DNA from: an uncultured Flavobacteriaceae bacterium
Lineage (GTDB): Bacteria; Bacteroidota; Bacteroidia; Flavobacteriales; Flavobacteriaceae
Length of the DNA stretch: 64,000 bases
Direction: 5' to 3'
NCBI GenBank assembly: GCA_947495135.1
Contig: CANLXN010000006.1
Coordinates: forward strand, 62,001-126,000
A model generated the notes under the pieces. It saw only the letters and a program-made list of their open reading frames with translations. It did not search any database and was not told the origin of the DNA. The first letter of the stretch is position 1; each line of letters starts with the position of its first letter. The translations under genes and the position numbers were made by a program. Of this stretch, positions 1-64,000 are shown piece by piece.

Positions 1-678
1 TACAGGTTCCAAATATGGGAAAGGGAGGGTAAAATCTCTATCTCCTGGTCCAGCTCCATCGCTGGTTAATTGGGGTGTTCCGTTATTGCCATCAAAACGA
101 GTTCCAGTAGTTCCACCAAACATAAGCGTAAGAGAAATATCAATTACATCATCTCCTAAATTCCTTCCCGTAAGAACATTGGTTCCATCGAAATAAGTGG
201 TGGGTGCATCTGGTGCAACTTGCAATGCATCAAACTGGGCTAAAACAGTTGTGAAAGTTGGCGCGTCTAAGGTTAGGATATTGGCTTCATAATCTAAATC
301 AACACCTAAGGCATCTCCGTATACGTCGTGATATGCCTCCAAGGTGGCTTCAAAAGTAGGTTGAAAAGCCGCTCGGTCACTTACAATAGTAGTATTGAAA
401 TCATTTTTAACATCATCCGCTCCACTAAAAACAGTGTTAATACCAGGTCTTCCCATTACATCCTCTTGGGCATAGGTTCCGCTAAAGTCTAAATCGTTTA
501 CACCACATGGGTCGCAGCTCCCGCCACAATCCACTCCAGACTCGTCTCCATTCATAATGCCATCGTCGCAAGTCTCTTGGGATATTACATTACCGTTATC
601 ATCGTCATCTGCACACTGTACAAAGAGCAGCGAAGTACAGATCGCAACCATTACTAATTTTATATTATATGTATTCAT
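1..678 (-). CDS. DUF4331-type lipoprotein, C-terminal half (cut by the window edge)
   Basis: The frame is open from an ATG at 678 to the left edge, so the 3' end is missing. The protein starts with a signal peptide ending in a lipobox-like LLFVQC, then a run of aspartates and a cysteine-rich segment (CDDGIMNGDESGVDCGGSC), a motif often seen after the lipobox in flavobacterial surface proteins. The following MGRPGINTVF and NVLTGRNLGDDVIDISL stretches resemble the C-terminal part of DUF4331 proteins. It lies 18 nt downstream of the 697-1413 gene, which resembles the N-terminal part of the same family, so the two are probably co-transcribed. Function of DUF4331 is unknown. Identification is from memory of family motifs. 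Confidence 0.72.
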   Translation of the reverse strand, partial: MNTYNIKLVMVAICTSLLFVQCADDDDNGNVISQETCDDGIMNGDESGVDCGGSCDPCGVNDLDFSGTYAQEDVMGRPGINTVFSGADDVKNDFNTTIVSDRAAFQPTFEATLEAYHDVYGDALGVDLDYEANILTLDAPTFTTVLAQFDALQVAPDAPTTYFDGTNVLTGRNLGDDVIDISLTLMFGGTTGTRFDGNNGTPQLTSDGAGPGDRDFTLPFPYLEPV

Positions 679-696
679 CTTCTTATATTCTTTAGA

Positions 697-1413
697 TTAT
701 TGTTTTCTTTTTGCTGAAACCCAAACATTGTAAGCATTTGGCAAGCCTGTAAGGCCAACTGCCCCTCCTACGTGTGGTGGTGCATCTCCTAAAAGCGAAT
801 TTGGTACTTCTACAACAATAGCTAGTACGTTTAGGCCTTCAAAGAAATCGCTAGCCTGATTAGAAGGTAAAAATCCTGCTGGAGCTGCCGATCCGGATAC
901 CACTTCATTAAATTGATTAAAATCAAAATAAAAGGCGTCTCTACGGGGTCCCGCAAAAAATGTCATCCCGTTGTTGGAAGCTACTATTTGCTCACCTACT
1001 TCCGAAATTTCCACTTGTCCGGCAACATCATTTATATAAACTTCACTATTGAGACCAGAATCTGCAGCATCCACCACTGAGGGGCCAAAGAAATACATGG
1101 TGCTATCTCTTCGGATGGCCTGAATAACTAGATCTTCTACAAAGTCTCCATCGTTGTCTATGTTAAACTCAACAAGGACATCCTCATCAAAAACAGCATT
1201 TTCGGTAACCGTTCCCGGTTGTAGCGGTCCTTGAAGGGTTGCAACAAATACAGTATTATTTGGATTGTCGCCCTCAAAAGCATACAAATCAGCAATATCC
1301 ACACTGGTCCCTGCCGCTGCCGGCGCATCCAGGTGATCTGCTGAAATAAGAAAGGCTGCAAGAACGGCTGCACCAAGTAGTCCGGCACCTGCAAAAAATT
1401 TTGTTTTTTTCAT
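697..1413 (-). CDS. DUF4331-type exported protein, N-terminal half
   Basis: A 238-residue protein with an N-terminal signal sequence (hydrophobic residues 8-24), followed by SADHLDAPAAAGTSVDIADL, the typical DUF4331 N-terminal signature (S-x-H-x-D-x-P plus D-I-A-D-L-Y-A-F). It ends shortly after NVWVSAKRKQ, where full-length family members would continue into the MGRPxxNTV region; that region is found in the next gene, 18 nt downstream. Exported to the periplasm or surface by inference. The start is the ATG at 1413 beside the signal peptide. The biochemical role of the family is not established. Confidence 0.8.
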   Translation of the reverse strand: MKKTKFFAGAGLLGAAVLAAFLISADHLDAPAAAGTSVDIADLYAFEGDNPNNTVFVATLQGPLQPGTVTENAVFDEDVLVEFNIDNDGDFVEDLVIQAIRRDSTMYFFGPSVVDAADSGLNSEVYINDVAGQVEISEVGEQIVASNNGMTFFAGPRRDAFYFDFNQFNEVVSGSAAPAGFLPSNQASDFFEGLNVLAIVVEVPNSLLGDAPPHVGGAVGLTGLPNAYNVWVSAKRKQ

Positions 1414-1536
1414 CGTTAAAATGTTATAATGGTTAAATTTACTTTCTACTACTTACGGCGAAATTACGTTCACGGTTTTAGGGCAAATGTTAATTTTATG
1501 TTAATAAAAATAAACGCAGTTTCACAAATTTAAAAA

Positions 1537-2748
1537 ATGAACCCCTCATCGACCGGCTGGATTAATAAATTTATCAAAGAGTTTCCAAAAGAACTCATTA
1601 TAGATAACTACGCTTCCCCTTCTATATTTTATAAGTCTCTTAAGAAGACAGGCTTTATATACGGCGTATCGGTTCGAGTTGTTTTTGATGAACCCATTAG
1701 TCATTTAGAACTTACCACGGACGAATACACTAAAATTAATCTTTTTCACAGCCTTCTTCATACTTACTTCATCAAAAAACCCAAAAGTAATTATGACGAG
1801 GCGATAAAAGAAATTATTACGTTTTATAAAGCCATAGGAAAAGGAAAACGTCGATTCTTTCAAAAATTAAATATTTCTACCAGTCCTTCTGAAAGTTTAG
1901 AAAAAATATTAGCAGCCCGCTTACAGGAAAGTAATTCTATTCTAAAAAAAGATACTGCTTCGCTTCTCACCTATTCATTACTTTATTTGGACTCCTTAGC
2001 GTTTGCACACTATCTTACTACGCCAAAGACATTGAAAGTCTATTTAGACACCCTTGAAAAATCTATCATTGAGCACAGTATTTCGGCTTTAGATTCCAAA
2101 GAAAATAAAAATAAGTATGACCGTTTGGTGATAGAAATGGTTCAATCTTCAGCAGATTTTCTTGTTCAAGAAAATCACCATAGCAAACCACATGGCTTTC
2201 ACACCTCTAGTGCCACCTCGCTCGAAAAAGAATTCATTTTCGACATCTGCTGCCTGGCTGTCTGGGACGATCGAAAACTCGATGTTAATGAGCTTATGTT
2301 TTTGCAAGCCTTAGCAAAGGATTTGTCGATCAAAACTCCAACGGTTATGGAATGCATTGAAAAACTCGAAGTATTTTCATTGGAAAACGCAACAAGTATT
2401 AAGTTGTTTCAATATGCCCATCCGGTAAAGCAATTCTATAAACAGTCTTCCGAAATGGTCAATCTGCTTATTTTAAGGAACAAGCAACGACTCACCAAAG
2501 AACTAAATGAAAGTGGCGAATTATTAGTCCTATTATCGCAATCTACCCTACGAGATCTATCCAAAGAGGAAAAGACAAAAGTAAAAGATCAATTATTGGA
2601 TATTTTTAAGTCTATTCCTTCTCTTACTATATTTATGCTCCCTGGAGGGGCCATTTTGCTGCCGTTATTTGTTAAATTAATTCCGAAATTACTCCCCTCG
2701 GCTTTTCAGGAAAACCGTGTTGAAGAAGACGATAAGTCTAGTGATTAG
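1537..2748 (+). CDS. LETM1-related biofilm-associated protein
   Basis: A 403-residue protein whose C-terminus (about residues 360-385) carries the LETM1-like amphipathic segment LPGGAILLPLFVKLIPKLLP. The middle (about 230-290) resembles a TerB-like helical domain (AVWDDRKLDVNELMFLQALA). Flavobacterial proteins with this layout are annotated as LETM1-related and have been linked to biofilm phenotypes; mitochondrial LETM1 is a cation/proton exchanger component, but transport by the bacterial protein is not shown. It is divergent from the DUF4331 gene, with 123 bp between the starts, and has no clear operon partner downstream. Confidence 0.8.
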   Translation: MNPSSTGWINKFIKEFPKELIIDNYASPSIFYKSLKKTGFIYGVSVRVVFDEPISHLELTTDEYTKINLFHSLLHTYFIKKPKSNYDEAIKEIITFYKAIGKGKRRFFQKLNISTSPSESLEKILAARLQESNSILKKDTASLLTYSLLYLDSLAFAHYLTTPKTLKVYLDTLEKSIIEHSISALDSKENKNKYDRLVIEMVQSSADFLVQENHHSKPHGFHTSSATSLEKEFIFDICCLAVWDDRKLDVNELMFLQALAKDLSIKTPTVMECIEKLEVFSLENATSIKLFQYAHPVKQFYKQSSEMVNLLILRNKQRLTKELNESGELLVLLSQSTLRDLSKEEKTKVKDQLLDIFKSIPSLTIFMLPGGAILLPLFVKLIPKLLPSAFQENRVEEDDKSSD

Positions 2749-2865
2749 TTGATTTTTTAAATGAAATTTTCACCTTCAAAACTTATTGCTTAAAACTGTA
2801 CGGAGGATTTTTTCCACATCGAAAATTATATTTCTTGTTTGCATTAAAAAATTAAAACTATCAAA

Positions 2866-2873
2866 TACCTTTG
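2866..2873 (+). promoter_or_regulatory. Bacteroidetes -7 box TACCTTTG
   Basis: Exact match to TAnnTTTG. It ends 6 nt before the ATG at 2880, so the transcript would have an almost absent leader. A TTTG at 2838-2841 is a possible -33 element, with a slightly long 24-nt spacer. The position argues that translation of the glycosyltransferase starts at 2880, not at the in-frame TTG at 2871, which lies inside the box. Confidence 0.55.
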
Positions 2874-2879
2874 CCAACA

Positions 2880-3872
2880 ATGAACGTAGCTGTTATTATC
2901 TTAAATTGGAATGGTAAAAAGCTCCTAGAGCAATTTTTGCCTTCTGTCTTGTCTTTTTCTGACGGGGCGTCTATTTATGTAGCCGATAATGCTTCTACAG
3001 ACGACAGTATTTCATTTTTAACCAAAAATTATCCAACGGTTCAAATTATTCAGAATAAACAAAATGGTGGGTACGCAAAAGGGTATAATGATGCCTTAAA
3101 ACATGTAGACGCAGATTTATTTGTTTTACTGAATAGTGATGTCGAGGTAACTCAATTTTGGCTAAATCCTGTGGTAGAGCAATTCTCCAAGGAGCCTAAT
3201 CTAGTTGCCGCTCAACCGAAAATATTGGATTACAAAAGAAAATCTCATTTTGAGTATGCAGGCGCAGCAGGAGGATTCATCGATTCTATGGGCTATCCTT
3301 ATTGTAGAGGTCGAATTTTCGATACCTTAGAAGAAGACAAAGGGCAATACAACGATATTGCAACTATCTTTTGGGCAACTGGAGCTTGCCTATTTGTGAC
3401 GAAAGAGGCTTTCATGCAGGCTCGCGGCTTTGATGAGGACTTTTTTGCGCATCAAGAGGAAATCGACTTGTGCTGGAGGCTTCAAGTTAATGGCGGTATT
3501 ATTAAATATATTGGTCATTCTACGGTTTATCACTTAGGAGGAGCTACTTTGGAGACTGTAAACCCTAAAAAAACTTTTTACAACTTCAGGAATAGTTTGT
3601 TAATTTTACTCAAAAATATTGAAGGAACAAAGGTGTATTGGATTATCTACAAAAGAATGATTTTGGATGGTATTGCTGCCTTAAAATTTCTCTTACAAGG
3701 TAAATTTAATCACTTTCTGGCCATTCTAAAAGCACATTTTAGCTTCTATCGAATGTTTCCGAAGTTTCTCAAAAAAAGGAGAAAAGTTGCCAGTGATTTT
3801 AAATATTTTAAAATTAAGTCTATTGTATGGAAATACTTTATTGCAAAAAAACGTAACTTTAACAACCTCTAA
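2880..3872 (+). CDS. family 2 glycosyltransferase
   Basis: A 330-residue GT-A fold transferase beginning VAVIILNWNGKKLL, the usual first strand of WbbL/rhamnosyltransferase-type GT2 enzymes. The nucleotide/metal motif is NSDVEV (about residue 85), preceded by ADNASTDDS (about 40). GACLFVTKEAF and FDEDFFAHQEEIDLCWRL (about 165-200) form the acceptor/catalytic region typical of these enzymes. The lysine-rich C-terminus may contact the membrane. It would transfer a nucleotide-activated sugar to a surface glycan; donor and acceptor cannot be told from sequence. It stands alone rather than in a polysaccharide cluster. ATG 2880 was preferred because the upstream TTG overlaps the promoter. Confidence 0.88.
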   Translation: MNVAVIILNWNGKKLLEQFLPSVLSFSDGASIYVADNASTDDSISFLTKNYPTVQIIQNKQNGGYAKGYNDALKHVDADLFVLLNSDVEVTQFWLNPVVEQFSKEPNLVAAQPKILDYKRKSHFEYAGAAGGFIDSMGYPYCRGRIFDTLEEDKGQYNDIATIFWATGACLFVTKEAFMQARGFDEDFFAHQEEIDLCWRLQVNGGIIKYIGHSTVYHLGGATLETVNPKKTFYNFRNSLLILLKNIEGTKVYWIIYKRMILDGIAALKFLLQGKFNHFLAILKAHFSFYRMFPKFLKKRRKVASDFKYFKIKSIVWKYFIAKKRNFNNL

Positions 3873-3952
3873 TAAACTTAACCTAAAAAAATGTTAACTA
3901 GTGTTCTGCTAGCTATTGAATTTTTAATTTTACCAACAATTTAAACTTAACA

Positions 3953-4819
3953 ATGATGAAGAATTTCTTATTATTAGTGGTTACATGTAGCTTACTTATG
4001 ACCTCTTGCGTTTCAAAGAAGAAATACGCAGCGCTTGAGTCAAAACAAAAAACAACTCAAGATTTATTGAATACGGCAACCGTAAAGTTAAATGCCTGCG
4101 AAGCGGATAAAGCAGCTGCTTCAGCTCGTATTACTTCCTTAGAAGAAAGAATTGCGGAGCTCCGTAAAGATAAAGATGAGTTAATTCAAAGTTCAAAGTC
4201 TCTTACTATTCTTACCCAGCAAGGTGCTACAAATCTTGAAAAATCATTGGAAAGCTTAAAAGAGAAAGACTTAAAAATAAGTCGTTTGCAAGATGCACTT
4301 ACTAAAAAGGATAGTGTAACACTTGCTTTAGTAACAAGTTTGAAAAAAGATGTAGGTTTAAACGACGAAGATATCGAAATCAATGTTGAAAAAGGAGTTG
4401 TTTTTATCTCGTTAAGCGACAAGGTTTTATTTAAGAGCGGAAGCTATAATCTTTCTTCAAGAGCCAATGAAATCTTAGGGAAAGTAGCAACAGTTATTAA
4501 TGGAAAGCCAGATTTTGAGGCGTTAGTTGAAGGACATACCGATGACGTGCCTTACAGCAGTGGTGTATTAATTGACAACTGGGATTTAAGTGCAAAACGA
4601 TCTGCAGCGGTAGTTAGAAAATTAATGGATTTAGGTGCAAATCCAGCTCAGCTAATAGCAGCGGGACGTAGCTCTTATGTACCATTGGTGTCAAACGATA
4701 CAGCCGAAAATCGCGCAACCAACCGTAGAACAAAAATATACATTCTACCTAAAATCGATCAATTCTACGAAATGATCGAAACGGAGATGAAAAATTTAGA
4801 AGCAGGCGGCGGACAATAA
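3953..4819 (+). CDS. OmpA/Pal-like peptidoglycan-binding lipoprotein
   Basis: A 288-residue lipoprotein: signal peptide ending in LLMTSC (Cys about 19), a long coiled-coil region (about 25-120) and a C-terminal OmpA-like domain (about 145-265). That domain contains VEGHTDDVPY, NWDLSAKRSAAVVRKL and NRATNRRTKIYILP, which include the Asp and Arg residues that hold diaminopimelate in OmpA/Pal proteins. It should tether the outer membrane to peptidoglycan, with the coiled coil as a periplasmic spacer. Two adjacent ATGs (3953, 3956) are possible starts. A strong hairpin terminator follows at 4841. Confidence 0.88.
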   Translation: MMKNFLLLVVTCSLLMTSCVSKKKYAALESKQKTTQDLLNTATVKLNACEADKAAASARITSLEERIAELRKDKDELIQSSKSLTILTQQGATNLEKSLESLKEKDLKISRLQDALTKKDSVTLALVTSLKKDVGLNDEDIEINVEKGVVFISLSDKVLFKSGSYNLSSRANEILGKVATVINGKPDFEALVEGHTDDVPYSSGVLIDNWDLSAKRSAAVVRKLMDLGANPAQLIAAGRSSYVPLVSNDTAENRATNRRTKIYILPKIDQFYEMIETEMKNLEAGGGQ

Positions 4820-4840
4820 CCGCACCTCAATAGAATTTAA

Positions 4841-4866
4841 AACCCGACCTTGGTCGGGTTTTTTGT
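4841..4866 (+). terminator. rho-independent terminator of the OmpA-like gene
   Basis: Perfect 8-bp stem AACCCGAC/GTCGGGTT with a 4-nt loop, followed by a T run, 21 nt after the stop codon. Confidence 0.85.
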
Positions 4867-4881
4867 ATTTTTAATACCTCC

Positions 4882-6573
4882 ATGAAAAAGTTAGTACAGT
4901 TTACGCTCAGTCTTCTTTTGTTAATTTCGAATATTTGCTTGGCACAATCGGGCCTAGATAGTTTGGAAGTTAAACTAAAAACCCTTCCTTCAAATTCGAT
5001 TGAGAAAGTAAATCTCTTAAATGAAATAGGTTTAGAGTATTGGATTATCGATTCCAACAAGTCCCTAATATATGGCGAAGAAGCTTCTAACATTTCCAAG
5101 TCTATCTCTTATGACCAAGGACTTGCAGACGCAGAACGGATTCTTGGAGTTGCACATTGGACCAAAGGGAACTTAGTCGAAGCCATAAAACATCTAAATT
5201 CAGCTCAAAAAATATATTCCGATATTAATAATGAAGTAGGACTCGCTAATAGTATGCTAAACACAGGAATGGTGTATGCAGACTTAAAGCAATACGACAA
5301 GGCCCTCAATTTATTTGAGCAATCCATAGACAAGTTCACTATTCTAAACATGGACAATCGTGTTGCGACTGCTTTCACTAAGATGGGAACGCTGTATATG
5401 GATGAGGGAAAGTTAGTAGAAGCGAAAAAATATCTAGATAACGCCCTTAGCATTCATAACAAAAATAATTTCACTTACGGCATAACTGAAGCCCACAATA
5501 GATTGGGGATACTCTTTATAACACAGGGAAATACAGAACAGGCGTATTACCATATTAAAAAATCTATCACCTTAGGCCTCGATATAAACGATAAGGATGG
5601 TGCCGTAAGTAATATGATCCAATTTGGAAAAATCTTGCGAATGGATGGAGAATATGCTTCGGCAGATATTCATTTAAAAAATGGTCTTCGACGCGCCATC
5701 GATAATTCCTTAAAAAAGTATGAACTCGAAGCATATTCAGAACTAAAGGATTTAAAAATAAGTGAGCGTAAACTCGACAGTTCTCTTTATTACTACGATA
5801 AGTACGTCACCCTTAAAGACAGTCTATTTACTTCAGAAAAATCAACACAAATTGCAGCCTTAGCTTTCGAAAATGAAATGGAAGCAAAAGACAAAGAAGT
5901 GCTATTACTTCAGAAAGAAGAGGAAACGAACAACGTAATTAAATGGGCGCTATTAGCTGGAGTCATTTTAATAACGGTGGCTGGATTAATTATTATATCA
6001 ACTATAAGACAACGCGCTAAAAAAGTTAAAGAATTAGGAGAACAAAGACAGCAACTTTTAGCGTCAAAGGAGGAACTGGCCAGAACTGCATTAGAAAACG
6101 CGGAACTAAAACAACAAGAGTTAGAGCAGAAACTAGATTACAAAAACAAAGAACTTACCTCCTACACTCTTAATTTTGTTCAGAAAAACCAATTCTTACA
6201 ACAATTGCAAGAAAAAGTAACCCTTGCAAAAAAAGCTACAGCAAAGGAAAAAGATAAAATTATTGACGGCCTAAGCAGAGATATTAAACAATCGGTTTCT
6301 ATTGATAAGGACTGGGAAGATTTTAAACGATATTTCGAGGACGTTCATACCGACTTTTTCAAAAAATTGAAAGATAGACATCCCGACTTATCGTCTAACG
6401 ACTTAAAAATTTGTTCTCTTACAAGGCTAAATTTAAATGTCAAAGAGACCGCAAACGTTTTAGGAATTTCACCCGAAAGTGCAAAAACAGCCCGATACCG
6501 ACTTCGGAAAAAATTAGATCTCGCTCCCAAAGACGAGCTTCTAGACTATTTTTTAATGATCGAACAGGGTTAA
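4882..6573 (+). CDS. TPR sensor with transmembrane segment and C-terminal LuxR-like HTH
   Basis: A 563-residue membrane-anchored regulator. A signal peptide (ending about SNICLAQ) precedes some six tetratricopeptide repeats (about 60-320) predicted to lie in the periplasm. One transmembrane helix follows (about 352-376, KWALLAGVILITVAGLIII), then a cytoplasmic coiled coil (about 385-470) and an HTH (about 505-550) with LSSNDLKICSLTRLNLNVKE and ISPESAKTARYRLRKKL. The layout is common in Bacteroidetes; it should pass a periplasmic signal to transcription, but target and ligand are unknown. It lies directly after the OmpA-like gene's terminator, so it is probably transcribed separately. Confidence 0.83.
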   Translation: MKKLVQFTLSLLLLISNICLAQSGLDSLEVKLKTLPSNSIEKVNLLNEIGLEYWIIDSNKSLIYGEEASNISKSISYDQGLADAERILGVAHWTKGNLVEAIKHLNSAQKIYSDINNEVGLANSMLNTGMVYADLKQYDKALNLFEQSIDKFTILNMDNRVATAFTKMGTLYMDEGKLVEAKKYLDNALSIHNKNNFTYGITEAHNRLGILFITQGNTEQAYYHIKKSITLGLDINDKDGAVSNMIQFGKILRMDGEYASADIHLKNGLRRAIDNSLKKYELEAYSELKDLKISERKLDSSLYYYDKYVTLKDSLFTSEKSTQIAALAFENEMEAKDKEVLLLQKEEETNNVIKWALLAGVILITVAGLIIISTIRQRAKKVKELGEQRQQLLASKEELARTALENAELKQQELEQKLDYKNKELTSYTLNFVQKNQFLQQLQEKVTLAKKATAKEKDKIIDGLSRDIKQSVSIDKDWEDFKRYFEDVHTDFFKKLKDRHPDLSSNDLKICSLTRLNLNVKETANVLGISPESAKTARYRLRKKLDLAPKDELLDYFLMIEQG

Positions 6574-6633
6574 TCACCAAAATACCTGTCTTATATAGCC
6601 AAATTTCTGTTTTCAATTTCATAAACATAAAAC

Positions 6634-6646
6634 ACTGTACAACAGT
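6634..6646. repeat. short inverted repeat ACTGT-ACA-ACAGT
   Basis: A 5-3-5 palindrome in the 250-bp gap before the methyltransferase operon, about 130 nt upstream of its -7 box. It could be an operator or chance. Confidence 0.35.
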
Positions 6647-6660
6647 TGTTTAATTTTTAA

Positions 6661-6715
6661 TGTCTACCTAATGTTTTCCTTTCATTAACGGAAAATCCAA
6701 GTTTGTCTACCTAAT
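6661..6715. repeat. 12-bp direct repeat TGTCTACCTAAT flanking a small inverted repeat
   Basis: TGTCTACCTAAT occurs at 6661-6672 and again at 6704-6715, 43 nt apart start to start, roughly four helical turns. Between them is TTTTCC-N10-GGAAAA. The pair lies 61-115 bp upstream of the -7 box at 6776, a good position for a regulator that binds two sites. Confidence 0.45.
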
Positions 6716-6775
6716 TAATCTAGACTGTCCCCCACTCGTACACTCGGTTTTTTTCAATACGCCTGCTTGCACATA

Positions 6776-6783
6776 TACCTTTG
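6776..6783 (+). promoter_or_regulatory. Bacteroidetes -7 box TACCTTTG for the methyltransferase operon
   Basis: Exact TAnnTTTG match; ATG 6824 lies 40 nt downstream. No convincing -33 TTTG at the usual spacing, which fits a promoter needing an activator. The in-frame TTG at 6767 is upstream of this box and so cannot be the start. Confidence 0.6.
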
Positions 6784-6823
6784 TAGAGTACTCCGAAAAA
6801 GGAATGCAAAAAACAGAACAACT

Positions 6824-7897
6824 ATGTGCAACATGTGTAAAACCAATGTAAATAAAACGGAAACGTTCGCAGGAAGAATGTTGGAAACCTTTAACAACGC
6901 AAACGTAGGGGTAATGATCTCTTTAGGGCATAGAGCAAAGATCTTTGACGTAATGGCTACAAAGGATAAATTTTCTGTAGACAAACTTTCGAAAGAAAGT
7001 AATTTAAACAAGAGATATATAAAAGAGTGGTTAGCAGCAATGACAGTGGCTAATATTGTTGAATACGACCCAGAAAACAGGGCGTACTCTCTACCAAAAG
7101 AACACGCTGCATTCTTAACAAGAAATGCTGGAAGTAACAACTTTGCCACTCTCTTTCAGTTTATCCCCGTAATAGCAAGTGTAGAAGAGCAACTATTACA
7201 TTGCTTCAAAAACGGTGGCGGAGTGGGTTATGATAACTACTATCGATTCCACGAAGTAATGGCAGAGGAAAGTGGGCAGCACCTAGGAAACAACTTGATT
7301 ACTAAAATTCTCCCGTTAATAGATGGAATTATCGATCAATTAGATAAAGGTATTAATGTGCTTGATATTGGATGTGGAAGCGGGACTGCACTAAATACAC
7401 TTGCAAAGGTATTCCCAAACAGCAACTTCACAGGAATTGACTTATGTAAAGAGCCCATTCGTAAAGCGATTAAGGTTGCCAAAAACCTCAACCTCGAAAA
7501 TGTATCATTTTTAAGATTAGACGGCTCTAATTTTCACTTCGACACTAAGTTCGATTTTATAACCACTTTCGATACTATTCACGATCAGGCTCGTCCAGAC
7601 AAGGTCTTGAAAAACATCTATAACAGTCTCACAGATGAAGGAACTTATCTTATGATGGACATATACGCCTCTTCGTATTTAGAGGATAACATAGACCATC
7701 CCTTGGCTCCTGCCCTCTACTCTATGTCAACAGCGCACTCCATGACGGTCTCTTTGGCCCAAAAAGGAATGGGACTTGGTTCGATGTGGGGTTATCAACA
7801 GGCCACCAAGATGCTAAGTAATGCCGGGTTTTCAGATATCAAAATAGAACTTATTCCTGAAGACATGATGAACGCATACTACATCGCAAAAAAATAA
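6824..7897 (+). CDS. Rv2258c-like SAM-dependent methyltransferase with N-terminal winged helix
   Basis: A 357-residue class I methyltransferase. The N-terminus carries two closely spaced cysteines (MCNMCKTN), then a winged-helix dimerisation domain (about 15-95) as in Mycobacterium tuberculosis Rv2258c and plant O-methyltransferases. The SAM site is VLDIGCGSG (about 178-186), followed by the acidic FTGIDLCKEPI. The C-terminal LIPEDMMNAYYIAKK is typical. Substrate unknown; small hydroxylated molecules or lipids are plausible. The 20-nt gap to the fatty acid hydroxylase gene indicates an operon, and a hydroxylase next to an O-methyltransferase suggests sequential modification of one substrate (inference). 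ATG 6824 was chosen because the promoter box lies at 6776. Confidence 0.82.
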   Translation: MCNMCKTNVNKTETFAGRMLETFNNANVGVMISLGHRAKIFDVMATKDKFSVDKLSKESNLNKRYIKEWLAAMTVANIVEYDPENRAYSLPKEHAAFLTRNAGSNNFATLFQFIPVIASVEEQLLHCFKNGGGVGYDNYYRFHEVMAEESGQHLGNNLITKILPLIDGIIDQLDKGINVLDIGCGSGTALNTLAKVFPNSNFTGIDLCKEPIRKAIKVAKNLNLENVSFLRLDGSNFHFDTKFDFITTFDTIHDQARPDKVLKNIYNSLTDEGTYLMMDIYASSYLEDNIDHPLAPALYSMSTAHSMTVSLAQKGMGLGSMWGYQQATKMLSNAGFSDIKIELIPEDMMNAYYIAKK

Positions 7898-7917
7898 TCT
7901 CATTTAAAAATTTAGTT

Positions 7918-8754
7918 ATGTTAGAAACCATAAAAAATCTGCCTAATCCACTAGAATTATTAATAGACCCAGTAACTATTATTGTTTTTGCGATCTACGG
8001 TGGTTTGATGATCTGGGAAGCTTTATTTCCGGCCCGACTTCTGCCAAGGGTAAAGAATTGGGAGCTTAAAGGCCTCATCGCATTTATTACCTTCTTTTAT
8101 CTATCATCTTATCTACCAATGATTTGGGATGGATATTTAGCGCCTTATCAAATGTTCAATCTAAGTTCATTGGGGACCATTCCTGGCGCTATCGTAGGTG
8201 TTATTATTTACGAATTAGCCGTCTACATCTGGCATAGAACTATGCATAACAGCAATAGACTCTGGAGGGTTTTTCATCAACTTCATCACAGTGCGGAACG
8301 TCTAGATAGTTATAGTGCCTTCTATTTTAGTCCAATGGACATGATGGGCTTCACCTTCTTAGGAAGTATGTGTTTAGTGATGATCGCTGGTTTTACAGCT
8401 CAGGCGACGAGTATCATTATTTTAACTACCACTTTTCTTAGCATATTTCAGCATAGTAATATTAAGACACCCGTGTGGATAGGCTATTTAATTCAACGGC
8501 CAGAAAGTCACGCATTGCATCATGCCAAAGGAATTCATGCTTTTAACTACAGCGACTTAGGGTTTATAGATATCATTTTTGGGACTTTCAGAAACCCGAA
8601 AGACTATGTCAAGGAAACTGGCTTTTACGAGGGTGCCTCGTCTAGAATAGCCGACATGCTTATGTTTAAAGATATTTCAGAACACAACTCAAAACCAACT
8701 CTAATCATAGAAAATGATTTTTCAGAAATAGATTTAGAATCGCAAATAGAATAA
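7918..8754 (+). CDS. sterol desaturase / fatty acid hydroxylase family protein
   Basis: A 278-residue integral membrane di-iron enzyme. Four or so hydrophobic segments surround the histidine motifs HRTMH (about 105), HQLHH (about 121-125) and HALHH (about 198-202), the expected H-x3-H, H-x2-HH, H-x2-HH cluster. The family uses O2 to hydroxylate or desaturate lipids, sterols or carotenoids. It follows the methyltransferase gene by 20 nt and is followed by a structured region and a terminator, so the two genes form one unit. The exact substrate is not predictable. Confidence 0.85.
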   Translation: MLETIKNLPNPLELLIDPVTIIVFAIYGGLMIWEALFPARLLPRVKNWELKGLIAFITFFYLSSYLPMIWDGYLAPYQMFNLSSLGTIPGAIVGVIIYELAVYIWHRTMHNSNRLWRVFHQLHHSAERLDSYSAFYFSPMDMMGFTFLGSMCLVMIAGFTAQATSIIILTTTFLSIFQHSNIKTPVWIGYLIQRPESHALHHAKGIHAFNYSDLGFIDIIFGTFRNPKDYVKETGFYEGASSRIADMLMFKDISEHNSKPTLIIENDFSEIDLESQIE

Positions 8755-8775
8755 TAACTAATAGTTTGTGAAGGG

Positions 8776-8822
8776 AATTATTGGTGCTGTTGCAAAGACA
8801 GCTAGACAATTAGCCAATAATT
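8776..8822 (+). other. structured 3' region (nested inverted repeats)
   Basis: AATTATTGG (8776-8784) pairs perfectly with CCAATAATT (8814-8822), enclosing a smaller hairpin GCTGT (8786-8790)/ACAGC (8798-8802). The element sits between the hydroxylase stop and the terminator at 8831. It may be part of the 3' UTR or a small RNA released from it. No similarity to a named RNA family is recognised. Confidence 0.4.
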
Positions 8823-8830
8823 CAGTTAAG

Positions 8831-8867
8831 GGGAGGCGGTTTGAGGAGACCGCTTTCCTTTTTTTTA
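8831..8867 (+). terminator. rho-independent terminator of the methyltransferase-hydroxylase operon
   Basis: A 10-pair stem with two G-T pairs (8831-8840 with 8849-8858), 8-nt loop, then eight T residues. It works only in the plus direction, since no T run is seen on the other side for the minus-strand sheath operon. Confidence 0.8.
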
Positions 8868-8898
8868 TTTACATACTATGAAAGATTAAACTATTTCT

Positions 8899-9408
8899 TT
8901 AGTAAGGCCAATTAACATGTATTGGTTTGGACATCCATGGCAACTTTATAATTGAAAAGGAAAAAGGAGACTTGCGAATCAATAAATCGTAGCTTCTTTT
9001 TTCGACTGTAAGTTCCCAGCGGTCCTCTACTTCAGACAGAACACCTTCTCTCACAAACCAATTACCACGAAAACCAGCAATAGAAGAATCGCCTATATCG
9101 CTCCAATGGCCTATCATGGCTTGTAGTAATCCTTCTATTAATTCCTCCTGATCTGGTTCCATTTCTATACCACTGCTAACAGATTCAGTTGGAGGCAAAC
9201 CACAGATCACTTTATTTAGAGTTAAATAAAGCTCTTCGGTATAGCTTTGTCCCGAGACAGCATATTGTAAATAATGAACAGCGCGGTGCTGCGCTACAAT
9301 ATCATTAAAAGCACCGTCTAAAGTAAGTCCAAGCCTTTCAAATAATAGAGGAATATAATTGTTCATTAAAACTAATCCAGCATTTCTAATGGGAATTCGT
9401 TCGTTCAT
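8899..9408 (-). CDS. contractile injection system tape-measure domain protein (short)
   Basis: A 169-residue protein that matches, nearly end to end, the conserved C-terminal domain of extracellular contractile injection system tape-measure proteins: IRNAGLVLMNNYIPLLFERL, AVHYLQYAVSG, LNKVICGLP, EGLLQAMIGHW and FSIIKLPWMSKPIHVNW. Complete tape-measure proteins are much longer, and no such extension is encoded upstream. It is the last gene of the minus-strand tail operon, 52 nt after the second tube gene. It could cap or initiate a short tube, or be a remnant; the intact frame and conserved ends argue against simple decay. Confidence 0.82.
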   Translation of the reverse strand: MNERIPIRNAGLVLMNNYIPLLFERLGLTLDGAFNDIVAQHRAVHYLQYAVSGQSYTEELYLTLNKVICGLPPTESVSSGIEMEPDQEELIEGLLQAMIGHWSDIGDSSIAGFRGNWFVREGVLSEVEDRWELTVEKRSYDLLIRKSPFSFSIIKLPWMSKPIHVNWPY

Positions 9409-9460
9409 ACGTATTAATTTTTAATGATGCCTGATTTCATATTCGGTTATTCCAATAATT

Positions 9461-9940
9461 CTATTCGCTATCAAACAAATCTGAAAACGACGGGTCTGAA
9501 GAAATTTCAAAATAACTATATGCAAATTCTAGCTCTTCCATAATGAGGTAGCCTTCATCTGATGTCAATTCTGAAACGGAATATTTAACTGGATAGGCAT
9601 TGAAAAACTTCCAACTCATTTGGATCTGACCTTCAGCATCTAATAAATTCACGCTCACCTCTTCTGTCTTTATTGGTGATGCCAGTCCATCATTTAAAGT
9701 GCTAACACACCAGTTCATTAGTGTAGAGGACTTTGATATCAATCCCCGTTTCAGCACTAAATTTTGATTATTTCCAGTAGTTGGCAAGCGATATTTAAAA
9801 CGGTTTTCATCACCTCCTACCACCACTTCTTCTAAACTAACCACCTTGGAGATCCCGGAAACTTCCTGAAAGGCTGTGAGCTCTCCTTTAACCATAAGCT
9901 CAAAATAAAAACCAACAGGATAATTGTCTTGCTTAACCAT
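9461..9940 (-). CDS. T4 gp19-like tail tube protein (second copy)
   Basis: A 159-residue phage-tail-type tube protein. NYPVGFYFELMVKGELTAFQ, the EVSGI motif and KRGL are typical of the gp19/afp tube family, which forms stacked rings inside a sheath. It overlaps the preceding tube gene by 8 bp, indicating translational coupling. The C-terminus has an acidic tail (SDPSFSDLFDSE) absent from the first copy. In known injection systems, paralogous tube proteins form the bulk tube and the ring next to the baseplate. Confidence 0.88.
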   Translation of the reverse strand: MVKQDNYPVGFYFELMVKGELTAFQEVSGISKVVSLEEVVVGGDENRFKYRLPTTGNNQNLVLKRGLISKSSTLMNWCVSTLNDGLASPIKTEEVSVNLLDAEGQIQMSWKFFNAYPVKYSVSELTSDEGYLIMEELEFAYSYFEISSDPSFSDLFDSE

Positions 9941-10394
9941 TGTTAATAGTTAATTGTTCATACGCTATTTCCAAGGTATCTATCGCTACTTCGTTTCCAT
10001 CCGACTTGAGATCGGTACTGGTAATTTTTGTTGGCCAGGCATTAGGAAGTGTCCACTGCATAGTAACACTCCCTCCTTCGTCCATTAGCTTAATGAGCAC
10101 TGTGCGCCTTTTAATGGTATTCATGGTGATTTGCTGATACCAGTCCCAAAAACGGTTATCCTTTACAAAAACTCCACGTTTCATTGTTATAGTACCGTAT
10201 TTTACAATACCAGGCAATTTCTCTACCGAAAAAAGCTCACTATTGCCGTTTCTGTATTCAATTATTTGGTTTTCAACATCCATTCCTGACACTTCTTGAA
10301 ATACGATTCCTTGTAAATCGGTTCCAAAATCAACCTCAAATCTAAATTTTGGCATTGGCCATGTACCGCCTTGCCTACTTCCGTCATATGCCAT
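9933..10394 (-). CDS. T4 gp19-like tail tube protein (first copy)
   Basis: A 153-residue tube protein with PMPKFRFEVDFG, FQEVSGMDVE and MKRGVFVKDNRFWDW, the standard family hallmarks. It follows the sheath gene by 38 nt and overlaps the second tube gene by 8 bp. The gene order sheath-tube-tube matches the start of extracellular contractile injection system clusters such as Afp and PVC. It probably forms the main tube. Confidence 0.9.
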   Translation of the reverse strand: MAYDGSRQGGTWPMPKFRFEVDFGTDLQGIVFQEVSGMDVENQIIEYRNGNSELFSVEKLPGIVKYGTITMKRGVFVKDNRFWDWYQQITMNTIKRRTVLIKLMDEGGSVTMQWTLPNAWPTKITSTDLKSDGNEVAIDTLEIAYEQLTINNG

Positions 10395-10432
10395 AGTTTA
10401 GTCTCTTTTGTGTTAATCAATGTAAGTTATTA

Positions 10433-12010
10433 TTAGCTTTTTGCCATTTGCTGAACAAAGGACAGTACTATAAACTCTGCAGGGCGGACTACAGCTACCT
10501 TTACACTTATCCGCATAAAGCCATTAAGTAAATCCTCTGCAGTCATGGTCGTTCCTAATCCACACTTCACGTCAAACGCATCCTCAGCAGATGCTCCTTG
10601 CAGTCCTCCTTCTTTCCAAATAGTGTTAAGAAAACTACCAATCATACTTTTTACTGCCTCCCAAGTGTTTTTATCGTTTGGCTCAAACACATAAGCCTGA
10701 GCTGCCAGTTTACAAGACTGTTCAAGCATGATCATAGTTCGTCTAACCGAAAGATATCTCCAATCCAGACTATTTCCGTCTAAAGTTCGTGCTCCCCAGA
10801 CCAAAATCCCTAATCCGTTAAAAAAACGAATAGCATTTATAGATTTACCATACACCGCATCCATATTCAAGTCTTCTTGTTGGTCTGAAGACAATTTAAT
10901 AGGAAGGCTAGAAGCGCTTACAATGGAGGTATTTGCCGGTGCCTGCCAAACTCCCTGCTGTGCATCGATTAGAGTCATAACTCCAGCCATCCCTCCGCTG
11001 GGTGGAAGCATATTTACCGCTTTTAAAATATGTTTCAGAATTGAACCATACACGGGGCTCGAATTAACTAATGCCGTATTGTATTGAGCAGTAGTTAATC
11101 CATCTCCTATAGGGTTTTCAATGGTGTATAGAACAAGAGCTGCATCTGGATTTGGATTTGTTGAAGGATTTAATAGCGGAGTTAGCTGCTTTAGGTCTCC
11201 TCCAAATAAATTAGTATAATCTATATCCGCGTCCTGTGTTATAGTAGTTTCAATAAACGGATAATATGCCGTCCCATACATGAGTCCGACCTCGCCTGTA
11301 TTCTTTCTAAATGTATTGATATCGTTGGTATACAATATGGGATCTGGATTTCTAGCCCCAATAATATCAAAAATGCTAATTGCCGTTTGCATTTCCGAAT
11401 TTTGAAGTAACATGCTTTGCATTAATGCCCCGTTATCCGCAACAGATAATAGAGTTGCCTCTGGACAGATGTACATGGTTGGCTCCTGTTCATTCTTGAG
11501 CAGTGCTAAGCCATTTTGAAGTTCACTAAGTTTTACGTTGGGATTTACAATTTGACCTGCAGGTTCCATAGGTGAATTAGACGGTGTTCCATAGGTTCCT
11601 ACCGAAACAATGTATGCATCTCCTCCTCCGTTTTCATAAAATAATTTTATACTGTTGTACAAATAATAAATAGTATGGGCATCTGGAACAATTGAATAAT
11701 AAACGCTTTCAATTTGCACGTAGTCACCGGCTGTTGGCTCACTTTTTTGCTTAACCAAATAGTAGGATGGTTTATATTGTTTTGCCGGAGCGTTTGGTGG
11801 CGGTGCATCGGGATAACAGAAGATGGCCTGAAATTCTGCAAATGAAGTCACTTTCTGGGGTACATTGGTATACGATTTCCCTTCGCACGAAGCTTGGGGT
11901 GTATATCCAATAAACGCAGGAACCGCAGTAGCTACTGGCACAACAGTGTTCGGAACAGTATGTTGTTCATTAATATAAACGCCTGGAGTATTGATATTGG
12001 ATTCCATCAT
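10433..12010 (-). CDS. contractile tail sheath protein
   Basis: A 525-residue sheath protein. The N-terminus has TPGVYINEQ (about 9-17), the segment that links neighbouring sheath subunits, followed by VPAFIGYTP. The C-terminal domain (about 395-525) is the most conserved: FFNGLGILVWGARTL, LDWRYLSVRRTMIMLEQS and VKVAVVRPAEFIVLSF. The central part is variable, as in other sheaths. It is a phage/Afp-type sheath, not the TssB/TssC pair of Bacteroidetes type VI secretion. It is followed by two tube genes in one operon. Two adjacent ATG starts (12010, 12007) are possible. Confidence 0.93.
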   Translation of the reverse strand: MMESNINTPGVYINEQHTVPNTVVPVATAVPAFIGYTPQASCEGKSYTNVPQKVTSFAEFQAIFCYPDAPPPNAPAKQYKPSYYLVKQKSEPTAGDYVQIESVYYSIVPDAHTIYYLYNSIKLFYENGGGDAYIVSVGTYGTPSNSPMEPAGQIVNPNVKLSELQNGLALLKNEQEPTMYICPEATLLSVADNGALMQSMLLQNSEMQTAISIFDIIGARNPDPILYTNDINTFRKNTGEVGLMYGTAYYPFIETTITQDADIDYTNLFGGDLKQLTPLLNPSTNPNPDAALVLYTIENPIGDGLTTAQYNTALVNSSPVYGSILKHILKAVNMLPPSGGMAGVMTLIDAQQGVWQAPANTSIVSASSLPIKLSSDQQEDLNMDAVYGKSINAIRFFNGLGILVWGARTLDGNSLDWRYLSVRRTMIMLEQSCKLAAQAYVFEPNDKNTWEAVKSMIGSFLNTIWKEGGLQGASAEDAFDVKCGLGTTMTAEDLLNGFMRISVKVAVVRPAEFIVLSFVQQMAKS

Positions 12011-12036
12011 AGGTTCGTGATTTTTTTTATTAGTAC

Positions 12037-12879
12037 TTATATATAGATATACATGTTAGATGTCATTATTTGACGTCCTCCTACTTCTTTTACTATAATA
12101 TCCTCTACACTAGGGTTAGGTAATTTCACAATGGTTTTAAATATACTTTCAAACCTCATATCAAGAAGATCACCTGGGTGCTTAATAAGACGAAAATTTG
12201 CTTTAGGAGTTTCGCTCAAATGAATTAAGACATCTTCTGTAGTAAAAAGCAATGCATTTTGTCCATTTCCAATTACTACTTCGGTGGGGCGTTCCAAAAT
12301 TAAATTCGTACCTCTATCGGAAACCACTACTAGATCTAAAAGTTTGGTTTGGGCGTTATTTATTATGAAATAGTTCCATTGGATAGAGCGGGCTTCTAAT
12401 CTCATGTGAAGTAAAATTTCTCTACCGTGCGATCCCATTCTTATTAAATCATCAAAAAATAGTTGAAGAGACATTAAATTAGGTAAATGCCCTGGGCTAG
12501 TGAAACTCCCCATTAGTTCTGTATAATCTGTTCTTTCGATGTTTAGCTCAGAGTTACTACTAAACGAAAGTCCCACTTCCCTATCCAATGGCAAGTTGGT
12601 AACATTGTAAAAAAAAGTGTCAGTGCTACTAATATTAAAATCGAAATAAGTGAGTTCTTGAAGCTCGCTCAGATGTCGAATATATTCGGAAGGAGTCTTT
12701 TTTGTATTCGCAAAAAGGTCGAAACCATAATCAGACATTTGAAGTATAAAACCAAATTTTTTCCGTAATGCAAGGGTGTTTTCACCAGGAGTAATCTCTA
12801 AATTTTTACACCTACCAAATTCAAAATAAGTATGAAAGCATTTTAAACTAACTATTTTGATATAACTATCCATAAGCAT
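12037..12879 (-). CDS. unrecognised protein, first gene of the sheath operon
   Basis: A 280-residue protein without signal peptide or transmembrane helix. I do not recognise a family. It is rich in predicted beta strands (IVSLKCFHTYFEFGR, FGFILQMSDYGFDLF, LTYFDFNISSTDTFFYNVTN) and ends IMTSNMYIYI. It lies 26 nt before the sheath gene on the same strand, so it is almost certainly part of the tail operon and could be a sheath- or tube-associated structural or assembly factor (inference from position). ATG 12873 (MDSYIK) is an alternative start. Confidence 0.7.
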   Translation of the reverse strand: MLMDSYIKIVSLKCFHTYFEFGRCKNLEITPGENTLALRKKFGFILQMSDYGFDLFANTKKTPSEYIRHLSELQELTYFDFNISSTDTFFYNVTNLPLDREVGLSFSSNSELNIERTDYTELMGSFTSPGHLPNLMSLQLFFDDLIRMGSHGREILLHMRLEARSIQWNYFIINNAQTKLLDLVVVSDRGTNLILERPTEVVIGNGQNALLFTTEDVLIHLSETPKANFRLIKHPGDLLDMRFESIFKTIVKLPNPSVEDIIVKEVGGRQIMTSNMYIYI

Positions 12880-13018
12880 ATATAAAATCTATTACTACTA
12901 AACATTTCATGATGATCAAAATGGTTCAGAAAAACCAAAATCAGCCTTCACAAGATATTTATTTCGAATTATATATAACTAAGTAGTACTACGTAATTAA
13001 TCTGACAGAAAAAGAGCC

Positions 13019-13636
13019 TTAAATTTCCAAACTCCCTTTACCAGCGCGAATAAGTTGAGGAACATCTCCAGTTAAATCGATTACTGTAGAGGCTATATTT
13101 CCTCCATAACCACCGTCCACTACAATCTCTACTAAATGTGACCATTTTTCTAATATAAGCTCTGGATCTGTAGTGTATTCTATCACCTCATCCTCATCCT
13201 TAATAGACATAGAAACAATGGGATTACCAAGTGCTCTAACGATGGCTTGAGCTATGGCGTTATCTGGAACTCGTATTCCTACCTCTTTCTTCTTTTTAAA
13301 TACAGAAGGCAGATTATTATTCCCGGGAAGGATAAAAGTATAGGGTCCAGGCAGAGCCCGTTTTAATAATTTAAAAGTGCTAGAGTCTATTTGCTTTACA
13401 TAATCGCTCAAGTTGCTAAGATCTTCGCAAATGAAGGAGAAATTAGCCTTCTCTAGTTTTACTCCTTTTATCTTTGCAATGCGTTCCAATGCTCCCTTAT
13501 GAGTGATATCACATCCAAGTGCGTAAACGGTATCGCTTGGATAGATCACCAAACCTCCAGATTTGAGCACATCCACTACCTTTTTCACCTCTTTGGGATT
13601 GGGGTTGTCTTCGTATAATTTTATTAATTGAGCCAT
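13019..13636 (-). CDS. Sua5/YciO/YrdC family protein
   Basis: A 205-residue protein with the YrdC-fold signature GGLVIYPSDTVYALGCD (about 27-43), ALPGPYTFILP and IGIRVPD-like VGIRVPDN. The family includes TsaC/Sua5, which makes threonylcarbamoyl-AMP for the t6A37 modification of tRNA, and the related YciO. The basic segment GVKLEKANFSFI and the length (206 in E. coli YciO) fit the YciO side better. It sits 140 bp upstream-side of the sheath operon on the same strand but has no functional link to it. Confidence 0.85.
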   Translation of the reverse strand: MAQLIKLYEDNPNPKEVKKVVDVLKSGGLVIYPSDTVYALGCDITHKGALERIAKIKGVKLEKANFSFICEDLSNLSDYVKQIDSSTFKLLKRALPGPYTFILPGNNNLPSVFKKKKEVGIRVPDNAIAQAIVRALGNPIVSMSIKDEDEVIEYTTDPELILEKWSHLVEIVVDGGYGGNIASTVIDLTGDVPQLIRAGKGSLEI

Positions 13637-13801
13637 AACCTTCCTTTTAATTATTAAAAAAGCCTATTTCCGCTAAAAACCGAAACAGAATAATTGTAAA
13701 TTCTGTCTGTTTTCGTCTGCAGTATCCTAAAGATAATGTACAATACTCATAAGTCATAATACTATCCCAATTATTTCGTTCTATACTAAACTCCAAATGT
13801 T

Positions 13802-14692
13802 ATGAAAAAACTAGGCTCCATTTTTTTGCTATTCATCTGTGTTGGTTTTGTTTTAGTTTCTTGCTCTGCAGACGATGATGCTACTAACGACCCTGTCGAC
13901 CAAACCCCATTAGAAGCAGCTGCTTTTCTGAATGTTTCATACGGAGACAATCCGCAGCAGGTTTACGACATATATTTACCCGCGGGCCGAACTTCTACCA
14001 ACACTAAAACGATCATTCTAGTGCACGGTGGAGGCTGGACCGAAGGCGATAAAACAGACATGGATGGATTTATTGATTTAATACAAGCAAACCATCCAGA
14101 ACATGCAGTTGTAAACGTAAATTACGTATTGGCAAACGCTTCCTTAGGTATTCCTGCATTTCCCAATCAATTTTTGGACTTGGTAACGATTGTCGAAAAA
14201 TTAACAGCCGAAAAAGAAGAGTTGCAAATCACATCCGAATTTGGAATGATTGGCACAAGTGCTGGAGCCCACCTCTCACTAATGTACGATTCGGTATACG
14301 ACGATAATGATCAAGTAAAATTTGTAGCAGATATTGTAGGCCCAACAGATTTTACAGATCCATTTTACCAAGATAACCCGTTATTCCCATTAGCCTTGGC
14401 CGCTTTTGTTGATGAAAGTCAGTATCCAGATGGAACCAACTATGCGGAAGCAACAAGTCCTGTCTTTAATATAAACGGAAATACGAGTCCTACCGCTATG
14501 TTCTACGGAAATCAAGACCCCTTAGTTCCACTTACAAACGGAAATTTACTAGAGGAAAAATTGACCGATGCTCAAATCACAAATAGCTATACCATTTATG
14601 ACGGTGGACATGGAGATTGGGGTGCAGCAGATTACATTAATTTACAGACCCAAATAAGTGAATATATCAATGATTTCCTGCCAATCGATTAG
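13802..14692 (+). CDS. alpha/beta hydrolase lipoprotein (carboxylesterase-like)
   Basis: A 296-residue lipoprotein with lipobox LVSC (Cys about 21) and an acidic linker. The hydrolase core shows the oxyanion motif HGGGW, the nucleophile elbow GTSAGAH, an acid in GNQDPLVP and the catalytic histidine in GGHGDW, as in BD-FAE/esterase-lipase enzymes of the HSL type. It would cleave esters, for instance acyl groups on polysaccharides, at the outer membrane. It stands alone and faces the VOC gene, with 26 bp between the stops. Confidence 0.87.
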   Translation: MKKLGSIFLLFICVGFVLVSCSADDDATNDPVDQTPLEAAAFLNVSYGDNPQQVYDIYLPAGRTSTNTKTIILVHGGGWTEGDKTDMDGFIDLIQANHPEHAVVNVNYVLANASLGIPAFPNQFLDLVTIVEKLTAEKEELQITSEFGMIGTSAGAHLSLMYDSVYDDNDQVKFVADIVGPTDFTDPFYQDNPLFPLALAAFVDESQYPDGTNYAEATSPVFNINGNTSPTAMFYGNQDPLVPLTNGNLLEEKLTDAQITNSYTIYDGGHGDWGAADYINLQTQISEYINDFLPID

Positions 14693-14718
14693 TCCAATAG
14701 AATAAAGACTGAGATAAA

Positions 14719-15111
14719 CTACTTTGCAGGCTCAATTAAATCCCAAAGATTTCCATACAAATCTGCAAAAACAGCAACTTTCCCATATGGCTGGTCTAGT
14801 GGTGGTCTTACAATCTCTATCTTATTTTCTACTAATTTCTGAAAGGAGCTATCGAAATTGTCTGTGTAAAGGAATAAAAAAACACGTCCGCCAGTCTGAT
14901 TCCCAATAACCGATTTCTGAGCTGCTCCTTCAGCTTTGGCCAACAATATTTTACAATTTCCTTCACCTCGAGGCTGTACAAGCACCCAACGCTTCCGTTC
15001 TGTCAGCAGAGTATCCTCTATTAAATGAAAATCTAACCTTTCAGTATAAAAAGAAATTGCATCGTCATAATCATCTACCAACAAGGCTATATGTGCAATG
15101 CGTTCATTCAT
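14719..15111 (-). CDS. VOC (glyoxalase/bleomycin resistance fold) protein
   Basis: A 130-residue single VOC domain: IAHIALLVDDYDDAISFYTE at the N-terminus, and FADLYGNLWDLIEP at the C-terminus, the usual strand carrying the metal-binding Glu. His7 and the C-terminal Glu are candidate metal ligands. The substrate cannot be predicted. It follows uvrD by 26 nt on the same strand and is probably co-transcribed with it. Confidence 0.86.
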   Translation of the reverse strand: MNERIAHIALLVDDYDDAISFYTERLDFHLIEDTLLTERKRWVLVQPRGEGNCKILLAKAEGAAQKSVIGNQTGGRVFLFLYTDNFDSSFQKLVENKIEIVRPPLDQPYGKVAVFADLYGNLWDLIEPAK

Positions 15112-15137
15112 TATTCTGAAATTTTCGAAATCGCTGT

Positions 15138-17456
15138 TTAGTCTAGGACATTTAGCTTAGCAAAACGCAACAGTAACTTTTTAAGGCCTCCATTTTCGAA
15201 CAAAATCTCCGCTTTAGTATCGGCACCAACTCCTTCTATTTTGGTGATCCTTCCTTTACCGAAGCGCACGTGCTCAACAAAAGTACCCACATCGAGGTTC
15301 GCCGCTTTCGGATCAAAATTTTTACTGGCTTCACTGGCCACGGGCTTCAACTTACGTAGCTTCCTGCGCTGTTCTTCATTAGGGCCCCTCGGCGGAGCAC
15401 TTGCTGTAGGTTTTCGCAACCGAAGCTTACTTTTATCCACTTCACCAAAAATATCGGCATCAATTAATGGCTTGTATCGATGCTCGGTCATTGGAGTTAA
15501 ATATTCCAAATAGCTTTCATCAATTTCCTCAATAAATCGGCTAGGTTCAGCATCAATCAATTTACCCCATCTATACCTAGATTGCGTATAGGTTAAATAG
15601 GCTTGTTTCTCTGCCCTTGTTAACGCCACATAAAACAAACGACGCTCTTCTTCCAATTCGGCACGTGTGCTCATACTCATACCACTGGGAAACAGATCTT
15701 CTTCCATTCCAACGATATAAACGTATGGAAATTCTAGTCCTTTGGCTAAATGGACCGTCATCAAAGCAACTCGATTGTCGTCGCCCTTGTCATTATCCAT
15801 GTCGGTTGCAAGCGCAACATCTTCCAAGAATTCAGACAAAGACCCCGTAGTATCCGCTATCTCCTTTTGCTCCTCCACAAAATCACGCATCCCGTTCAGT
15901 AATTCTTCAATATTCTCAATTCTAGCGATGCCCTCTGGTGTCCCATCTTTTTTCAACTCTTGCACTAGTCCTGTTTTCTTCGAAACGTGCTCTGCAATTT
16001 GAAAGGCATCGTAGCCTTGATTAGTCACCTGGAAACTTTCGATCATGGTAGTGAAGTTCTGGAGCTTGTTCTTAGTCCCCGCATTTATTTTAAGATCGAT
16101 CTTATCAATCGCCTTCATCACCTCGAACATGGATCTGTTATAGTGATTGGCCGCAACAGTAATCTTTTCGATGGTGGTTTGCCCAATCCCACGAGCGGGA
16201 TAATTAATCACGCGCTTTAGCGCTTCCTCGTCTTTCGGATTTAAGATTAATCTCAAATAAGCGATTACATCTTTGATCTCTTTACGCTGATAAAAACTGA
16301 GCCCACCATAAATACGGTAGGGAATATCTTTTTTACGCAACGCGTCCTCCATAGCACGAGATTGTGCATTGGTACGATACAAAATAGCAAACTGATCAAA
16401 ACTTAACTGATTGTTCATGGCAGTTTCAAAAATATTACTTGCCACAAAACGCCCCTCATCCCCATCGGTCATGGTGCGATTCACTTTAATTTTATTCCCT
16501 TCGTCATTGGCAGTCCAAACCACTTTGTCCAAACGTGTTTGGTTCTTTTCAATAATGCTGTTCGCTGCATTCACTATATTTTTAGTAGAGCGATAGTTTT
16601 GTTCTAGACGATACATTTTCACATCGTCGTAGTCCTTCTGAAAGTTTAGAATATTATTAATATTAGCTCCCCTAAAAGCATAGATACTCTGGGCATCATC
16701 TCCCACTACGCATATATTTTGAAATCGATCGGACAACGCTTTTACAATGAGATACTGACTGTGATTAGTATCCTGATACTCATCAACGAGTATATAACGA
16801 AAACGATCTTGGTATTTTGCCAGTACGGCAGGGAAGCGCGTGAGCAATTCGTTAGTCCGCAGCAATAAATCATCAAAATCCATTGCTCCTGCCTTAAAGC
16901 AACGTTCTACATAAGCTTGGTACACCTCTCCCATTCTTGGCACCTTCGCCATTTCGTCTGCCTCTACCAACTCCGGATTATTGAAATAAGCCTTAACAGT
17001 AATGAGACTGTTTTTAAAAGAGGATATTCTAGAATACACCTGTTTGTATTTATAAATATCTTTATCCAGCTGCATCTCCTTGATGATCGCGCGTATCAAA
17101 CTCTGACTGTCCTGCGTATCATAAATCGTGAAATTGTTGGGATACCCTAACTTATCTGCTTCAAAACGGAGAATTTTAGCAAACACACTATGAAAAGTAC
17201 CCATCCAAAGGTTTTTGGCTTCCGAACTTCCCACAATCTCCGAAATACGTTTCTTCATTTCACGTGCAGCCTTGTTCGTAAAGGTAAGCGCAAGGATATT
17301 GAAGGGATCCACTCCTTGAGACATGAGATAAGCAATGCGAAATGTGAGCACTCGTGTTTTGCCTGAACCGGCTCCTGCTATAACAATCATAGCACCATCC
17401 TTTTGCACGGTTGGCGCGCGTTGAGCGTCATTTAATTGATCTAAATATTCTTGCAA
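15138..17456 (-). CDS. UvrD/PcrA-type ATP-dependent DNA helicase
   Basis: A 772-residue superfamily 1A helicase. Walker A is GAGSGKT (about 27-33), motif II DEYQDTNHSQY (about 227), motif III VVGDDAQSIYAFRGA, motif IV region LEQNYRST, and motif VI YVALTRAEKQAYLTY. The C-terminus after about 690 has the Tudor-like fold FVEHVRFGKGRITKIEGVG typical of PcrA/UvrD. It unwinds DNA 3'-5' in nucleotide excision and mismatch repair and displaces RecA. The length is normal. Start ATG 17456 begins MQEYLDQLNDAQR, the expected N-terminus. Confidence 0.95.
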   Translation of the reverse strand: MQEYLDQLNDAQRAPTVQKDGAMIVIAGAGSGKTRVLTFRIAYLMSQGVDPFNILALTFTNKAAREMKKRISEIVGSSEAKNLWMGTFHSVFAKILRFEADKLGYPNNFTIYDTQDSQSLIRAIIKEMQLDKDIYKYKQVYSRISSFKNSLITVKAYFNNPELVEADEMAKVPRMGEVYQAYVERCFKAGAMDFDDLLLRTNELLTRFPAVLAKYQDRFRYILVDEYQDTNHSQYLIVKALSDRFQNICVVGDDAQSIYAFRGANINNILNFQKDYDDVKMYRLEQNYRSTKNIVNAANSIIEKNQTRLDKVVWTANDEGNKIKVNRTMTDGDEGRFVASNIFETAMNNQLSFDQFAILYRTNAQSRAMEDALRKKDIPYRIYGGLSFYQRKEIKDVIAYLRLILNPKDEEALKRVINYPARGIGQTTIEKITVAANHYNRSMFEVMKAIDKIDLKINAGTKNKLQNFTTMIESFQVTNQGYDAFQIAEHVSKKTGLVQELKKDGTPEGIARIENIEELLNGMRDFVEEQKEIADTTGSLSEFLEDVALATDMDNDKGDDNRVALMTVHLAKGLEFPYVYIVGMEEDLFPSGMSMSTRAELEEERRLFYVALTRAEKQAYLTYTQSRYRWGKLIDAEPSRFIEEIDESYLEYLTPMTEHRYKPLIDADIFGEVDKSKLRLRKPTASAPPRGPNEEQRRKLRKLKPVASEASKNFDPKAANLDVGTFVEHVRFGKGRITKIEGVGADTKAEILFENGGLKKLLLRFAKLNVLD

Positions 17457-17668
17457 TTTTCTTTTGAAATTTTAGTCCGAAATACAGTCGTGAAAATACA
17501 GAAAAACGAGCGAAGACAGCTATGCTCCATTGATAATTTATAAACAGTTAAAGCATTTTAGTTTTATTGAAATTTGAATATCTTTATCGAAATTGATTGA
17601 ACCATCAAGGATTGGGGTTTATAGGATATTTTCCAGAAGCCCTGTCTTATTTAAACTGTATCTCACCT

Positions 17669-18961
17669 ATGAAATTTAAAAGCCTTTTACTACTCACGCT
17701 TTTGGCAAATGTTACCTTTTATACCGCCAACGCCCAAATGGAAAAAGATATTCTAAAGGATATTGAAAAAATTGAATCCCAAGTAATCGACTGGCGGCAC
17801 TATTTTCACCAAAACCCAGAATTATCTAACAACGAATTCAACACAGCAAAAAAGATAGCTACCCACCTAGAAAAGTTAGGAATGGATGTTCAAACTGGGG
17901 TAGCAATTACTGGAGTTGTTGGCATTTTGAAAGGAGATATGCCTGGTAAAGTAGTTGCGCTTAGAGCAGATATCGATGCCCTTCCTGTAACCGAAAGAAA
18001 TGACCTGCCTTTTAAAAGTGAGGTAACCGCAAAGTTTTTGGATACCGAAACTGGTGTAATGCATGCGTGCGGCCATGATACCCACATTGCAATCTTAATG
18101 GGAGTCGCAGAAGTCCTGTCAAAACACAAGGATAAAATAAAAGGGACGGTTAAATTTATTTTCCAACCAGCAGAAGAAGGGCCACCTCCAGGAGAAGAAG
18201 GGGGTGCAAAATTGATGATCAAAGAAGGTGTTCTAGAAAACCCAAAAGTAGATGCTATTTTTGGATTGCACATAAATTCTGGTACTCCAGTAGGAGCTAT
18301 TAGGTACAAGAGCGGTGGCACCATGGCTGCGGTGGAACGTTTTGTGGTGAACGTAAAAGGAAAGCAAACACACGGATCTGCACCTTGGGCTGGAGTAGAC
18401 CCTATACTAATTTCAGCAAAAATAATTGATGGATTTCAAACTATAATTAGCCGAGAGTCGAATTTAGTTCAGGAAGCGGCGGTAATTACCGTTGGAAAAA
18501 TAACAAGTGGTGTTCGTTTTAACATCATTCCTGAAAGCGCTGAACTCATTGGAACCGTTAGAACATTAGACCCGGGCATGCGCGAACTAATTATGAGGAG
18601 AATGAACGAAATGGCCGCAGACATTGCAAAAGCATACGGCGGAAGTGCTACTATTGAATGGCAAAACAATACGGTGGTTACCTACAACGATCCAGCATTA
18701 ACGGCTCAAATGGTACCGACACTCCAAGGGGTGGCAGGAGAAGAACAGGTAAAGACCATGAAAGCAACCACTGGAGGTGAAGACTTCTCCTATTTTCAAG
18801 AAGTAGTTCCAGGATTCTATTTCTTCTTAGGTGGAATGACACCTGGAAATACAGAATCGTTTCCGCATCATACACCCGATTTTAAGATAGATGATAAAGG
18901 AATGCTACTAGGTGTGAAAGCAATGACACAACTTTCGCTGGATTATTTGAATGCGCAATAA
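17669..18961 (+). CDS. M20 family exported amidohydrolase
   Basis: A 430-residue M20D peptidase/amidohydrolase with a signal peptide (cut near TANAQ). Metal ligands are visible in HACGHDTH (about 131), the EEG pair in FQPAEEG (about 168), GLHINSG (about 197) and FPHHTPDF near the C-terminus; GGEDFSYF (about 368) is also characteristic. Relatives include hippurate hydrolase, IAA-amino acid hydrolase and N-acyl amino acid deacylases. It cleaves an amide bond of a conjugated amino acid in the periplasm. ATG 17669 was chosen because it starts the signal peptide; an upstream TTG frame at 17597 adds residues that would bury it. Confidence 0.9.
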   Translation: MKFKSLLLLTLLANVTFYTANAQMEKDILKDIEKIESQVIDWRHYFHQNPELSNNEFNTAKKIATHLEKLGMDVQTGVAITGVVGILKGDMPGKVVALRADIDALPVTERNDLPFKSEVTAKFLDTETGVMHACGHDTHIAILMGVAEVLSKHKDKIKGTVKFIFQPAEEGPPPGEEGGAKLMIKEGVLENPKVDAIFGLHINSGTPVGAIRYKSGGTMAAVERFVVNVKGKQTHGSAPWAGVDPILISAKIIDGFQTIISRESNLVQEAAVITVGKITSGVRFNIIPESAELIGTVRTLDPGMRELIMRRMNEMAADIAKAYGGSATIEWQNNTVVTYNDPALTAQMVPTLQGVAGEEQVKTMKATTGGEDFSYFQEVVPGFYFFLGGMTPGNTESFPHHTPDFKIDDKGMLLGVKAMTQLSLDYLNAQ

Positions 18962-19063
18962 TAACTAGAAACACCCTCCAATGACGGCAAACCAATTTAT
19001 ACGGAGTAAGCAAACACAACTTGATTCAATATTTGGTTTTCCTCATTAGATATTTTACAGTAT

Positions 19064-20617
19064 ATGGATTCAGTATTAGAACTATTAAAAAGCATCCCTT
19101 GGTGGGCTTGGATACTCATTTTTTTGGTATTTGTTGCCGTTAGAGATATTTTTCAACGAAGACACACTATTAGCCATAACTTCCCAATTGTGGGGCATAT
19201 TCGATATATGTTGGAAAGCATTGGTCCGGAAATGCGCCAGTATTTTGTTGCCAATAATCGCGAAGAACTTCCATTTAATAGAATAGAGCGGGGTTGGATT
19301 TATGCTTCGGCAAAAAAGGAAAACAATTACGAAGGTTTTGGAACCGATCGAGATATTTATGCGCATCAACATATTTTTATAAACAATGCTATGATGCCCT
19401 ATAAATTAGAAGATAACCACCCTAATAAAGTGGATAAATCATTTTTGCCTTGTGCCAAGGTAATGGGACTTCATAATAAACGTAGAAAGCCATATCGACC
19501 CGCTTCCATTATTAATATTTCGGCCATGAGTTTTGGATCTCTTTCAGCAAAGGCAGTAGAATCATTAAATAAAGGAGTTAAAATTGCAGGAGCCTATCAC
19601 AACACAGGTGAAGGAGGCTTATCTCCTTATCATAGTCACGGTGGAGATGTAGTTTTTCATTTTGGAACCGGTTATTTTGGAGTAAGAGCTAAAGACGGAG
19701 GTTTTTCCATGGAGAAGATGGTAGCGTTGGTGGAGAAAAATCCGTTTATTAGAGCAATTGAAGTGAAATTATCCCAAGGAGCAAAACCTGGAAAAGGAGG
19801 CGTTCTGCCCGGAGCAAAGATTTCAAAAGAGATTGCAGAAATAAGAGGGGTTGAAATAGGAAAAGACGTGCTCTCTCCTCCTAATCACAAGGCTTTCTCC
19901 AATGTTCCTGAAATGTTAGAGTTCATAGAACAAATTGCTGAAGCCACTGGACTGCCTGTTGGAATAAAAGCGGCTATCGGAAAATTAGATCAATGGGAAG
20001 AACTAGCAGATCTGATGGTTTCTACAGGCAAAGGCCCCGATTTTATTGCCGTCGATGGCGGTGAAGGTGGAACAGGCGCTGCGCCTCCTAGTTTTGCAGA
20101 TCACGTATCCTTGCCATGGGTTTATGGTTTTAGTGATCTTTACAAAGTCTTTCAAAAGAGAAATCTTACCGAAAGAATTGTGTTTATTGGGAGCGGAAAA
20201 CTAGGCTTCCCTGCAAAAGCAGCAATGGCTTTTGCAATGGGGGCAGATTGTATAAATGTAGCCCGTGAAGCCATGATGAGTATTGGTTGTATACAGGCAC
20301 AAATCTGTCACACCAATCGCTGCCCAGCAGGAATTGCTACTCAGAGTAAGTGGTTGCAGAATGGTATCAATATTCCGTTAAAAAGTGAACGACTAGCGCA
20401 ATATTTCAAAAGTTTTAGAAAAGAGTTCATTGAAATAACCCATGCCGCTGGCTATGAGCATCCATGTGAATTCAAAATGACGGATGTTGAAATGAACGTA
20501 GACGATCACAATCTCACAAAAGAATTAAACAACGCTTATGCATATGAAAAGGATATAGTAAAGTTCAATGGAATGCAGGAATTAAAAGATTGCGCTTATC
20601 TAGGAGGAAAGGCGTAA
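19064..20617 (+). CDS. membrane-anchored FMN-binding glutamate synthase family protein
   Basis: A 517-residue protein like Bacillus YerD. One N-terminal transmembrane helix (about 13-28) precedes a GltS FMN/2-oxoglutarate domain with FGSLSAKA, LSQGAKPGKGG and VDGGEGGTGAAP. CIQAQICHTNRCPAG (about 408-420) gives the C-x5-C-x4-C pattern of the [3Fe-4S] cluster in glutamate synthase. There is no amidotransferase domain, so true GOGAT activity is doubtful; it is probably a membrane-bound FMN/Fe-S oxidoreductase of unknown substrate. It is about 100 bp after the M20 gene and may be separate. Confidence 0.87.
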   Translation: MDSVLELLKSIPWWAWILIFLVFVAVRDIFQRRHTISHNFPIVGHIRYMLESIGPEMRQYFVANNREELPFNRIERGWIYASAKKENNYEGFGTDRDIYAHQHIFINNAMMPYKLEDNHPNKVDKSFLPCAKVMGLHNKRRKPYRPASIINISAMSFGSLSAKAVESLNKGVKIAGAYHNTGEGGLSPYHSHGGDVVFHFGTGYFGVRAKDGGFSMEKMVALVEKNPFIRAIEVKLSQGAKPGKGGVLPGAKISKEIAEIRGVEIGKDVLSPPNHKAFSNVPEMLEFIEQIAEATGLPVGIKAAIGKLDQWEELADLMVSTGKGPDFIAVDGGEGGTGAAPPSFADHVSLPWVYGFSDLYKVFQKRNLTERIVFIGSGKLGFPAKAAMAFAMGADCINVAREAMMSIGCIQAQICHTNRCPAGIATQSKWLQNGINIPLKSERLAQYFKSFRKEFIEITHAAGYEHPCEFKMTDVEMNVDDHNLTKELNNAYAYEKDIVKFNGMQELKDCAYLGGKA

Positions 20618-20718
20618 CTCATTAACCCACAAGTTTTTTTTGAAAGACAATTTCGTTTTCCAAACATGCTCTATAATTCTACTGCCCTAGAAAATAAGGG
20701 CAAAAACCATAAATAAAT

Positions 20719-20752
20719 AAAAAAAGCGCTCTCCTATGAAAGCGCTTTTTTT
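20719..20752. terminator. bidirectional terminator
   Basis: AAAAAGCGCT (20721-20730) pairs with AGCGCTTTTT (20741-20750), flanked by A and T runs. It separates two convergent genes (19064-20617 plus and 20776-21360 minus) and can act on both strands. Confidence 0.85.
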
Positions 20753-20775
20753 AAGATGTGAGAATTTAAACTAAA

Positions 20776-21360
20776 TTAGTAAGTGAACCCAAGAGGAATA
20801 TAGGGTTGTACAAAATCTGGTAACGGACCGCCAGCACCATAGAAAGTAGAGGACAAGAAAGTTACATCTCCTTCTACTAACGGATAGGCTACATTGTTAA
20901 AATCGGTTCTTCTTAATACAGGCCCAATCAACTCATTTAGGTCTGTATAAGGAGACACTACAGTTCTTCTTACGGTTAATATATCTCCTGCGGTTACCGC
21001 TAATGGGGTAATAGCGACATATTCGAAAGCCGTTTGAGAAAAACTATGCTGCACTCCAGAAGTAAAGTTGGGTCCAATCACCTCCATTAAATAATCTCCC
21101 GTATAACTGGACGGATTTTTATAGCCAATACTGCAGATCTCTCCGTTTACATTTATTTGAATTTGATACTCGTGCGTCTCTAAGTCAATGAAATCGATTG
21201 TGTTGTAAGTTCCACTTCCTTCCAAAGCGACTAATCCTTCTGTAATTGGACTGGTAGCTGTTTCGCATATTGCTGTGGAAACTCCTACGTCGTCGTTACT
21301 ACATCCAATGGTTGCTGTGATAAGAAATGCGGCGAAAATTGTTCTAAGTATAGTTTTCAT
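20776..21360 (-). CDS. unrecognised lipoprotein
   Basis: A 194-residue protein with a signal peptide and lipobox TATIGC (Cys about 20), followed by SNDD, a likely surface-export signal in Bacteroidetes. The body is beta-rich (TYNTIDFIDLETHEYQIQIN) with two further cysteines (about 32 and 76). No enzyme motif is visible. A possible promoter about 215 nt upstream would give a long leader. Function unknown. Confidence 0.72.
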   Translation of the reverse strand: MKTILRTIFAAFLITATIGCSNDDVGVSTAICETATSPITEGLVALEGSGTYNTIDFIDLETHEYQIQINVNGEICSIGYKNPSSYTGDYLMEVIGPNFTSGVQHSFSQTAFEYVAITPLAVTAGDILTVRRTVVSPYTDLNELIGPVLRRTDFNNVAYPLVEGDVTFLSSTFYGAGGPLPDFVQPYIPLGFTY

Positions 21361-21575
21361 AATTGTTGTTTTAAAATATTGTTGTTTTACACCTATATAT
21401 CGCCAAGAAAAGATTTTGTTACCCCATGAATGAAAATAATTTTGAAAAATGCTGAAGAGATAGATACTATGGGGTCTACGTCCCTGTTAGAAAGTTAGTT
21501 GTTTATGTATATGCACGTTTCCATGTGTGCGTTTGTAATGATATCTGTAAATCATCAAATTGTTACCTGGTCTAA

Positions 21576-21604
21576 CAAAACTACTTATACAGGCTCGTAA
21601 ACAA
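21576..21604 (-). promoter_or_regulatory. possible minus-strand promoter (TTG-N18-TAGTTTTG)
   Basis: On the minus strand TAGTTTTG (21576-21583) fits TAnnTTTG, with a TTG at 21602-21604 after an 18-nt spacer. It would give the lipoprotein gene a leader of about 210 nt. Confidence 0.35.
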
Positions 21605-21668
21605 TTGAACCAATGGGTGTTGTGCCGACTTCAATTCTCCAAACATTACTTTCACTACATAAACGTTA

Positions 21669-21700
21669 TTTGTTAAGTTTGTAAAAACACACTATGTTTG
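21669..21700 (+). promoter_or_regulatory. Bacteroidetes promoter TTTG-N20-TATGTTTG
   Basis: Both elements match the consensus with a 20-nt spacer. The ATG of the downstream gene (21720) is 19 nt after the -7 box. Confidence 0.65.
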
Positions 21701-21719
21701 TTTTAAACTGAACCTACTT

Positions 21720-22244
21720 ATGGAAGAAATGTCTCAAGTTATTAGCTACGCAGCATATTTGCTCCCAGCCATTGTGGTTGGAATCATCGCATATTATTTT
21801 TTTAAAGGGCACATCGCCAATGAAGAAGGTCGCAGGAGATATCTTATTCAGAAAGAAGCACAGAATACGGTATTACCTATGCGGATGCAAGCCTACGAGC
21901 GCATATCACTTCTCCTCGAACGAATAGATCCGAACAAACTTCTAATTAGAGTGAAGCCATTTTCGGACGAGATCGAAAAATACGAAGCGCTACTTATTCA
22001 AAATATCGAACAAGAATTTGAACACAATGTCACCCAACAAATCTATGTCACGCCAGAATGTTGGAACCTCATCAATGCTGCCAAAAATGCAACTATACAC
22101 CTTATAAGGCAAGCCGCGATGCATGAGCAATCGAGTACTGCAGATGGAGTGCGAGAATATTTACTACGCAATTTCATGGAAGAGGTAACACCATCACAAA
22201 AGGCACTTACGTACATCAAAAAAGAAGTTGCCGAATTGTTTTAA
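21720..22244 (+). CDS. DUF7935-like membrane protein
   Basis: A 174-residue protein with one N-terminal transmembrane helix (about 9-27) and a helical cytoplasmic part with RRRYLIQKEAQNTVLPMRMQ and YERISLLLERIDP, a layout I associate with the flavobacterial DUF7935 family. Function unknown. It is followed after 9 nt by the glycan-binding-domain gene, so the two form an operon. Family name is from memory and less certain than the topology. Confidence 0.75.
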   Translation: MEEMSQVISYAAYLLPAIVVGIIAYYFFKGHIANEEGRRRYLIQKEAQNTVLPMRMQAYERISLLLERIDPNKLLIRVKPFSDEIEKYEALLIQNIEQEFEHNVTQQIYVTPECWNLINAAKNATIHLIRQAAMHEQSSTADGVREYLLRNFMEEVTPSQKALTYIKKEVAELF

Positions 22245-22253
22245 GGACGACCA

Positions 22254-22901
22254 ATGAAGATTGTTTCATTTCTACTCATCCTCTCTTTGAGTTTTCAATT
22301 AAAAGCTCAAAACTCCTACTCCGCAGTTTCTGCAGACGAGTCTGCGTTTTTCTTTCAGGACCAGGATGAAAATGGTAATCCTATTGGAGAAGCTATGTTT
22401 ATGGCTGGTTGCAACTGGTATTGCGGAGGAAACGTCCAAAAGATAACAACTTCTTCTGCCCTATCTCCGTACAAAACCAATAACTACGACGGAACTAATG
22501 CTCACGACTTTAATCTCAAAACTGCTTGGGTGGAAGGGAAAGAAGACTACGGTATTGGAGAATCAATTTCGTATAGTTTTAATTTTGACCAGCTTCCAAA
22601 TTACACTGGCAAACTTGGCATTAACCAACTCATAATCGCTAACGGATACGGAAAAAACGGCAGCGCTTGGGAAAATAATTCCCGTATCCAACAAATGGCC
22701 CTTTATGTAGACGACGAACTTGTAGCAAACATTGACTTATTAGACCAGCTTGAAATACAAACAGTTGCAATAGACGAGATCCTATTTCCTGCCCACAAAA
22801 CAACCACTTTAAAGTTTGTGATTGTCGATGTTTATGAAGGAAAGAAATACAAAGATACGGCGCTTAGCATTCTTGTTTTTGATGGTGTTGGAGTACACTA
22901 A
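22254..22901 (+). CDS. exported protein with NADase-type glycan-binding (discoidin-like) domain
   Basis: A 215-residue protein with a signal peptide (cut after FQLKAQ). The rest resembles the NADase-type glycan-binding domain: an N-terminal ordered segment with two nearby cysteines (CNWYC), then AHDFNLKTAWVEGKEDYGIG, the typical NAFDGDxxTAWVEG core, and a beta-sandwich end. It probably binds carbohydrate in the periplasm or at the surface. No catalytic domain is attached. It lies 9 nt after the DUF7935-like gene. Confidence 0.8.
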   Translation: MKIVSFLLILSLSFQLKAQNSYSAVSADESAFFFQDQDENGNPIGEAMFMAGCNWYCGGNVQKITTSSALSPYKTNNYDGTNAHDFNLKTAWVEGKEDYGIGESISYSFNFDQLPNYTGKLGINQLIIANGYGKNGSAWENNSRIQQMALYVDDELVANIDLLDQLEIQTVAIDEILFPAHKTTTLKFVIVDVYEGKKYKDTALSILVFDGVGVH

Positions 22902-22971
22902 AGATAGTTCGTTTCTCGTTTCCAAATTCTATCTATTTTCTATTCTGAAATTTTCAGAAACCAAAAAATTG

Positions 22972-23886
22972 CTATTCCCCAGACCTATTAACCTCACTTT
23001 GAAGCTGATTTTTTTGCTTTGCATATTCAGAACCACTTTCCCACCATTTGGACATTTTATGTTTGTTAAAGACCAAAGAGTTAGTGGTTAATACTGTAGG
23101 CGTATAATACAAATTAATAATGGCCCCCTCCGTTCCCGCTACAAACTTCCCAATTCTAATATTCTGTTTTTCAACCCTGTCTAGCATATATGAATGTAGG
23201 CTGGTTAATAGACTAAAAGGATTCTTAGAGGGTAACTTGTTGTAATAGGCAACCTCTGTTTCGAGAATAATAACATCTACCTCTGTAGCACCGCGATCGA
23301 TAGCCTCCTCAATAGGCACCATACTTCCAAAACCTCCATCGGCATATTCACAGCCGTTCTTTACCACAAGACTCATAAAAGGTATATAATTACACGAAAT
23401 CCAAATCCAATCACAGAAATCGGCATAGCTAAAATCTTTAATAGACTTGTACTCGACCTGATTCAAAGATAAATTAGACACCGTAACCACCACATCCTTG
23501 GCGGAAGTTTTGAGTTGGTTAAATTCTTCATACGTAAGTGTCTTACGAATCAGTTTTCGTAGATTTTTACTTTCACCAAAAGTTTTACTCCCTCTAAAGA
23601 AGTTTCTCAACACGGCAAAATGGTCGATGGCAATTTCGGTTCCGCCATATTTCATTTTCTTAGTCACAAAAGGACAAATACTAAAAATACTATGCTGATT
23701 AACAGAGGTGTAGACTTCTTTTATTTTTTCAATTTTATTCAAGGCCAGATGCGAAATCATCAAACTTCCCGTAGAAGTACCCACAAAAAGATCGTATTCA
23801 TGATTTAGTTCTTCCATGAGGTACTGTGCGACTCCACCCGCAAAGGCTCCCTTGCTCCCTCCTCCAGAAATAACTAATGCTCTCAT
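22972..23886 (-). CDS. patatin-like phospholipase
   Basis: A 304-residue patatin domain protein. The oxyanion motif GGGSKGAFAGG lies at residues 8-18, the nucleophile Ser in GTSTGS (about 37-42) and the catalytic Asp in DGGFGS (about 183). There is no signal peptide, so it acts in the cytoplasm or reaches the membrane in another way. It would hydrolyse acyl esters of phospholipids. It is convergent with the glycan-binding gene, 70 bp away. Confidence 0.9.
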   Translation of the reverse strand: MRALVISGGGSKGAFAGGVAQYLMEELNHEYDLFVGTSTGSLMISHLALNKIEKIKEVYTSVNQHSIFSICPFVTKKMKYGGTEIAIDHFAVLRNFFRGSKTFGESKNLRKLIRKTLTYEEFNQLKTSAKDVVVTVSNLSLNQVEYKSIKDFSYADFCDWIWISCNYIPFMSLVVKNGCEYADGGFGSMVPIEEAIDRGATEVDVIILETEVAYYNKLPSKNPFSLLTSLHSYMLDRVEKQNIRIGKFVAGTEGAIINLYYTPTVLTTNSLVFNKHKMSKWWESGSEYAKQKNQLQSEVNRSGE

Positions 23887-24018
23887 ATTTACAATACCAT
23901 ATTATGTGAGAAATGTAATCCTTTTTCAGGTAATTCTGGCAGTAACGGCCAGATCAATTTAGGATTGCCCTAATTACCTCCGAGGATTTGAATAAACTTA
24001 GCAAATGAGTAAGACATG

Positions 24019-26076
24019 CTATTCGGCTATCAATTTACCATTGAGGTATTTTTTTTCCTTTTCTGGTAGTTCTGGTAAAATCTTTGCCAACTTCTCTCTT
24101 TGTATAGAATTCTGCAAAAGGGTGTCCAAAATAGATCGGGCAAAATTTCTAAACCTCCAATTATGATGTACAGAGGCGTTTACAAGATTTTTTAATACTC
24201 CCGTATCGTACAACTGCAATTCATTTATAAATTCCAACGCCAACTGCCGTATTTCAAAACTATAGGTGGAAGATGAATAATTTTTCAATTCATCTATATA
24301 AGATTGGCGATTATCTAATTGGTAATTATCTGTATTCATTGCCAAGACCAACCATAGTTGTCTTATATTTTTATTCTGAAAGCCAACTGTGTTTTTCAGT
24401 TTATCCAAATACTTACTACGGTTTTCTGGAAAATAACGCCATAAGGTAGGCAGTGCGGCTTCCAGACTTACGTACGATGAATCGTCTAATAACGATTCGT
24501 ACGAAGCTAAAAGCGATCTGGGTACCTCTTCCATGGTTAAAGCAATTGCTTGCCGCACATATAAGTTATCACTCTCAAAAGCGAGCTTGTATAAATCTTC
24601 CGTTTTCTCCAATGGCTCTAGTGCTAGTTGATAAACCACCTCTTGCCCTAAATAATCGTTTGGATCTGTGAGCAGGTATTTTAACTCTTCTTTCTTCTCT
24701 TCTATCGGAATTCCGCGGAGAGAGGACGTTCTAAAATACTCGTTTATAAATTCATTTTTCACGAGCGACTCGAACGCCTGTTTGGCCTTAAAAGCAGTTT
24801 GAACTAGCCAGTCTGCCTCCCAACTATCAATACTTATAGGAGTTGCCGCTCTAACTTCTCTTAAAAAGTCTTCGGTGGTCACATTTTTGAATTGATGTTT
24901 CTCTAGGTAATTTTTAACCGCCACCTTAAACGATTGCTCTCCTATCAATTCTTTTAACATATGTAAGGCCCATGCACCTTTTTCGTAGAAGGTAAGGGAA
25001 CTCGCCTTGGGGTTTAATAAGGATTCTCCTTTCCCCTCGGCACTTCGAGCTTCTAACTGTTCTGCGGATTGCATTAGTTTCCAATAATAGTGATCCACGC
25101 CAAAAATCTCCTTTTCGGCAAGCATGGCATAATAGGTTGCGAATCCTTCCTGAAGCCAATGATGGGTTCCAGATGTTTCAGTCACCAAATTCCCAAACCA
25201 CTGATGCGCGAGTTCGTGTGCGTTCACGTTGATGTAGTTTCTATCATTAAAGGCAATAGAATCTACCACAAAGGCTTCAGAAAAAATAGTTGCAGAAGTA
25301 TTTTCCATTCCAGCATACAAAAAATCTCTCACTGGAGCTTGCTTGTAATTCTGCCAAGGATACGGAACACCGATTTCAGTTTCTAAGAAATCGAAAATCT
25401 CCTGAGTATAACGATAAGTAGGTTCACGTTTGGCTTCATCTTTAGCCAAAATATAGTGCATCAATGGCACGCCCGATCGAGAATTGTGATCTGTTCGCAC
25501 CAAATCTCCCATCGCAAATGCCACCAAATAGCTAGACATAGGTAGCTTCATATCAAATTCGAAGTAAATCTTACCGTCGTTCTCTTGTTTAGCAACGAGC
25601 TTACCATTGGCCATTACATTAATACCAATAGGTGCCACGATTGTGAGATCAAATTCTACTTTGTCGTTCATATCATCCAAACTGGGAAGCCAATGCGAAG
25701 TGTATTTTCCCTGTCCTTGTGTCCAAACTTGGTTCCCTGCGAAATACAGAGCCTGCTTGGGTGCTGCTTCATATTTAAAAAAAGCAGTGTATTCCCTATT
25801 CGCTTCAAAATTTCCAGTAAACCATATTTTCTTTTCTGAAGAAGTCACTTTCACTCCCTCTAATGCCGTTTCGAGCACTCTCATTCGGATACCGTCCAGA
25901 TATACAGAATCTGATGCTTGAAGCATTTTAAAAGTTGTTTTTACCGTACCAGTGACGCTTTCCGAAGAAAAAACAGGCTCTACAGTAGCTTTTATAGTTA
26001 CAAAATCGACCAGATCTGCTTGTTGAGCAACAGTAAATGCTGGCACTAACCAAAAAAGAAGAAGTAAATATCTCAT
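24019..26076 (-). CDS. M1 family metallo-aminopeptidase, exported
   Basis: A 685-residue gluzincin with a signal peptide (LLLLFWLVPAFTVAQ). The zinc site is HELAHQWFGN (about 287), with the third ligand Glu in WLQEGFATYY 19 residues on; AGMENTSATIF (about 255) is the substrate-binding GxMEN motif. The C-terminal 250 residues are helical repeats as in other M1 enzymes. It trims N-terminal residues from peptides in the periplasm. ATG 26076 was chosen since it opens the signal peptide; a longer frame to 26133 would overlap recG. Confidence 0.92.
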   Translation of the reverse strand: MRYLLLLFWLVPAFTVAQQADLVDFVTIKATVEPVFSSESVTGTVKTTFKMLQASDSVYLDGIRMRVLETALEGVKVTSSEKKIWFTGNFEANREYTAFFKYEAAPKQALYFAGNQVWTQGQGKYTSHWLPSLDDMNDKVEFDLTIVAPIGINVMANGKLVAKQENDGKIYFEFDMKLPMSSYLVAFAMGDLVRTDHNSRSGVPLMHYILAKDEAKREPTYRYTQEIFDFLETEIGVPYPWQNYKQAPVRDFLYAGMENTSATIFSEAFVVDSIAFNDRNYINVNAHELAHQWFGNLVTETSGTHHWLQEGFATYYAMLAEKEIFGVDHYYWKLMQSAEQLEARSAEGKGESLLNPKASSLTFYEKGAWALHMLKELIGEQSFKVAVKNYLEKHQFKNVTTEDFLREVRAATPISIDSWEADWLVQTAFKAKQAFESLVKNEFINEYFRTSSLRGIPIEEKKEELKYLLTDPNDYLGQEVVYQLALEPLEKTEDLYKLAFESDNLYVRQAIALTMEEVPRSLLASYESLLDDSSYVSLEAALPTLWRYFPENRSKYLDKLKNTVGFQNKNIRQLWLVLAMNTDNYQLDNRQSYIDELKNYSSSTYSFEIRQLALEFINELQLYDTGVLKNLVNASVHHNWRFRNFARSILDTLLQNSIQREKLAKILPELPEKEKKYLNGKLIAE

Positions 26077-26122
26077 AAAACTAACATAGCAATTGTTTTG
26101 CCAAAATAAGTAAATTCGTAAG

Positions 26123-28228
26123 ATGAATTCCAATTTCCTTCAAACTCCTATCGAATACCTCAAGGGTGTAGGCCCTAATAGAGCCGATTTGCTAAAAAAG
26201 GAGTTGGGAATATATACATTTCAAGATCTTATAAATCTCTTCCCAAATCGCTATCTCGATCGTACTCAATATTATAAAATAGGGCAAATACAGCAAACCA
26301 ATGCCGAAATACAGATCGTTGGAAAGATTACTCACCTTAAAAGTGTTGAGCAAAAGCGCGGAAAGAGATTAGTGGCAACTTTTATAGACGAAACTGGAAA
26401 AATGGAATTGGTCTGGTTTCGCGGTCAAAAATGGATTCGTGAGAATCTAAAATTAAATACGCCTTATGTAATCTTCGGAAAAGCGAACCGATTTAATAAC
26501 GTGTATTCCATGCCACATCCAGAAATGGAATTACTTACAGATCATGAAAAAAGTATTCGATCTGCGATGCAACCTGTTTATCCTTCTACCGAAAAATTAG
26601 GTAATAGTGGAATCACAAATAGGGTGATAAATACCCTCATGCAAAGTCTCTTTACGGATGCAAAAAATGGCTTTGCAGAGACCTTGTCTTTACCCCTAAT
26701 TAACGGCCTCAAATTACTTCCAAAAAGCGAAGCACTTTTTAACATTCATTTTCCAAAAAATAGTACGCTTTTAGCCAAGGCTCAGTACCGATTAAAGTTC
26801 GAAGAATTGTTCTATATTCAACTGCAATTACTTCGCAAAAACATGTTACATAAATCTAAAATAAAGGGCTATACCTTCGACAGGGTAGGCGCGTATTTTA
26901 ATGATTTTTTTAAAGAGCATTTACCCTTCGAATTGACCGGAGCACAAAAGAGAGTGATCAAAGAAATTAGGAAGGATATGGGGAGTAAAGCTCAAATGAA
27001 TAGGTTGTTACAGGGAGATGTTGGAAGCGGAAAGACCATTGTTGCGTTTATGTCAATGTTAATAGCACTTGACAACGGTTTTCAAGCCTGTCTAATGGCG
27101 CCAACTGAAATTTTGTCAGTCCAGCACTACAATGGCTTATTGGAATTATGTAATAAACTGAAAGTCAGTATTTCAATACTCACTGGATCTAGTAAAACTT
27201 CAAGTAGACGCGAAATTCACGAAAATCTTGAAAATGGCACTTTACAACTACTAATTGGCACACATGCGCTGCTCGAAGATAAGGTAAAATTTAAAAACTT
27301 AGGACTTGCAATTATTGACGAACAGCACAGATTTGGAGTTGCACAACGAAGTAAATTATGGCATAAAAACGAGCTACCTCCACATGTTTTAGTCATGACC
27401 GCCACCCCTATTCCTCGCACCCTCGCCATGAGTGTTTATGGCGACCTAGACATTAGTGTAATTGATGAACTTCCTCCTGGCAGAAAAGACATCAAAACAG
27501 TCCACAGATATGATGCAAATAGGCTTAGAGTTTTTCGATTTATTAGGGACGAAATTGACAAGGGAAGACAGGTCTATATTGTGTACCCTTTGATCCAAGA
27601 AAGTGAAGCTTTAGATTACAAAGATTTGATGGACGGGTACGAAAGTATTGTGCGTGAATTTCCTCAACCTAAATATCAAATTTCAATTGTACACGGCAAG
27701 ATGAAACCGGCCGATAAGGAATATGAAATGAATCGTTTTGTTAAAGGAGAAACTCAAATTATGGTTGCAACAACGGTAATTGAAGTTGGCGTAAATGTAC
27801 CCAATGCTTCCGTAATGGTAATCGAAAGCGCTGAACGATTTGGATTATCTCAGTTACATCAACTAAGAGGTCGTGTTGGGCGAGGTGCCGAACAAAGTTT
27901 CTGTATTCTAATGACGAGTCATAAACTTACTCAGGATGCTAAAACACGTCTTCAAACTATGACTCGGACAAATGATGGTTTTGAAATAAGTGAGGTTGAC
28001 CTGAAATTACGGGGCCCAGGAGATATCATGGGCACACAGCAAAGCGGAGTCCTCAATTTAAGAATCGCCGATATCATTAAAGACAGTGAAATTCTAAAAA
28101 TTGCTCGAAGCTACGCTTTCGAAGTTCTCAATGACGACCCAGGTCTTGCAAAAGACTTCAACTCCCCTATTCGCAATGCTTATGCGGCTTTGGTAAAATT
28201 TAAAAACATTTGGAATTACATTTCATAG
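26123..28228 (+). CDS. recG: ATP-dependent DNA helicase RecG
   Basis: A 701-residue RecG of normal length. The N-terminal HhH-like segment (IEYLKGVGPNRADLL) and OB wedge domain (about 40-150) precede the helicase core with Walker A GDVGSGKT (about 296), DEQH box IIDEQHRFG (about 398), MTATPIPRTL and the C-terminal FGLSQLHQLRGRVGRG. The TRG-region ends the protein. It remodels stalled replication forks and Holliday junctions. It is divergent from the M1 peptidase gene, with 46 bp between starts. Confidence 0.97.
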   Translation: MNSNFLQTPIEYLKGVGPNRADLLKKELGIYTFQDLINLFPNRYLDRTQYYKIGQIQQTNAEIQIVGKITHLKSVEQKRGKRLVATFIDETGKMELVWFRGQKWIRENLKLNTPYVIFGKANRFNNVYSMPHPEMELLTDHEKSIRSAMQPVYPSTEKLGNSGITNRVINTLMQSLFTDAKNGFAETLSLPLINGLKLLPKSEALFNIHFPKNSTLLAKAQYRLKFEELFYIQLQLLRKNMLHKSKIKGYTFDRVGAYFNDFFKEHLPFELTGAQKRVIKEIRKDMGSKAQMNRLLQGDVGSGKTIVAFMSMLIALDNGFQACLMAPTEILSVQHYNGLLELCNKLKVSISILTGSSKTSSRREIHENLENGTLQLLIGTHALLEDKVKFKNLGLAIIDEQHRFGVAQRSKLWHKNELPPHVLVMTATPIPRTLAMSVYGDLDISVIDELPPGRKDIKTVHRYDANRLRVFRFIRDEIDKGRQVYIVYPLIQESEALDYKDLMDGYESIVREFPQPKYQISIVHGKMKPADKEYEMNRFVKGETQIMVATTVIEVGVNVPNASVMVIESAERFGLSQLHQLRGRVGRGAEQSFCILMTSHKLTQDAKTRLQTMTRTNDGFEISEVDLKLRGPGDIMGTQQSGVLNLRIADIIKDSEILKIARSYAFEVLNDDPGLAKDFNSPIRNAYAALVKFKNIWNYIS

Positions 28229-28335
28229 TTCATCTTATTTAAAAATTTGATTTAAGAAGCACCTTCCAATCTTCATGAAGTCATGACTTTAAAACAGTGA
28301 AGGTTCATTATCTTAGTGTTTAAAAAAAAGTATAC

Positions 28336-28959
28336 ATGGAACAACTTCCTCCTGCCTTCGAACATTTCAGAAAGGAATTAAAGGAAAAAATACGCTCCAC
28401 CTCAGAAATACTCGATATCTCAAAGGGTACAGAAATTGTACGCACAGGACAGTACCCCAAAGTGATTCCCATTGTAATAGAAGGCGCTATAAAGGTTTTT
28501 TCGCAGCATAACGACAAAGAACTCCTACTCTACTACATTCGTCCCAACGAAAGCTGTGTAATGTCTTTTGCCGCAAGTTTACACAATACTCCAAGTAGAA
28601 TAGCTGCCGTTGCAGAAGAAGATTCTAAAGTAGTTGCAATACCCTCTCGAGAAATATTTAAATGGACTGTAGAGTTTCCAGAGATAAATACGCTTTTCTA
28701 CCAACAATATCACCTTAGGTACGGAGACCTCATAGATACCATAGACCAAGTTCTCTTTCATAGACTGGATGAACGTCTACACGACTACCTTGTAGATAAA
28801 GTAACTATTGCCAAAAGTGATACTTTAAAAATTTCACATAAGGAAGTAGCTCGCGAACTAGGAACGGCCCGAGAAGTGATTAGTAGAGTTATGAAAAAGC
28901 TAGAAAATGAAGGAAAAGTAAAGCAACTTCCCAATGCAATTAAAGTTTTAGCTAGGTGA
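28336..28959 (+). CDS. Crp/Fnr family transcription regulator
   Basis: A 207-residue regulator: cyclic-nucleotide-binding-like beta roll (about 20-120), dimer helix and a C-terminal winged HTH (about 165-200, ISHKEVARELGTAREVISRV). There are no N-terminal cysteines for an Fe-S cluster, so it is not a classical Fnr. The expected DNA half-site contact RExxSR-like REVISR is present. A GTGA-N6-TCAC palindrome overlaps its stop codon and lies before the DUF2892 gene, the likely target. In Bacteroidetes similar pairs are common. Confidence 0.9.
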   Translation: MEQLPPAFEHFRKELKEKIRSTSEILDISKGTEIVRTGQYPKVIPIVIEGAIKVFSQHNDKELLLYYIRPNESCVMSFAASLHNTPSRIAAVAEEDSKVVAIPSREIFKWTVEFPEINTLFYQQYHLRYGDLIDTIDQVLFHRLDERLHDYLVDKVTIAKSDTLKISHKEVARELGTAREVISRVMKKLENEGKVKQLPNAIKVLAR

Positions 28960-28969
28960 CCAAAGTCAC
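28956..28969. promoter_or_regulatory. Crp/Fnr-type operator GTGA-N6-TCAC
   Basis: A perfect palindrome GTGACCAAAGTCAC matching the core Crp-family consensus. It overlaps the stop codon of the regulator gene. Its centre lies about 42 nt before the start site expected from the -7 box at 28992, the position of a class II activator site. Confidence 0.6.
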
Positions 28970-28991
28970 TGCAAAACTGCTAAGAGTATAC

Positions 28992-28999
28992 TAATTTTG
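28992..28999 (+). promoter_or_regulatory. Bacteroidetes -7 box TAATTTTG for the DUF2892 gene
   Basis: Exact TAnnTTTG match 38 nt before ATG 29038. No -33 TTTG is seen at the usual spacing; the operator occupies that region, which fits activator dependence. Confidence 0.55.
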
Positions 29000-29037
29000 G
29001 TGTAGTAAGAATCAACAATCACTAAAATAGTATAGTT

Positions 29038-29250
29038 ATGATAAAGAATATGGGAAACCTTGACCGTGTAATACGCCTTGTAGTAGCAGCGGCAATCGTC
29101 GCACTTTACTTCACCGATGTCATACCAGGAACACTTGGCATTGTATTTATGATTATTGCTGGCATCTTTGCCCTCACTAGCTTTATAAGCTTCTGCCCAA
29201 TTTACGCCCCTTTTAAATTTAACACCTGCCCTAAACCGGAAAAAAAATAA
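29038..29250 (+). CDS. DUF2892 (YgaP-like membrane) protein
   Basis: A 70-residue protein with MGNLDRVIRLVVAAAI at the start, the DUF2892 signature, and two transmembrane helices (about 12-28 and 32-50), ending in CPIYAPFKFNTC, with two cysteines at the membrane edge. In other bacteria this domain is fused to rhodanese domains (YgaP) or lies near sulfur and redox genes. It follows the Crp/Fnr gene and its operator, so it is probably the regulated target. Confidence 0.85.
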   Translation: MIKNMGNLDRVIRLVVAAAIVALYFTDVIPGTLGIVFMIIAGIFALTSFISFCPIYAPFKFNTCPKPEKK

Positions 29251-29361
29251 GGATATACATTAGGTCTAAATAATATTCAATATTAAAAGAGCTGAAATTC
29301 TCAACAATTGACATTTTGTCTAAATAGTTAGCTATGGCATTGAAATTGAGTTGTATAAAAC

Positions 29362-29538
29362 ATGTTAAATCGAAAATTTCAGCTGAAAAAAAGGTTCATG
29401 AATTTCGCATTTACCCTCATCTCCGCGTTTATGCTAGGAATGTCTAATGTGATTCTTGAAGAAGACCGTATGCTCAACGACAGCAGCAACAAAGTAGAAT
29501 TAAAACAAAAAGAAGACCTAGACAGTGACCGCAACTAG
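29362..29538 (+). CDS. small putative exported peptide
   Basis: A 58-codon frame opening with ATG 29362, or ATG 29398 in the same frame. From the second start, a short hydrophobic segment (FAFTLISAFMLGMSNVIL) is followed by an acidic, lysine-containing tail ending DLDSDRN. It ends 5 bp before the convergent stop of the thioredoxin-like gene. No family is recognised and no promoter is obvious, but the composition is typical of a small signal-anchored protein. Confidence 0.4.
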   Translation: MLNRKFQLKKRFMNFAFTLISAFMLGMSNVILEEDRMLNDSSNKVELKQKEDLDSDRN

Positions 29539-29543
29539 CGTTT

Positions 29544-30779
29544 CTATACGGAAGCATTTGTTTCTTCTGAAACAAGCTCATTCATAAACTCTTCAAATTC
29601 ATTTGAAAACGTCTCAAACTTCTCCCCTGTTGCTTTTCCATTGAAACCAGTATGAATCTTCCTAACACTCCCCTTTTTATCAATAAAAATGGTGGTAGGA
29701 TAACTCAAGACGTGATTAAGCATTGGCAGCTTTTCATTGGCTTTCTGCTTGCTACTGCTCCCGTATTGAGCCAAAAGTATTGGATATGGCACTCCAACAG
29801 CCTCTCTAAGCCGGTTAATACCCTTTACAGCCAACTCTTTGGTAGGTGTATACTCAAAAGCAAGAGCCACAAATTCAACCTTATCCGACGGATGTTTCTT
29901 TAAATAATCTGCATAAAATTGAGTCTCTTCTAAGCAATTTGGACACCAAGTACCCATAATCTGAACTACGACCACTTTATTACTAAAGCGATCATCACTC
30001 AATGAGACCAGCTCCCCTTTTGTATTGGGAAAAGAGAAGTCGAATGCATCGTAACCTTCCTTAAGAAACGTCAAATCATTAGCATCGGGCAACTCATAAT
30101 TTTCATTTTTAGTGGCGCTGAAAGGCTCCCTCCAATGGTTACCACTGTAGAAAAAGCCATATAACAAACTATCTTTTACCTGCGCTTCAAACAAAAAAGC
30201 ATGCGCTCCATCGAAGGTAGACAGTTTCATAGTATCTCCGTCCATAACTCCTTCCAAATACCGATAATCGCCAGTGGTTGTTCGAATAGTTCCTGTCACT
30301 TTCTGATCTTTAGTTTGAGTGAAAATTCCTTTGGCGATGTACTTATCCTCTGGTGAGTGAGCGCTAAAAACCATCTCCCAATTTCCCGTAACATCTTGAG
30401 AAGGTTTGAGATCGGTTTTGAACCTATCTTCCTGGCCAAAGAGCATCCTAAAAGGCACAACTCTATCCAAACTAGGCTTAACAAAAACTCCATTGATAGC
30501 TTCTGGCGTGAACACTCCCTTAAATACTCCTTCAAAAACAGGGTGAGCAATGGTAATAGAATCTCCATTGATAGTCACGTCGTCTACTTCAATGCGTTCC
30601 TCTGCATTATGTATTATCATCTTTTGATCTTGCGTCCAATTAAACAGAAAAGGCAATTGTTTACCATCCTGCACATTTAATGTGGCTCTCCACAGACCCG
30701 TTTTCAATTTTAAATCGGATACAGATTCATTACATGATGCAAAGGAAATGGCAAGAAAGACAAATAATAACTTTTTCAT
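29544..30779 (-). CDS. TlpA-like thioredoxin-fold lipoprotein
   Basis: A 411-residue lipoprotein with signal peptide and lipobox ISFASC (Cys about 16). The first two thirds form a beta-rich domain of the kind often found before Bacteroidetes TlpA domains. The C-terminal thioredoxin fold (about 260-400) has the active site MGTWCPNCLEE and the cis-Pro region SYPTTIFIDKKG. It would reduce or isomerise disulfides in the periplasm. ATG 30779 opens the signal peptide; an upstream frame to 30818 adds no recognisable segment. Confidence 0.9.
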   Translation of the reverse strand: MKKLLFVFLAISFASCNESVSDLKLKTGLWRATLNVQDGKQLPFLFNWTQDQKMIIHNAEERIEVDDVTINGDSITIAHPVFEGVFKGVFTPEAINGVFVKPSLDRVVPFRMLFGQEDRFKTDLKPSQDVTGNWEMVFSAHSPEDKYIAKGIFTQTKDQKVTGTIRTTTGDYRYLEGVMDGDTMKLSTFDGAHAFLFEAQVKDSLLYGFFYSGNHWREPFSATKNENYELPDANDLTFLKEGYDAFDFSFPNTKGELVSLSDDRFSNKVVVVQIMGTWCPNCLEETQFYADYLKKHPSDKVEFVALAFEYTPTKELAVKGINRLREAVGVPYPILLAQYGSSSKQKANEKLPMLNHVLSYPTTIFIDKKGSVRKIHTGFNGKATGEKFETFSNEFEEFMNELVSEETNASV

Positions 30780-30825
30780 AGTTGAGTATTTCGAAAGTAA
30801 GTCGGTTTTACATCTCATTGATTAC

Positions 30826-30856
30826 AAAAAAAGCGCCTTAAATAAGACGCTTTTTT
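30826..30856. terminator. hairpin terminator after the coiled-coil gene
   Basis: AAAAAAGCG-c-CTTA pairs with TAAG-a-CGCTTTTTT. On the minus strand it lies 20 nt after the stop of the 30876-31793 gene. It lies just before the 30779 start, separating the two minus-strand genes. Confidence 0.8.
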
Positions 30857-30875
30857 AAATGTATGATATGGTAAG

Positions 30876-31793
30876 TTAATTCTTTTGATTAACGGCATCT
30901 AAAGTTTCTGCTTGCTTATCTAGCGTGGCCTTTCCACTTTTTAAGCTTTTATCCAACTTATTCAAATTGGCCTCTGCTTTCTCAATAGCTGCCTTCTTCT
31001 TTGCTATTTCCTCTTCTGAAAGCTTTCCATCGGCAGTCGCTGCGGCAAGTCGTTTCTTGGCCGCGTTAATTCTCTCCTGACCTTTCGACACCATAGATTC
31101 CTTAGCCGAAATATCTTGCTTTCTCTCTATCAGCTTCGCTTTTGCTGCCTTTTGTCTAGCAAGTGCAAGGTCTCTACCTTCTAAGTACTTTAGCTTAGCA
31201 TCGTCGCTATTACCTTTATTTTTTCGGGCTTCCTTCGCTCTCTCCTTTGCTTCGTCTTTAGCAACAGCTACATCGTCTTTAAGGTCATCGATTTCTTTCA
31301 ACTCAGACTTGGCATCCTTGATTTGATCGTTTAGAGCTCCTAAATCCTTGTCCATTGCAGCTTTTATTTCTGCCTTCTGTTCTTCCGATTTCGCATTTTT
31401 CAGCTTCTCTTGATATTTATCTGCCAACTCTTTACGAGAGTTGATAATTCGATCCGCCTCTGCCTTCATAGCTTCGCGCTTCTCCTTCATTACATCTGCA
31501 TTTCCATTAGAAATGGAGGAAGCATCATCTCCGGCCGCATCTTTTACCTTATCAACATCTCCTTTAATTTTATCCCGTTTAGCATCTGCCTTATCTTTCA
31601 TGGCATCCGACTTGTCTTTTAACTGATCCGCCTTGTTATCTGCCTTCTTCTTGGTGTCATTCATTTGATCTCTCTTCTCCTTCATGACATCTTTAGAGGC
31701 ATTCCCTAATTCACTATCTTGAGCAAAAGCAGCGCCGTTACCTAGAAAAAAGGCCAGCACAAATACTGTTATTATATTTTTAAAATTTCTCAT
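30876..31793 (-). CDS. exported lysine/alanine-rich coiled-coil protein
   Basis: A 305-residue protein with a signal peptide (ending NGAAFAQ) and an almost wholly helical, charged body (Lys, Asp, Glu, Ala, Gln), including repeated K-A-D/K-D-K units such as DAMKDKADAKRDKIKGDVDK that recall LEA-like proteins. DVMKEKR occurs twice, near 36 and 101. No enzyme motif. It may be a periplasmic spacer or stress protectant. It follows the small lipoprotein gene by 11 nt in one operon. Confidence 0.72.
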   Translation of the reverse strand: MRNFKNIITVFVLAFFLGNGAAFAQDSELGNASKDVMKEKRDQMNDTKKKADNKADQLKDKSDAMKDKADAKRDKIKGDVDKVKDAAGDDASSISNGNADVMKEKREAMKAEADRIINSRKELADKYQEKLKNAKSEEQKAEIKAAMDKDLGALNDQIKDAKSELKEIDDLKDDVAVAKDEAKERAKEARKNKGNSDDAKLKYLEGRDLALARQKAAKAKLIERKQDISAKESMVSKGQERINAAKKRLAAATADGKLSEEEIAKKKAAIEKAEANLNKLDKSLKSGKATLDKQAETLDAVNQKN

Positions 31794-31804
31794 AATTCGG
31801 TTGT

Positions 31805-32011
31805 TTAAATACTATCTAATTCCTTGAGTGAAGCCTCTAATTCACTTGCTTCCTGGTCTATTTTTTCTGAAATTTCTTCAGCCTTTTCTTCTACGGCATC
31901 GATGGTTTCAATGGCCGCTTCGGCTGCTGCTGTTTCTTCTTTGTCTGTATCGCGACAGGAAACAATTCCTAGCATCAATACGACCATAAACAACTTCAAT
32001 AAAATTTTCAT
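31805..32011 (-). CDS. small acidic lipoprotein
   Basis: A 68-residue protein with lipobox GIVSC (Cys about 19) and a mature part of Glu/Ala-rich helix (EEKAEEISEKIDQEASELEA). The acidic helix contrasts with the basic coiled coil encoded 11 nt downstream, so the two may interact; this is inference. The start was placed at ATG 32011, which opens the signal peptide; a longer frame to 32062 has no such signal. Confidence 0.7.
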   Translation of the reverse strand: MKILLKLFMVVLMLGIVSCRDTDKEETAAAEAAIETIDAVEEKAEEISEKIDQEASELEASLKELDSI

Positions 32012-32064
32012 AAGTCTTTTGGTTTTGGTTATACAACAATAAAAGTACGAAATATGCGCCATTA

Positions 32065-32095
32065 TTTGAATGCTAGCTTCAATATTTTATCTTTG
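32065..32095 (+). promoter_or_regulatory. Bacteroidetes promoter TTTG-N19-TATCTTTG for pheT
   Basis: TTTG at 32065-32068 and TATCTTTG at 32088-32095 with the ideal 19-nt spacer; ATG 32117 follows 21 nt later. One of the best consensus promoters in the window. Confidence 0.72.
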
Positions 32096-32116
32096 CAGCA
32101 CTAAATTTCAACCCTA

Positions 32117-34543
32117 ATGAAGATATCATATAACTGGCTAAAACAATTTATTAATCTAGACTGGAACGCCGAAAAAACAGGCGAATTACTTACCGATCTA
32201 GGACTAGAAATTGAGGGTATCGAAGATTTCACATCCATTCCAGGAGGACTTTCTGGTGTTGTTGTTGGTCATGTTCTAGAATGTAGCCAGCATCCCAACG
32301 CGGATCGTCTAAAAATTACCAAGGTCGATGTGGGTGCAGATGAGCCTTTACAGATAGTTTGTGGAGCCCCAAACGTTGCTACAGGACAAAAGGTCCCAGT
32401 GGCTACCATTGGCACCAAACTGTATGATGAGGAAGGAAAACCGTGGGAGATTAAAAAAGGGAAGATACGAGGAGAAGTTAGCATGGGGATGATCTGTGCC
32501 GAAGACGAACTTGGCCTTGGAAAAGGACATGATGGCATTATGGTGCTAGACAAGTCGCTAAAGCCAGGAACAAAAGCCTCCGATGTTTTTGAAATTGAAA
32601 TTGATCAAGTTTTTGAAATTGGACTAACTCCAAACCGAGCGGACGCCATGAGCCATTGGGGAGTTGCTAGAGACCTAAGAGCCGGTTTATTACAAAACGA
32701 AGTTTCAATAGAATTAATAACACCTTCTACTAGTAGCTTTAGAGTAGAAAACAGAACCTTAAAGTTCGATGTTTCGGTTGAAAACAATGACCTAGCACCT
32801 CGATACTGTGGTCTTACTATTAGCGGACTCAAAGTGGCACCATCGCCTGCTTGGCTTCAAAATAGATTAAAAGCTATAGGCCTTGCTCCCATAAATAATG
32901 TTGTAGACATTACCAATTATGTTTTACACGACCTAGGCCAGCCCTTACACGCCTTTGACGCCTTAAAGATCGAAGGAAATGAAGTTCAAGTTAAGACACT
33001 TCCATCAGGGACCAAATTCACAACACTCGACGGAGTTGAACGAGAACTTCACGAAGACGACCTTATGATTTGTGATGCAGAAAAGCCTATGTGTATTGCA
33101 GGGGTATTTGGCGGCGCACATAGCGGAGTTACGGAGCGTACCACAAGTATCTTTCTCGAAAGTGCATTTTTCAACCCTGTAAGTATTCGAAAAACAGCGA
33201 AACGACATGGATTAAACACTGATGCTTCCTTTCGTTTTGAGCGCGGAATTGATCCACATATCACAGAATATGCACTTATGAGAGCTACCATCCTACTCAT
33301 GGAAATTGCAGGGGGCGAGATAACTAGTGATATATACGACATCTATCCAAGAAAAATTGAAGACCATCAGGTGTTTCTAAACTTCGAAAACACCCATAAA
33401 TTAATTGGACAGGAAATTCCGCAGGAGACCATCAAACAGATCCTTACATCTTTGGAGATAAAAATTGAGAATGTCACCGAGACGGGTATCGGAATGACCA
33501 TACCGGCCTATCGAAATGATGTAACTCGCGAGGCTGATGTTATTGAAGAGGTACTTAGAGTTTATGGATATAACAATATCGACTTTACTACTAAATTGAA
33601 TGCATCTATCTCCACCACCAAAAAAATAGTAGACCATAAGATTCAAGACAAAGTAGGGAATCGAATGGTAGCGTTAGGTTTTCATGAAATGCTTTGTAAT
33701 TCTCTTACCAATGCAGACTACATAGCACTTACCAACTCCTTAAATGAAGAGCACAACGTGAAGATGCTAAACCCCTTAAGCAAGGATTTAGAAGTCATGA
33801 GACAATCCATGTTGTTTGGTGCGCTAGAATCTGTAGCCTATAACAGCAACCGTAAGATGCCAAATATTAAATTATTTGAATTCGGTAAAACCTACCATAA
33901 TTACCCGAATGGTCGTGAAGAGAAAAAGCACTTATCATTAGTAATTTCTGGGGATAGAAAAGAAGAAAGCTGGTCTATCAAATCCATAAAGAGTGATTTT
34001 TTCTTCGGAAAAGGGGTTTTAATATCAATTTTAGACGGACTAGGCATTTCTGGCTATACCGAAAAGGGATTGTCATCTGATATGTATTCGGAAGGAATTA
34101 GTATTTCAAAAGGAAAACAATTACTAGCCGAATTTGGAGTGGTGTCTAAAAAAATCACCAAACATTTCGGAATTGATGCCATGGTACTGTTTGCAGATTT
34201 CAATTGGGATGCTATTCTCACCCAAATTCCTACCGAAAACTTCAAACTAAAACCGATCCCTAAATTTCCAAAGGCTAAAAGAGACTTTGCCCTTTTATTA
34301 GATGAAGAAGTTACATTCGACAAACTAAAACAAGCGGCCTTTCAAACTGAAAAGCAGCTATTAAAGGAGGTTTCACTATTTGATGTTTACACGGGGAAAA
34401 ATCTTCCGAAGGGAAAAAAATCGTACGCCCTGAGCTTCACGCTGCAAGATGAACACAAAACATTAACAGACAAGCAAATTGACAAAATAATGAACAAATT
34501 GCAGTCGCGTTTTGAAAAAGACTTTGACGCCCAACTTCGTTAG
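32117..34543 (+). CDS. pheT: phenylalanyl-tRNA synthetase beta subunit
   Basis: An 808-residue PheT of normal length. The N-terminal EMAP-II-like tRNA-binding domain (about 40-150), the B3/B4 editing region (HGLNTDASFRFERGID about 365), the B5 domain and the C-terminal FDX-anticodon-binding domain (about 715-808) are present. It pairs with PheS (not in this window) to charge tRNA-Phe and edits mischarged Tyr. It has its own promoter, so it is not in an operon with pheS here. Confidence 0.97.
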   Translation: MKISYNWLKQFINLDWNAEKTGELLTDLGLEIEGIEDFTSIPGGLSGVVVGHVLECSQHPNADRLKITKVDVGADEPLQIVCGAPNVATGQKVPVATIGTKLYDEEGKPWEIKKGKIRGEVSMGMICAEDELGLGKGHDGIMVLDKSLKPGTKASDVFEIEIDQVFEIGLTPNRADAMSHWGVARDLRAGLLQNEVSIELITPSTSSFRVENRTLKFDVSVENNDLAPRYCGLTISGLKVAPSPAWLQNRLKAIGLAPINNVVDITNYVLHDLGQPLHAFDALKIEGNEVQVKTLPSGTKFTTLDGVERELHEDDLMICDAEKPMCIAGVFGGAHSGVTERTTSIFLESAFFNPVSIRKTAKRHGLNTDASFRFERGIDPHITEYALMRATILLMEIAGGEITSDIYDIYPRKIEDHQVFLNFENTHKLIGQEIPQETIKQILTSLEIKIENVTETGIGMTIPAYRNDVTREADVIEEVLRVYGYNNIDFTTKLNASISTTKKIVDHKIQDKVGNRMVALGFHEMLCNSLTNADYIALTNSLNEEHNVKMLNPLSKDLEVMRQSMLFGALESVAYNSNRKMPNIKLFEFGKTYHNYPNGREEKKHLSLVISGDRKEESWSIKSIKSDFFFGKGVLISILDGLGISGYTEKGLSSDMYSEGISISKGKQLLAEFGVVSKKITKHFGIDAMVLFADFNWDAILTQIPTENFKLKPIPKFPKAKRDFALLLDEEVTFDKLKQAAFQTEKQLLKEVSLFDVYTGKNLPKGKKSYALSFTLQDEHKTLTDKQIDKIMNKLQSRFEKDFDAQLR

Positions 34544-34562
34544 TGTTCCGAATGTTAAAATA

Positions 34563-34593
34563 TTGGACGACATTTAATTAGTGCGTATTTTTA
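34563..34593 (+). promoter_or_regulatory. probable promoter TTG-N20-TATTTTTA
   Basis: TTG at 34563-34565 and TATTTTTA at 34586-34593 (one mismatch to TAnnTTTG), 15 nt before ATG 34609. Confidence 0.4.
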
Positions 34594-34608
34594 TAGAAAA
34601 ATGCTACT

Positions 34609-35328
34609 ATGATCTCTAAAACTAACATTCAGGATCGATTAGAACGCCTGCGCAATAAGCGAATTTCTCAAAATGAATTATTAAAAGAAGTAGAAAGCAT
34701 ACTTCTAGCAAATGATGTAGACAGAGAAAGTATTAAACAGCGAATGCTTTGGAAGCGACCAAATGAGACTAATAAGTTCGAGTTCGACCTACTCGATGCG
34801 GAGAAAATTTTTCATCTAAGCGACATCAAAAAGCTATGCGTAGATTATAGACTCCGCTTCGTGGATATGCATTTTTTCAAAGGTGAAGTCCCTGAAGAGG
34901 CCATATCAAAAATTAGAAGTTTGGAAAAGGACCACGCGATCGAACTACACAATTTAAAAATTGTTGCACCCGCGAAACTCTTGAAATTAGAAAATGCTGA
35001 CGACCCCCTCCTATTAGCGCCTATGGACAACGATTATTATTATCTTATCCACAAATGGGGGAACGATCTACATCCATTGCGAAAATGGCTAATGTGGCCT
35101 TATAAAAGCTTTGAGAACTTGATTTTCGCCATTTTCGTATTAAGTATTTTACTTACTGGTATAACGCCAATGGGCCTTTTCACAAAGGGAGAAGTTGCAG
35201 ACCACGAATACCTTTTAATGTTCCTTTTTATGTTTAAAGCCGTGGCAGGAATAGTACTATTTTATGGTTTTGCCAAAGGAAAAAATTTCAACGGCGCTAT
35301 TTGGAATAGTAAATATTACAATGCCTAA
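34609..35328 (+). CDS. unrecognised membrane protein
   Basis: A 239-residue protein. The N-terminal 150 residues are soluble with a possible coiled coil (DRLERLRNKRISQNELLKEV), then two transmembrane helices (about 166-186 and 202-222). It is followed 23 nt later by the DUF2007 gene and probably shares its transcript. Orientation and role unknown. Confidence 0.72.
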   Translation: MISKTNIQDRLERLRNKRISQNELLKEVESILLANDVDRESIKQRMLWKRPNETNKFEFDLLDAEKIFHLSDIKKLCVDYRLRFVDMHFFKGEVPEEAISKIRSLEKDHAIELHNLKIVAPAKLLKLENADDPLLLAPMDNDYYYLIHKWGNDLHPLRKWLMWPYKSFENLIFAIFVLSILLTGITPMGLFTKGEVADHEYLLMFLFMFKAVAGIVLFYGFAKGKNFNGAIWNSKYYNA

Positions 35329-35351
35329 AGCTCTCTAAAAAAGAAAACACC

Positions 35352-35579
35352 ATGAGTAAAACAGTTCGAATATTTAGCGGAGCAGATATGATCGCCAAAG
35401 GCCTCATAGCAAGATTAAATGAGATTGGGATAAGTCCAATTGAAAGGAAAGATCACAATAGCTCAATTGTTGCTGGTTTTCCAGGCAGCATCCCACAACA
35501 CACGCAACTCTTTTTAATGGAAGACGAAATGGATCGAGCGAAGGAAATTATTGACGCCTATTTAATTGAAATTGCATAA
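35352..35579 (+). CDS. DUF2007 domain protein (putative signal transducer)
   Basis: A 75-residue single-domain protein: VRIFSGADMIAKGLIARLNE, then QLFLMEDEMDRAKEIIDAY at the end, the typical DUF2007 pattern with a ferredoxin-like fold. The family is annotated as putative signal-transducing, without firm function. It is the second gene of the unit starting at 34609 and ends just before a terminator. Confidence 0.85.
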   Translation: MSKTVRIFSGADMIAKGLIARLNEIGISPIERKDHNSSIVAGFPGSIPQHTQLFLMEDEMDRAKEIIDAYLIEIA

Positions 35580-35622
35580 AAAAAAGCGGGGCTTTTATAA
35601 TAGAAATGTCCCGCTTTTTTTT
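35578..35622. terminator. bidirectional terminator
   Basis: AAAAAAGCGGG pairs with CCCGCTTTTTT, with a loop of about 20 nt, between the convergent DUF2007 and ABC-F genes. Confidence 0.85.
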
Positions 35623-35634
35623 ATTAAAATTGAA

Positions 35635-37272
<1,638 letters not shown>

Positions 37273-37284
37273 TTAAATTTTGCG

Positions 37285-37292
37285 CAAAAATA
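37285..37292 (-). promoter_or_regulatory. minus-strand -7 box TATTTTTG for the ABC-F gene
   Basis: Exact TAnnTTTG on the minus strand, 27 nt before the ATG at 37257; no clear -33 element. Confidence 0.5.
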
Positions 37293-37387
37293 GCTAATTA
37301 ACTCCTCTTGAAGAAATGGAAACACACTTGATCTAGATTATTTTATCTTTTAACTAGTAATTAACAGGTTTGGCGCAATGAGACCTC

Positions 37388-37395
37388 TATTTTTG
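37388..37395 (+). promoter_or_regulatory. Bacteroidetes -7 box TATTTTTG
   Basis: Exact match; TTTG at 37369-37372 gives a short 15-nt spacer. It supports initiation at the TTG codons at 37416/37422, since the frame has no ATG near its start. Confidence 0.5.
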
Positions 37396-37415
37396 TTTAA
37401 TAGAATCTAGAACCC

Positions 37416-38828
37416 TTGCATTTGTTTAAACAAATATTCGTCCTTTATTTTCTTTGCCTTCTTTGCTTTTCTTGTAATGAGCCTGCCAGTAATAACTGCG
37501 GTAGTGCTTGGTTAGGAGGAGAAGTAGTGAACCCAAAAGGAGATTACGTTATTATAAATAGAAGTAGAAAAGTAATTGATACTATTCCATTGGATGAGAA
37601 CAATTTCTTTTTATACCAAATGGAAAATGTAGATCCTGGAATCTACTTCTTTAATCATAGCGAATTTCAGGCGCTTTACATTGAACCTGGTGATAGCCTT
37701 ATGCTTAGGGTAAATACCAGAGAGTTTGATGAGTCACTTTCGTTCACAGGAAAAGGAGCTCCAAAAAACAATTTAATGATGGATTTGTTTTTACAGAATG
37801 AGCGAGAAAACCCTTTTCTTCCTGGTTGGTACATGCTCTCTCCGCTTCAATTTGAGGGGAAAATGGATTCTATTTCGGCTAATAAGAAGCAAATGCTTCG
37901 CGAATTCATTTCCAAGCGCAAGCCTTCAGATTTATTTATTGAAATTGCCACTGCATCTATCGATTATAATATTTACTTAAAGAAAGAACTCTACATTTCA
38001 GCTAATTCTAGAAAAAGAATTTACAATGAAGAGGTAGACATTCCAGAGAGCTTCTACGCATATAGAAAGACCATAGACTTTGGTAATGAATACATACGTA
38101 GTTACTATCCGTACTACAGATATCTGAGCTTTTACATGGATAATTTGGCGTTCGAACAATACAAAGGAAAAGAGCCCTACGATAGAGATTCATTTATTCA
38201 TAACTATATCAAAGCAAAACTCATAGACAGTCTTATTACACACGACTCGCTTAAAAATAGCTTACTCAGATCCAGCGCGAGTAAGTATTTCGTGCATGCG
38301 AAAGATGAAGAAAATGAGCAAAAAATGTTAGATCGGTTCTTGGAATTAAATACGAACCCAAGAGATCAAAAAGAAATTAAGGAGTTGGCAAACGCTACTA
38401 TTCAACTAACTCCTGGACATCAAGTCCCAAATTTAAAACTACTCACTACCCAGAATACAGTTAGAGATCTTCACAGCACGCTCAAAAGACCATCCGTATT
38501 GTATTTTTGGTCGAATAAATCCATTAAACACTATCGCGAGATACACACAAGAGCACAGGAGCTCCACTCCAAATATCCAGAATACGACTTTATAGGTATA
38601 AACATCGATTCACATTTTAAAAAATGGCTTAAGACAGTTGTTAACTCTGGTTACGAAGAAATAACAGAATATCAATTTGAAAATTTCAGCGATGCAGAAA
38701 TGCAATTGGTTATAGACTCTGTAAACAAAGCAATGATCCTAGATGAAGATGGCACTATTCTGAATGGAAACACCAACATATTCGAATTTGATATAGAGGC
38801 AGAACTGTTGGTTTACTTAAATCAATAA
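37416..38828 (+). CDS. thioredoxin-fold lipoprotein lacking the CxxC motif
   Basis: A 470-residue protein with a signal peptide and lipobox LLCFSC (Cys about 20). The N-terminal region resembles the DUF4369-like beta domain of Bacteroidetes TlpA proteins (GGEVVNPKGDYVIINRSRKV). The C-terminal part (about 330-470) has the TlpA fold, VPNLKLLT and VLYFWSNKSIKHY, where WCxxC would be expected, so it cannot act as a disulfide reductase. It is probably a binding protein or a degenerate paralogue. The start is TTG 37416 (or TTG 37422), chosen since no ATG is available and the -7 box lies at 37388. Confidence 0.75.
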   Translation: MHLFKQIFVLYFLCLLCFSCNEPASNNCGSAWLGGEVVNPKGDYVIINRSRKVIDTIPLDENNFFLYQMENVDPGIYFFNHSEFQALYIEPGDSLMLRVNTREFDESLSFTGKGAPKNNLMMDLFLQNERENPFLPGWYMLSPLQFEGKMDSISANKKQMLREFISKRKPSDLFIEIATASIDYNIYLKKELYISANSRKRIYNEEVDIPESFYAYRKTIDFGNEYIRSYYPYYRYLSFYMDNLAFEQYKGKEPYDRDSFIHNYIKAKLIDSLITHDSLKNSLLRSSASKYFVHAKDEENEQKMLDRFLELNTNPRDQKEIKELANATIQLTPGHQVPNLKLLTTQNTVRDLHSTLKRPSVLYFWSNKSIKHYREIHTRAQELHSKYPEYDFIGINIDSHFKKWLKTVVNSGYEEITEYQFENFSDAEMQLVIDSVNKAMILDEDGTILNGNTNIFEFDIEAELLVYLNQ

Positions 38829-38853
38829 AATACTGCTCTAGTCTTATCACATT

Positions 38854-38884
38854 AAAAAAGCCTTGACAATGTCAAGGCTTTTTT
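38854..38884. terminator. strong bidirectional terminator
   Basis: AAAAAAGCCTTGACA pairs perfectly with TGTCAAGGCTTTTTT around a single central base, between convergent genes at 38828 and 38906. Confidence 0.9.
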
Positions 38885-38905
38885 AATATTTTTCAATTAA
38901 CGAGA

Positions 38906-39559
38906 CTAATTTCCTTTTTTATAATCTGCAAGAAACTTGGCAAGTCCGCTATCGGTAAGAGGGTGCTTTAACAATCCTTCAATTGAAGACAAGGGACCAG
39001 TCATTACATCTGCACCAATCTTTGCGCAATCTATAACGTGCATAGTGTGACGGACAGAAGCAGCCAAAATTTGAGTTTCAAAACCGTAGTTATCATAGAT
39101 ATGTCGAATTTCAGCAATTAAATTAAGTCCATCTGTAGAAATATCATCCAAACGACCAATAAATGGAGATACGTAAGTCGCTCCAGCTTTAGCAGCTAAC
39201 AACGCTTGCCCTGCTGAGAATACTAAAGTTACGTTCGTTCTAATTCCCTTATCCGCAAAATACTTTGCAGCTTTTACTCCGTCTTTAATCATTGGCAGTT
39301 TTACCACAATTTGTTCGTGTAGTTCGGCCAACTCCTCACCTTCCTTTACCATTCCAGCAAAATCTGTGGAGATCACCTCTGCAGAAACATCTCCATCTAC
39401 AATGTTGCAGATATCTACGTAATGCTTTAAAATATTATTACGCCCAGTAATTCCTTCTTTAGCCATAAGTGAAGGATTGGTTGTTACCCCGTCCAAAACC
39501 CCCATATCTTGGGCTTCACGTATTTGATCAAGGTTAGCGGTGTCGATGAAGAATTTCAT
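38906..39559 (-). CDS. fsa: fructose-6-phosphate aldolase / transaldolase-like protein
   Basis: A 217-residue TalC/FSA-type aldolase. [14 protein letters not shown] (about 24-37) is the family signature, and the Schiff-base lysine lies in IVVKLPM (about 86). FVSPFIGR-like [11 protein letters not shown] and SVRHTMHV complete the barrel. The short length fits the TalC/FSA group rather than classical transaldolase. It either cleaves fructose-6-phosphate or serves as transaldolase in the pentose phosphate pathway; many flavobacterial members are annotated as transaldolase. Confidence 0.92.
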
Positions 39560-39587
39560 AGTTACAAGTTTATGTTTTTAGTTGATG

Positions 39588-39595
39588 CAAAAATA
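39588..39595 (-). promoter_or_regulatory. minus-strand -7 box TATTTTTG for the aldolase gene
   Basis: Exact TAnnTTTG on the minus strand, 28 nt before the ATG at 39559; no clear -33 element. Confidence 0.5.
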
Positions 39596-39708
39596 CACAA
39601 CTCTAGAGCTTGTTGAAATGAATCAAGTAATTTTTATAATCAAAAATTGTTAATAACAAGAAGGCCGCTTATGCAGGTGTCAAAATTTGAATTGGAATAT
39701 ATAAAAAT

Positions 39709-40518
39709 TCACTTCAGCTTATAATGATTCATCAACATGCGCTCATACATCTTGTCTGGTAAGACCCGCTTAAGAACAATCGAGAACTTTTGAATAAAAG
39801 CTCCAACTTTGTAGTGGATTTTCGGACTCTTAGTCTCAATAATAGTATGTATAGCCTTTGCCATTTGAGTTGGGTCGTTACCCGCATCCACGTGCTCATT
39901 CATCATCTCCAATGTGTTGCCATATGCCTTTTTGTAAGGAGAGTCTTCCAACACCGGTGCGTGATACCTACCTGCAGCAATATTAGTGGCAAAATCGCCT
40001 GGAGCTACATTGGTCATTTCAATTCCAAATTGTTGTGTTTCCATTCTGTAGGCCTCGGTAGTTATCTCCAAAGCGGCTTTGGTTGCAGAATAAATACCAC
40101 GATAGGGCAATCCCATATACCCAGCAATAGAAGTGATATTAATAATATGACCGCTTTTCTGTTTTCTCATTTGCGGAAGAACTTCTTTAATTAAAGACAA
40201 GGGACCATAAAAATTAGTTTCAAATGCATTCCTAATTTCTTCTGTAGGAGTTTCTTCTACTGGCCCGGTAATTCCAACCCCAGCATTATTTACGAGCACA
40301 TCTAGCTGGCCTTCTTTCCGAATTATTTCTGAAACAGCCAATTCAATCGATTTAGGATCGGTAACGTCCAATTTCAGTAGCGAAAAGGGAACCTCATCCT
40401 TGTACTTTAAAGGACTTCTACTAGTTCCATAAACGGTGTAGGCTTTGTCGTGAAGATAGAGCCCTACGGCCTTTCCTATCCCTGAAGAACCACCTGTAAT
40501 CAATACAACTTTTGACAT
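39709..40518 (-). CDS. short-chain dehydrogenase/reductase
   Basis: A 269-residue classical SDR: cofactor motif TGGSSGIGKA (about 7-16), NNAGVGI (about 85), Ser in INITSIAGYMG and the YSATKAA catalytic Tyr-Lys pair (about 150). The C-terminal extension (VLKRVLPDKMYERMLMNHYKLK) is basic and amphipathic. Substrate unknown; acyl or steroid-like ketones are common for this subtype. ATG 40518 is the first ATG of the frame (TTG 40524 lies just before). Confidence 0.9.
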   Translation of the reverse strand: MSKVVLITGGSSGIGKAVGLYLHDKAYTVYGTSRSPLKYKDEVPFSLLKLDVTDPKSIELAVSEIIRKEGQLDVLVNNAGVGITGPVEETPTEEIRNAFETNFYGPLSLIKEVLPQMRKQKSGHIINITSIAGYMGLPYRGIYSATKAALEITTEAYRMETQQFGIEMTNVAPGDFATNIAAGRYHAPVLEDSPYKKAYGNTLEMMNEHVDAGNDPTQMAKAIHTIIETKSPKIHYKVGAFIQKFSIVLKRVLPDKMYERMLMNHYKLK

Positions 40519-40693
40519 ATTCAACTTTATGGGACAAAGATGGTGGTATGTAATTAGAAATCCAAATCAATATCCCGCTCGAAATAGAGCATCTTTCGAA
40601 TTTTAAAAAAGAGTTTTGGACCTTTTTAACTGAAAATTTCAATTTTAAAAAATCCTCTAAAAACCAGCAATAAAAACGACTAAACGCGCATTA

Positions 40694-40725
40694 TTTGGAT
40701 GAAGCGTTAATATTCAGTAGATTTA
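40694..40725 (+). promoter_or_regulatory. probable promoter TTTG-N20-TAGATTTA
   Basis: TTTG 40694-40697, then TAGATTTA at 40718-40725 with one mismatch, 28 nt before ATG 40754. Confidence 0.45.
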
Positions 40726-40753
40726 CTCCGCCTTAAATTAAATTTATCACCCC

Positions 40754-41239
40754 ATGAAAAACATTACTTTTAGTGTAATTGCTATTTTATTAATTGCTTT
40801 TAGCGTTTCTGCTCAAGAAAATAAAACGGTAAAAGAAGTAACTACTATAAAACGGGTAGTTACCAAAGTAGGTAGTAAGGTAACTATTTCGGAAGTAGAA
40901 GAAGTTGAACAGGAAAACGGAGCAGTCTTAGTAGCAAATAACGAAGATGAGAATCAGGTATTTTCAGAAGACATCAAAAAAACGGATGACACCAACGTTC
41001 TGGTAGATGAAACTGTAACAGACGACCAAAATGAAGCTTTAATTGCAGCAGAGAAGAAAAGGCAAGAAGATGAACTTATTAAATCTAAACTAGAAGCCAA
41101 GGCCAAGGCGGAAGCAGAGCGCAAAGTCCTTGCACAAAAAGAAAAGGAGCGTCTTGCGGCTGTAGCAGCTTATCAAAAAAAGCTTCAAAAGCGCAGTAAA
41201 AGAACTGGAAAGCTTGATAGGAAGCGAAGGCGAAATTAA
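40754..41239 (+). CDS. unrecognised exported protein with basic coiled-coil tail
   Basis: A 161-residue protein with a signal peptide (ending SVSAQ). A beta-like Val/Thr/Glu-rich part (KRVVTKVGSKVTISEVEEVE) and an acidic middle are followed by a Lys/Arg/Ala helix (about 100-161) ending RTGKLDRKRRRN. The extremely basic end suggests binding to acidic glycans or nucleic acid, but no family is recognised. Its stop codon overlaps that of the convergent hydrolase gene by 4 bp. Confidence 0.7.
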   Translation: MKNITFSVIAILLIAFSVSAQENKTVKEVTTIKRVVTKVGSKVTISEVEEVEQENGAVLVANNEDENQVFSEDIKKTDDTNVLVDETVTDDQNEALIAAEKKRQEDELIKSKLEAKAKAEAERKVLAQKEKERLAAVAAYQKKLQKRSKRTGKLDRKRRRN

Positions 41240-42033
41240 TCGAGCAATTTCGGTATGGCATCTGTATATTCCGAAAAATTGATGAGATCGTTATGATCTC
41301 CTCCTTCGATGGAAATGAGTTGTATTTCCTTATCTGAAACCAAATTATATAATTTTTCACCATTCTCATAGGGTACCACCGAATCTGCTGTACCATGAAA
41401 AATGGTTACTGGACAATCTACTTTTTGAAGGAACTCGGCGGTTGGAAAACTATATTTCAATAAGGTCTTTACTGGAAGGTACCAATACTTCTTTTTCGCC
41501 GTAAATTTGAGATCATAAAAAGGCGATTCTAAGACTAATTGTTTCGGATTATTTTGGGCAGCAACTTTGGTAGCAAAAGTGGTTCCAAGAGACCTTCCGT
41601 AAACCACAATTTCCTCTTCAGGAAAAAGACTTGCAGCTTTATCATAGAATAATTGAGCATCGTTATAGAGTCCGTCCTCATTAAGTTGTCCAGTGCTTTT
41701 ACCATAGGTGCGATAATCCATTACGATAACGTCGTATTGGTATTGGTAAAAATAAGACACAATATGACCCCAGCGGGATAAATCTCCTGCGTTTCCATGA
41801 AAGTATAAGATTACTCCTTTAGGCGATGTGTTCTTGAAATGTAGTGCATTTAGTACAGCTCCATCGTCTGCGGTAATATCAAATTCGTCAAATGGTTGCG
41901 CAAATTGATAGGTATAGTCTGAAGGCAATTGAGTTGGTAGAAATATCAGTTTTTCTTGGAGTAAATACATAGCTGCTGTAACTAATAAATAAAATGCAGC
42001 CACTAAAAGAATAAGTCTTTTGAGGCGTTTCAT
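41236..42033 (-). CDS. membrane-anchored alpha/beta hydrolase (second of a tandem pair)
   Basis: A 265-residue Bem46/ABHD13-like hydrolase with one N-terminal transmembrane helix (about 7-25). Motifs: YFHGNAGDLS (oxyanion), VYGRSLGTTFA (nucleophile Ser), FHGTADSVVP (acid) and GGDHNDL (His). It is a paralogue of the preceding gene, overlapping it by 4 bp (ATGA), which suggests coupled translation. A serine esterase or thioesterase of unknown substrate at the inner membrane. Confidence 0.87.
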   Translation of the reverse strand: MKRLKRLILLVAAFYLLVTAAMYLLQEKLIFLPTQLPSDYTYQFAQPFDEFDITADDGAVLNALHFKNTSPKGVILYFHGNAGDLSRWGHIVSYFYQYQYDVIVMDYRTYGKSTGQLNEDGLYNDAQLFYDKAASLFPEEEIVVYGRSLGTTFATKVAAQNNPKQLVLESPFYDLKFTAKKKYWYLPVKTLLKYSFPTAEFLQKVDCPVTIFHGTADSVVPYENGEKLYNLVSDKEIQLISIEGGDHNDLINFSEYTDAIPKLLD

Positions 42034-42896
42034 GTTGTTTTTTTGGCCGAATGTTTGACTTTATGACTAGTGGTTTTTAAATCAATTTCCTGCTTCTTAT
42101 AATTGATAATATTGCTTAGAACTTCGTGGTAACTTTCGAAATTATTTAAATTCTTATGTCCTCCTCCAATAATTGGATATAACCTACTTAGTTTTGGTTT
42201 AATCTTAGAGAGTTTGACACTGCTTTTAAAAGGTATAAGCTTATCATTAGTTCCATGAATAATATGCACAGGGCAATTCACGTATTTTAACCATTTATAG
42301 GTCGGCATTGGAAATCTTAAGATGAGCGACAACGGCATAAATGGCATATATCGGTTCGTAACCTTCGTAAGACTATAATAAGGTGCGTCTAAAATGAGCA
42401 TCCGCGGATTGTTGGTAGATGCTAGTTTTGTAGCAAACCCAGAACCTAACGATCTTCCGTAAAGAATAATGTATTCTTCACTCACTCGTTCTCGTATTTT
42501 ATTATAGATATATTGCAAATCGTGTTTAATAGCTGCTTCTGTTCTTCGTCCGGTGCTTTTTCCAAAACCTCGGTAATCCATCATAAAGACATCATAACCA
42601 TGACGTGTAAAATCCACAGCGAATTTTCCCCATCCTTTGATGCTTTTCGAATTTCCCTTAAGATACAACACCATTCCCCTAGGTTTGGGTGTTTTAAAAT
42701 GAAGCCCATTAATAACAGCCCCATCTCTCACTTCTACATTGTACTCCTCTACTTCCTGATTTTCATAAAAAAATTGAAACTCCTTGTCCAACTTCTCAGG
42801 TTTAAACAAAAAGAACTCCTGCAAATAGTATAACAGAAAACTAATTGCAAGGTAGATCACTAAGATCCAGATAACCGTATGTAACCATATTGGCAT
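42030..42896 (-). CDS. membrane-anchored alpha/beta hydrolase (first of a tandem pair)
   Basis: A 288-residue paralogue of the 41236-42033 product with the same anchor-plus-hydrolase layout: one N-terminal membrane helix, LYLKGNSKSIKGWG in place of the HGN motif, YGRSLGSGFATKL (Ser), HGTNDKLIPF (acid) and GGGHKNL (His). Its C-terminus is lysine-rich (KTTSHKVKHSAKKTT). The changed oxyanion segment (KGN instead of HGN) may change activity. Tandem duplication is the simplest origin. Confidence 0.87.
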   Translation of the reverse strand: MPIWLHTVIWILVIYLAISFLLYYLQEFFLFKPEKLDKEFQFFYENQEVEEYNVEVRDGAVINGLHFKTPKPRGMVLYLKGNSKSIKGWGKFAVDFTRHGYDVFMMDYRGFGKSTGRRTEAAIKHDLQYIYNKIRERVSEEYIILYGRSLGSGFATKLASTNNPRMLILDAPYYSLTKVTNRYMPFMPLSLILRFPMPTYKWLKYVNCPVHIIHGTNDKLIPFKSSVKLSKIKPKLSRLYPIIGGGHKNLNNFESYHEVLSNIINYKKQEIDLKTTSHKVKHSAKKTT

Positions 42897-43273
42897 TGAA
42901 CTAAGGTAGTAAATTTTAAACTAAAGATTTCAGGTCTATTGAAGTCAAGAAAGACTTTCTCTCTTCGACTAGATGGTTCCAAATAAAAGTACTATTATCC
43001 ATATATAAGGCTTTAATAGATCATTTTCGCGCATAATTAGTCTCACAGCACCATTACAATTGTACATTCATCTTTTAGTTTTATTTACGCATACAGAAAC
43101 TGATCATTTAGAACGAATAAAGAATCTTGAATTCAAGAGCCCAAAGACAGAAAGTTCTTACAGTAATATTTGAAGGAAATGGACGACACCTTTTCCTTTT
43201 TTTTTACCTTTAAAGAGCCCAGACTTACGTAAAACTCCTATCGTGTTGTTGGTTTAATTTAAAACCTAAGACG
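42897..43273. other. 377-bp intergenic region
   Basis: Between divergent genes. No protein-coding frame is supported. It contains a terminator-like hairpin (43173-43205) followed at once by TACCTTTA (43205-43212), a near match to the -7 box, 61 nt before ATG 43274. The first 270 bp hold no recognised element. Confidence 0.5.
43173..43205 (+). terminator. orphan terminator-like hairpin
   Basis: AAGGAAA (43173-43179) pairs with TTTCCTT-type sequence at 43192-43198, followed by nine T residues. No plus-strand gene ends upstream, so it could terminate a small RNA or act as an attenuator for the 43274 gene. The stem is AT-rich. Confidence 0.4.
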
Positions 43274-43786
43274 ATGTATAAAATTACCCCCGCACTACTT
43301 TTTCTTTTCTTCGGAATTAGTTTCGGACAGCATATTGGTCCTGGCGAATGCAATCTTCAACCCGACAACAAAGCTTGGATTTGGGATTTCAAAGAAGCCA
43401 ATACCAAAGAATCGAAGATCGAGTTAATCACTAACAAGATTATTAACTATACCGATTATTTTTACGAAAATCCTCCTCTCGAAAATTTAGATGACCGCAG
43501 TACGTTTGGAGAAATTCCTTGTACGCCCAAATGTGCTATACGGTTTGTATTAATCTATGGAAAAAACAAAGGTCTAGTTCTAAATCTTCATAAAAACCCT
43601 GAGTTGGAAGATTTGGTAAACGAATTTAATGCCGATAACATTGATAAAATAGAACTAAACGAACACAATAAACGTGATATTTATGGACACGCTTCGAGAA
43701 AACGATCTGGAGTGGTTCTTCATACCGACAACAAATTTCTCAAAAAACAAATTAAAAGGGCTTTGAAAACAATGGCTAAATCTTAG
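43274..43786 (+). CDS. unrecognised exported protein
   Basis: A 170-residue protein with a signal peptide (ending FGISFGQ). Three cysteines (about 27, 82, 86), including CTPKC, may form a disulfide or bind a metal. The pattern of mixed alpha and beta segments (IRFVLIYGKNKGLVLNLHK) has no family I can name. The next gene, a helicase, starts 67 bp downstream behind its own -7 box. Confidence 0.65.
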   Translation: MYKITPALLFLFFGISFGQHIGPGECNLQPDNKAWIWDFKEANTKESKIELITNKIINYTDYFYENPPLENLDDRSTFGEIPCTPKCAIRFVLIYGKNKGLVLNLHKNPELEDLVNEFNADNIDKIELNEHNKRDIYGHASRKRSGVVLHTDNKFLKKQIKRALKTMAKS

Positions 43787-43841
43787 ATTGAACCATCCAA
43801 CTTCCATTGGTTAATTATCGTACGGGCTATTCCAAATAAAG

Positions 43842-43849
43842 TACCTTTG
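43842..43849 (+). promoter_or_regulatory. Bacteroidetes -7 box TACCTTTG for the helicase gene
   Basis: Exact match, ending only 4 nt before ATG 43854, implying a leaderless or very short-leader mRNA like that of the gene at 2880. Confidence 0.55.
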
Positions 43850-43853
43850 CCAC

Positions 43854-45170
43854 ATGGCAGAACACAATAAAGATCAGCAAGAAATTTTAGATAAACTGGG
43901 GATTCAAAAACTCAACCCCATGCAGGATGCAACGCACGAAGCAATCACTTCCTGTAACGAGGTAGTTTTATTATCACCCACAGGTACGGGTAAAACACTC
44001 GCCTTCCTCCTACCAATTATTGCCAGACTAGATCGACATATAGAAGACGTTCAAGTTCTTATTCTTGTTCCTTCCAGAGAACTGGCCATCCAAATAGAAC
44101 AGGTAACCAGAGATATGGGAAGCGGCTTTAAAGCCAACGCAGTATATGGTGGAAGAGCTGGGTCTAAGGATAAAGTGGAACTAAGGCATGCTCCTGCCAT
44201 CCTTATTGGCACCCCAGGTAGAGTTGCAGATCATATCCGCAGAGAGACTATTTCTACCCAATTTATAAAAACCATTGTTTTAGATGAATTTGATAAATCC
44301 TTAGAAACAGGTTTTGAGGGAGAAATGAGAGAGATTATTAAAGGGCTTCCATCTTTGAAGAACAAAATACTCACCTCAGCTACACAGCAGGTAGAGATTC
44401 CTAGTTTTGTTGGACTTCAACACCCAAAGAAACTTAATTATCTAAACACCAAAACACAGCAGCTCACATTAAAAACAGTCGTCGCTAATTCTAAAGACAA
44501 ACTAGTAACCCTAAGAACACTCATCAATTATCTGGAAAATAAGCACGGTATTATTTTCTGCAACTTCAAAGACACTATTAGCTTTGTTAGTGATTTTCTC
44601 CATGACAAAGGCATTCCTCATTCATGCTTTTATGGTGGTTTAGAGCAATTGGATAGAGAACGAGCATTAATTAAGTTTAGAAATGGAACGCATCGGTTAT
44701 TATTGGCAACCGATTTAGCTGCGCGGGGAATTGATGTCCCTGAACTGGATTTCATTATCCACTACCAACTCCCTAGTCGAGAAGAAGAATTTACCCATAG
44801 AAATGGTCGAACTGCCCGAATGAATAGCAATGGAACCGCTTATATTATGAAATGGGAAAATGAAGCTTTGCCCGATTTTATTAGAGGCTCCGAAATATTA
44901 AAAATGAATGGAGCCAAACCATCCAGCGATCAACAGAACTGGCAAACGCTTTACATTTCTGGCGGAAGAAAAGACAAAATTTCAAAAGGAGATATCGCAG
45001 GATTATTTTTTAAACAAGGAAATCTCGAAAAAGGAGAACTCGGAAATATCGAATTAAAGCAAGATTGCGCCTTTGTAGCCGTGCCAAAGTCGAAAGCCAA
45101 CCAATTAATTGACAAATTGAACAATAGCCGCTTAAAAAAGCGAAAAGTTCGAATTAGCTTGCTAGAGTAG
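43854..45170 (+). CDS. DbpA-like DEAD-box RNA helicase
   Basis: A 438-residue RNA helicase: Q motif near the start (LNPMQDATHEAI), Walker A SPTGTGKT (about 41-48), motif Ib TPGR, motif II DEFD (in place of DEAD), motif III TSAT, and HRNGRTARM for motif VI. The last 75 residues are the DbpA RNA-binding domain (WQTLYISGGRKDKISKGDI). DbpA acts on 23S rRNA hairpin 92 during 50S assembly. The DEFD change keeps the acidic pair. VF530 follows 48 nt downstream. Confidence 0.9.
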   Translation: MAEHNKDQQEILDKLGIQKLNPMQDATHEAITSCNEVVLLSPTGTGKTLAFLLPIIARLDRHIEDVQVLILVPSRELAIQIEQVTRDMGSGFKANAVYGGRAGSKDKVELRHAPAILIGTPGRVADHIRRETISTQFIKTIVLDEFDKSLETGFEGEMREIIKGLPSLKNKILTSATQQVEIPSFVGLQHPKKLNYLNTKTQQLTLKTVVANSKDKLVTLRTLINYLENKHGIIFCNFKDTISFVSDFLHDKGIPHSCFYGGLEQLDRERALIKFRNGTHRLLLATDLAARGIDVPELDFIIHYQLPSREEEFTHRNGRTARMNSNGTAYIMKWENEALPDFIRGSEILKMNGAKPSSDQQNWQTLYISGGRKDKISKGDIAGLFFKQGNLEKGELGNIELKQDCAFVAVPKSKANQLIDKLNNSRLKKRKVRISLLE

Positions 45171-45218
45171 CCTCATTAATACCCAAAAACACATCTCTTT
45201 AATCTTTTAATAGTACAT

Positions 45219-45458
45219 ATGGACGACCATAAAAAACAAAAGAATACACAAGCAAACAATCCACTTCATGGAGTCAAGCTGGTAGACATCTTAGAACACC
45301 TGGTTGCCCACTATGGCTGGGAAGAACTCGGGATGCGTATTAAGATTCGCTGTTTTACAACCGATCCCTCGATTAAATCTAGTCTTACATTTCTTCGTCG
45401 TACACCTTGGGCAAGGGACAAAGTAGAACGGCTCTATTTACGTTCGTTAAAAAAATAA
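45219..45458 (+). CDS. VF530 family DNA-binding protein
   Basis: A 79-residue protein containing [17 protein letters not shown] and [17 protein letters not shown], the DUF2132/VF530 core, with a HTH-like fold known from Vibrio VF530. Function poorly known; DNA binding is inferred from structure. It lies 48 nt after the DbpA-like gene and may be co-transcribed. Confidence 0.88.
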
Positions 45459-45483
45459 ATAGTGGAAAATTAAAAACATCATA

Positions 45484-45491
45484 TATCTTTG
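45484..45491 (+). promoter_or_regulatory. Bacteroidetes -7 box TATCTTTG
   Basis: Exact TAnnTTTG 57 nt before ATG 45549 of the DUF2339 gene; no -33 TTTG at ideal spacing. Confidence 0.5.
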
Positions 45492-45548
45492 GTTTACTGT
45501 TTATGAGAATAAACGTATTTCAGCCTCGCCCAAATTAATTACCCAATT

Positions 45549-47933
45549 ATGACAAACCATCAGGATCAAATTAACGCGTTGCTAGCTAAGCTTGACCTTC
45601 TACTAGCGAGGCAAGAGAATTTTCAAGAAGAAATTAATGTACTTCGAAAGGAAATCTATACCATCAGCAATCCAGGAGAGGAAAAAAGCCCAGAGGTCTC
45701 AACTGTTCCCGTTACTGAGCCAAAGCAAGTTTCAGAAAAAATAATCGAGAAAAAACCTTCTCAGCCTGCTCAAAACCCTCAGCAACCAAAGGTAGTTGCA
45801 AAACAGGTTGATCAAATAACTCCACCAGCACAACCCAAAGTAACCAAGCCCAAGAAAAAATCTGATTTGGAAAAGTTTATTGGCGAAAACCTCATTAATA
45901 AAATTGGGATTATCATCACCATCATTGGTGTCGCCATAGGAGCCAAATACTCAATTGAACACGAACTTATTAGCCCGCTAACACGAATTATTTTAGGTTA
46001 TTTCGCAGGAATTGGTCTTCTAGGATTTGGTATGAAGTTAAAAAAGAAATACGAGGCCTACAGCGCAGTTCTGGTTAGTGGAGCTATTGCAATTCTCTAT
46101 TTTATTACCTATTCTGCCTATAGCTTCTACCACCTTATACCGCAAACATTTGCATTTGGGCTCATGGTAGTATTTACCACTTTCGCTGTGGTTGCAGCCA
46201 TTAACTACAACAGGCAAATAATTGCCCATATTGGGCTAGTTGGCGCCTATGCCGTGCCCTTTCTTCTTAGTGAAGGCAAGGGACAGGCCGAAATTCTCTT
46301 TGGCTACATGGCAATTATCAATATTGGAATACTAATCATCGCCTTCAAAAAGCATTGGAAACCTCTTAACTACTCTTCCTTCTTTTTTACGTGGCTTATC
46401 TATGGCACCTGGTACTTCGCCGATTATGTGTCGAGCGAAGATTCCCAGCTTGCGTTTGTGTTCTTAACTATTTTCTTCTTGATCTTTTACACTACTTTCT
46501 TAGCGTATAAACTCATTAAAAAAGAAAAGTTAGATCCCGCAGATGTGATGCTCATCTTGTTTAATTCGTTTATATTCTTTGGTTTTGGGTACGCCCTCAT
46601 AGCAGAGAAAGACAATGGAGCTGAATTTCTTGGGCTTTTCACTTTGGCAAATGCAATCCTCCATTTTATAGCTAGCATCGTCATATTCAAGAGAAAATTA
46701 GGCGATAAATCGCTTCTATATTTGGTGACAGGATTAGTTTTGGTCTTTATTACCATTGCAGTACCTGTACAACTAGATGGAAACTGGGTTACCCTGCTTT
46801 GGGCCGGAGAAGCAGCCTTGCTCTTCTGGCTTGGAAGAACAAAAAACATACCCGTTTACGAGAAACTATCCTATATTTTAATGGTTCTTGCATGTATAAG
46901 CCTTGGACATGACTGGTACTATGACTACGATAACTACACAGTTGACAATCCTGCTAGCAGATTAAAACCGTTATTAAACATCAACTTCCTATCCTCTTTA
47001 TTATTTATTGCTGCTTTCAGTTTTATTTATTGGTTGGATAAAAGAGAAAAATACGTCTCAGTTTGGTCCAAAGGGAGCCAGGTTACTAAGTTATTCGACC
47101 TTTTTATTCCTGCTGTACTGGTTTTTACCATTTTCTTTTCCATTAGGATGGAAATCGCAACGTATTGGCAACAGCTATTCATTGACTCCGAAATTGCGGT
47201 TAGTCCGGAAGGAGAAACCTATAAAGATTATTTCAGCAACTATGACCTCAAAAACTTTAGAGCTATTTGGATCATTAACTTTGCGCTCTTTTTTGTGTCC
47301 ATATTATCTATCGTCAATTTTAAAAAACTCAAAAACCCAAATTTAGGTTACATCAATTTAATCTCTAGTACGGGAACTATTCTGGTATTCCTTTTCGCAG
47401 GACTTTACGCCTTGAGTCTATTGCGAGAAAGTTATATTAACCAAGAACTGATAGAATATTACGATCGTGGAAAAATGCATATCTACATTCGTTATATTTC
47501 GTTCGCATTTGTAGCACTCACCTTATATGTCACCCATCTCTGCTGGAAACAAGACTTTATGAAACTCCGATTTCGAGTAGGGTTTGAGCTTATTCTCCAT
47601 ACTGCCATATTATGGATTGCCAGTAGCGAGATGATTCATTGGTTGGATTTATCAGATTCTGATCAATCCTATAAATTGGGGCTAAGCATTCTTTGGGGAG
47701 TGTACTCCTTACTATTAATTATGCTCGGGATTTGGAAAGGAAAAAAATACCTCCGTATTGGAGCAATTGTACTTTTTGGGATTACCTTAATCAAGTTATT
47801 CTTATACGATATTTCTGAACTCAACACCATTGCAAAAACCATCGTTTTTGTGTCACTTGGAGTGTTATTGCTCATTATTTCTTTCTTATACAATAAATAC
47901 AAAAACATGATATCCAATGAAACGAACGACTAA
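45549..47933 (+). CDS. DUF2339 polytopic membrane protein
   Basis: A 794-residue protein with an N-terminal coiled coil (about 1-40), a Pro/Lys-rich linker (about 50-110) and about 20 transmembrane helices. The junction FIGENLINKIGIIITIIGVA at about 110 is the classic DUF2339 start. The function is unknown; it is a typical large inner membrane protein. The DUF3999 gene overlaps it by 17 bp, a pairing seen in other bacteria, so the two proteins probably form a complex. Confidence 0.9.
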   Translation: MTNHQDQINALLAKLDLLLARQENFQEEINVLRKEIYTISNPGEEKSPEVSTVPVTEPKQVSEKIIEKKPSQPAQNPQQPKVVAKQVDQITPPAQPKVTKPKKKSDLEKFIGENLINKIGIIITIIGVAIGAKYSIEHELISPLTRIILGYFAGIGLLGFGMKLKKKYEAYSAVLVSGAIAILYFITYSAYSFYHLIPQTFAFGLMVVFTTFAVVAAINYNRQIIAHIGLVGAYAVPFLLSEGKGQAEILFGYMAIINIGILIIAFKKHWKPLNYSSFFFTWLIYGTWYFADYVSSEDSQLAFVFLTIFFLIFYTTFLAYKLIKKEKLDPADVMLILFNSFIFFGFGYALIAEKDNGAEFLGLFTLANAILHFIASIVIFKRKLGDKSLLYLVTGLVLVFITIAVPVQLDGNWVTLLWAGEAALLFWLGRTKNIPVYEKLSYILMVLACISLGHDWYYDYDNYTVDNPASRLKPLLNINFLSSLLFIAAFSFIYWLDKREKYVSVWSKGSQVTKLFDLFIPAVLVFTIFFSIRMEIATYWQQLFIDSEIAVSPEGETYKDYFSNYDLKNFRAIWIINFALFFVSILSIVNFKKLKNPNLGYINLISSTGTILVFLFAGLYALSLLRESYINQELIEYYDRGKMHIYIRYISFAFVALTLYVTHLCWKQDFMKLRFRVGFELILHTAILWIASSEMIHWLDLSDSDQSYKLGLSILWGVYSLLLIMLGIWKGKKYLRIGAIVLFGITLIKLFLYDISELNTIAKTIVFVSLGVLLLIISFLYNKYKNMISNETND

Positions 47934-49146
47934 ATGGATGCTATCGCTGCTGTTATTAAGTTGCACCTTTTCCTATGCGCAACTCAAAAACTATAACTAC
48001 GAAAGAGCTCTTATTGGAGTAGAAGACACATGGCATAAAGTGGTTTTACCTTCGGAAATTTTCACACATATTAATAATCCGTTATCGGAAGTAAGGATCT
48101 TTGGAATTACTGAGAAACAAGACACTATTGAAGCTCCATATGTACTTCAACTTAAGACCGATGAGATTACCCGAAAGGAAATTAGTTTCAAGATTATTAA
48201 TAGGGTGAGTAACGCAAACGGTCATTATTTCACTTTTGAACTGCCGACCAGTGAAACTATTACCGAAATAGACGTTGATTTTGCCGAAGAAAATTTTGAT
48301 TGGAAAATACAATTAGAAGGAAGCCTAGATCAGAAAGAATGGTTCTCGGTACTGAAAGACTATCGAATTTTATCCATCAACAACGGGCAAACCAATTTTG
48401 AATTCACAAAACTGAAGTTTCCCCCAATCAAATATAAATACTTTAGATTAAGGGTTCAAGACGAAAAAAAACCAGACCTACTCAATGCCCAAATTACCTT
48501 GAATGAATTGGCGTTGGGCACTTTTGAGAAATTCAACATTTTAAAAACTGCTACCGAAGAAAACAAACCATTGAAACGTACCGAGATAGAGGTACATCTA
48601 GAAAGACCTGTTCCCGTAAGTAAAATGACGATCAATATTAAGGATGATTACGACTATTATCGTCCGTTTACCATTCAATACCTTACCGATAGTATCCAAA
48701 CTGAAAAAGGCTGGAAATACAATTACAGCACTCTTACTTCTGGAACTTTAAACTCTATCGAAAAAAGCGATTACACCTTTGGTAGCACCATTACTCAAAA
48801 ATTAAAAATACTTATTGAAAATAAAGACAATCAGCCACTCACCATTACCAATATAGAAGTAAAAGGCCATCAATATGCACTTATCGCCCGTTTTACGGCT
48901 CCTGCCTCTTACGTGCTAGCATACGGCAACAAATTAGCGAATAGGCCTCAATACGATATTGGTCGTTTTAGCAATAAGCTTCCTGAAAACATTTCAGCCT
49001 TGAAGTTGGGTGCAGAAAAGTCTAATCTTAAGGAGAAGGTAAAATCTGGCGCTTTGTTTGAAAATAAGATCTGGTTATGGGTTATAATGGGAGTTATTAT
49101 TCTTTTACTTGGTGGTTTTTCTTTAAAAATGCTTCGGAAAGGTTAG
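47917..49146 (+). CDS. DUF3999 family exported protein
   Basis: A 409-residue protein: signal peptide (ending TFSYAQ), a periplasmic beta-rich body (about 25-370), and a C-terminal transmembrane helix (about 383-402, WLWVIMGVIILLLGGFSLKM). VRIFGITEKQDTIEAPYVLQ at the start matches the DUF3999 pattern. Translation is coupled to DUF2339 by a 17-bp overlap. It may act as a periplasmic partner of the DUF2339 membrane channel or transporter (inference). Confidence 0.85.
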   Translation: MKRTTKWMLSLLLLSCTFSYAQLKNYNYERALIGVEDTWHKVVLPSEIFTHINNPLSEVRIFGITEKQDTIEAPYVLQLKTDEITRKEISFKIINRVSNANGHYFTFELPTSETITEIDVDFAEENFDWKIQLEGSLDQKEWFSVLKDYRILSINNGQTNFEFTKLKFPPIKYKYFRLRVQDEKKPDLLNAQITLNELALGTFEKFNILKTATEENKPLKRTEIEVHLERPVPVSKMTINIKDDYDYYRPFTIQYLTDSIQTEKGWKYNYSTLTSGTLNSIEKSDYTFGSTITQKLKILIENKDNQPLTITNIEVKGHQYALIARFTAPASYVLAYGNKLANRPQYDIGRFSNKLPENISALKLGAEKSNLKEKVKSGALFENKIWLWVIMGVIILLLGGFSLKMLRKG

Positions 49147-49331
49147 CGTCTTCTGTATCTAGTTAGAGCTACCGCAATAGCTCTTTTGATAACTGCACAT
49201 GCTTTAGAATGTGAAAATTTCAGAAGCACTTATTAACAATTTAATAGTAAGAAAATAACCTTGGAGTCCAGAACCAAGCACATATAATTCATAACTTAGT
49301 GGGAATTAATACAAACCTAAAACCCCCTAGA

Positions 49332-51338
49332 ATGAAAAAAACTGTACAGTTACTAATTCTGCTTTTCAGTGGAATGGTGTTTGCCCAAATCCCCGCCTAT
49401 TATAGCGACATTGATCTCACCCAAACAGGGAGTGCGCTGCAAAGTTCGTTAACCAACAAAGTAACCAACACCCAAACTACCTCCTTAAGTTATACCCCCG
49501 GTGTTTGGGACGCTCTCAAACAGTCCGATCTCAACCCAGCTAACTCAAACGAGGTCTTATTGGTCTATGGTTATAATGACAACGACGGCAATAATAAAAC
49601 CGACAGAACTCGTGGGAAGAATGATAACGGTGGTGGCTCCGGTCAATGGAATAGAGAGCATGTGTATCCAAAGTCCCTTGGAACTCCCAACTTAGGAACA
49701 ACAGGAGCAGGAAGTGATGCGCATCATCTAAGGCCCAGTGATATTCAAATGAATTCTGACAGAAGTAATAGGAAATTCGCCGATGGTAGTGGAAATGCAA
49801 GTATTACTTCCCAAGGATATTTCTATCCAGGAGACGAATGGAAAGGAGATGTAGCCAGAATGATTCTCTTTATGTATGTGCGCTACGAAAACAGATGTCT
49901 GCCATCCAACGTGGGCATAGGAACTACAAACAGTGAGGATTCCAACATGATCAATTTATTCTTAGAATGGAATGTAGAAGATCCTGTGAGCGGATTCGAA
50001 GACCAGCGCAATGATGTGATTGCTGGAATTCAAGGAAATCGCAATCCGTTTATCGACAACCCTGCCTTTGCCACTCAAATATGGGGAGGCCCGCAAGCTG
50101 AAGATCGATTTGGAACTGGTACTGGTGGCGGATCGGCAGAGCTGTTTATTTCTGAATATGTAGAAGGCTCTTCTAATAACAAAGCCATTGAAATAGCGAA
50201 TTTTACAGGAGAAAGTGTCAACCTTTCTGGATATCAACTCAAAAAGCAAACCAATGGAGCTGGAAACTGGAGTGCTGGTTATTCACTGAGCAGCACCCTT
50301 GCTAACGGTGATGTATATGTAGTGGCCAATAATTCTGCTTCCAGTGCCGTGACTTCTAATGCCAACGCTACTACAACAAATAGCGCCTTAACGTTTAATG
50401 GAAATGACCCTGTCGGTCTATTTAAAAACAATGTCCTTATTGATATCATCGGAAACTTTAACGGAGGTAGCGGTAATTTTGCCAAAGACAAAACATGGAG
50501 ACGAAAAACTACAGTTAGTGGTCCTAACACCTCGTTTTCGACTTCAGAATGGGATATTTTTAATCAGAATACCTTCGGTGATCTTGGAGCACATAGTGTA
50601 GACGGTACTGGCGGTGGAGGCAATCCTCCTCCCTCATATTGTGCCTCTAATGGAAATAATTCGAGTTTCGAATACATCGATTTGGTCAGCCTTGGAGGTA
50701 TATCCAATAGCTCAACTTCGAACGGAGGTTACGGAGATTTTACAAATCAGATCGCCAATATTGGTTATGGTTCGAATACCGTAATATTTAGCGCAGGGTT
50801 TTCTGGAAGTAGTTATACCGAATTTTGGAAAGTATGGATCGATTTTAATCAAAATGGTACTTTCGAATCGTCAGAAGAAGTTGTGACTGGATCTTCAGCT
50901 AGTTCAGGAAACTTGTCTAGTAATTTTACGGTTCCTAGTTCTGCCTTAAGCGGACCTACCAGAATGCGAGTTTCAATGAAATGGGATGCCGCCCAAACAT
51001 CCTGTGAAAGTTTTTCATATGGAGAAGTCGAAGACTATACAGTAAACATTTCTAGCGCTCTAGCACCTATCACTTCATTCGTTGAGAATATAGAGAAAAC
51101 GTTAAACCAAGAATCGAAAGTTTATAGCGTACAACTTATCGATCATCAATCCACTGTTACCATCGAAATGGTAGACGATAGAGCTATTTCTTACAAGCTC
51201 TACAGTACTTCTGGGCAGCTAGTGTCTTTTGGAAACTTTCAAAAACACCTCTACATCGATGCATTAAAAACAGGTTTATATATTTTGCATCTCAACGATG
51301 GACAACGGATTATTCAAAGAAAAATAATAAAGAAATAA
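49332..51338 (+). CDS. T9SS-exported endonuclease I with lamin-tail and GEVED domains
   Basis: A 668-residue secreted protein: signal peptide (ending GMVFAQ); endonuclease I domain (about 20-260) with WNREHVYPKSLG and DAHHLRPSDIQMN, the expected His/Asn catalytic cluster; lamin-tail domain (about 270-400, ELFISEYVEGSSNNKAIEI); GEVED domain (about 460-580, KVWIDFNQNGTF to YGEVEDYTVNIS); and a type A T9SS sorting domain at the end (GLYILHLNDGQRIIQRKIIKK). It degrades extracellular DNA for nutrition. ATG 49332 opens the signal peptide; an upstream GTG at 49299 is less likely. Confidence 0.92.
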   Translation: MKKTVQLLILLFSGMVFAQIPAYYSDIDLTQTGSALQSSLTNKVTNTQTTSLSYTPGVWDALKQSDLNPANSNEVLLVYGYNDNDGNNKTDRTRGKNDNGGGSGQWNREHVYPKSLGTPNLGTTGAGSDAHHLRPSDIQMNSDRSNRKFADGSGNASITSQGYFYPGDEWKGDVARMILFMYVRYENRCLPSNVGIGTTNSEDSNMINLFLEWNVEDPVSGFEDQRNDVIAGIQGNRNPFIDNPAFATQIWGGPQAEDRFGTGTGGGSAELFISEYVEGSSNNKAIEIANFTGESVNLSGYQLKKQTNGAGNWSAGYSLSSTLANGDVYVVANNSASSAVTSNANATTTNSALTFNGNDPVGLFKNNVLIDIIGNFNGGSGNFAKDKTWRRKTTVSGPNTSFSTSEWDIFNQNTFGDLGAHSVDGTGGGGNPPPSYCASNGNNSSFEYIDLVSLGGISNSSTSNGGYGDFTNQIANIGYGSNTVIFSAGFSGSSYTEFWKVWIDFNQNGTFESSEEVVTGSSASSGNLSSNFTVPSSALSGPTRMRVSMKWDAAQTSCESFSYGEVEDYTVNISSALAPITSFVENIEKTLNQESKVYSVQLIDHQSTVTIEMVDDRAISYKLYSTSGQLVSFGNFQKHLYIDALKTGLYILHLNDGQRIIQRKIIKK

Positions 51339-51360
51339 TGATGCAATTATAGTAAATAGA

Positions 51361-51388
51361 AAGACCGTCTTAAAAGGCGGTCTTTTTT
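51361..51388 (+). terminator. rho-independent terminator of the endonuclease gene
   Basis: AAGACCG pairs with CGGTCTT, continuing into partly paired loop bases, followed by a T run, 22 nt after the stop. Confidence 0.8.
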
Positions 51389-51425
51389 AATTAAATCGGT
51401 TAATTTTATCCCCAAAACCAATAAT

Positions 51426-51944
51426 ATGATCGTACAATTAGCAAAAGGAAACTTAAAAACCAAGTATGGCGAATTTGAAGAGGTGCTTTTTTACGATGGG
51501 CAACGAGAATCTATTGCGCTCTTCATGGGACCATTAGAACATGAGGAAGAGGTGTTATGTAGAGTCCATTCCTCTTGTATTTTTGGTCATTACTTCAACA
51601 GTGTAGAATGTGATTGCCAAGAACAAATGGACATTTCCCAACAACTCATCCAACAAGCTGGTAAGGGAATTATCATTCTAATGGATCAGGAAGGAAAAGG
51701 AAATGGACATTTTGCCTTATTAAATAGTGTAAAGTATAAACGAGCCGGTATTTCTCAAGGCGAAGCCTATGAGGCGGCGGGTTTTAAAAAAGAAGCTAGG
51801 GATTTTAGCGCAGCTGCAAAGATTCTTCAACACCTCCAAGTAAAGTCCATTATAATGCTCACCAATAACCCGAAAAAAGTTGAAACTATTAGCCAACAAG
51901 GCGTCCAGTTAAATGGAACAAAAGAAATTAGACTAGATATTTAA
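51426..51944 (+). CDS. divergent GTP cyclohydrolase II-like protein
   Basis: A 172-residue single-domain relative of RibA. The zinc cysteines are kept (C51, C62, C64 in RVHSSCIFGHYFNSVECDCQ). DQEGKGNGH replaces the usual QEGRGIGL, and ARDFSAAAKIL and LTNNPKKVE match RibA. It is shorter than E. coli RibA (196) because it lacks the last C-terminal segment. It may make the riboflavin precursor, or have a shifted substrate given the R-to-K and I-to-N changes. No rib genes lie near. It is 52 nt before the AtoE-type transporter gene. Confidence 0.8.
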   Translation: MIVQLAKGNLKTKYGEFEEVLFYDGQRESIALFMGPLEHEEEVLCRVHSSCIFGHYFNSVECDCQEQMDISQQLIQQAGKGIIILMDQEGKGNGHFALLNSVKYKRAGISQGEAYEAAGFKKEARDFSAAAKILQHLQVKSIIMLTNNPKKVETISQQGVQLNGTKEIRLDI

Positions 51945-51996
51945 ACAAAAGAGTATTAAATTGTCTTCTGGAATCATCTAATAGTAGTAATTCTTC

Positions 51997-53394
51997 ATGA
52001 TTAAAAAACTAGGTCAAAAATTTACTGATATTTTTATCAGATTCATGCCCAGTGCTTATGTGTTTGCGCTACTTCTCACGTTGGTAGCGGTGGTTTTATC
52101 TCTAACCCTTACAGATGCAACACCCTTGGAAGTGCTCCAGGGTTGGTACGACGGATTTTGGTCCTTGCTCTCGTTTGGGATGCAGATTGTATTGGTCATT
52201 GTTACAGCTTTCAGTATTGCAAAATCTGCTGCCATCCACAGAGCTATCGACCGACTTTGCAATTATATCAAAACTCCAAAGCAAGTTTATGTTGCCGTTG
52301 TATTACTGGGCGGACTTTTATCCATGATTAGTTTTGGAATGTTGGTAGTCACTGCTATTTTCGCGAGAGAACTAGCAAAGAGAATTAAAGGAGTTCATTA
52401 TCCATTTTTGATCGCCTGTGTTTACTTTTCAATGAATAGTTGGGTAAGTGGCTTATCCAGTTCTATTGCGCTTTTACTCAATACTGCAGACAATTTTTTA
52501 ATTAAAGCTGAAATTTTAAATGAAACAATTCCTAGCTCTTTGACCTTAGGCTCTGGGCTAAATATTGCGATGATCTTGCTCTTTGTAATTGTTGCCCCTT
52601 TATTATTTGTAGCTCTTGTTCCGAAGAACACTGAAGGCTTTGAACTTAATGACCTACTTGTAGCCAATAAAAATGAAAAAGAACCAACCATTAAAGAAGA
52701 AGCCGAATCTTATAAACTGCCTTTCAAGGCATTGTCAGATTTTTTAAACAATACGGGATGGCTTCAAATTCCCGTCGCTATAATGGGTTTGTGCTATATT
52801 ATCTACCACTTTACGACTAGAGGGTTCGACCTCAATTTCAACATTATGATTTTCATCTTTATTGTTTTGGGTCTGTTTTTACATAAAACTCCCATGCGGT
52901 ATAGTATAGCCATGAAACGAGGAAGTAGTAACATATCTGGGGTGCTTTTTCAATATCCTTTTTATGCAGGGATTATGGGAATAATGCTAGCTACAGGACT
53001 TGGCGCGAAAGCTGGGGAATTACTGGCATCGGTTGCTACGGTCGATACTTACCCATTTTTCGCCTATTTATCTGGAGGAATTGTAAATTTCGCAATTCCG
53101 TCGGCTGGTGGTGAATTTGCGGTGATAGGTCCCAGTATTATTGAAGTGGTAAAAGACTTCGGAGTTGGACTTCCAGCATCAGAAGTAAAAGCTATGATTG
53201 CAAGAGCATCTATGTCTGTTGCTTATGGCGAGAGTTTAAGTAATTTACTTCAACCTTTCTTCTTATTGATTCTATTTCCTGTGATGGGCGCGGGAGTAAA
53301 GATTCAAGCTCGAGATGTAATTGGTTATCTCGTAATTCCGTTTTTTGTATTTTTTACAATACAATCTATTTTGGTGATTTGGATGCCATTGTAA
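51997..53394 (+). CDS. AtoE-type short-chain fatty acid transporter
   Basis: A 465-residue polytopic membrane protein (about 11-12 helices). The opening LGQKFTDIFIRFMPSAYVFALLLT and the segments FSMNSWVSGLSSSIALLLNT, VNFAIPSAGGEFAVIGPSI and ASMSVAYGESLSNLLQPF are characteristic of the AtoE/TIGR00366 family, which takes up acetoacetate or short-chain fatty acids. Length is normal. It may share a transcript with the RibA-like gene 52 nt upstream, though no function links them. Confidence 0.9.
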   Translation: MIKKLGQKFTDIFIRFMPSAYVFALLLTLVAVVLSLTLTDATPLEVLQGWYDGFWSLLSFGMQIVLVIVTAFSIAKSAAIHRAIDRLCNYIKTPKQVYVAVVLLGGLLSMISFGMLVVTAIFARELAKRIKGVHYPFLIACVYFSMNSWVSGLSSSIALLLNTADNFLIKAEILNETIPSSLTLGSGLNIAMILLFVIVAPLLFVALVPKNTEGFELNDLLVANKNEKEPTIKEEAESYKLPFKALSDFLNNTGWLQIPVAIMGLCYIIYHFTTRGFDLNFNIMIFIFIVLGLFLHKTPMRYSIAMKRGSSNISGVLFQYPFYAGIMGIMLATGLGAKAGELLASVATVDTYPFFAYLSGGIVNFAIPSAGGEFAVIGPSIIEVVKDFGVGLPASEVKAMIARASMSVAYGESLSNLLQPFFLLILFPVMGAGVKIQARDVIGYLVIPFFVFFTIQSILVIWMPL

Positions 53395-53463
53395 CGAGTT
53401 AGAAAAGAATTATGAATTTAAAACCTATATTAGTTGACATGTTTTTGAATAGCTCCTGTTTTT

Positions 53464-53793
53464 ATGAATAATTGGAACAAGAAATTAGAGTTGTACGATC
53501 GGATTGTGGCTACCCAAAATACCTTTAAAAGAAAGGGTAAGACCATGCCATATACCTCTACCAATGGATATATGTTCTCAATGTTGAATAAAGCAGGCGA
53601 AGTGGGTATGAGGTTGTCTAAAGAATCGAGAGAGGCCTTTACGAAAACACACAACGGCACTGTTTTTAAGTCGTATGGCGCTGTAATTAGAGAGTACGTG
53701 CATATCCCAGATCAATTACTTACTAATTTAGACCTTTTAGCACCTTTATTAATGGAAAGCTATAACTATACAGAAAGCCTCCCACCTAAATAA
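53464..53793 (+). CDS. small TfoX-like protein (tentative)
   Basis: A 109-residue soluble protein. The pattern GYMFSMLNKAGEVGMRLSKE followed by YGAVIREYVHIPDQLL recalls the N-terminal domain of TfoX/Sxy-like proteins, but I cannot confirm this. It is followed after 6 nt by the TIGR02117 gene and is probably translated with it. Function unknown. Confidence 0.65.
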   Translation: MNNWNKKLELYDRIVATQNTFKRKGKTMPYTSTNGYMFSMLNKAGEVGMRLSKESREAFTKTHNGTVFKSYGAVIREYVHIPDQLLTNLDLLAPLLMESYNYTESLPPK

Positions 53794-53799
53794 TTTGTA

Positions 53800-54483
53800 T
53801 TGAGACATTTCAAAAAAGTATTTAAACTACTAGGAAAGATAGTTCTAGGATTTTTATTATTTATTACGTTTTACCTTATAACGGCCTTTACCTTGTCCAG
53901 AATTACCGTAGACGAAGAACCTAATACTCCCGATGAAATTGCTATTTATATTCTCACCAATGGCGTACATACCGATATTGTGATGCCCGTAAAAAGTGAA
54001 CTCATGGATTGGAGTGAACAAGTACAATATGCCCATACAGATGCTGCCAATAGTTCTTATAAATATATAGCCATGGGCTGGGGAGATAAGGGGTTCTATT
54101 TGGAGACTCCAGAATGGACCGATTTAAAATTTTCGGTGGCATTTAAGGCTGCAACAGGATTGAGTACTACCGCAATGCATACTACGTTCTACCGTAATAT
54201 GACGGAGAGTGAAAGTTGTAAAAAAATTGAGATTAGTCTCGCACAATACAATCGCCTCATTACCCATATTAGTTCCAGCTTTCAGAAAGATGATCAGGGT
54301 AATTTTATAAAGATAAATACGGATGCCAACTACACCAATACAGATGCTTTCTATGAAGCCAATGGAAGTTATAGCATGATGCAAACCTGTAATTCTTGGG
54401 CGAATGGTACGCTTAAAGCATCTGGGCAAAGAGCCTGTTTATGGACCGCATTCGATACTGGTATTTTCAAAAAATATGAGTAG
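53800..54483 (+). CDS. TIGR02117 (DUF2459) family protein
   Basis: A 227-residue protein with one N-terminal membrane helix (about 12-32), then IAIYILTNGVHTDIVMPV, MGWGDKGFYLETPEW and NSWANGTLKASGQRACLWT, the three conserved blocks of the TIGR02117 family. The conserved His, Cys and Asn hint at a papain-like or NlpC-like hydrolase, but this is unproven. The start is TTG 53800; no ATG occurs before residue 60. It lies 6 nt after the TfoX-like gene. Confidence 0.85.
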   Translation: MRHFKKVFKLLGKIVLGFLLFITFYLITAFTLSRITVDEEPNTPDEIAIYILTNGVHTDIVMPVKSELMDWSEQVQYAHTDAANSSYKYIAMGWGDKGFYLETPEWTDLKFSVAFKAATGLSTTAMHTTFYRNMTESESCKKIEISLAQYNRLITHISSSFQKDDQGNFIKINTDANYTNTDAFYEANGSYSMMQTCNSWANGTLKASGQRACLWTAFDTGIFKKYE

Positions 54484-54543
54484 TTATGAGATCTATGGGT
54501 TTGAAGCTTTTGATTTGAACTCTTAAAAAAAGTAATTCAAAAT

Positions 54544-54582
54544 AAAAAGACCGTTGCAATAAGTAATTACAACGGTCTTCAA
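54544..54582. terminator. terminator between TIGR02117 and ferredoxin genes
   Basis: AAGACCGTTG (54547-54556) pairs perfectly with CAACGGTCTT (54570-54579). On the minus strand it is followed by a T-rich tract, so it mainly terminates the ferredoxin gene, 17 nt after its stop. Confidence 0.8.
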
Positions 54583-54598
54583 ATTGATATTGATTTAT

Positions 54599-54949
54599 TT
54601 ATTTAAAATGCATAAACGCCTGCTTTCCTAGTAGTGTTTCTTCACTTTCCACATTATCCTCATCGGGAACACAGCAATCTACAGGGCAAACCGCCGCACA
54701 CTGAGGTTCGTCGTGAAAGCCTTTACATTCTGTACATTTATCTGCAACTATATAGTAAATCTCGTCACTTACTGGTTCCTGTGTTTCACTGGCGTCTACT
54801 TCTTTCCCATTAGGAAGTACCAAGGAACCTTCTAGGTCGGTTCCATCGGCATAGCGCCAATCGTCCGCACCTTCATAAATGGCTGTATTGGGACATTCAG
54901 GCTCACAAGCACCGCAGTTAATACATTCGTCTGTTATTATAATTGCCAT
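54599..54949 (-). CDS. 2[4Fe-4S] ferredoxin with an inserted acidic loop
   Basis: A 116-residue YfhL-type ferredoxin. Cluster motifs are [12 protein letters not shown] (about 9-20) and [18 protein letters not shown] (about 67-84). Between them lies an unusual insert of about 40 residues rich in Asp/Glu. Two further cysteines (CC in PVDCCVP) follow the second motif. It carries electrons at low potential. ATG 54949 is the start; an upstream frame to 54988 would begin inside the promoter. Divergent from the acyl-CoA reductase, with overlapping promoters, suggesting it is the electron donor of that enzyme (inference). Confidence 0.9.
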
Positions 54950-54971
54950 AGCTATTCTTTTTCTAACTTTG
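54943..54971 (+). promoter_or_regulatory. plus-strand promoter TTG-N18-TAACTTTG
   Basis: TTG 54943-54945 and TAACTTTG 54964-54971. ATG 55011 lies 39 nt downstream. The -33 element falls inside the ferredoxin start codon region. Confidence 0.6.
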
Positions 54972-54973
54972 TG

Positions 54974-55005
54974 CAAATTTAATACCAAAATAAGCTAACT
55001 CCAAA
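54974..55005 (-). promoter_or_regulatory. minus-strand promoter TTTG-N20-TAAATTTG
   Basis: On the minus strand TTTG (55002-55005) and TAAATTTG (54974-54981) at the ideal 20-nt spacing, 24 nt before the ferredoxin ATG. Its -7 box is 2 nt from the opposite promoter's -7 box, so both cannot be used at once. Confidence 0.65.
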
Positions 55006-55010
55006 CGAGA

Positions 55011-56099
55011 ATGCAAATACAACAAAGAATTAACGCCTTTGCCGAACTAGGATCTTTTTTAAGTCAGTTTTCTTCTCTTAAAAAAACTTCAGACGGTAAG
55101 CTGGAGCCATTTACTCAAAATGAAAAGGTTTTAAACAACACGCTCTTTTTTGATGAAATGAAAGAACAACTCTATCGGGCCCATGCCCACAATACCTGGT
55201 TCACGGCCGAAAACGTTCGGTTTGCATGTAAAAGTTGGAGCGAGGCATTAACTACTTCTAATCTCAACGAATGGGTTTCGAGGTATCAAATTTCAGAAGG
55301 GATACAACCAAAACTTATTGCAATCGTTATGGCTGGGAATATTCCATTGGTAGGCTTTCACGATTTCTTATCTATTTTAATTAGTGGCAATAAGGTCTTG
55401 GCAAAGTTGTCTTCTAAAGATCAAAACCTCCTTCCCTTCCTCGTTAAGTATCTAATTTCTGTGGAGCCAGCGTTTGATAGTTTTATTTCCTTTACCGATG
55501 GTAAGCTTGAAAATTTCGACGCAGTAATCGCAACAGGGAGTAATAATACCGCCAAATACTTTGATCATTATTTTTCAAAATACCCACACATTATTCGACA
55601 AAACAGGAATTCGGTTGCAGTCCTTACCGGCAAAGAAACCAAACATGAAATGGAAGCATTAGCGAGAGATGTTTTTCAATATTTTGGTTTAGGATGTAGA
55701 AATGTTTCAAAAATATACCTACCCAAAGGGTATAATATGGATCACTTCTTCAACGCAATGTATAGCTGGAAAGATTTAGTAAACAACGACAAGTACATGA
55801 ACAACTACGATTATAACAAAGCTGTTTATCTTATGAGTCTAGTAGAACTTTTAGATAATGAGTTTATGCTTTTAAAGGAAGATACGGGGTTCTCCTCCCC
55901 TATTTCGGTTGTTTTTTACGAATATTACGATACACTAGAAAAGCTGGAGCAAGAACTTTCCAAAAAAGAAGAACAGATACAATGTATTGTTGCAAATAAA
56001 GACGTTAAAAATAGTATTCCCTTCGGAAAAGCGCAATCACCAGAACTTTGGGATTATGCCGACGGTGAGGATACCATAAAATTTCTATTGAATTTGTAG
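55011..56099 (+). CDS. acyl-CoA reductase (LuxC family)
   Basis: A 362-residue LuxC-like protein of the aldehyde dehydrogenase superfamily. It has IVMAGNIPLVGFHDFLSILI (about 105-124) in the N-terminal Rossmann part, FFGLGCRNVSKIYLP-like YFGLGCRNVSKIYLP (about 225-240) containing the catalytic Cys, and QSPELWDYADG at the end. LuxC reduces acyl groups to aldehydes, but no luxD/E or luciferase genes are near. The pairing with a ferredoxin, SerC and SerA is a recurrent flavobacterial arrangement. The physiological product is unknown. Confidence 0.85.
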   Translation: MQIQQRINAFAELGSFLSQFSSLKKTSDGKLEPFTQNEKVLNNTLFFDEMKEQLYRAHAHNTWFTAENVRFACKSWSEALTTSNLNEWVSRYQISEGIQPKLIAIVMAGNIPLVGFHDFLSILISGNKVLAKLSSKDQNLLPFLVKYLISVEPAFDSFISFTDGKLENFDAVIATGSNNTAKYFDHYFSKYPHIIRQNRNSVAVLTGKETKHEMEALARDVFQYFGLGCRNVSKIYLPKGYNMDHFFNAMYSWKDLVNNDKYMNNYDYNKAVYLMSLVELLDNEFMLLKEDTGFSSPISVVFYEYYDTLEKLEQELSKKEEQIQCIVANKDVKNSIPFGKAQSPELWDYADGEDTIKFLLNL

Positions 56100-56275
56100 A
56101 GCAAATTGTAGATTTCGTAAAATAATGATTCAAATAAAACAGACTTAGCAAAGCGTGCTAGTTTGTTGAAATACTCTTAATAAATTGTTTCTTAATTAAC
56201 CTTTTTTGAATAGAGATTTATGATCTTTGCACCAGCAAAAACACACCCAACATCTCATATTTAAAATCAATTATT

Positions 56276-57343
56276 TTGAAAAAACACAATTTTAGCGCTG
56301 GTCCTTGTATTCTTCCTCAATCTGTTTTACAAAAAGCTTCGGAAGCAGTGATCAATTTTAATGGCTTGGATCTTTCTCTTGTTGAGATTTCCCACCGAAG
56401 TAAAGACTTTGTAGAAGTGATGGAAACTGCTACTTCTTTGGCTCTCGAACTTTTAGGTTTGGAAAACAAAGGATATAAAGCACTTTTTCTTCATGGTGGA
56501 GCCAGCTTAGAATTCTTGATGGTAGCATATAATTTGCTTGAAAATAAAGCAGCATACCTCAATACCGGTACATGGGCAGATAAAGCGATTAAAGAAGCTA
56601 AACTTTTTGGAGAATTGATAGAGGTTGGTTCTTCTAAGGAAAGTAACTTCAATTATATACCAAAAGGTTATTCGATCCCAACAGATGCGGATTACTTTCA
56701 TTGTACAAGTAACAACACCATTTTTGGAACTCAAATGCAGGAGTTTCCTGAAACTTCAGTTCCTTTAGTTTGTGACATGAGTAGTGATATTTTTTCACGC
56801 GTTTTGGACTTTTCTAAATTCGATCTTATCTACGCAGGAGCCCAAAAAAATATGGGTCCAGCAGGAACTACCTTGGTGGTTGTAAAAGAAGAAATCTTAG
56901 GAAAAGTATCTCGTACTATTCCTTCTATGTTGGATTATAAAGTTCACATTTCTAAAGATAGTATGTTCAATACACCTGCAGTATTTCCAGTATATGTGTC
57001 TATGCTCACACTTCAATGGCTTAAAGATCTGGGTGGAATTGCAGAAATTGAAAAAGTGAATAATGCGAAAGCAGATTTGCTCTACTCTGAAATCGATAGA
57101 AATCCATTGTTCAACGGATTTGTGTCTAACAAGGTCGATCGCTCTAAAATGAACGCCACTTTCAATCTAGTGGATAGCGCACATCAAGAAAAATTTGACA
57201 GCCTGTGGAAAAATGCTGGCGTAAATGGTCTTAACGGACATAGAAGCGTTGGAGGTTACAGAGCATCCATGTACAACGCACTATCGCTAGAAAGCGTACA
57301 AGTTCTGGTGAATGTGATGCAGGAATTGGAACGCAATTCATAG
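56276..57343 (+). CDS. serC: phosphoserine aminotransferase
   Basis: A 355-residue PLP enzyme of class V. It begins MKKHNFSAGPCILP with a TTG start at 56276 (no ATG is available, and the beginning matches the family). The PLP lysine is in YAGAQKNMGPAG (about 190-200); DMSSDIFSR precedes it, and the C-terminal GHRSVGGYRASMYNA binds substrate phosphate. It makes phosphoserine from phosphohydroxypyruvate. serA follows after 46 nt, so both consecutive steps of serine synthesis are encoded together. Confidence 0.96.
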   Translation: MKKHNFSAGPCILPQSVLQKASEAVINFNGLDLSLVEISHRSKDFVEVMETATSLALELLGLENKGYKALFLHGGASLEFLMVAYNLLENKAAYLNTGTWADKAIKEAKLFGELIEVGSSKESNFNYIPKGYSIPTDADYFHCTSNNTIFGTQMQEFPETSVPLVCDMSSDIFSRVLDFSKFDLIYAGAQKNMGPAGTTLVVVKEEILGKVSRTIPSMLDYKVHISKDSMFNTPAVFPVYVSMLTLQWLKDLGGIAEIEKVNNAKADLLYSEIDRNPLFNGFVSNKVDRSKMNATFNLVDSAHQEKFDSLWKNAGVNGLNGHRSVGGYRASMYNALSLESVQVLVNVMQELERNS

Positions 57344-57389
57344 AACTAATAACAAAACTCACAATACAATACTCAATACTCAACTTAGA

Positions 57390-58340
57390 ATGAAAATATT
57401 AGCAAACGACGGAATATCACAAAGCGGAATTGACGCGCTAACAACTGCAGGCTTCGAAGTAATAACAACAAAAGTGGCTCAAGAACAACTCATAAATTAT
57501 ATCAATGAGCATAAAGTAGTTGCCTTACTAGTTAGAAGTGCAACAACTGCTCGTAAGGACTTAATCGATGCATGTCCAAGTCTTAAAATCATTGGACGTG
57601 GTGGCGTAGGTATGGACAACATTGATGTTGAGTATGCACGGTCAAAAGGTTTACAGGTAATTAACACTCCTGCCGCGTCTTCGTCATCTGTTGCTGAGTT
57701 AGTTTTTGCTCACCTCTATGGGGGCGTTCGTTACTTACATGATGCAAACAGAAATATGCCCTTAGAGGGAGATTCTAGATTTAAAGACTTGAAGAAGAAC
57801 TATGCCGCTGGAAGTGAGCTTCGCGGAAAAACAATGGGAATAATTGGCTTTGGACGCATTGGTCGCGAAGTCGCAAAAATAGCCTTAGGGGTTGGAATGA
57901 AAGTTATTTACAGCGACAGTTATGTTGAAGATGCCGAAATTGCTTTGAAATTCTATGACGACCAAACGGTTTCATTTAAATTCAAGCACCGTGACCTATC
58001 GGACCTATTAAGACAAAGTGATTTTATTTCGTTACACGTGCCTGCCCAGAAAAATTATGTAATTGGTAAAGATGAATTAGCAGAAATGAAAGACGGTGCG
58101 GCTCTTATAAACGCCGCTCGAGGAGGTGTTATTGATGAAGTAGCATTATTAGATGCCCTAGAGAGTGGAAAATTATCATTTGCAGGCTTAGATGTTTTCG
58201 AAAATGAGCCCACTCCCGCACTTAAAGTATTGATGAATGGAAATGTTTCATTGAGTCCACACATAGGTGCAGCTACTAAAGAAGCTCAAGATAGAATTGG
58301 AACAGAATTAGCAGATCAAATCAAAGCTATTTTAAATTAA
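57390..58340 (+). CDS. serA: D-3-phosphoglycerate dehydrogenase-type enzyme
   Basis: A 316-residue D-2-hydroxyacid dehydrogenase: NAD motif GIIGFGRIGREVAKIA (about 150-165), RSATTARKDLID and GRGGVGMDNID at the N-terminal side, the catalytic Arg in INAARGGVIDE (about 235) and His in SLSPHIGAATKEAQ (about 285). It has no regulatory ACT domain. It is 46 nt after serC; the pathway context (3-phosphoglycerate to phosphohydroxypyruvate) makes SerA the likely role. The substrate range of short SerA proteins is broad, so some doubt remains. Confidence 0.9.
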   Translation: MKILANDGISQSGIDALTTAGFEVITTKVAQEQLINYINEHKVVALLVRSATTARKDLIDACPSLKIIGRGGVGMDNIDVEYARSKGLQVINTPAASSSSVAELVFAHLYGGVRYLHDANRNMPLEGDSRFKDLKKNYAAGSELRGKTMGIIGFGRIGREVAKIALGVGMKVIYSDSYVEDAEIALKFYDDQTVSFKFKHRDLSDLLRQSDFISLHVPAQKNYVIGKDELAEMKDGAALINAARGGVIDEVALLDALESGKLSFAGLDVFENEPTPALKVLMNGNVSLSPHIGAATKEAQDRIGTELADQIKAILN

Positions 58341-58386
58341 TAGCTATTTTTCCGTATATTGGGAATCAACTTAAATTTTATAAATA

Positions 58387-59037
58387 ATGGCAGGATTAAT
58401 GGATTTATTGAATAGCGAAATGGGGCGTCAAATTATTAGCGGGGTTAGTTCAGAAACTAAGCAACCTGCAGATAAAACTGCCTCAGTCCTTTCAATGGGG
58501 CTTCCAATACTTATGGGAGCAATGAAAAGAAACGCATCTACTCCAGAGGGAGCTGCGGGTCTTATGGGAGCACTTAATGGAAAACACGACGGAAGTATCT
58601 TAGACAACCTTGGAGGTCTTTTTGGTGGTGGTGTAAATGAAAATGTAAAGCAGGATGGTCTAGGAATACTTGGACATGTACTTGGGGGTTCTCAAGCAAA
58701 TGTAGCAAGCGCGCTTTCTAATAAATCTGGAATGGACACGAACACGGTTATGCAGATTCTTCAGGTGGCAGCGCCTATCCTTTTAGGATATTTAGGAAAG
58801 CAAAAACAACAACAGAATGTAACTTCAGAAAACGGTATTGGTGATTTACTTGGCGGCCTAATGGGTGGATCTGCCGAGCAACCAAAACAACAATCGCTTA
58901 TAGAATCTATTCTGGATGGTGATGGTGATGGAAGCATTGTTGACGATATCGCTGGAATGGTTTTCGGCGGTGGAGGAAATAAAGGTAATAGTGGTGGTGG
59001 AATTGGCGATCTTCTTGGAGGTCTCTTTGGAAAATAG
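58387..59037 (+). CDS. DUF937 family protein
   Basis: A 216-residue protein with the DUF937 core (about 1-140: GLMDLLNSEMGRQIISGV, LPILMGAMKRN, QVAAPILLGYLGKQ) and a low-complexity C-terminus with Gly-rich repeats (GDLLGGLMGG, GDLLGGLFGK) and an acidic DGDGDGS loop that could bind calcium. There is no signal peptide. Function unknown; such proteins often follow serA in flavobacteria. It starts 46 nt after serA. Confidence 0.87.
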   Translation: MAGLMDLLNSEMGRQIISGVSSETKQPADKTASVLSMGLPILMGAMKRNASTPEGAAGLMGALNGKHDGSILDNLGGLFGGGVNENVKQDGLGILGHVLGGSQANVASALSNKSGMDTNTVMQILQVAAPILLGYLGKQKQQQNVTSENGIGDLLGGLMGGSAEQPKQQSLIESILDGDGDGSIVDDIAGMVFGGGGNKGNSGGGIGDLLGGLFGK

Positions 59038-59063
59038 AGTTCCATCCCTCATCAGTGAACAAG

Positions 59064-59097
59064 AGCGCTTCAATTAATTTTGAAGCGCTTTTTTTTG
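59064..59097 (+). terminator. rho-independent terminator of the serine/DUF937 operon
   Basis: AGCGCTTCAA pairs perfectly with TTGAAGCGCT, 6-nt loop, followed by a run of T residues, 26 nt after the DUF937 stop. Confidence 0.88.
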
Positions 59098-59162
59098 TTA
59101 AAGCCAGTTAAAACCATCGCTACAGACTGCATTTTAACTAATTTTACCATAAATTGGCAGCA

Positions 59163-59582
59163 ATGAAAAAATTTCTGATTGTATTAGCAGTAATCGCTTT
59201 GTTCGCAAGTTGTGATAGCAGCAAAAAGACGGTAGGCACTTCTCCCAACATAGAAGATGCCAACGACACTATTCGAATTGCAAATGAAGAACTCGAATAT
59301 GAAATCCTCATCATAGAACCTGGTTTTAATTCGTGGTTGGCTTCTCAACAGCCAAGAGGGTTTTACGGACAGACTTATCTGGAAAGTAGAAATGTAATGT
59401 GGGTGCAAGAGTACAATATGCGTGTGCGTAATTTTCAACAATTTGACACCAATCTCTATCAACAAGAGATTAATTACGAATACAACGTAGATTATGGTTA
59501 TGAAGTGAATTATTTACTATTTAATTATTTCGTGTATTTTCAACGAACATACAAGCAAAAATTTCCAGGTTCCCGAGGTTAA
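59163..59582 (+). CDS. DUF6146 family lipoprotein
   Basis: A 139-residue lipoprotein with lipobox ALFASC (Cys about 17). The body LEYEILIIEPGFNSWLASQQ, GFYGQTYLESRN and YGYEVNYLLFNYFVYFQ is typical of the flavobacterial DUF6146 family. Aromatic-rich; function unknown. The ATG at 59163 was preferred to a TTG at 59154. The next gene begins 2 nt after its stop, so it is the first gene of the unit leading to the TonB receptor. Confidence 0.85.
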   Translation: MKKFLIVLAVIALFASCDSSKKTVGTSPNIEDANDTIRIANEELEYEILIIEPGFNSWLASQQPRGFYGQTYLESRNVMWVQEYNMRVRNFQQFDTNLYQQEINYEYNVDYGYEVNYLLFNYFVYFQRTYKQKFPGSRG

Positions 59583-59584
59583 TT

Positions 59585-59890
59585 ATGAAAAAATTAAAAG
59601 AACGCTGGGGAATCGAATCCAATTGGCAACTTACAGTTATATTTGTAGTCTTTGCAGTAACTGGAAGTACCGCGGCTAAATTCGCCGGACCACTTACAGA
59701 AGCTATTGGCATGACAAATGAAATGGGCTGGTGGATTTATTGGCCAGTTAGAATACTAATCATTTTCCCGATTTATCAGATATTATTGGTGTTGTTTGGG
59801 TGGATTTTTGGAGAGTTCGAATTTTTTTGGAACTTTGAAAAAAAAATGCTGAGACATTTAGGTCTTGGCTTTTTATTGAATACTAAATGA
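59585..59890 (+). CDS. DUF6787 family membrane protein
   Basis: A 101-residue protein with two transmembrane helices (about 16-34, and 48-74), WGIESNWQLTVIFVVFAVTG at the start and FEFFWNFEKKMLRHLG at the end, the DUF6787 pattern. Function unknown; sometimes annotated as a lipoprotein diacylglyceryl transferase relative, but too short for that. It overlaps the next gene by 4 bp (ATGA). Confidence 0.85.
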   Translation: MKKLKERWGIESNWQLTVIFVVFAVTGSTAAKFAGPLTEAIGMTNEMGWWIYWPVRILIIFPIYQILLVLFGWIFGEFEFFWNFEKKMLRHLGLGFLLNTK

Positions 59891-60222
59891 TAAAAAAGAA
59901 TAAAATAGCAACTCAATTTTTAGGCGTCTTAATGACGCTTGCTATGCTGTTCCCATTAATCGTTCAGTTTGAGCATCTTTTTGAAGAACACGAGCATATC
60001 GCTTGCTCTAAATCTACTTCACACCTACACGAATCGGATTTCGATTGTAATCTGTACGATTTCCATATATCGTCTATGGACATTCCTTCTTTCAGTTATG
60101 TCCAAGTCAAAGTAATTTTAAACTACTCACAACTTAATTCATCTGTAGTATCTTTATTTTCTTCTGAAGAAGATACTCAGCATTTCCTTCGGGGGCCTCC
60201 CCTCTTTCAGCAATATTGTTAA
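59887..60222 (+). CDS. small His/Cys-rich exported protein upstream of a TonB receptor
   Basis: A 111-residue protein with an N-terminal hydrophobic segment (about 10-27) and a His/Glu/Cys-rich stretch right after it (FEHLFEEHEHIACSKSTSHL), which suggests metal binding. No family is recognised. The 4-bp overlap with DUF6787 and the 27-nt gap to the receptor place it in the same operon. By analogy to other operons, it may be a metallochaperone or sensor for the metal imported by the receptor (inference). Confidence 0.72.
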   Translation: MIKKNKIATQFLGVLMTLAMLFPLIVQFEHLFEEHEHIACSKSTSHLHESDFDCNLYDFHISSMDIPSFSYVQVKVILNYSQLNSSVVSLFSSEEDTQHFLRGPPLFQQYC

Positions 60223-60249
60223 ACAATTATTTGTTGAATACCCTATTTT

Positions 60250-62649
60250 ATGAAACTATTGATAACAGTCGCAATGGTCTTGACCCTTGCGCAGGCGTTA
60301 GCACAAAATTGTGATTTTACGCTACAAGGCAGTGTTGTAGATCTCCATGATGATTCTCATTTGGATGGTGCTACTATTATATTGGCAGGTTTGGAAACAT
60401 CTGTAATAACAGATTTTGACGGAAATTTTGAGTTTACCGGCCTTTGTGAAGGTACCTATAACTTACAGATTTCGCACCCTGCTTGTAGTACCAAGGCGTT
60501 TACGGTTACCGTGGTCAGTAATACTGTTAAGACATTTAAATTAGAGCATCATTTGGAAGAACTCAATGAAATTTTAATTAAAGGCAGTAATTATTACACC
60601 AAAGCGGAGAGTGTTCTAGAAAACAAAATCACTCAAAACACACTGGAAGATTACAGCAGTGGTTCTTTAGGGGATGTCTTAAAGACCATAAGTGGGGTAT
60701 CCTCACTATCGACAGGAAACACTGTTGTAAAACCTGTAATCAATGGTATGCATAGTAGCCGAATTACGATTATCAATAATGGAGTTCGCCAGCAAGATCA
60801 AGAATGGGGTGCAGAACATGCACCTAATATTGACTTAAATACGGCCTCCAGTATTACCGTAATTAAAGGAGCTTCTGCCCTACAGTTCAGTGGAGATGCT
60901 TTAGGTGGGGTTGTAATTGCTGAGCCAGCACCTGTTATCTTGAAAGACTCCCTCTATGGAAAGACCATAATTTCTGGACAGACCAATGGCCGTGGTGGGT
61001 CGCTTACTACCAGCCTCACTAAAAGCTATGAAAATGGCTGGTTTGGACGCTTTCAAGGAACATTGAAAAGGTATGGGGATTTTGATGCTCCTTCTTATGT
61101 TCTAAGTAACACAGGTCTATCTGAACAGGATTTATCGATTCAAGTTGGTTTTAATGGAATAGACTATGGGTTCGATGCATACTATTCCCTTTTTAAAAAT
61201 GAGATTGGAATTTTACGGGCATCGCATTTGGGTGGAGCAGAAGATCAGGTAACAGCTATAGAGAGTGACGTTCCACTTATCATCAACGATTTCACCTATT
61301 CCATTGGTGCTCCTAGACAAGAAGTAACGCATCACTTGGGGAAAGTCTCAGGGTTTTATAATTTGGAAAACATAGGGAAACTTAAGTTCAATTATGATTT
61401 TCAGCAGAACAATCGGTTCGAATTTGACGTAAGACGTGACAGCGACGACGTGAGGCCATCTGTGGATCTTGAATTAGTGACGCATAATTTATCTCTTTCT
61501 TTAGAGAGTGACATCAGCGAACAAATTACTGTAAAGACAGGACTAACTGGTAATTATCAAAAGAACTTTGCAGATCCTTCAACAGGCGTTCGTAGACTCA
61601 TCCCAGATTATGAGCAATATAAGTTTGGAGTTTATGGTATTTCAGATATGAAAATTTCAGATAAATTCATACTAGAGTTTGGAGCTAGATTTGACTATAC
61701 CTTTATGGATGTTTTCAAATTTTATAGAAGTTCGTTTTGGGAGAGCAGAGGTTATGACACTTTATTTCCAGAGATTGTTGTAGAAGATTTCGGCAACCAG
61801 ATACTGACCAACCCAGAACTTTCATTTAACAACGTTTCTGGTACGGTTGGCTTTTCTTATAAATTTAAGGATAATTTTGTGCTCTTTGGAAATTACTCAC
61901 TTGCATCTCGGGCACCGAACGCGTCTGAACTTTTTAGTGAAGGCCTACATCACAGCGCATCTCGAATTGAATTGGGAGACCTTCGTTTTAAAGCGGAAGT
62001 TGCTCAAAAGACAACTTTTACCCTACAGAAGACAGGTGAAAGATTTTCTTTCTCTATAAACCCCTATGCAACCTTTATAAAAGAATTCATACTTATCGAA
62101 CCCACTGGTATTCAACAAACCGTTCGCGGAAATTTTCAAGTGTGGGAATATCGACAGACCAACGCAAGATTATTAGGAATAGATACAGATGCTTCCTATG
62201 AATTTACACCCAATCTAACTTTCACTAATAAATTTTCGTTAGTAAAAGGAAAGGATAATGTAACCAATAGACCGTTAATAAATATGCCTCCTGCGCGTGT
62301 GAGCAATAGTCTTAATTATCTTTTATCATTAAAACAACCTGTTAATCTAGGGATCGAAAGTAGCTATGTGTTGAGGCAAAATGAATTCCCGAACGACAAT
62401 TTCGACGTATTCTTACCCGAAACACAGTCTTTCGAAACGGTAGATGTAAGCACTCCACCTGATGCCTATCATTTGCTACATTTAAATGCAGGAACCACTT
62501 TTAAATTGAAGAATATAAATACACTAGCAGTTAATTTAAAAGTAACCAATTTGATGAATACTTCTTATCGCGATTATTTAAATAGACTTAGATATTACGC
62601 AGACGACTTAGGAAGATCAATTTTATTACAATTAAAAATCAATTATTAA
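60250..62649 (+). CDS. TonB-dependent outer membrane receptor, probably for a metal
   Basis: A 799-residue receptor: signal peptide (ending AQALAQ), CarboxypepD-like N-terminal domain (about 22-105, with TDFDGNFEFTGLCEGTYNL), plug domain (about 115-235, with INGMHSSRITIINNGVRQQ and WGAEHAPNIDLN) and a 22-strand barrel. The plug motifs resemble zinc receptors of the ZnuD type. It imports a ligand across the outer membrane with TonB energy. It follows the His/Cys-rich protein by 27 nt and precedes a lipoprotein gene by 19 nt. Confidence 0.9.
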   Translation: MKLLITVAMVLTLAQALAQNCDFTLQGSVVDLHDDSHLDGATIILAGLETSVITDFDGNFEFTGLCEGTYNLQISHPACSTKAFTVTVVSNTVKTFKLEHHLEELNEILIKGSNYYTKAESVLENKITQNTLEDYSSGSLGDVLKTISGVSSLSTGNTVVKPVINGMHSSRITIINNGVRQQDQEWGAEHAPNIDLNTASSITVIKGASALQFSGDALGGVVIAEPAPVILKDSLYGKTIISGQTNGRGGSLTTSLTKSYENGWFGRFQGTLKRYGDFDAPSYVLSNTGLSEQDLSIQVGFNGIDYGFDAYYSLFKNEIGILRASHLGGAEDQVTAIESDVPLIINDFTYSIGAPRQEVTHHLGKVSGFYNLENIGKLKFNYDFQQNNRFEFDVRRDSDDVRPSVDLELVTHNLSLSLESDISEQITVKTGLTGNYQKNFADPSTGVRRLIPDYEQYKFGVYGISDMKISDKFILEFGARFDYTFMDVFKFYRSSFWESRGYDTLFPEIVVEDFGNQILTNPELSFNNVSGTVGFSYKFKDNFVLFGNYSLASRAPNASELFSEGLHHSASRIELGDLRFKAEVAQKTTFTLQKTGERFSFSINPYATFIKEFILIEPTGIQQTVRGNFQVWEYRQTNARLLGIDTDASYEFTPNLTFTNKFSLVKGKDNVTNRPLINMPPARVSNSLNYLLSLKQPVNLGIESSYVLRQNEFPNDNFDVFLPETQSFETVDVSTPPDAYHLLHLNAGTTFKLKNINTLAVNLKVTNLMNTSYRDYLNRLRYYADDLGRSILLQLKINY

Positions 62650-62668
62650 AAACCTAAAATTATATAAA

Positions 62669-63220
62669 ATGAAAAAATTAAAATTTTTACCACTCTTATT
62701 GATTGCACTCGTAGTTATTGCATGTAATAACGACGATGACAATACTCCAGATATTGTAAATGAAGAAGAGTTAATCACTTCAGTGGTGGTCACCTTAGTT
62801 AACGGCCCCGACACTGTTGTACTTTCCTCTCGTGATTTAGACGGTGACGGACCTAATGATCCTGAAGTTACTGTTTCTGGTAATCTACAAAATAACGTTA
62901 GCTATGATGGAAGCGTTCAATTCTTAAATGAAACCGAATCTCCAGTAGATAACATTACATTGGAAGTGATTGAAGAAGCAGACGAGCATCAAGTATTTTT
63001 TATTCCCGGAAGTGGTTTAATTGTAACTCCAGAGTATGTCGATACCGATGCTGATGGAAATCCATTAGGAACACAATTCACACTAGCTACTGGCGATGCT
63101 AGCGATGGTACTTTTAACATCACATTACGTCATGAACCTACTAAGCCGAATGACGGATCTCTTTCAGACGCTGGAGGAGAAACAGATATTTCTGTTACCT
63201 TCGATCTAACAGTTGAATAA
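62669..63220 (+). CDS. lipoprotein associated with the TonB receptor
   Basis: A 183-residue lipoprotein with lipobox VVIAC (Cys about 19) and NNDDDN, a surface-export signal. The body is beta-rich with aspartate-rich loops (DLDGDGPNDPE, DTDADGNPLG) that may bind calcium, and ends ISVTFDLTVE. Flavobacterial relatives are often called type 1 periplasmic-binding fold proteins, but the fold is not evident here. Its place 19 nt after the receptor suggests a surface partner of it. Confidence 0.8.
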   Translation: MKKLKFLPLLLIALVVIACNNDDDNTPDIVNEEELITSVVVTLVNGPDTVVLSSRDLDGDGPNDPEVTVSGNLQNNVSYDGSVQFLNETESPVDNITLEVIEEADEHQVFFIPGSGLIVTPEYVDTDADGNPLGTQFTLATGDASDGTFNITLRHEPTKPNDGSLSDAGGETDISVTFDLTVE

Positions 63221-63240
63221 ACGTAAGATCGTAAAAAGAA

Positions 63241-63276
63241 AAGTCCGCTATGTAATTAAACATAGCGGACTTCTTT
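63241..63276 (+). terminator. rho-independent terminator of the TonB operon
   Basis: AAGTCCGCTATGT pairs perfectly with ACATAGCGGACTT with a 6-nt loop, followed by a T-rich tract, 20 nt after the lipoprotein stop. Confidence 0.88.
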
Positions 63277-63344
63277 ATTTTTAAAATCTATCTGAAATGT
63301 TCGAACCTCAAACTATTTCAAAGCGATTGGAACATTTATCTTCC

Positions 63345-63653
63345 TTAGTCGTTCACTTCCACTTCAATTGGTTGCATTCTACCTGGTTTTTCAGAGGAGA
63401 ACACAAAAGTATATAACCACATTAATGTGAAAGTAGGAATAAAGTCCGTTCCTGGGATAATCTCTTCAATAAAGACAATCCAAGAAGCAATTTTTCCAGA
63501 TTGTCCATCGTACATATCCCCCATTTTCTTGGCAGCATATGGCGCCCATAAAATATCAAGGAATGGCCCTACTACTGGAATCAAAGTAGATAAGACTCCA
63601 ATAATGTCATAAATAATCCCTGTACGGAGTAATTTATATTTGTTTGTTTTCAT
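63345..63653 (-). CDS. unrecognised small membrane protein
   Basis: A 102-residue protein with two to three hydrophobic helices (about 12-36, 56-66, 70-88): TGIIYDIIGVLSTLIPVVGP and TFTLMWLYTFVFSSE. The charged middle (AAKKMGDMYDGQSGK) is probably a cytoplasmic loop. Function unknown. It is 151 bp downstream of folE on the same strand. Confidence 0.72.
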   Translation of the reverse strand: MKTNKYKLLRTGIIYDIIGVLSTLIPVVGPFLDILWAPYAAKKMGDMYDGQSGKIASWIVFIEEIIPGTDFIPTFTLMWLYTFVFSSEKPGRMQPIEVEVND

Positions 63654-63804
63654 AGCAATAAATAGTATTAAATTCTAACTCTAGTAACGCAATAAAGATG
63701 CCAAAGATTGTAATATAGACAAGTTTGCGCTACGGGATCTCTTTTTAAATAGAAGTCTTCTAATTGAACCTTGCTGTCCAACTCCTACAGAAATAGCTCA
63801 CTAA

Positions 63805-64000
63805 TTATGACAGACTGGTACTTATCAACTTTAAAAATTCGTTTCGTGTTTCTATTTTCTGAAACTGCCCTCTAAATCCAGAGGTGGTCGTAACACTATT
63901 TTGTTTTTGAACTCCCCTCATCATCATGCACATGTGAGATGCTTCAATTACAACTGCCACACCTTTTGGTTGTAACGTATCGTTAATACACTCCAAAATA
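63805..64000 (-). CDS. folE: GTP cyclohydrolase I, C-terminal part (cut by the window edge)
   Basis: The last 65 or so residues of Fol[36 protein letters not shown] and TTSGFRGQF are diagnostic. His and Cys in SHMCM are zinc ligands. The enzyme makes dihydroneopterin triphosphate, the start of folate or tetrahydrobiopterin synthesis. The gene continues beyond the right edge; the visible frame is open to the last base. Confidence 0.95.

Follow-up and report, generated by a model that had tools for sequence, protein, structure and literature searches.

Contractile injection systems are usually regarded as all-or-nothing machines. In PVC, single deletion of baseplate, tube or sheath-initiator genes is reported to abolish the particles (PMC12210884), and two surveys are described as excluding loci without such genes. 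In one of them, a survey of extracellular contractile injection systems (eCIS; PMC8213781), the spike (Afp8) and the baseplate (Afp11) are given as co-occurring in 98.7% of loci, and the threshold is set at ten core genes or more. AlgoCIS of Algoriphagus machipongonensis, as presented in PMC8894135, assembles into a full particle that includes baseplate and cargo, and in which the cap adaptor lends stability to the distal sheath layer. The closest solved sheath, tube and cap protein for the locus reported here belong to 'SalCis' (PDB 9r9h/9r9i/9r9n/9rce), with which the comparison was made by sequence. Partial contractile gene sets distant from full clusters are described for the type VI secretion system, whose orphan islands (hcp, vgrG, PAAR) keep tube and spike parts (PMC13098142), whereas the reduced eCIS loci described below keep the shell.

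The trunk operon in the window

The window, a stretch of 64,000 nucleotides from an uncultured Flavobacteriaceae bacterium (genome G000, contig C6), holds an operon of five genes on the minus strand. An earlier note on this DNA had listed them as intact and tightly spaced, and all five reading frames are indeed open; from the 8899 side, neighbouring genes are separated by 52 bp, an 8-bp overlap, 38 bp and 26 bp. The Sua5/YciO/YrdC gene (13019..13636, minus strand; Pfam PF01300) lies 139 bp upstream, outside the operon. On the other side, three additional genes separate the operon from two flanking genes on the plus strand (2871..4819; 333 and 288 aa), which served with Sua5 as anchors.

The first gene (12037..12879, 280 aa) encodes a cap adaptor of the Alg16B / SalCis16b type. 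Pfam gives no family for the product, which the earlier note had left unrecognised, but a profile of its homologues (12 rows) matched solved cap proteins among the PDB chains: 9r9n 'SalCis16b - cap' (2.5e-20), the 7adz cap adaptor (5.4e-11) and 7b5i All3326 (1.1e-9). In complete systems the homologues sit between the cap gene and the sheath. The second gene (10433..12010) encodes a full-length eCIS sheath of 525 aa, with Phage_sheath_1C above the Pfam cut-off (50 bits), Phage_sheath_1 below it, and PDB matches to 9r9h (1e-107) and 7adz (4e-82). Both tube proteins belong to Phage_T4_gp19. The inner tube protein (9933..10394, 153 aa; 145 bits) matches 9r9h_B at 1.5e-52 and is Afp1-like by gene order, its NCBIfam CIS1 and CIS5 scores both being under the cut-off. 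The second tube gene (9461..9940, 159 aa; 103 bits, CIS5 6e-17 and under the cut-off) occupies the position that it has in complete systems and, judged by order, would encode an Afp5-like tube initiator. The last gene (8899..9408, 169 aa) matches CIS_TMP with 198 bits at profile positions 299-463 of 463, and corresponds to the C-terminal part of a tape measure only; its AlphaFold2 model (pLDDT 95, pTM 0.90) predicts a domain that folds by itself. The sheath, the two tube proteins and the short tape-measure domain had been named correctly from the letters.

Purpose-built HMMs for eCIS components found nothing further in the 64 kb, in agreement with the earlier statement that spike, PAAR, gp25, baseplate and AAA+ ATPase are absent nearby. 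The operon combines an eCIS-type sheath and inner tube with an adaptor whose cap partner, DUF4255, had no HMM match in the window. Neither Afp8 nor Afp11 is present in the window, the gp25 sheath initiator or wedge had no match on contig C6, and the eCIS-ATPase HMM had no match in the window, where the tape measure is represented by the C-terminal third of CIS_TMP only; the five genes fall short of the ten core genes that the survey demands. The cap adaptor, sheath and tube sequences are related to those of AlgoCIS, but compared with that particle as described, the tape measure lacks its N-terminal body, and cap protein, hub, spike, PAAR, gp25, baseplate and ATPase are all missing from the window.

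Two other assignments were considered and are not supported. A contractile phage or prophage sheath is contradicted by the matches listed, among which the best phage sheath shows 34% identity over 37% of the query and none covers 80% of it, against 1e-107 for the CIS sheath. None of the five proteins matches the TssB/TssC Pfam families of the type VI secretion system, and the sheath is of the Phage_sheath_1C type.

Reduction at the ancestral site and across the lineage

Complete eCIS of the same lineage, among them those of G003, Kordia, Dokdonia, Aquimarina, Flavobacterium and Pedobacter, carry direct relatives of the five proteins and share the window's gene order for the four trunk genes. 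They differ in keeping hub, spike, gp25 and baseplate genes and, in G003, also the ATPase and a full tape measure (1346 aa versus 169 aa in the window). In G003, which belongs to the same genus, the genes that flank the window operon enclose this complete system, which runs from regulator and cap through to the full-length tape measure and the AAA ATPase. The Sua5 neighbour is common to G002, G003, G007, G008, G263 and G415, and the 2871..4819 anchors also flank this site in G002, G003, G263 and G415 (BLAST, 67-71% and 80-82% identity); the contig of G005 stops at the regulator, before a Sua5 neighbour could be seen. These data demonstrate that the window operon derives from a complete eCIS reduced at its ancestral site, and strongly support the earlier description of it as stripped-down. 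The window arrangement itself is known from one genome only.

At the same site in G002, G007 and G008, only the sheath C-terminal domain remains (Phage_sheath_1C, 127-136 aa), without the N-terminal arm. Premature stops in close relatives, which the earlier note had named as a finding that would speak against its reading, are not seen in the sheath: the truncated domain, or mini-sheath, is still open in all three species, even though 54-60% of codons differ in their third position (dS is saturated in most pairs). In a neutral simulation at 0.5 substitutions per site, 0.75% of mini-sheath copies stayed open. Its start lies 1 bp after the Sua5 stop in G002 and 6 bp after it in G008, so it is probably made constitutively in these two genomes. 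G002, G007 and G008 each hold a second sheath gene, 47-52% identical to the mini-sheath region, together with gp25.

Reduction of eCIS to sheath, tube or tape-measure C-terminal domain recurs. Among the classifiable loci of the lineage in named genomes, 20 of 43 are reduced, and a tree of 64 rows, in which L150 and genome G263 are the same and were entered once, needs 14 label changes, at least 7 of them forced by starred branches. In this classification L142, L155 and L178 count as reduced despite a nearby contig end, L136 and L166 as complete on a partial contig, and L162 (Massilia) as complete when overlapping ORFs are retained; L141 was left unclassified. L169 has an additional LysM match on the opposite strand.

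What is retained varies widely, from the sheath only, through tubes and tape measure without a sheath (the G236 locus), to the sheath C-terminal domain only (G002/G007/G008), and one common assembly for all reduced loci therefore fits poorly. The solo tape-measure domains are more uniform in extent: they measure 169-184 aa, and one boundary is common to 11 loci (the window and 10 others) and occurs in at least three places of the tree. Eleven duplicate loci were omitted from this comparison, in which full lengths are lower bounds where a locus ends. Frames of 283 and 288 aa were seen in G437 and G434, and may blur the size gap.

Constraint and decay of the retained genes

The window sheath is changed at 7 of the 169 columns that are invariant in 28 complete systems, against 116 of the 354 other columns, in a comparison from which mini-sheath rows were left out as unreliable outside the C-terminal domain; the branch may partly predate the deletion. 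Across 26 reduced copies, 144 of 175 near-invariant sheath columns are retained in at least 85% of the copies. The earlier remark that recent decay is not visible holds for the window copy, which may nevertheless be decaying.

In the genus Aequorivita, a sheath gene stands alone and open in 8 of 28 genomes, each time in the same place (GNAT - sheath - adk - obg). Its median dN/dS is 0.124 (range 0.080-0.171; 28 pairs, dS 0.73-1.74), versus 0.026 for the genus's other type of sheath; unsaturated pairs numbered 41/66 for that other type and 25/28 for the GNAT gene. Neutral simulation of the solo sheath at 0.1 substitutions per site gave a mean of 6.5 stops, and none of the 400 runs stayed open. 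At least one reduced gene, the Aequorivita solo sheath, is therefore held by purifying selection. This applies to an Aequorivita locus of the reduced kind and not directly to the window copy. Reduced sheaths also evolve faster, with a median terminal branch in the sheath tree of 0.334 (27 rows) versus 0.127 (29 rows; p 1e-7). The longer reduced branches and the dN/dS of 0.124 versus 0.026 indicate that constraint is relaxed. Some leftover parts are decaying: the G284 tube gene carries an in-frame TGA, and the G152 tape-measure fragment is riddled with stops.

The reading that we favour, and to which we give about an even chance, is that the operon is an eCIS trunk left by deletion, representing a recurrent and partly selected end state in which the sheath is likely a non-injecting polymer. 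Deletion at the ancestral site beside Sua5 has removed the cap protein, the adjacent regulator, hub, spike, PAAR, gp25 and baseplate, as well as the AAA+ ATPase and the greater part of the tape measure, and what remains in the window can by itself no longer inject. In the sheath, nearly all positions that are invariant in complete systems are unchanged, including those at both ends. We infer that the sheath may still polymerise and form a baseplate-free tubule inside the producing cell, in which the tube would be an optional core and the cap adaptor an optional end piece, while the tape-measure domain would nucleate or cap the structure. Such a tubule, close to the stripped-down tubular organelle that the earlier note had suggested, would be a scaffold or structural fibre, not an injector. 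The phage sheath protein gp053 of FV3 is described as self-assembling alone into stable tubes (PMC6357053), a likeness limited by its being a recombinant phage protein and not one kept by a bacterium for tube-making. Since selection keeps a lone sheath intact in a related genus, some part of the syringe probably serves another purpose.

The same observations bear on slow decay, in which the operon would represent a stage of eCIS loss at which large deletions have already occurred and the survivors are just not yet broken. We consider this rather unlikely, though it is the best of the alternatives. It would account for the varied leftovers, the longer branches and higher dN/dS of reduced copies, the broken genes of G284 and G152, and a window arrangement known from a single genome. 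It does not fit well with an Aequorivita sheath that is open in all 8 genomes at one site under a dN/dS of 0.08-0.17, with a mini-sheath open in three species, with changes in the window sheath that largely spare the invariant columns, or with 11 solo tape-measure domains sharing one boundary.

Other contractile genes in the same genomes

The earlier note had proposed a search for the missing genes elsewhere in the genome, and whole-genome searches of G000 did find gp25 and spike matches, on contigs C11 and C5 only. C11 encodes a full-looking eCIS of a different lineage with gp25, spike, PAAR, Baseplate_J, tape measure and ATPase, as well as its own tubes and two sheaths. This raises the possibility, suggested in the same note, that baseplate parts are borrowed, the sheath, tubes and cap adaptor serving as spare or alternative trunk subunits on another system's baseplate. 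For G000, with its C11 system and the gp25-like and spike-like genes of C5, such borrowing is conceivable, and gp25 is also found elsewhere in G002, G007, G008, G225, G309, G415 and G453. It cannot be the general answer, because, of 35 genomes carrying reduced modules, 17 had no gp25 match (G437/G444 and G438/G456, each pair being one assembly, were counted once); the spike was unmatched at E 1e-3 in 11 of the 23 such genomes searched. Moreover, C11 already has trunk genes of its own, and its sheaths are only 37% identical to the window sheath over the length (33-50% by segment). Taken together, we hold this explanation to be improbable.

Marginally less probable still is interference, in which leftover trunk proteins would act as dead subunits that poison or regulate another contractile tail, of an own eCIS or an infecting myophage: the mini-sheath, a C-terminal domain without N-terminal arm that follows Sua5 directly in G002 and G008 and coexists in G002, G007 and G008 with another sheath gene and gp25, would suit a chain terminator, but a sheath of full length that retains both arms makes no obvious terminator, phage sheaths are distant, and the 17 genomes without a gp25 match suggest that there is often no own contractile system to regulate.

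Returning to the trunk as a partly selected end state, a wider version is tentative and, in our view, doubtful: Bacteroidota may repeatedly turn eCIS loci into a non-injecting internal tubule of domesticated sheath, with the tape-measure domain as a conserved helper, and this could have been missed since surveys demand baseplate genes. In the best-ranked open-licence literature we recognised no description of selection maintaining either orphan eCIS sheaths or tape-measure domains that stand alone. In one sheath lineage, 20 of the 43 classifiable members lie in loci that alone are unable to make a particle. Either the sheath has a second bacterial function, or contractile machines decay via a stable, selected intermediate.

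Gene content and origin of the window operon

The five minus-strand genes at 8899..12879 were described in the earlier note as intact, tightly spaced frames, which was confirmed by an ORF check. From the 5′ end they encode a protein of 280 aa, the sheath (525 aa), two tubes of gp19 type (153 and 159 aa) and, last, a protein of 169 aa whose CIS_TMP match (Pfam) is confined to profile positions 299–463 of 463. The 280-aa protein had been called unrecognised; this holds for Pfam, PHROG and NCBIfam (no match at E 1), but not for a profile of 12 homologues, which matches solved cap proteins of contractile injection systems (9r9n, 2.5e-20; 7adz, 5e-11; 7b5i, 1e-9). The AlgoCIS cap adaptor is reported to hold the distal sheath layer; particles of the deletion mutant are reported to be aberrant (PMC8894135). 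The view that missing components of an extracellular contractile injection system (eCIS) are not nearby was borne out, as purpose-built component HMMs gave no further match in the 64 kb. The operon is a derivative of an eCIS and is not itself classed as one, since searches for several defining parts found none of them.

Eight other genomes were searched in a same-genus comparison. A complete system of the window lineage, with a sheath 73% identical, adjoins Sua5 (the gene flanking the window operon upstream) in G003. This system encodes a regulator of 293 aa, whose luxR-type Pfam match is below cut-off, a Pvc16_N cap, adaptor, sheath, two tubes, CIS_tube hub, spike and gp25. It also encodes an Afp11-like protein, which matches Baseplate_J below cut-off and, by BLAST, the baseplate protein from contig C11 of the window's genome, as well as an Afp12-like protein, a tape measure of 1346 aa and an AAA ATPase of 460 aa. 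In G005 this cluster lies on a contig of 13 kb whose end falls at the regulator, which leaves any Sua5 neighbour out of view; a PAAR ORF is present there, and none was seen in the G003 cluster. On its other side the G003 cluster is followed by two genes (330 and about 290 aa) that border this site in G002, G263 and G415 as well. The window has the pair too, at 2871–4819, separated from the operon by three other genes. With the same flanking genes on both sides, the window operon occupies the same two-sided site as the G003 eCIS, which upholds the earlier "stripped-down" reading: what remains in it is four trunk genes plus the C-terminal 169 residues of the tape measure. Of the 169 sheath columns that do not vary among 28 complete systems, the window sheath departs at 7, versus 116 of 354 other columns; some of the change along that branch may be older than the deletion.

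Further reduced sets lie beside Sua5 in another genus (G263, Halomarinibacterium sedimenti, and G415). At the site in G002 (L035:8667-9077, 136 aa), G007 (L036:10525-10908, 127 aa) and G008 (L037:9731-10132, 133 aa) the sole eCIS ORF kept is a sheath C-terminal domain. This mini-sheath is open in all three genomes, with 64–69% identity to the first (L035); it starts 1 bp (G002) or 6 bp (G008) past the Sua5 stop, almost fused, while G007 has an intervening gene. G004 and G006 gave no match in the same-genus search, and G001 only another sheath.

Baseplate components elsewhere in the genomes

A genome-wide component search, as proposed earlier, found gp25 matches in the window's genome on contigs C11 and C5 only. 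C11 carries a full-looking eCIS with Pfam-confirmed Pvc16_N cap, sheath, CIS_tube/LysM, spike, PAAR, Baseplate_J, CIS_TMP (full, 514-aa tape measure) and AAA ATPase; gp25, tubes and a second sheath were found outside the Pfam confirmation. Its sheaths share 37% identity with the window sheath over the length (33–50% by segment), and its spike, 40% identical, is the nearest to the window lineage within this genome. The C5 region (221518-238445, partly L040), with one gp25-like and two spike-like genes, is probably a type VI secretion system, as read from ORF gene content.

Among 35 distinct reduced-module genomes searched in three batches, 17 had no gp25 match at E 1e-3 (6/13, 7/17 and 4/5 new); one of them, G459, is just 69% complete, and the seven from the 7/17 batch carry no completeness value. 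In addition to these 17, one genome (G437/G444, a single assembly) has a gp25 match only below the family's cut-off. A spike match was absent from 11 of 23 such genomes searched. Several retain genes for a tube, spike or ATPase elsewhere in the genome; neither tube nor gp25 was found in Flavobacterium NRK1, Polaribacter Hel1_85, F. rakeshii and R. seohaensis. Full-length spike genes occur in two genomes without gp25 from the genus of G284, Aequorivita (G460:C35:45073-46824; G463:C47:13617-15380). Two further frames (G433:C11:270957-271304, 214 aa; G076:C12:295633-295962, 232 aa) align with the eCIS spike over no more than its first ~115 residues, and are possibly another leftover domain.

Recurrence of reduced loci

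A named-genome scan with a 14-sequence lineage alignment gave at least 80 loci, at least 44 of them (L136–L179; identity 52% or more) of the window lineage. The 44 lineage loci listed comprise 20 reduced (three near a contig end), 23 complete (two on partial contigs) and one unclassified. Among the loci listed, a lone sheath occurs in two Flavobacterium, Polaribacter, Roseivirga, Aequorivita and Algoriphagus, and outside Bacteroidota in a SAR324 bin (L169:9935-11581) and in a Lysobacteraceae genome (L171), both with gp25 matches in the genome. Other reduced forms are sheath and tube only; sheath, tube and solo tape measure (Pedobacter), the same with cap adaptor (Halomarinibacterium); and a solo tape measure preceding the sheath (Taibaiella, Roseivirga seohaensis). 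A maximum-likelihood tree of 64 rows (35 complete, 28 reduced, 1 unclassified) requires 14 changes of the complete/reduced label (13–15 over bootstraps), at least seven of which are forced by starred branches.

One eCIS survey states a requirement of ten core genes (PMC8213781), another of baseplate, tube and sheath-initiator classes (PMC12210884); such thresholds therefore leave out reduced loci by design. No description of such loci was found in the open-licence papers searched.

Leftover modules of other composition were also seen. Aequorivita antarctica has a reduced eCIS of a different lineage (L217:6761-13152) encoding a DUF4255 cap, tube1, tube2, spike, solo tape-measure domain, AAA ATPase and a further tube, and neither gp25 nor baseplate was found within the 20 kb. 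Two genomes of one genus, G374 and G198, share an AAA ATPase–tube2–tube1 mini-cluster (L219:8174-10430; L222:8532-10752), with flanking genes alike in size and order and far from the sheath genes. Solo tape-measure C-terminal domain genes with no eCIS neighbours (L118:9477-10010, L120:9387-9896, L121:9368-9901) are spread over three genera.

Selection and possible fates of the leftover parts

The lone sheath is present in 8 of 28 Aequorivita genomes (one on a contig of only 5 kb), between a GNAT acetyltransferase gene and adk-obg, and all eight copies are open (519–522 aa). Its dN/dS is 0.080–0.171 (median 0.124; 28 pairs, dS 0.73–1.74), with 0.115 for the GNAT gene and 0.020 for obg. The other sheath type of this genus (479 aa, 12 loci) has a dN/dS of 0.026; constraint is therefore weaker on the lone sheath, yet far from absent. 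Five of six tested carriers of the 479-aa type have gp25; G448 has no match despite such a sheath (C22:84971-86377). In a neutral simulation with 0.1 substitutions per site, copies picked up on average 6.5 stops, and none of the 400 stayed open. In G284 a second tube gene (C1:546446-546853) beside an intact tube1 gene has an in-frame TGA, which is decay of one leftover part where the genome's lone sheath is open.

Phage sheath protein is reported to polymerise alone (PMC6357053). Since full-length reduced sheaths retain both chain ends and most invariant residues, assembly into a baseplate-free tubule would be the simplest retained activity. Against such a tubule as a general explanation, the leftover sets differ between loci, the G236 locus of another lineage (tubes and tape measure, no sheath) could not form a sheath, and neither could the mini-sheath. 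More than one fate of the leftover eCIS parts is likely.
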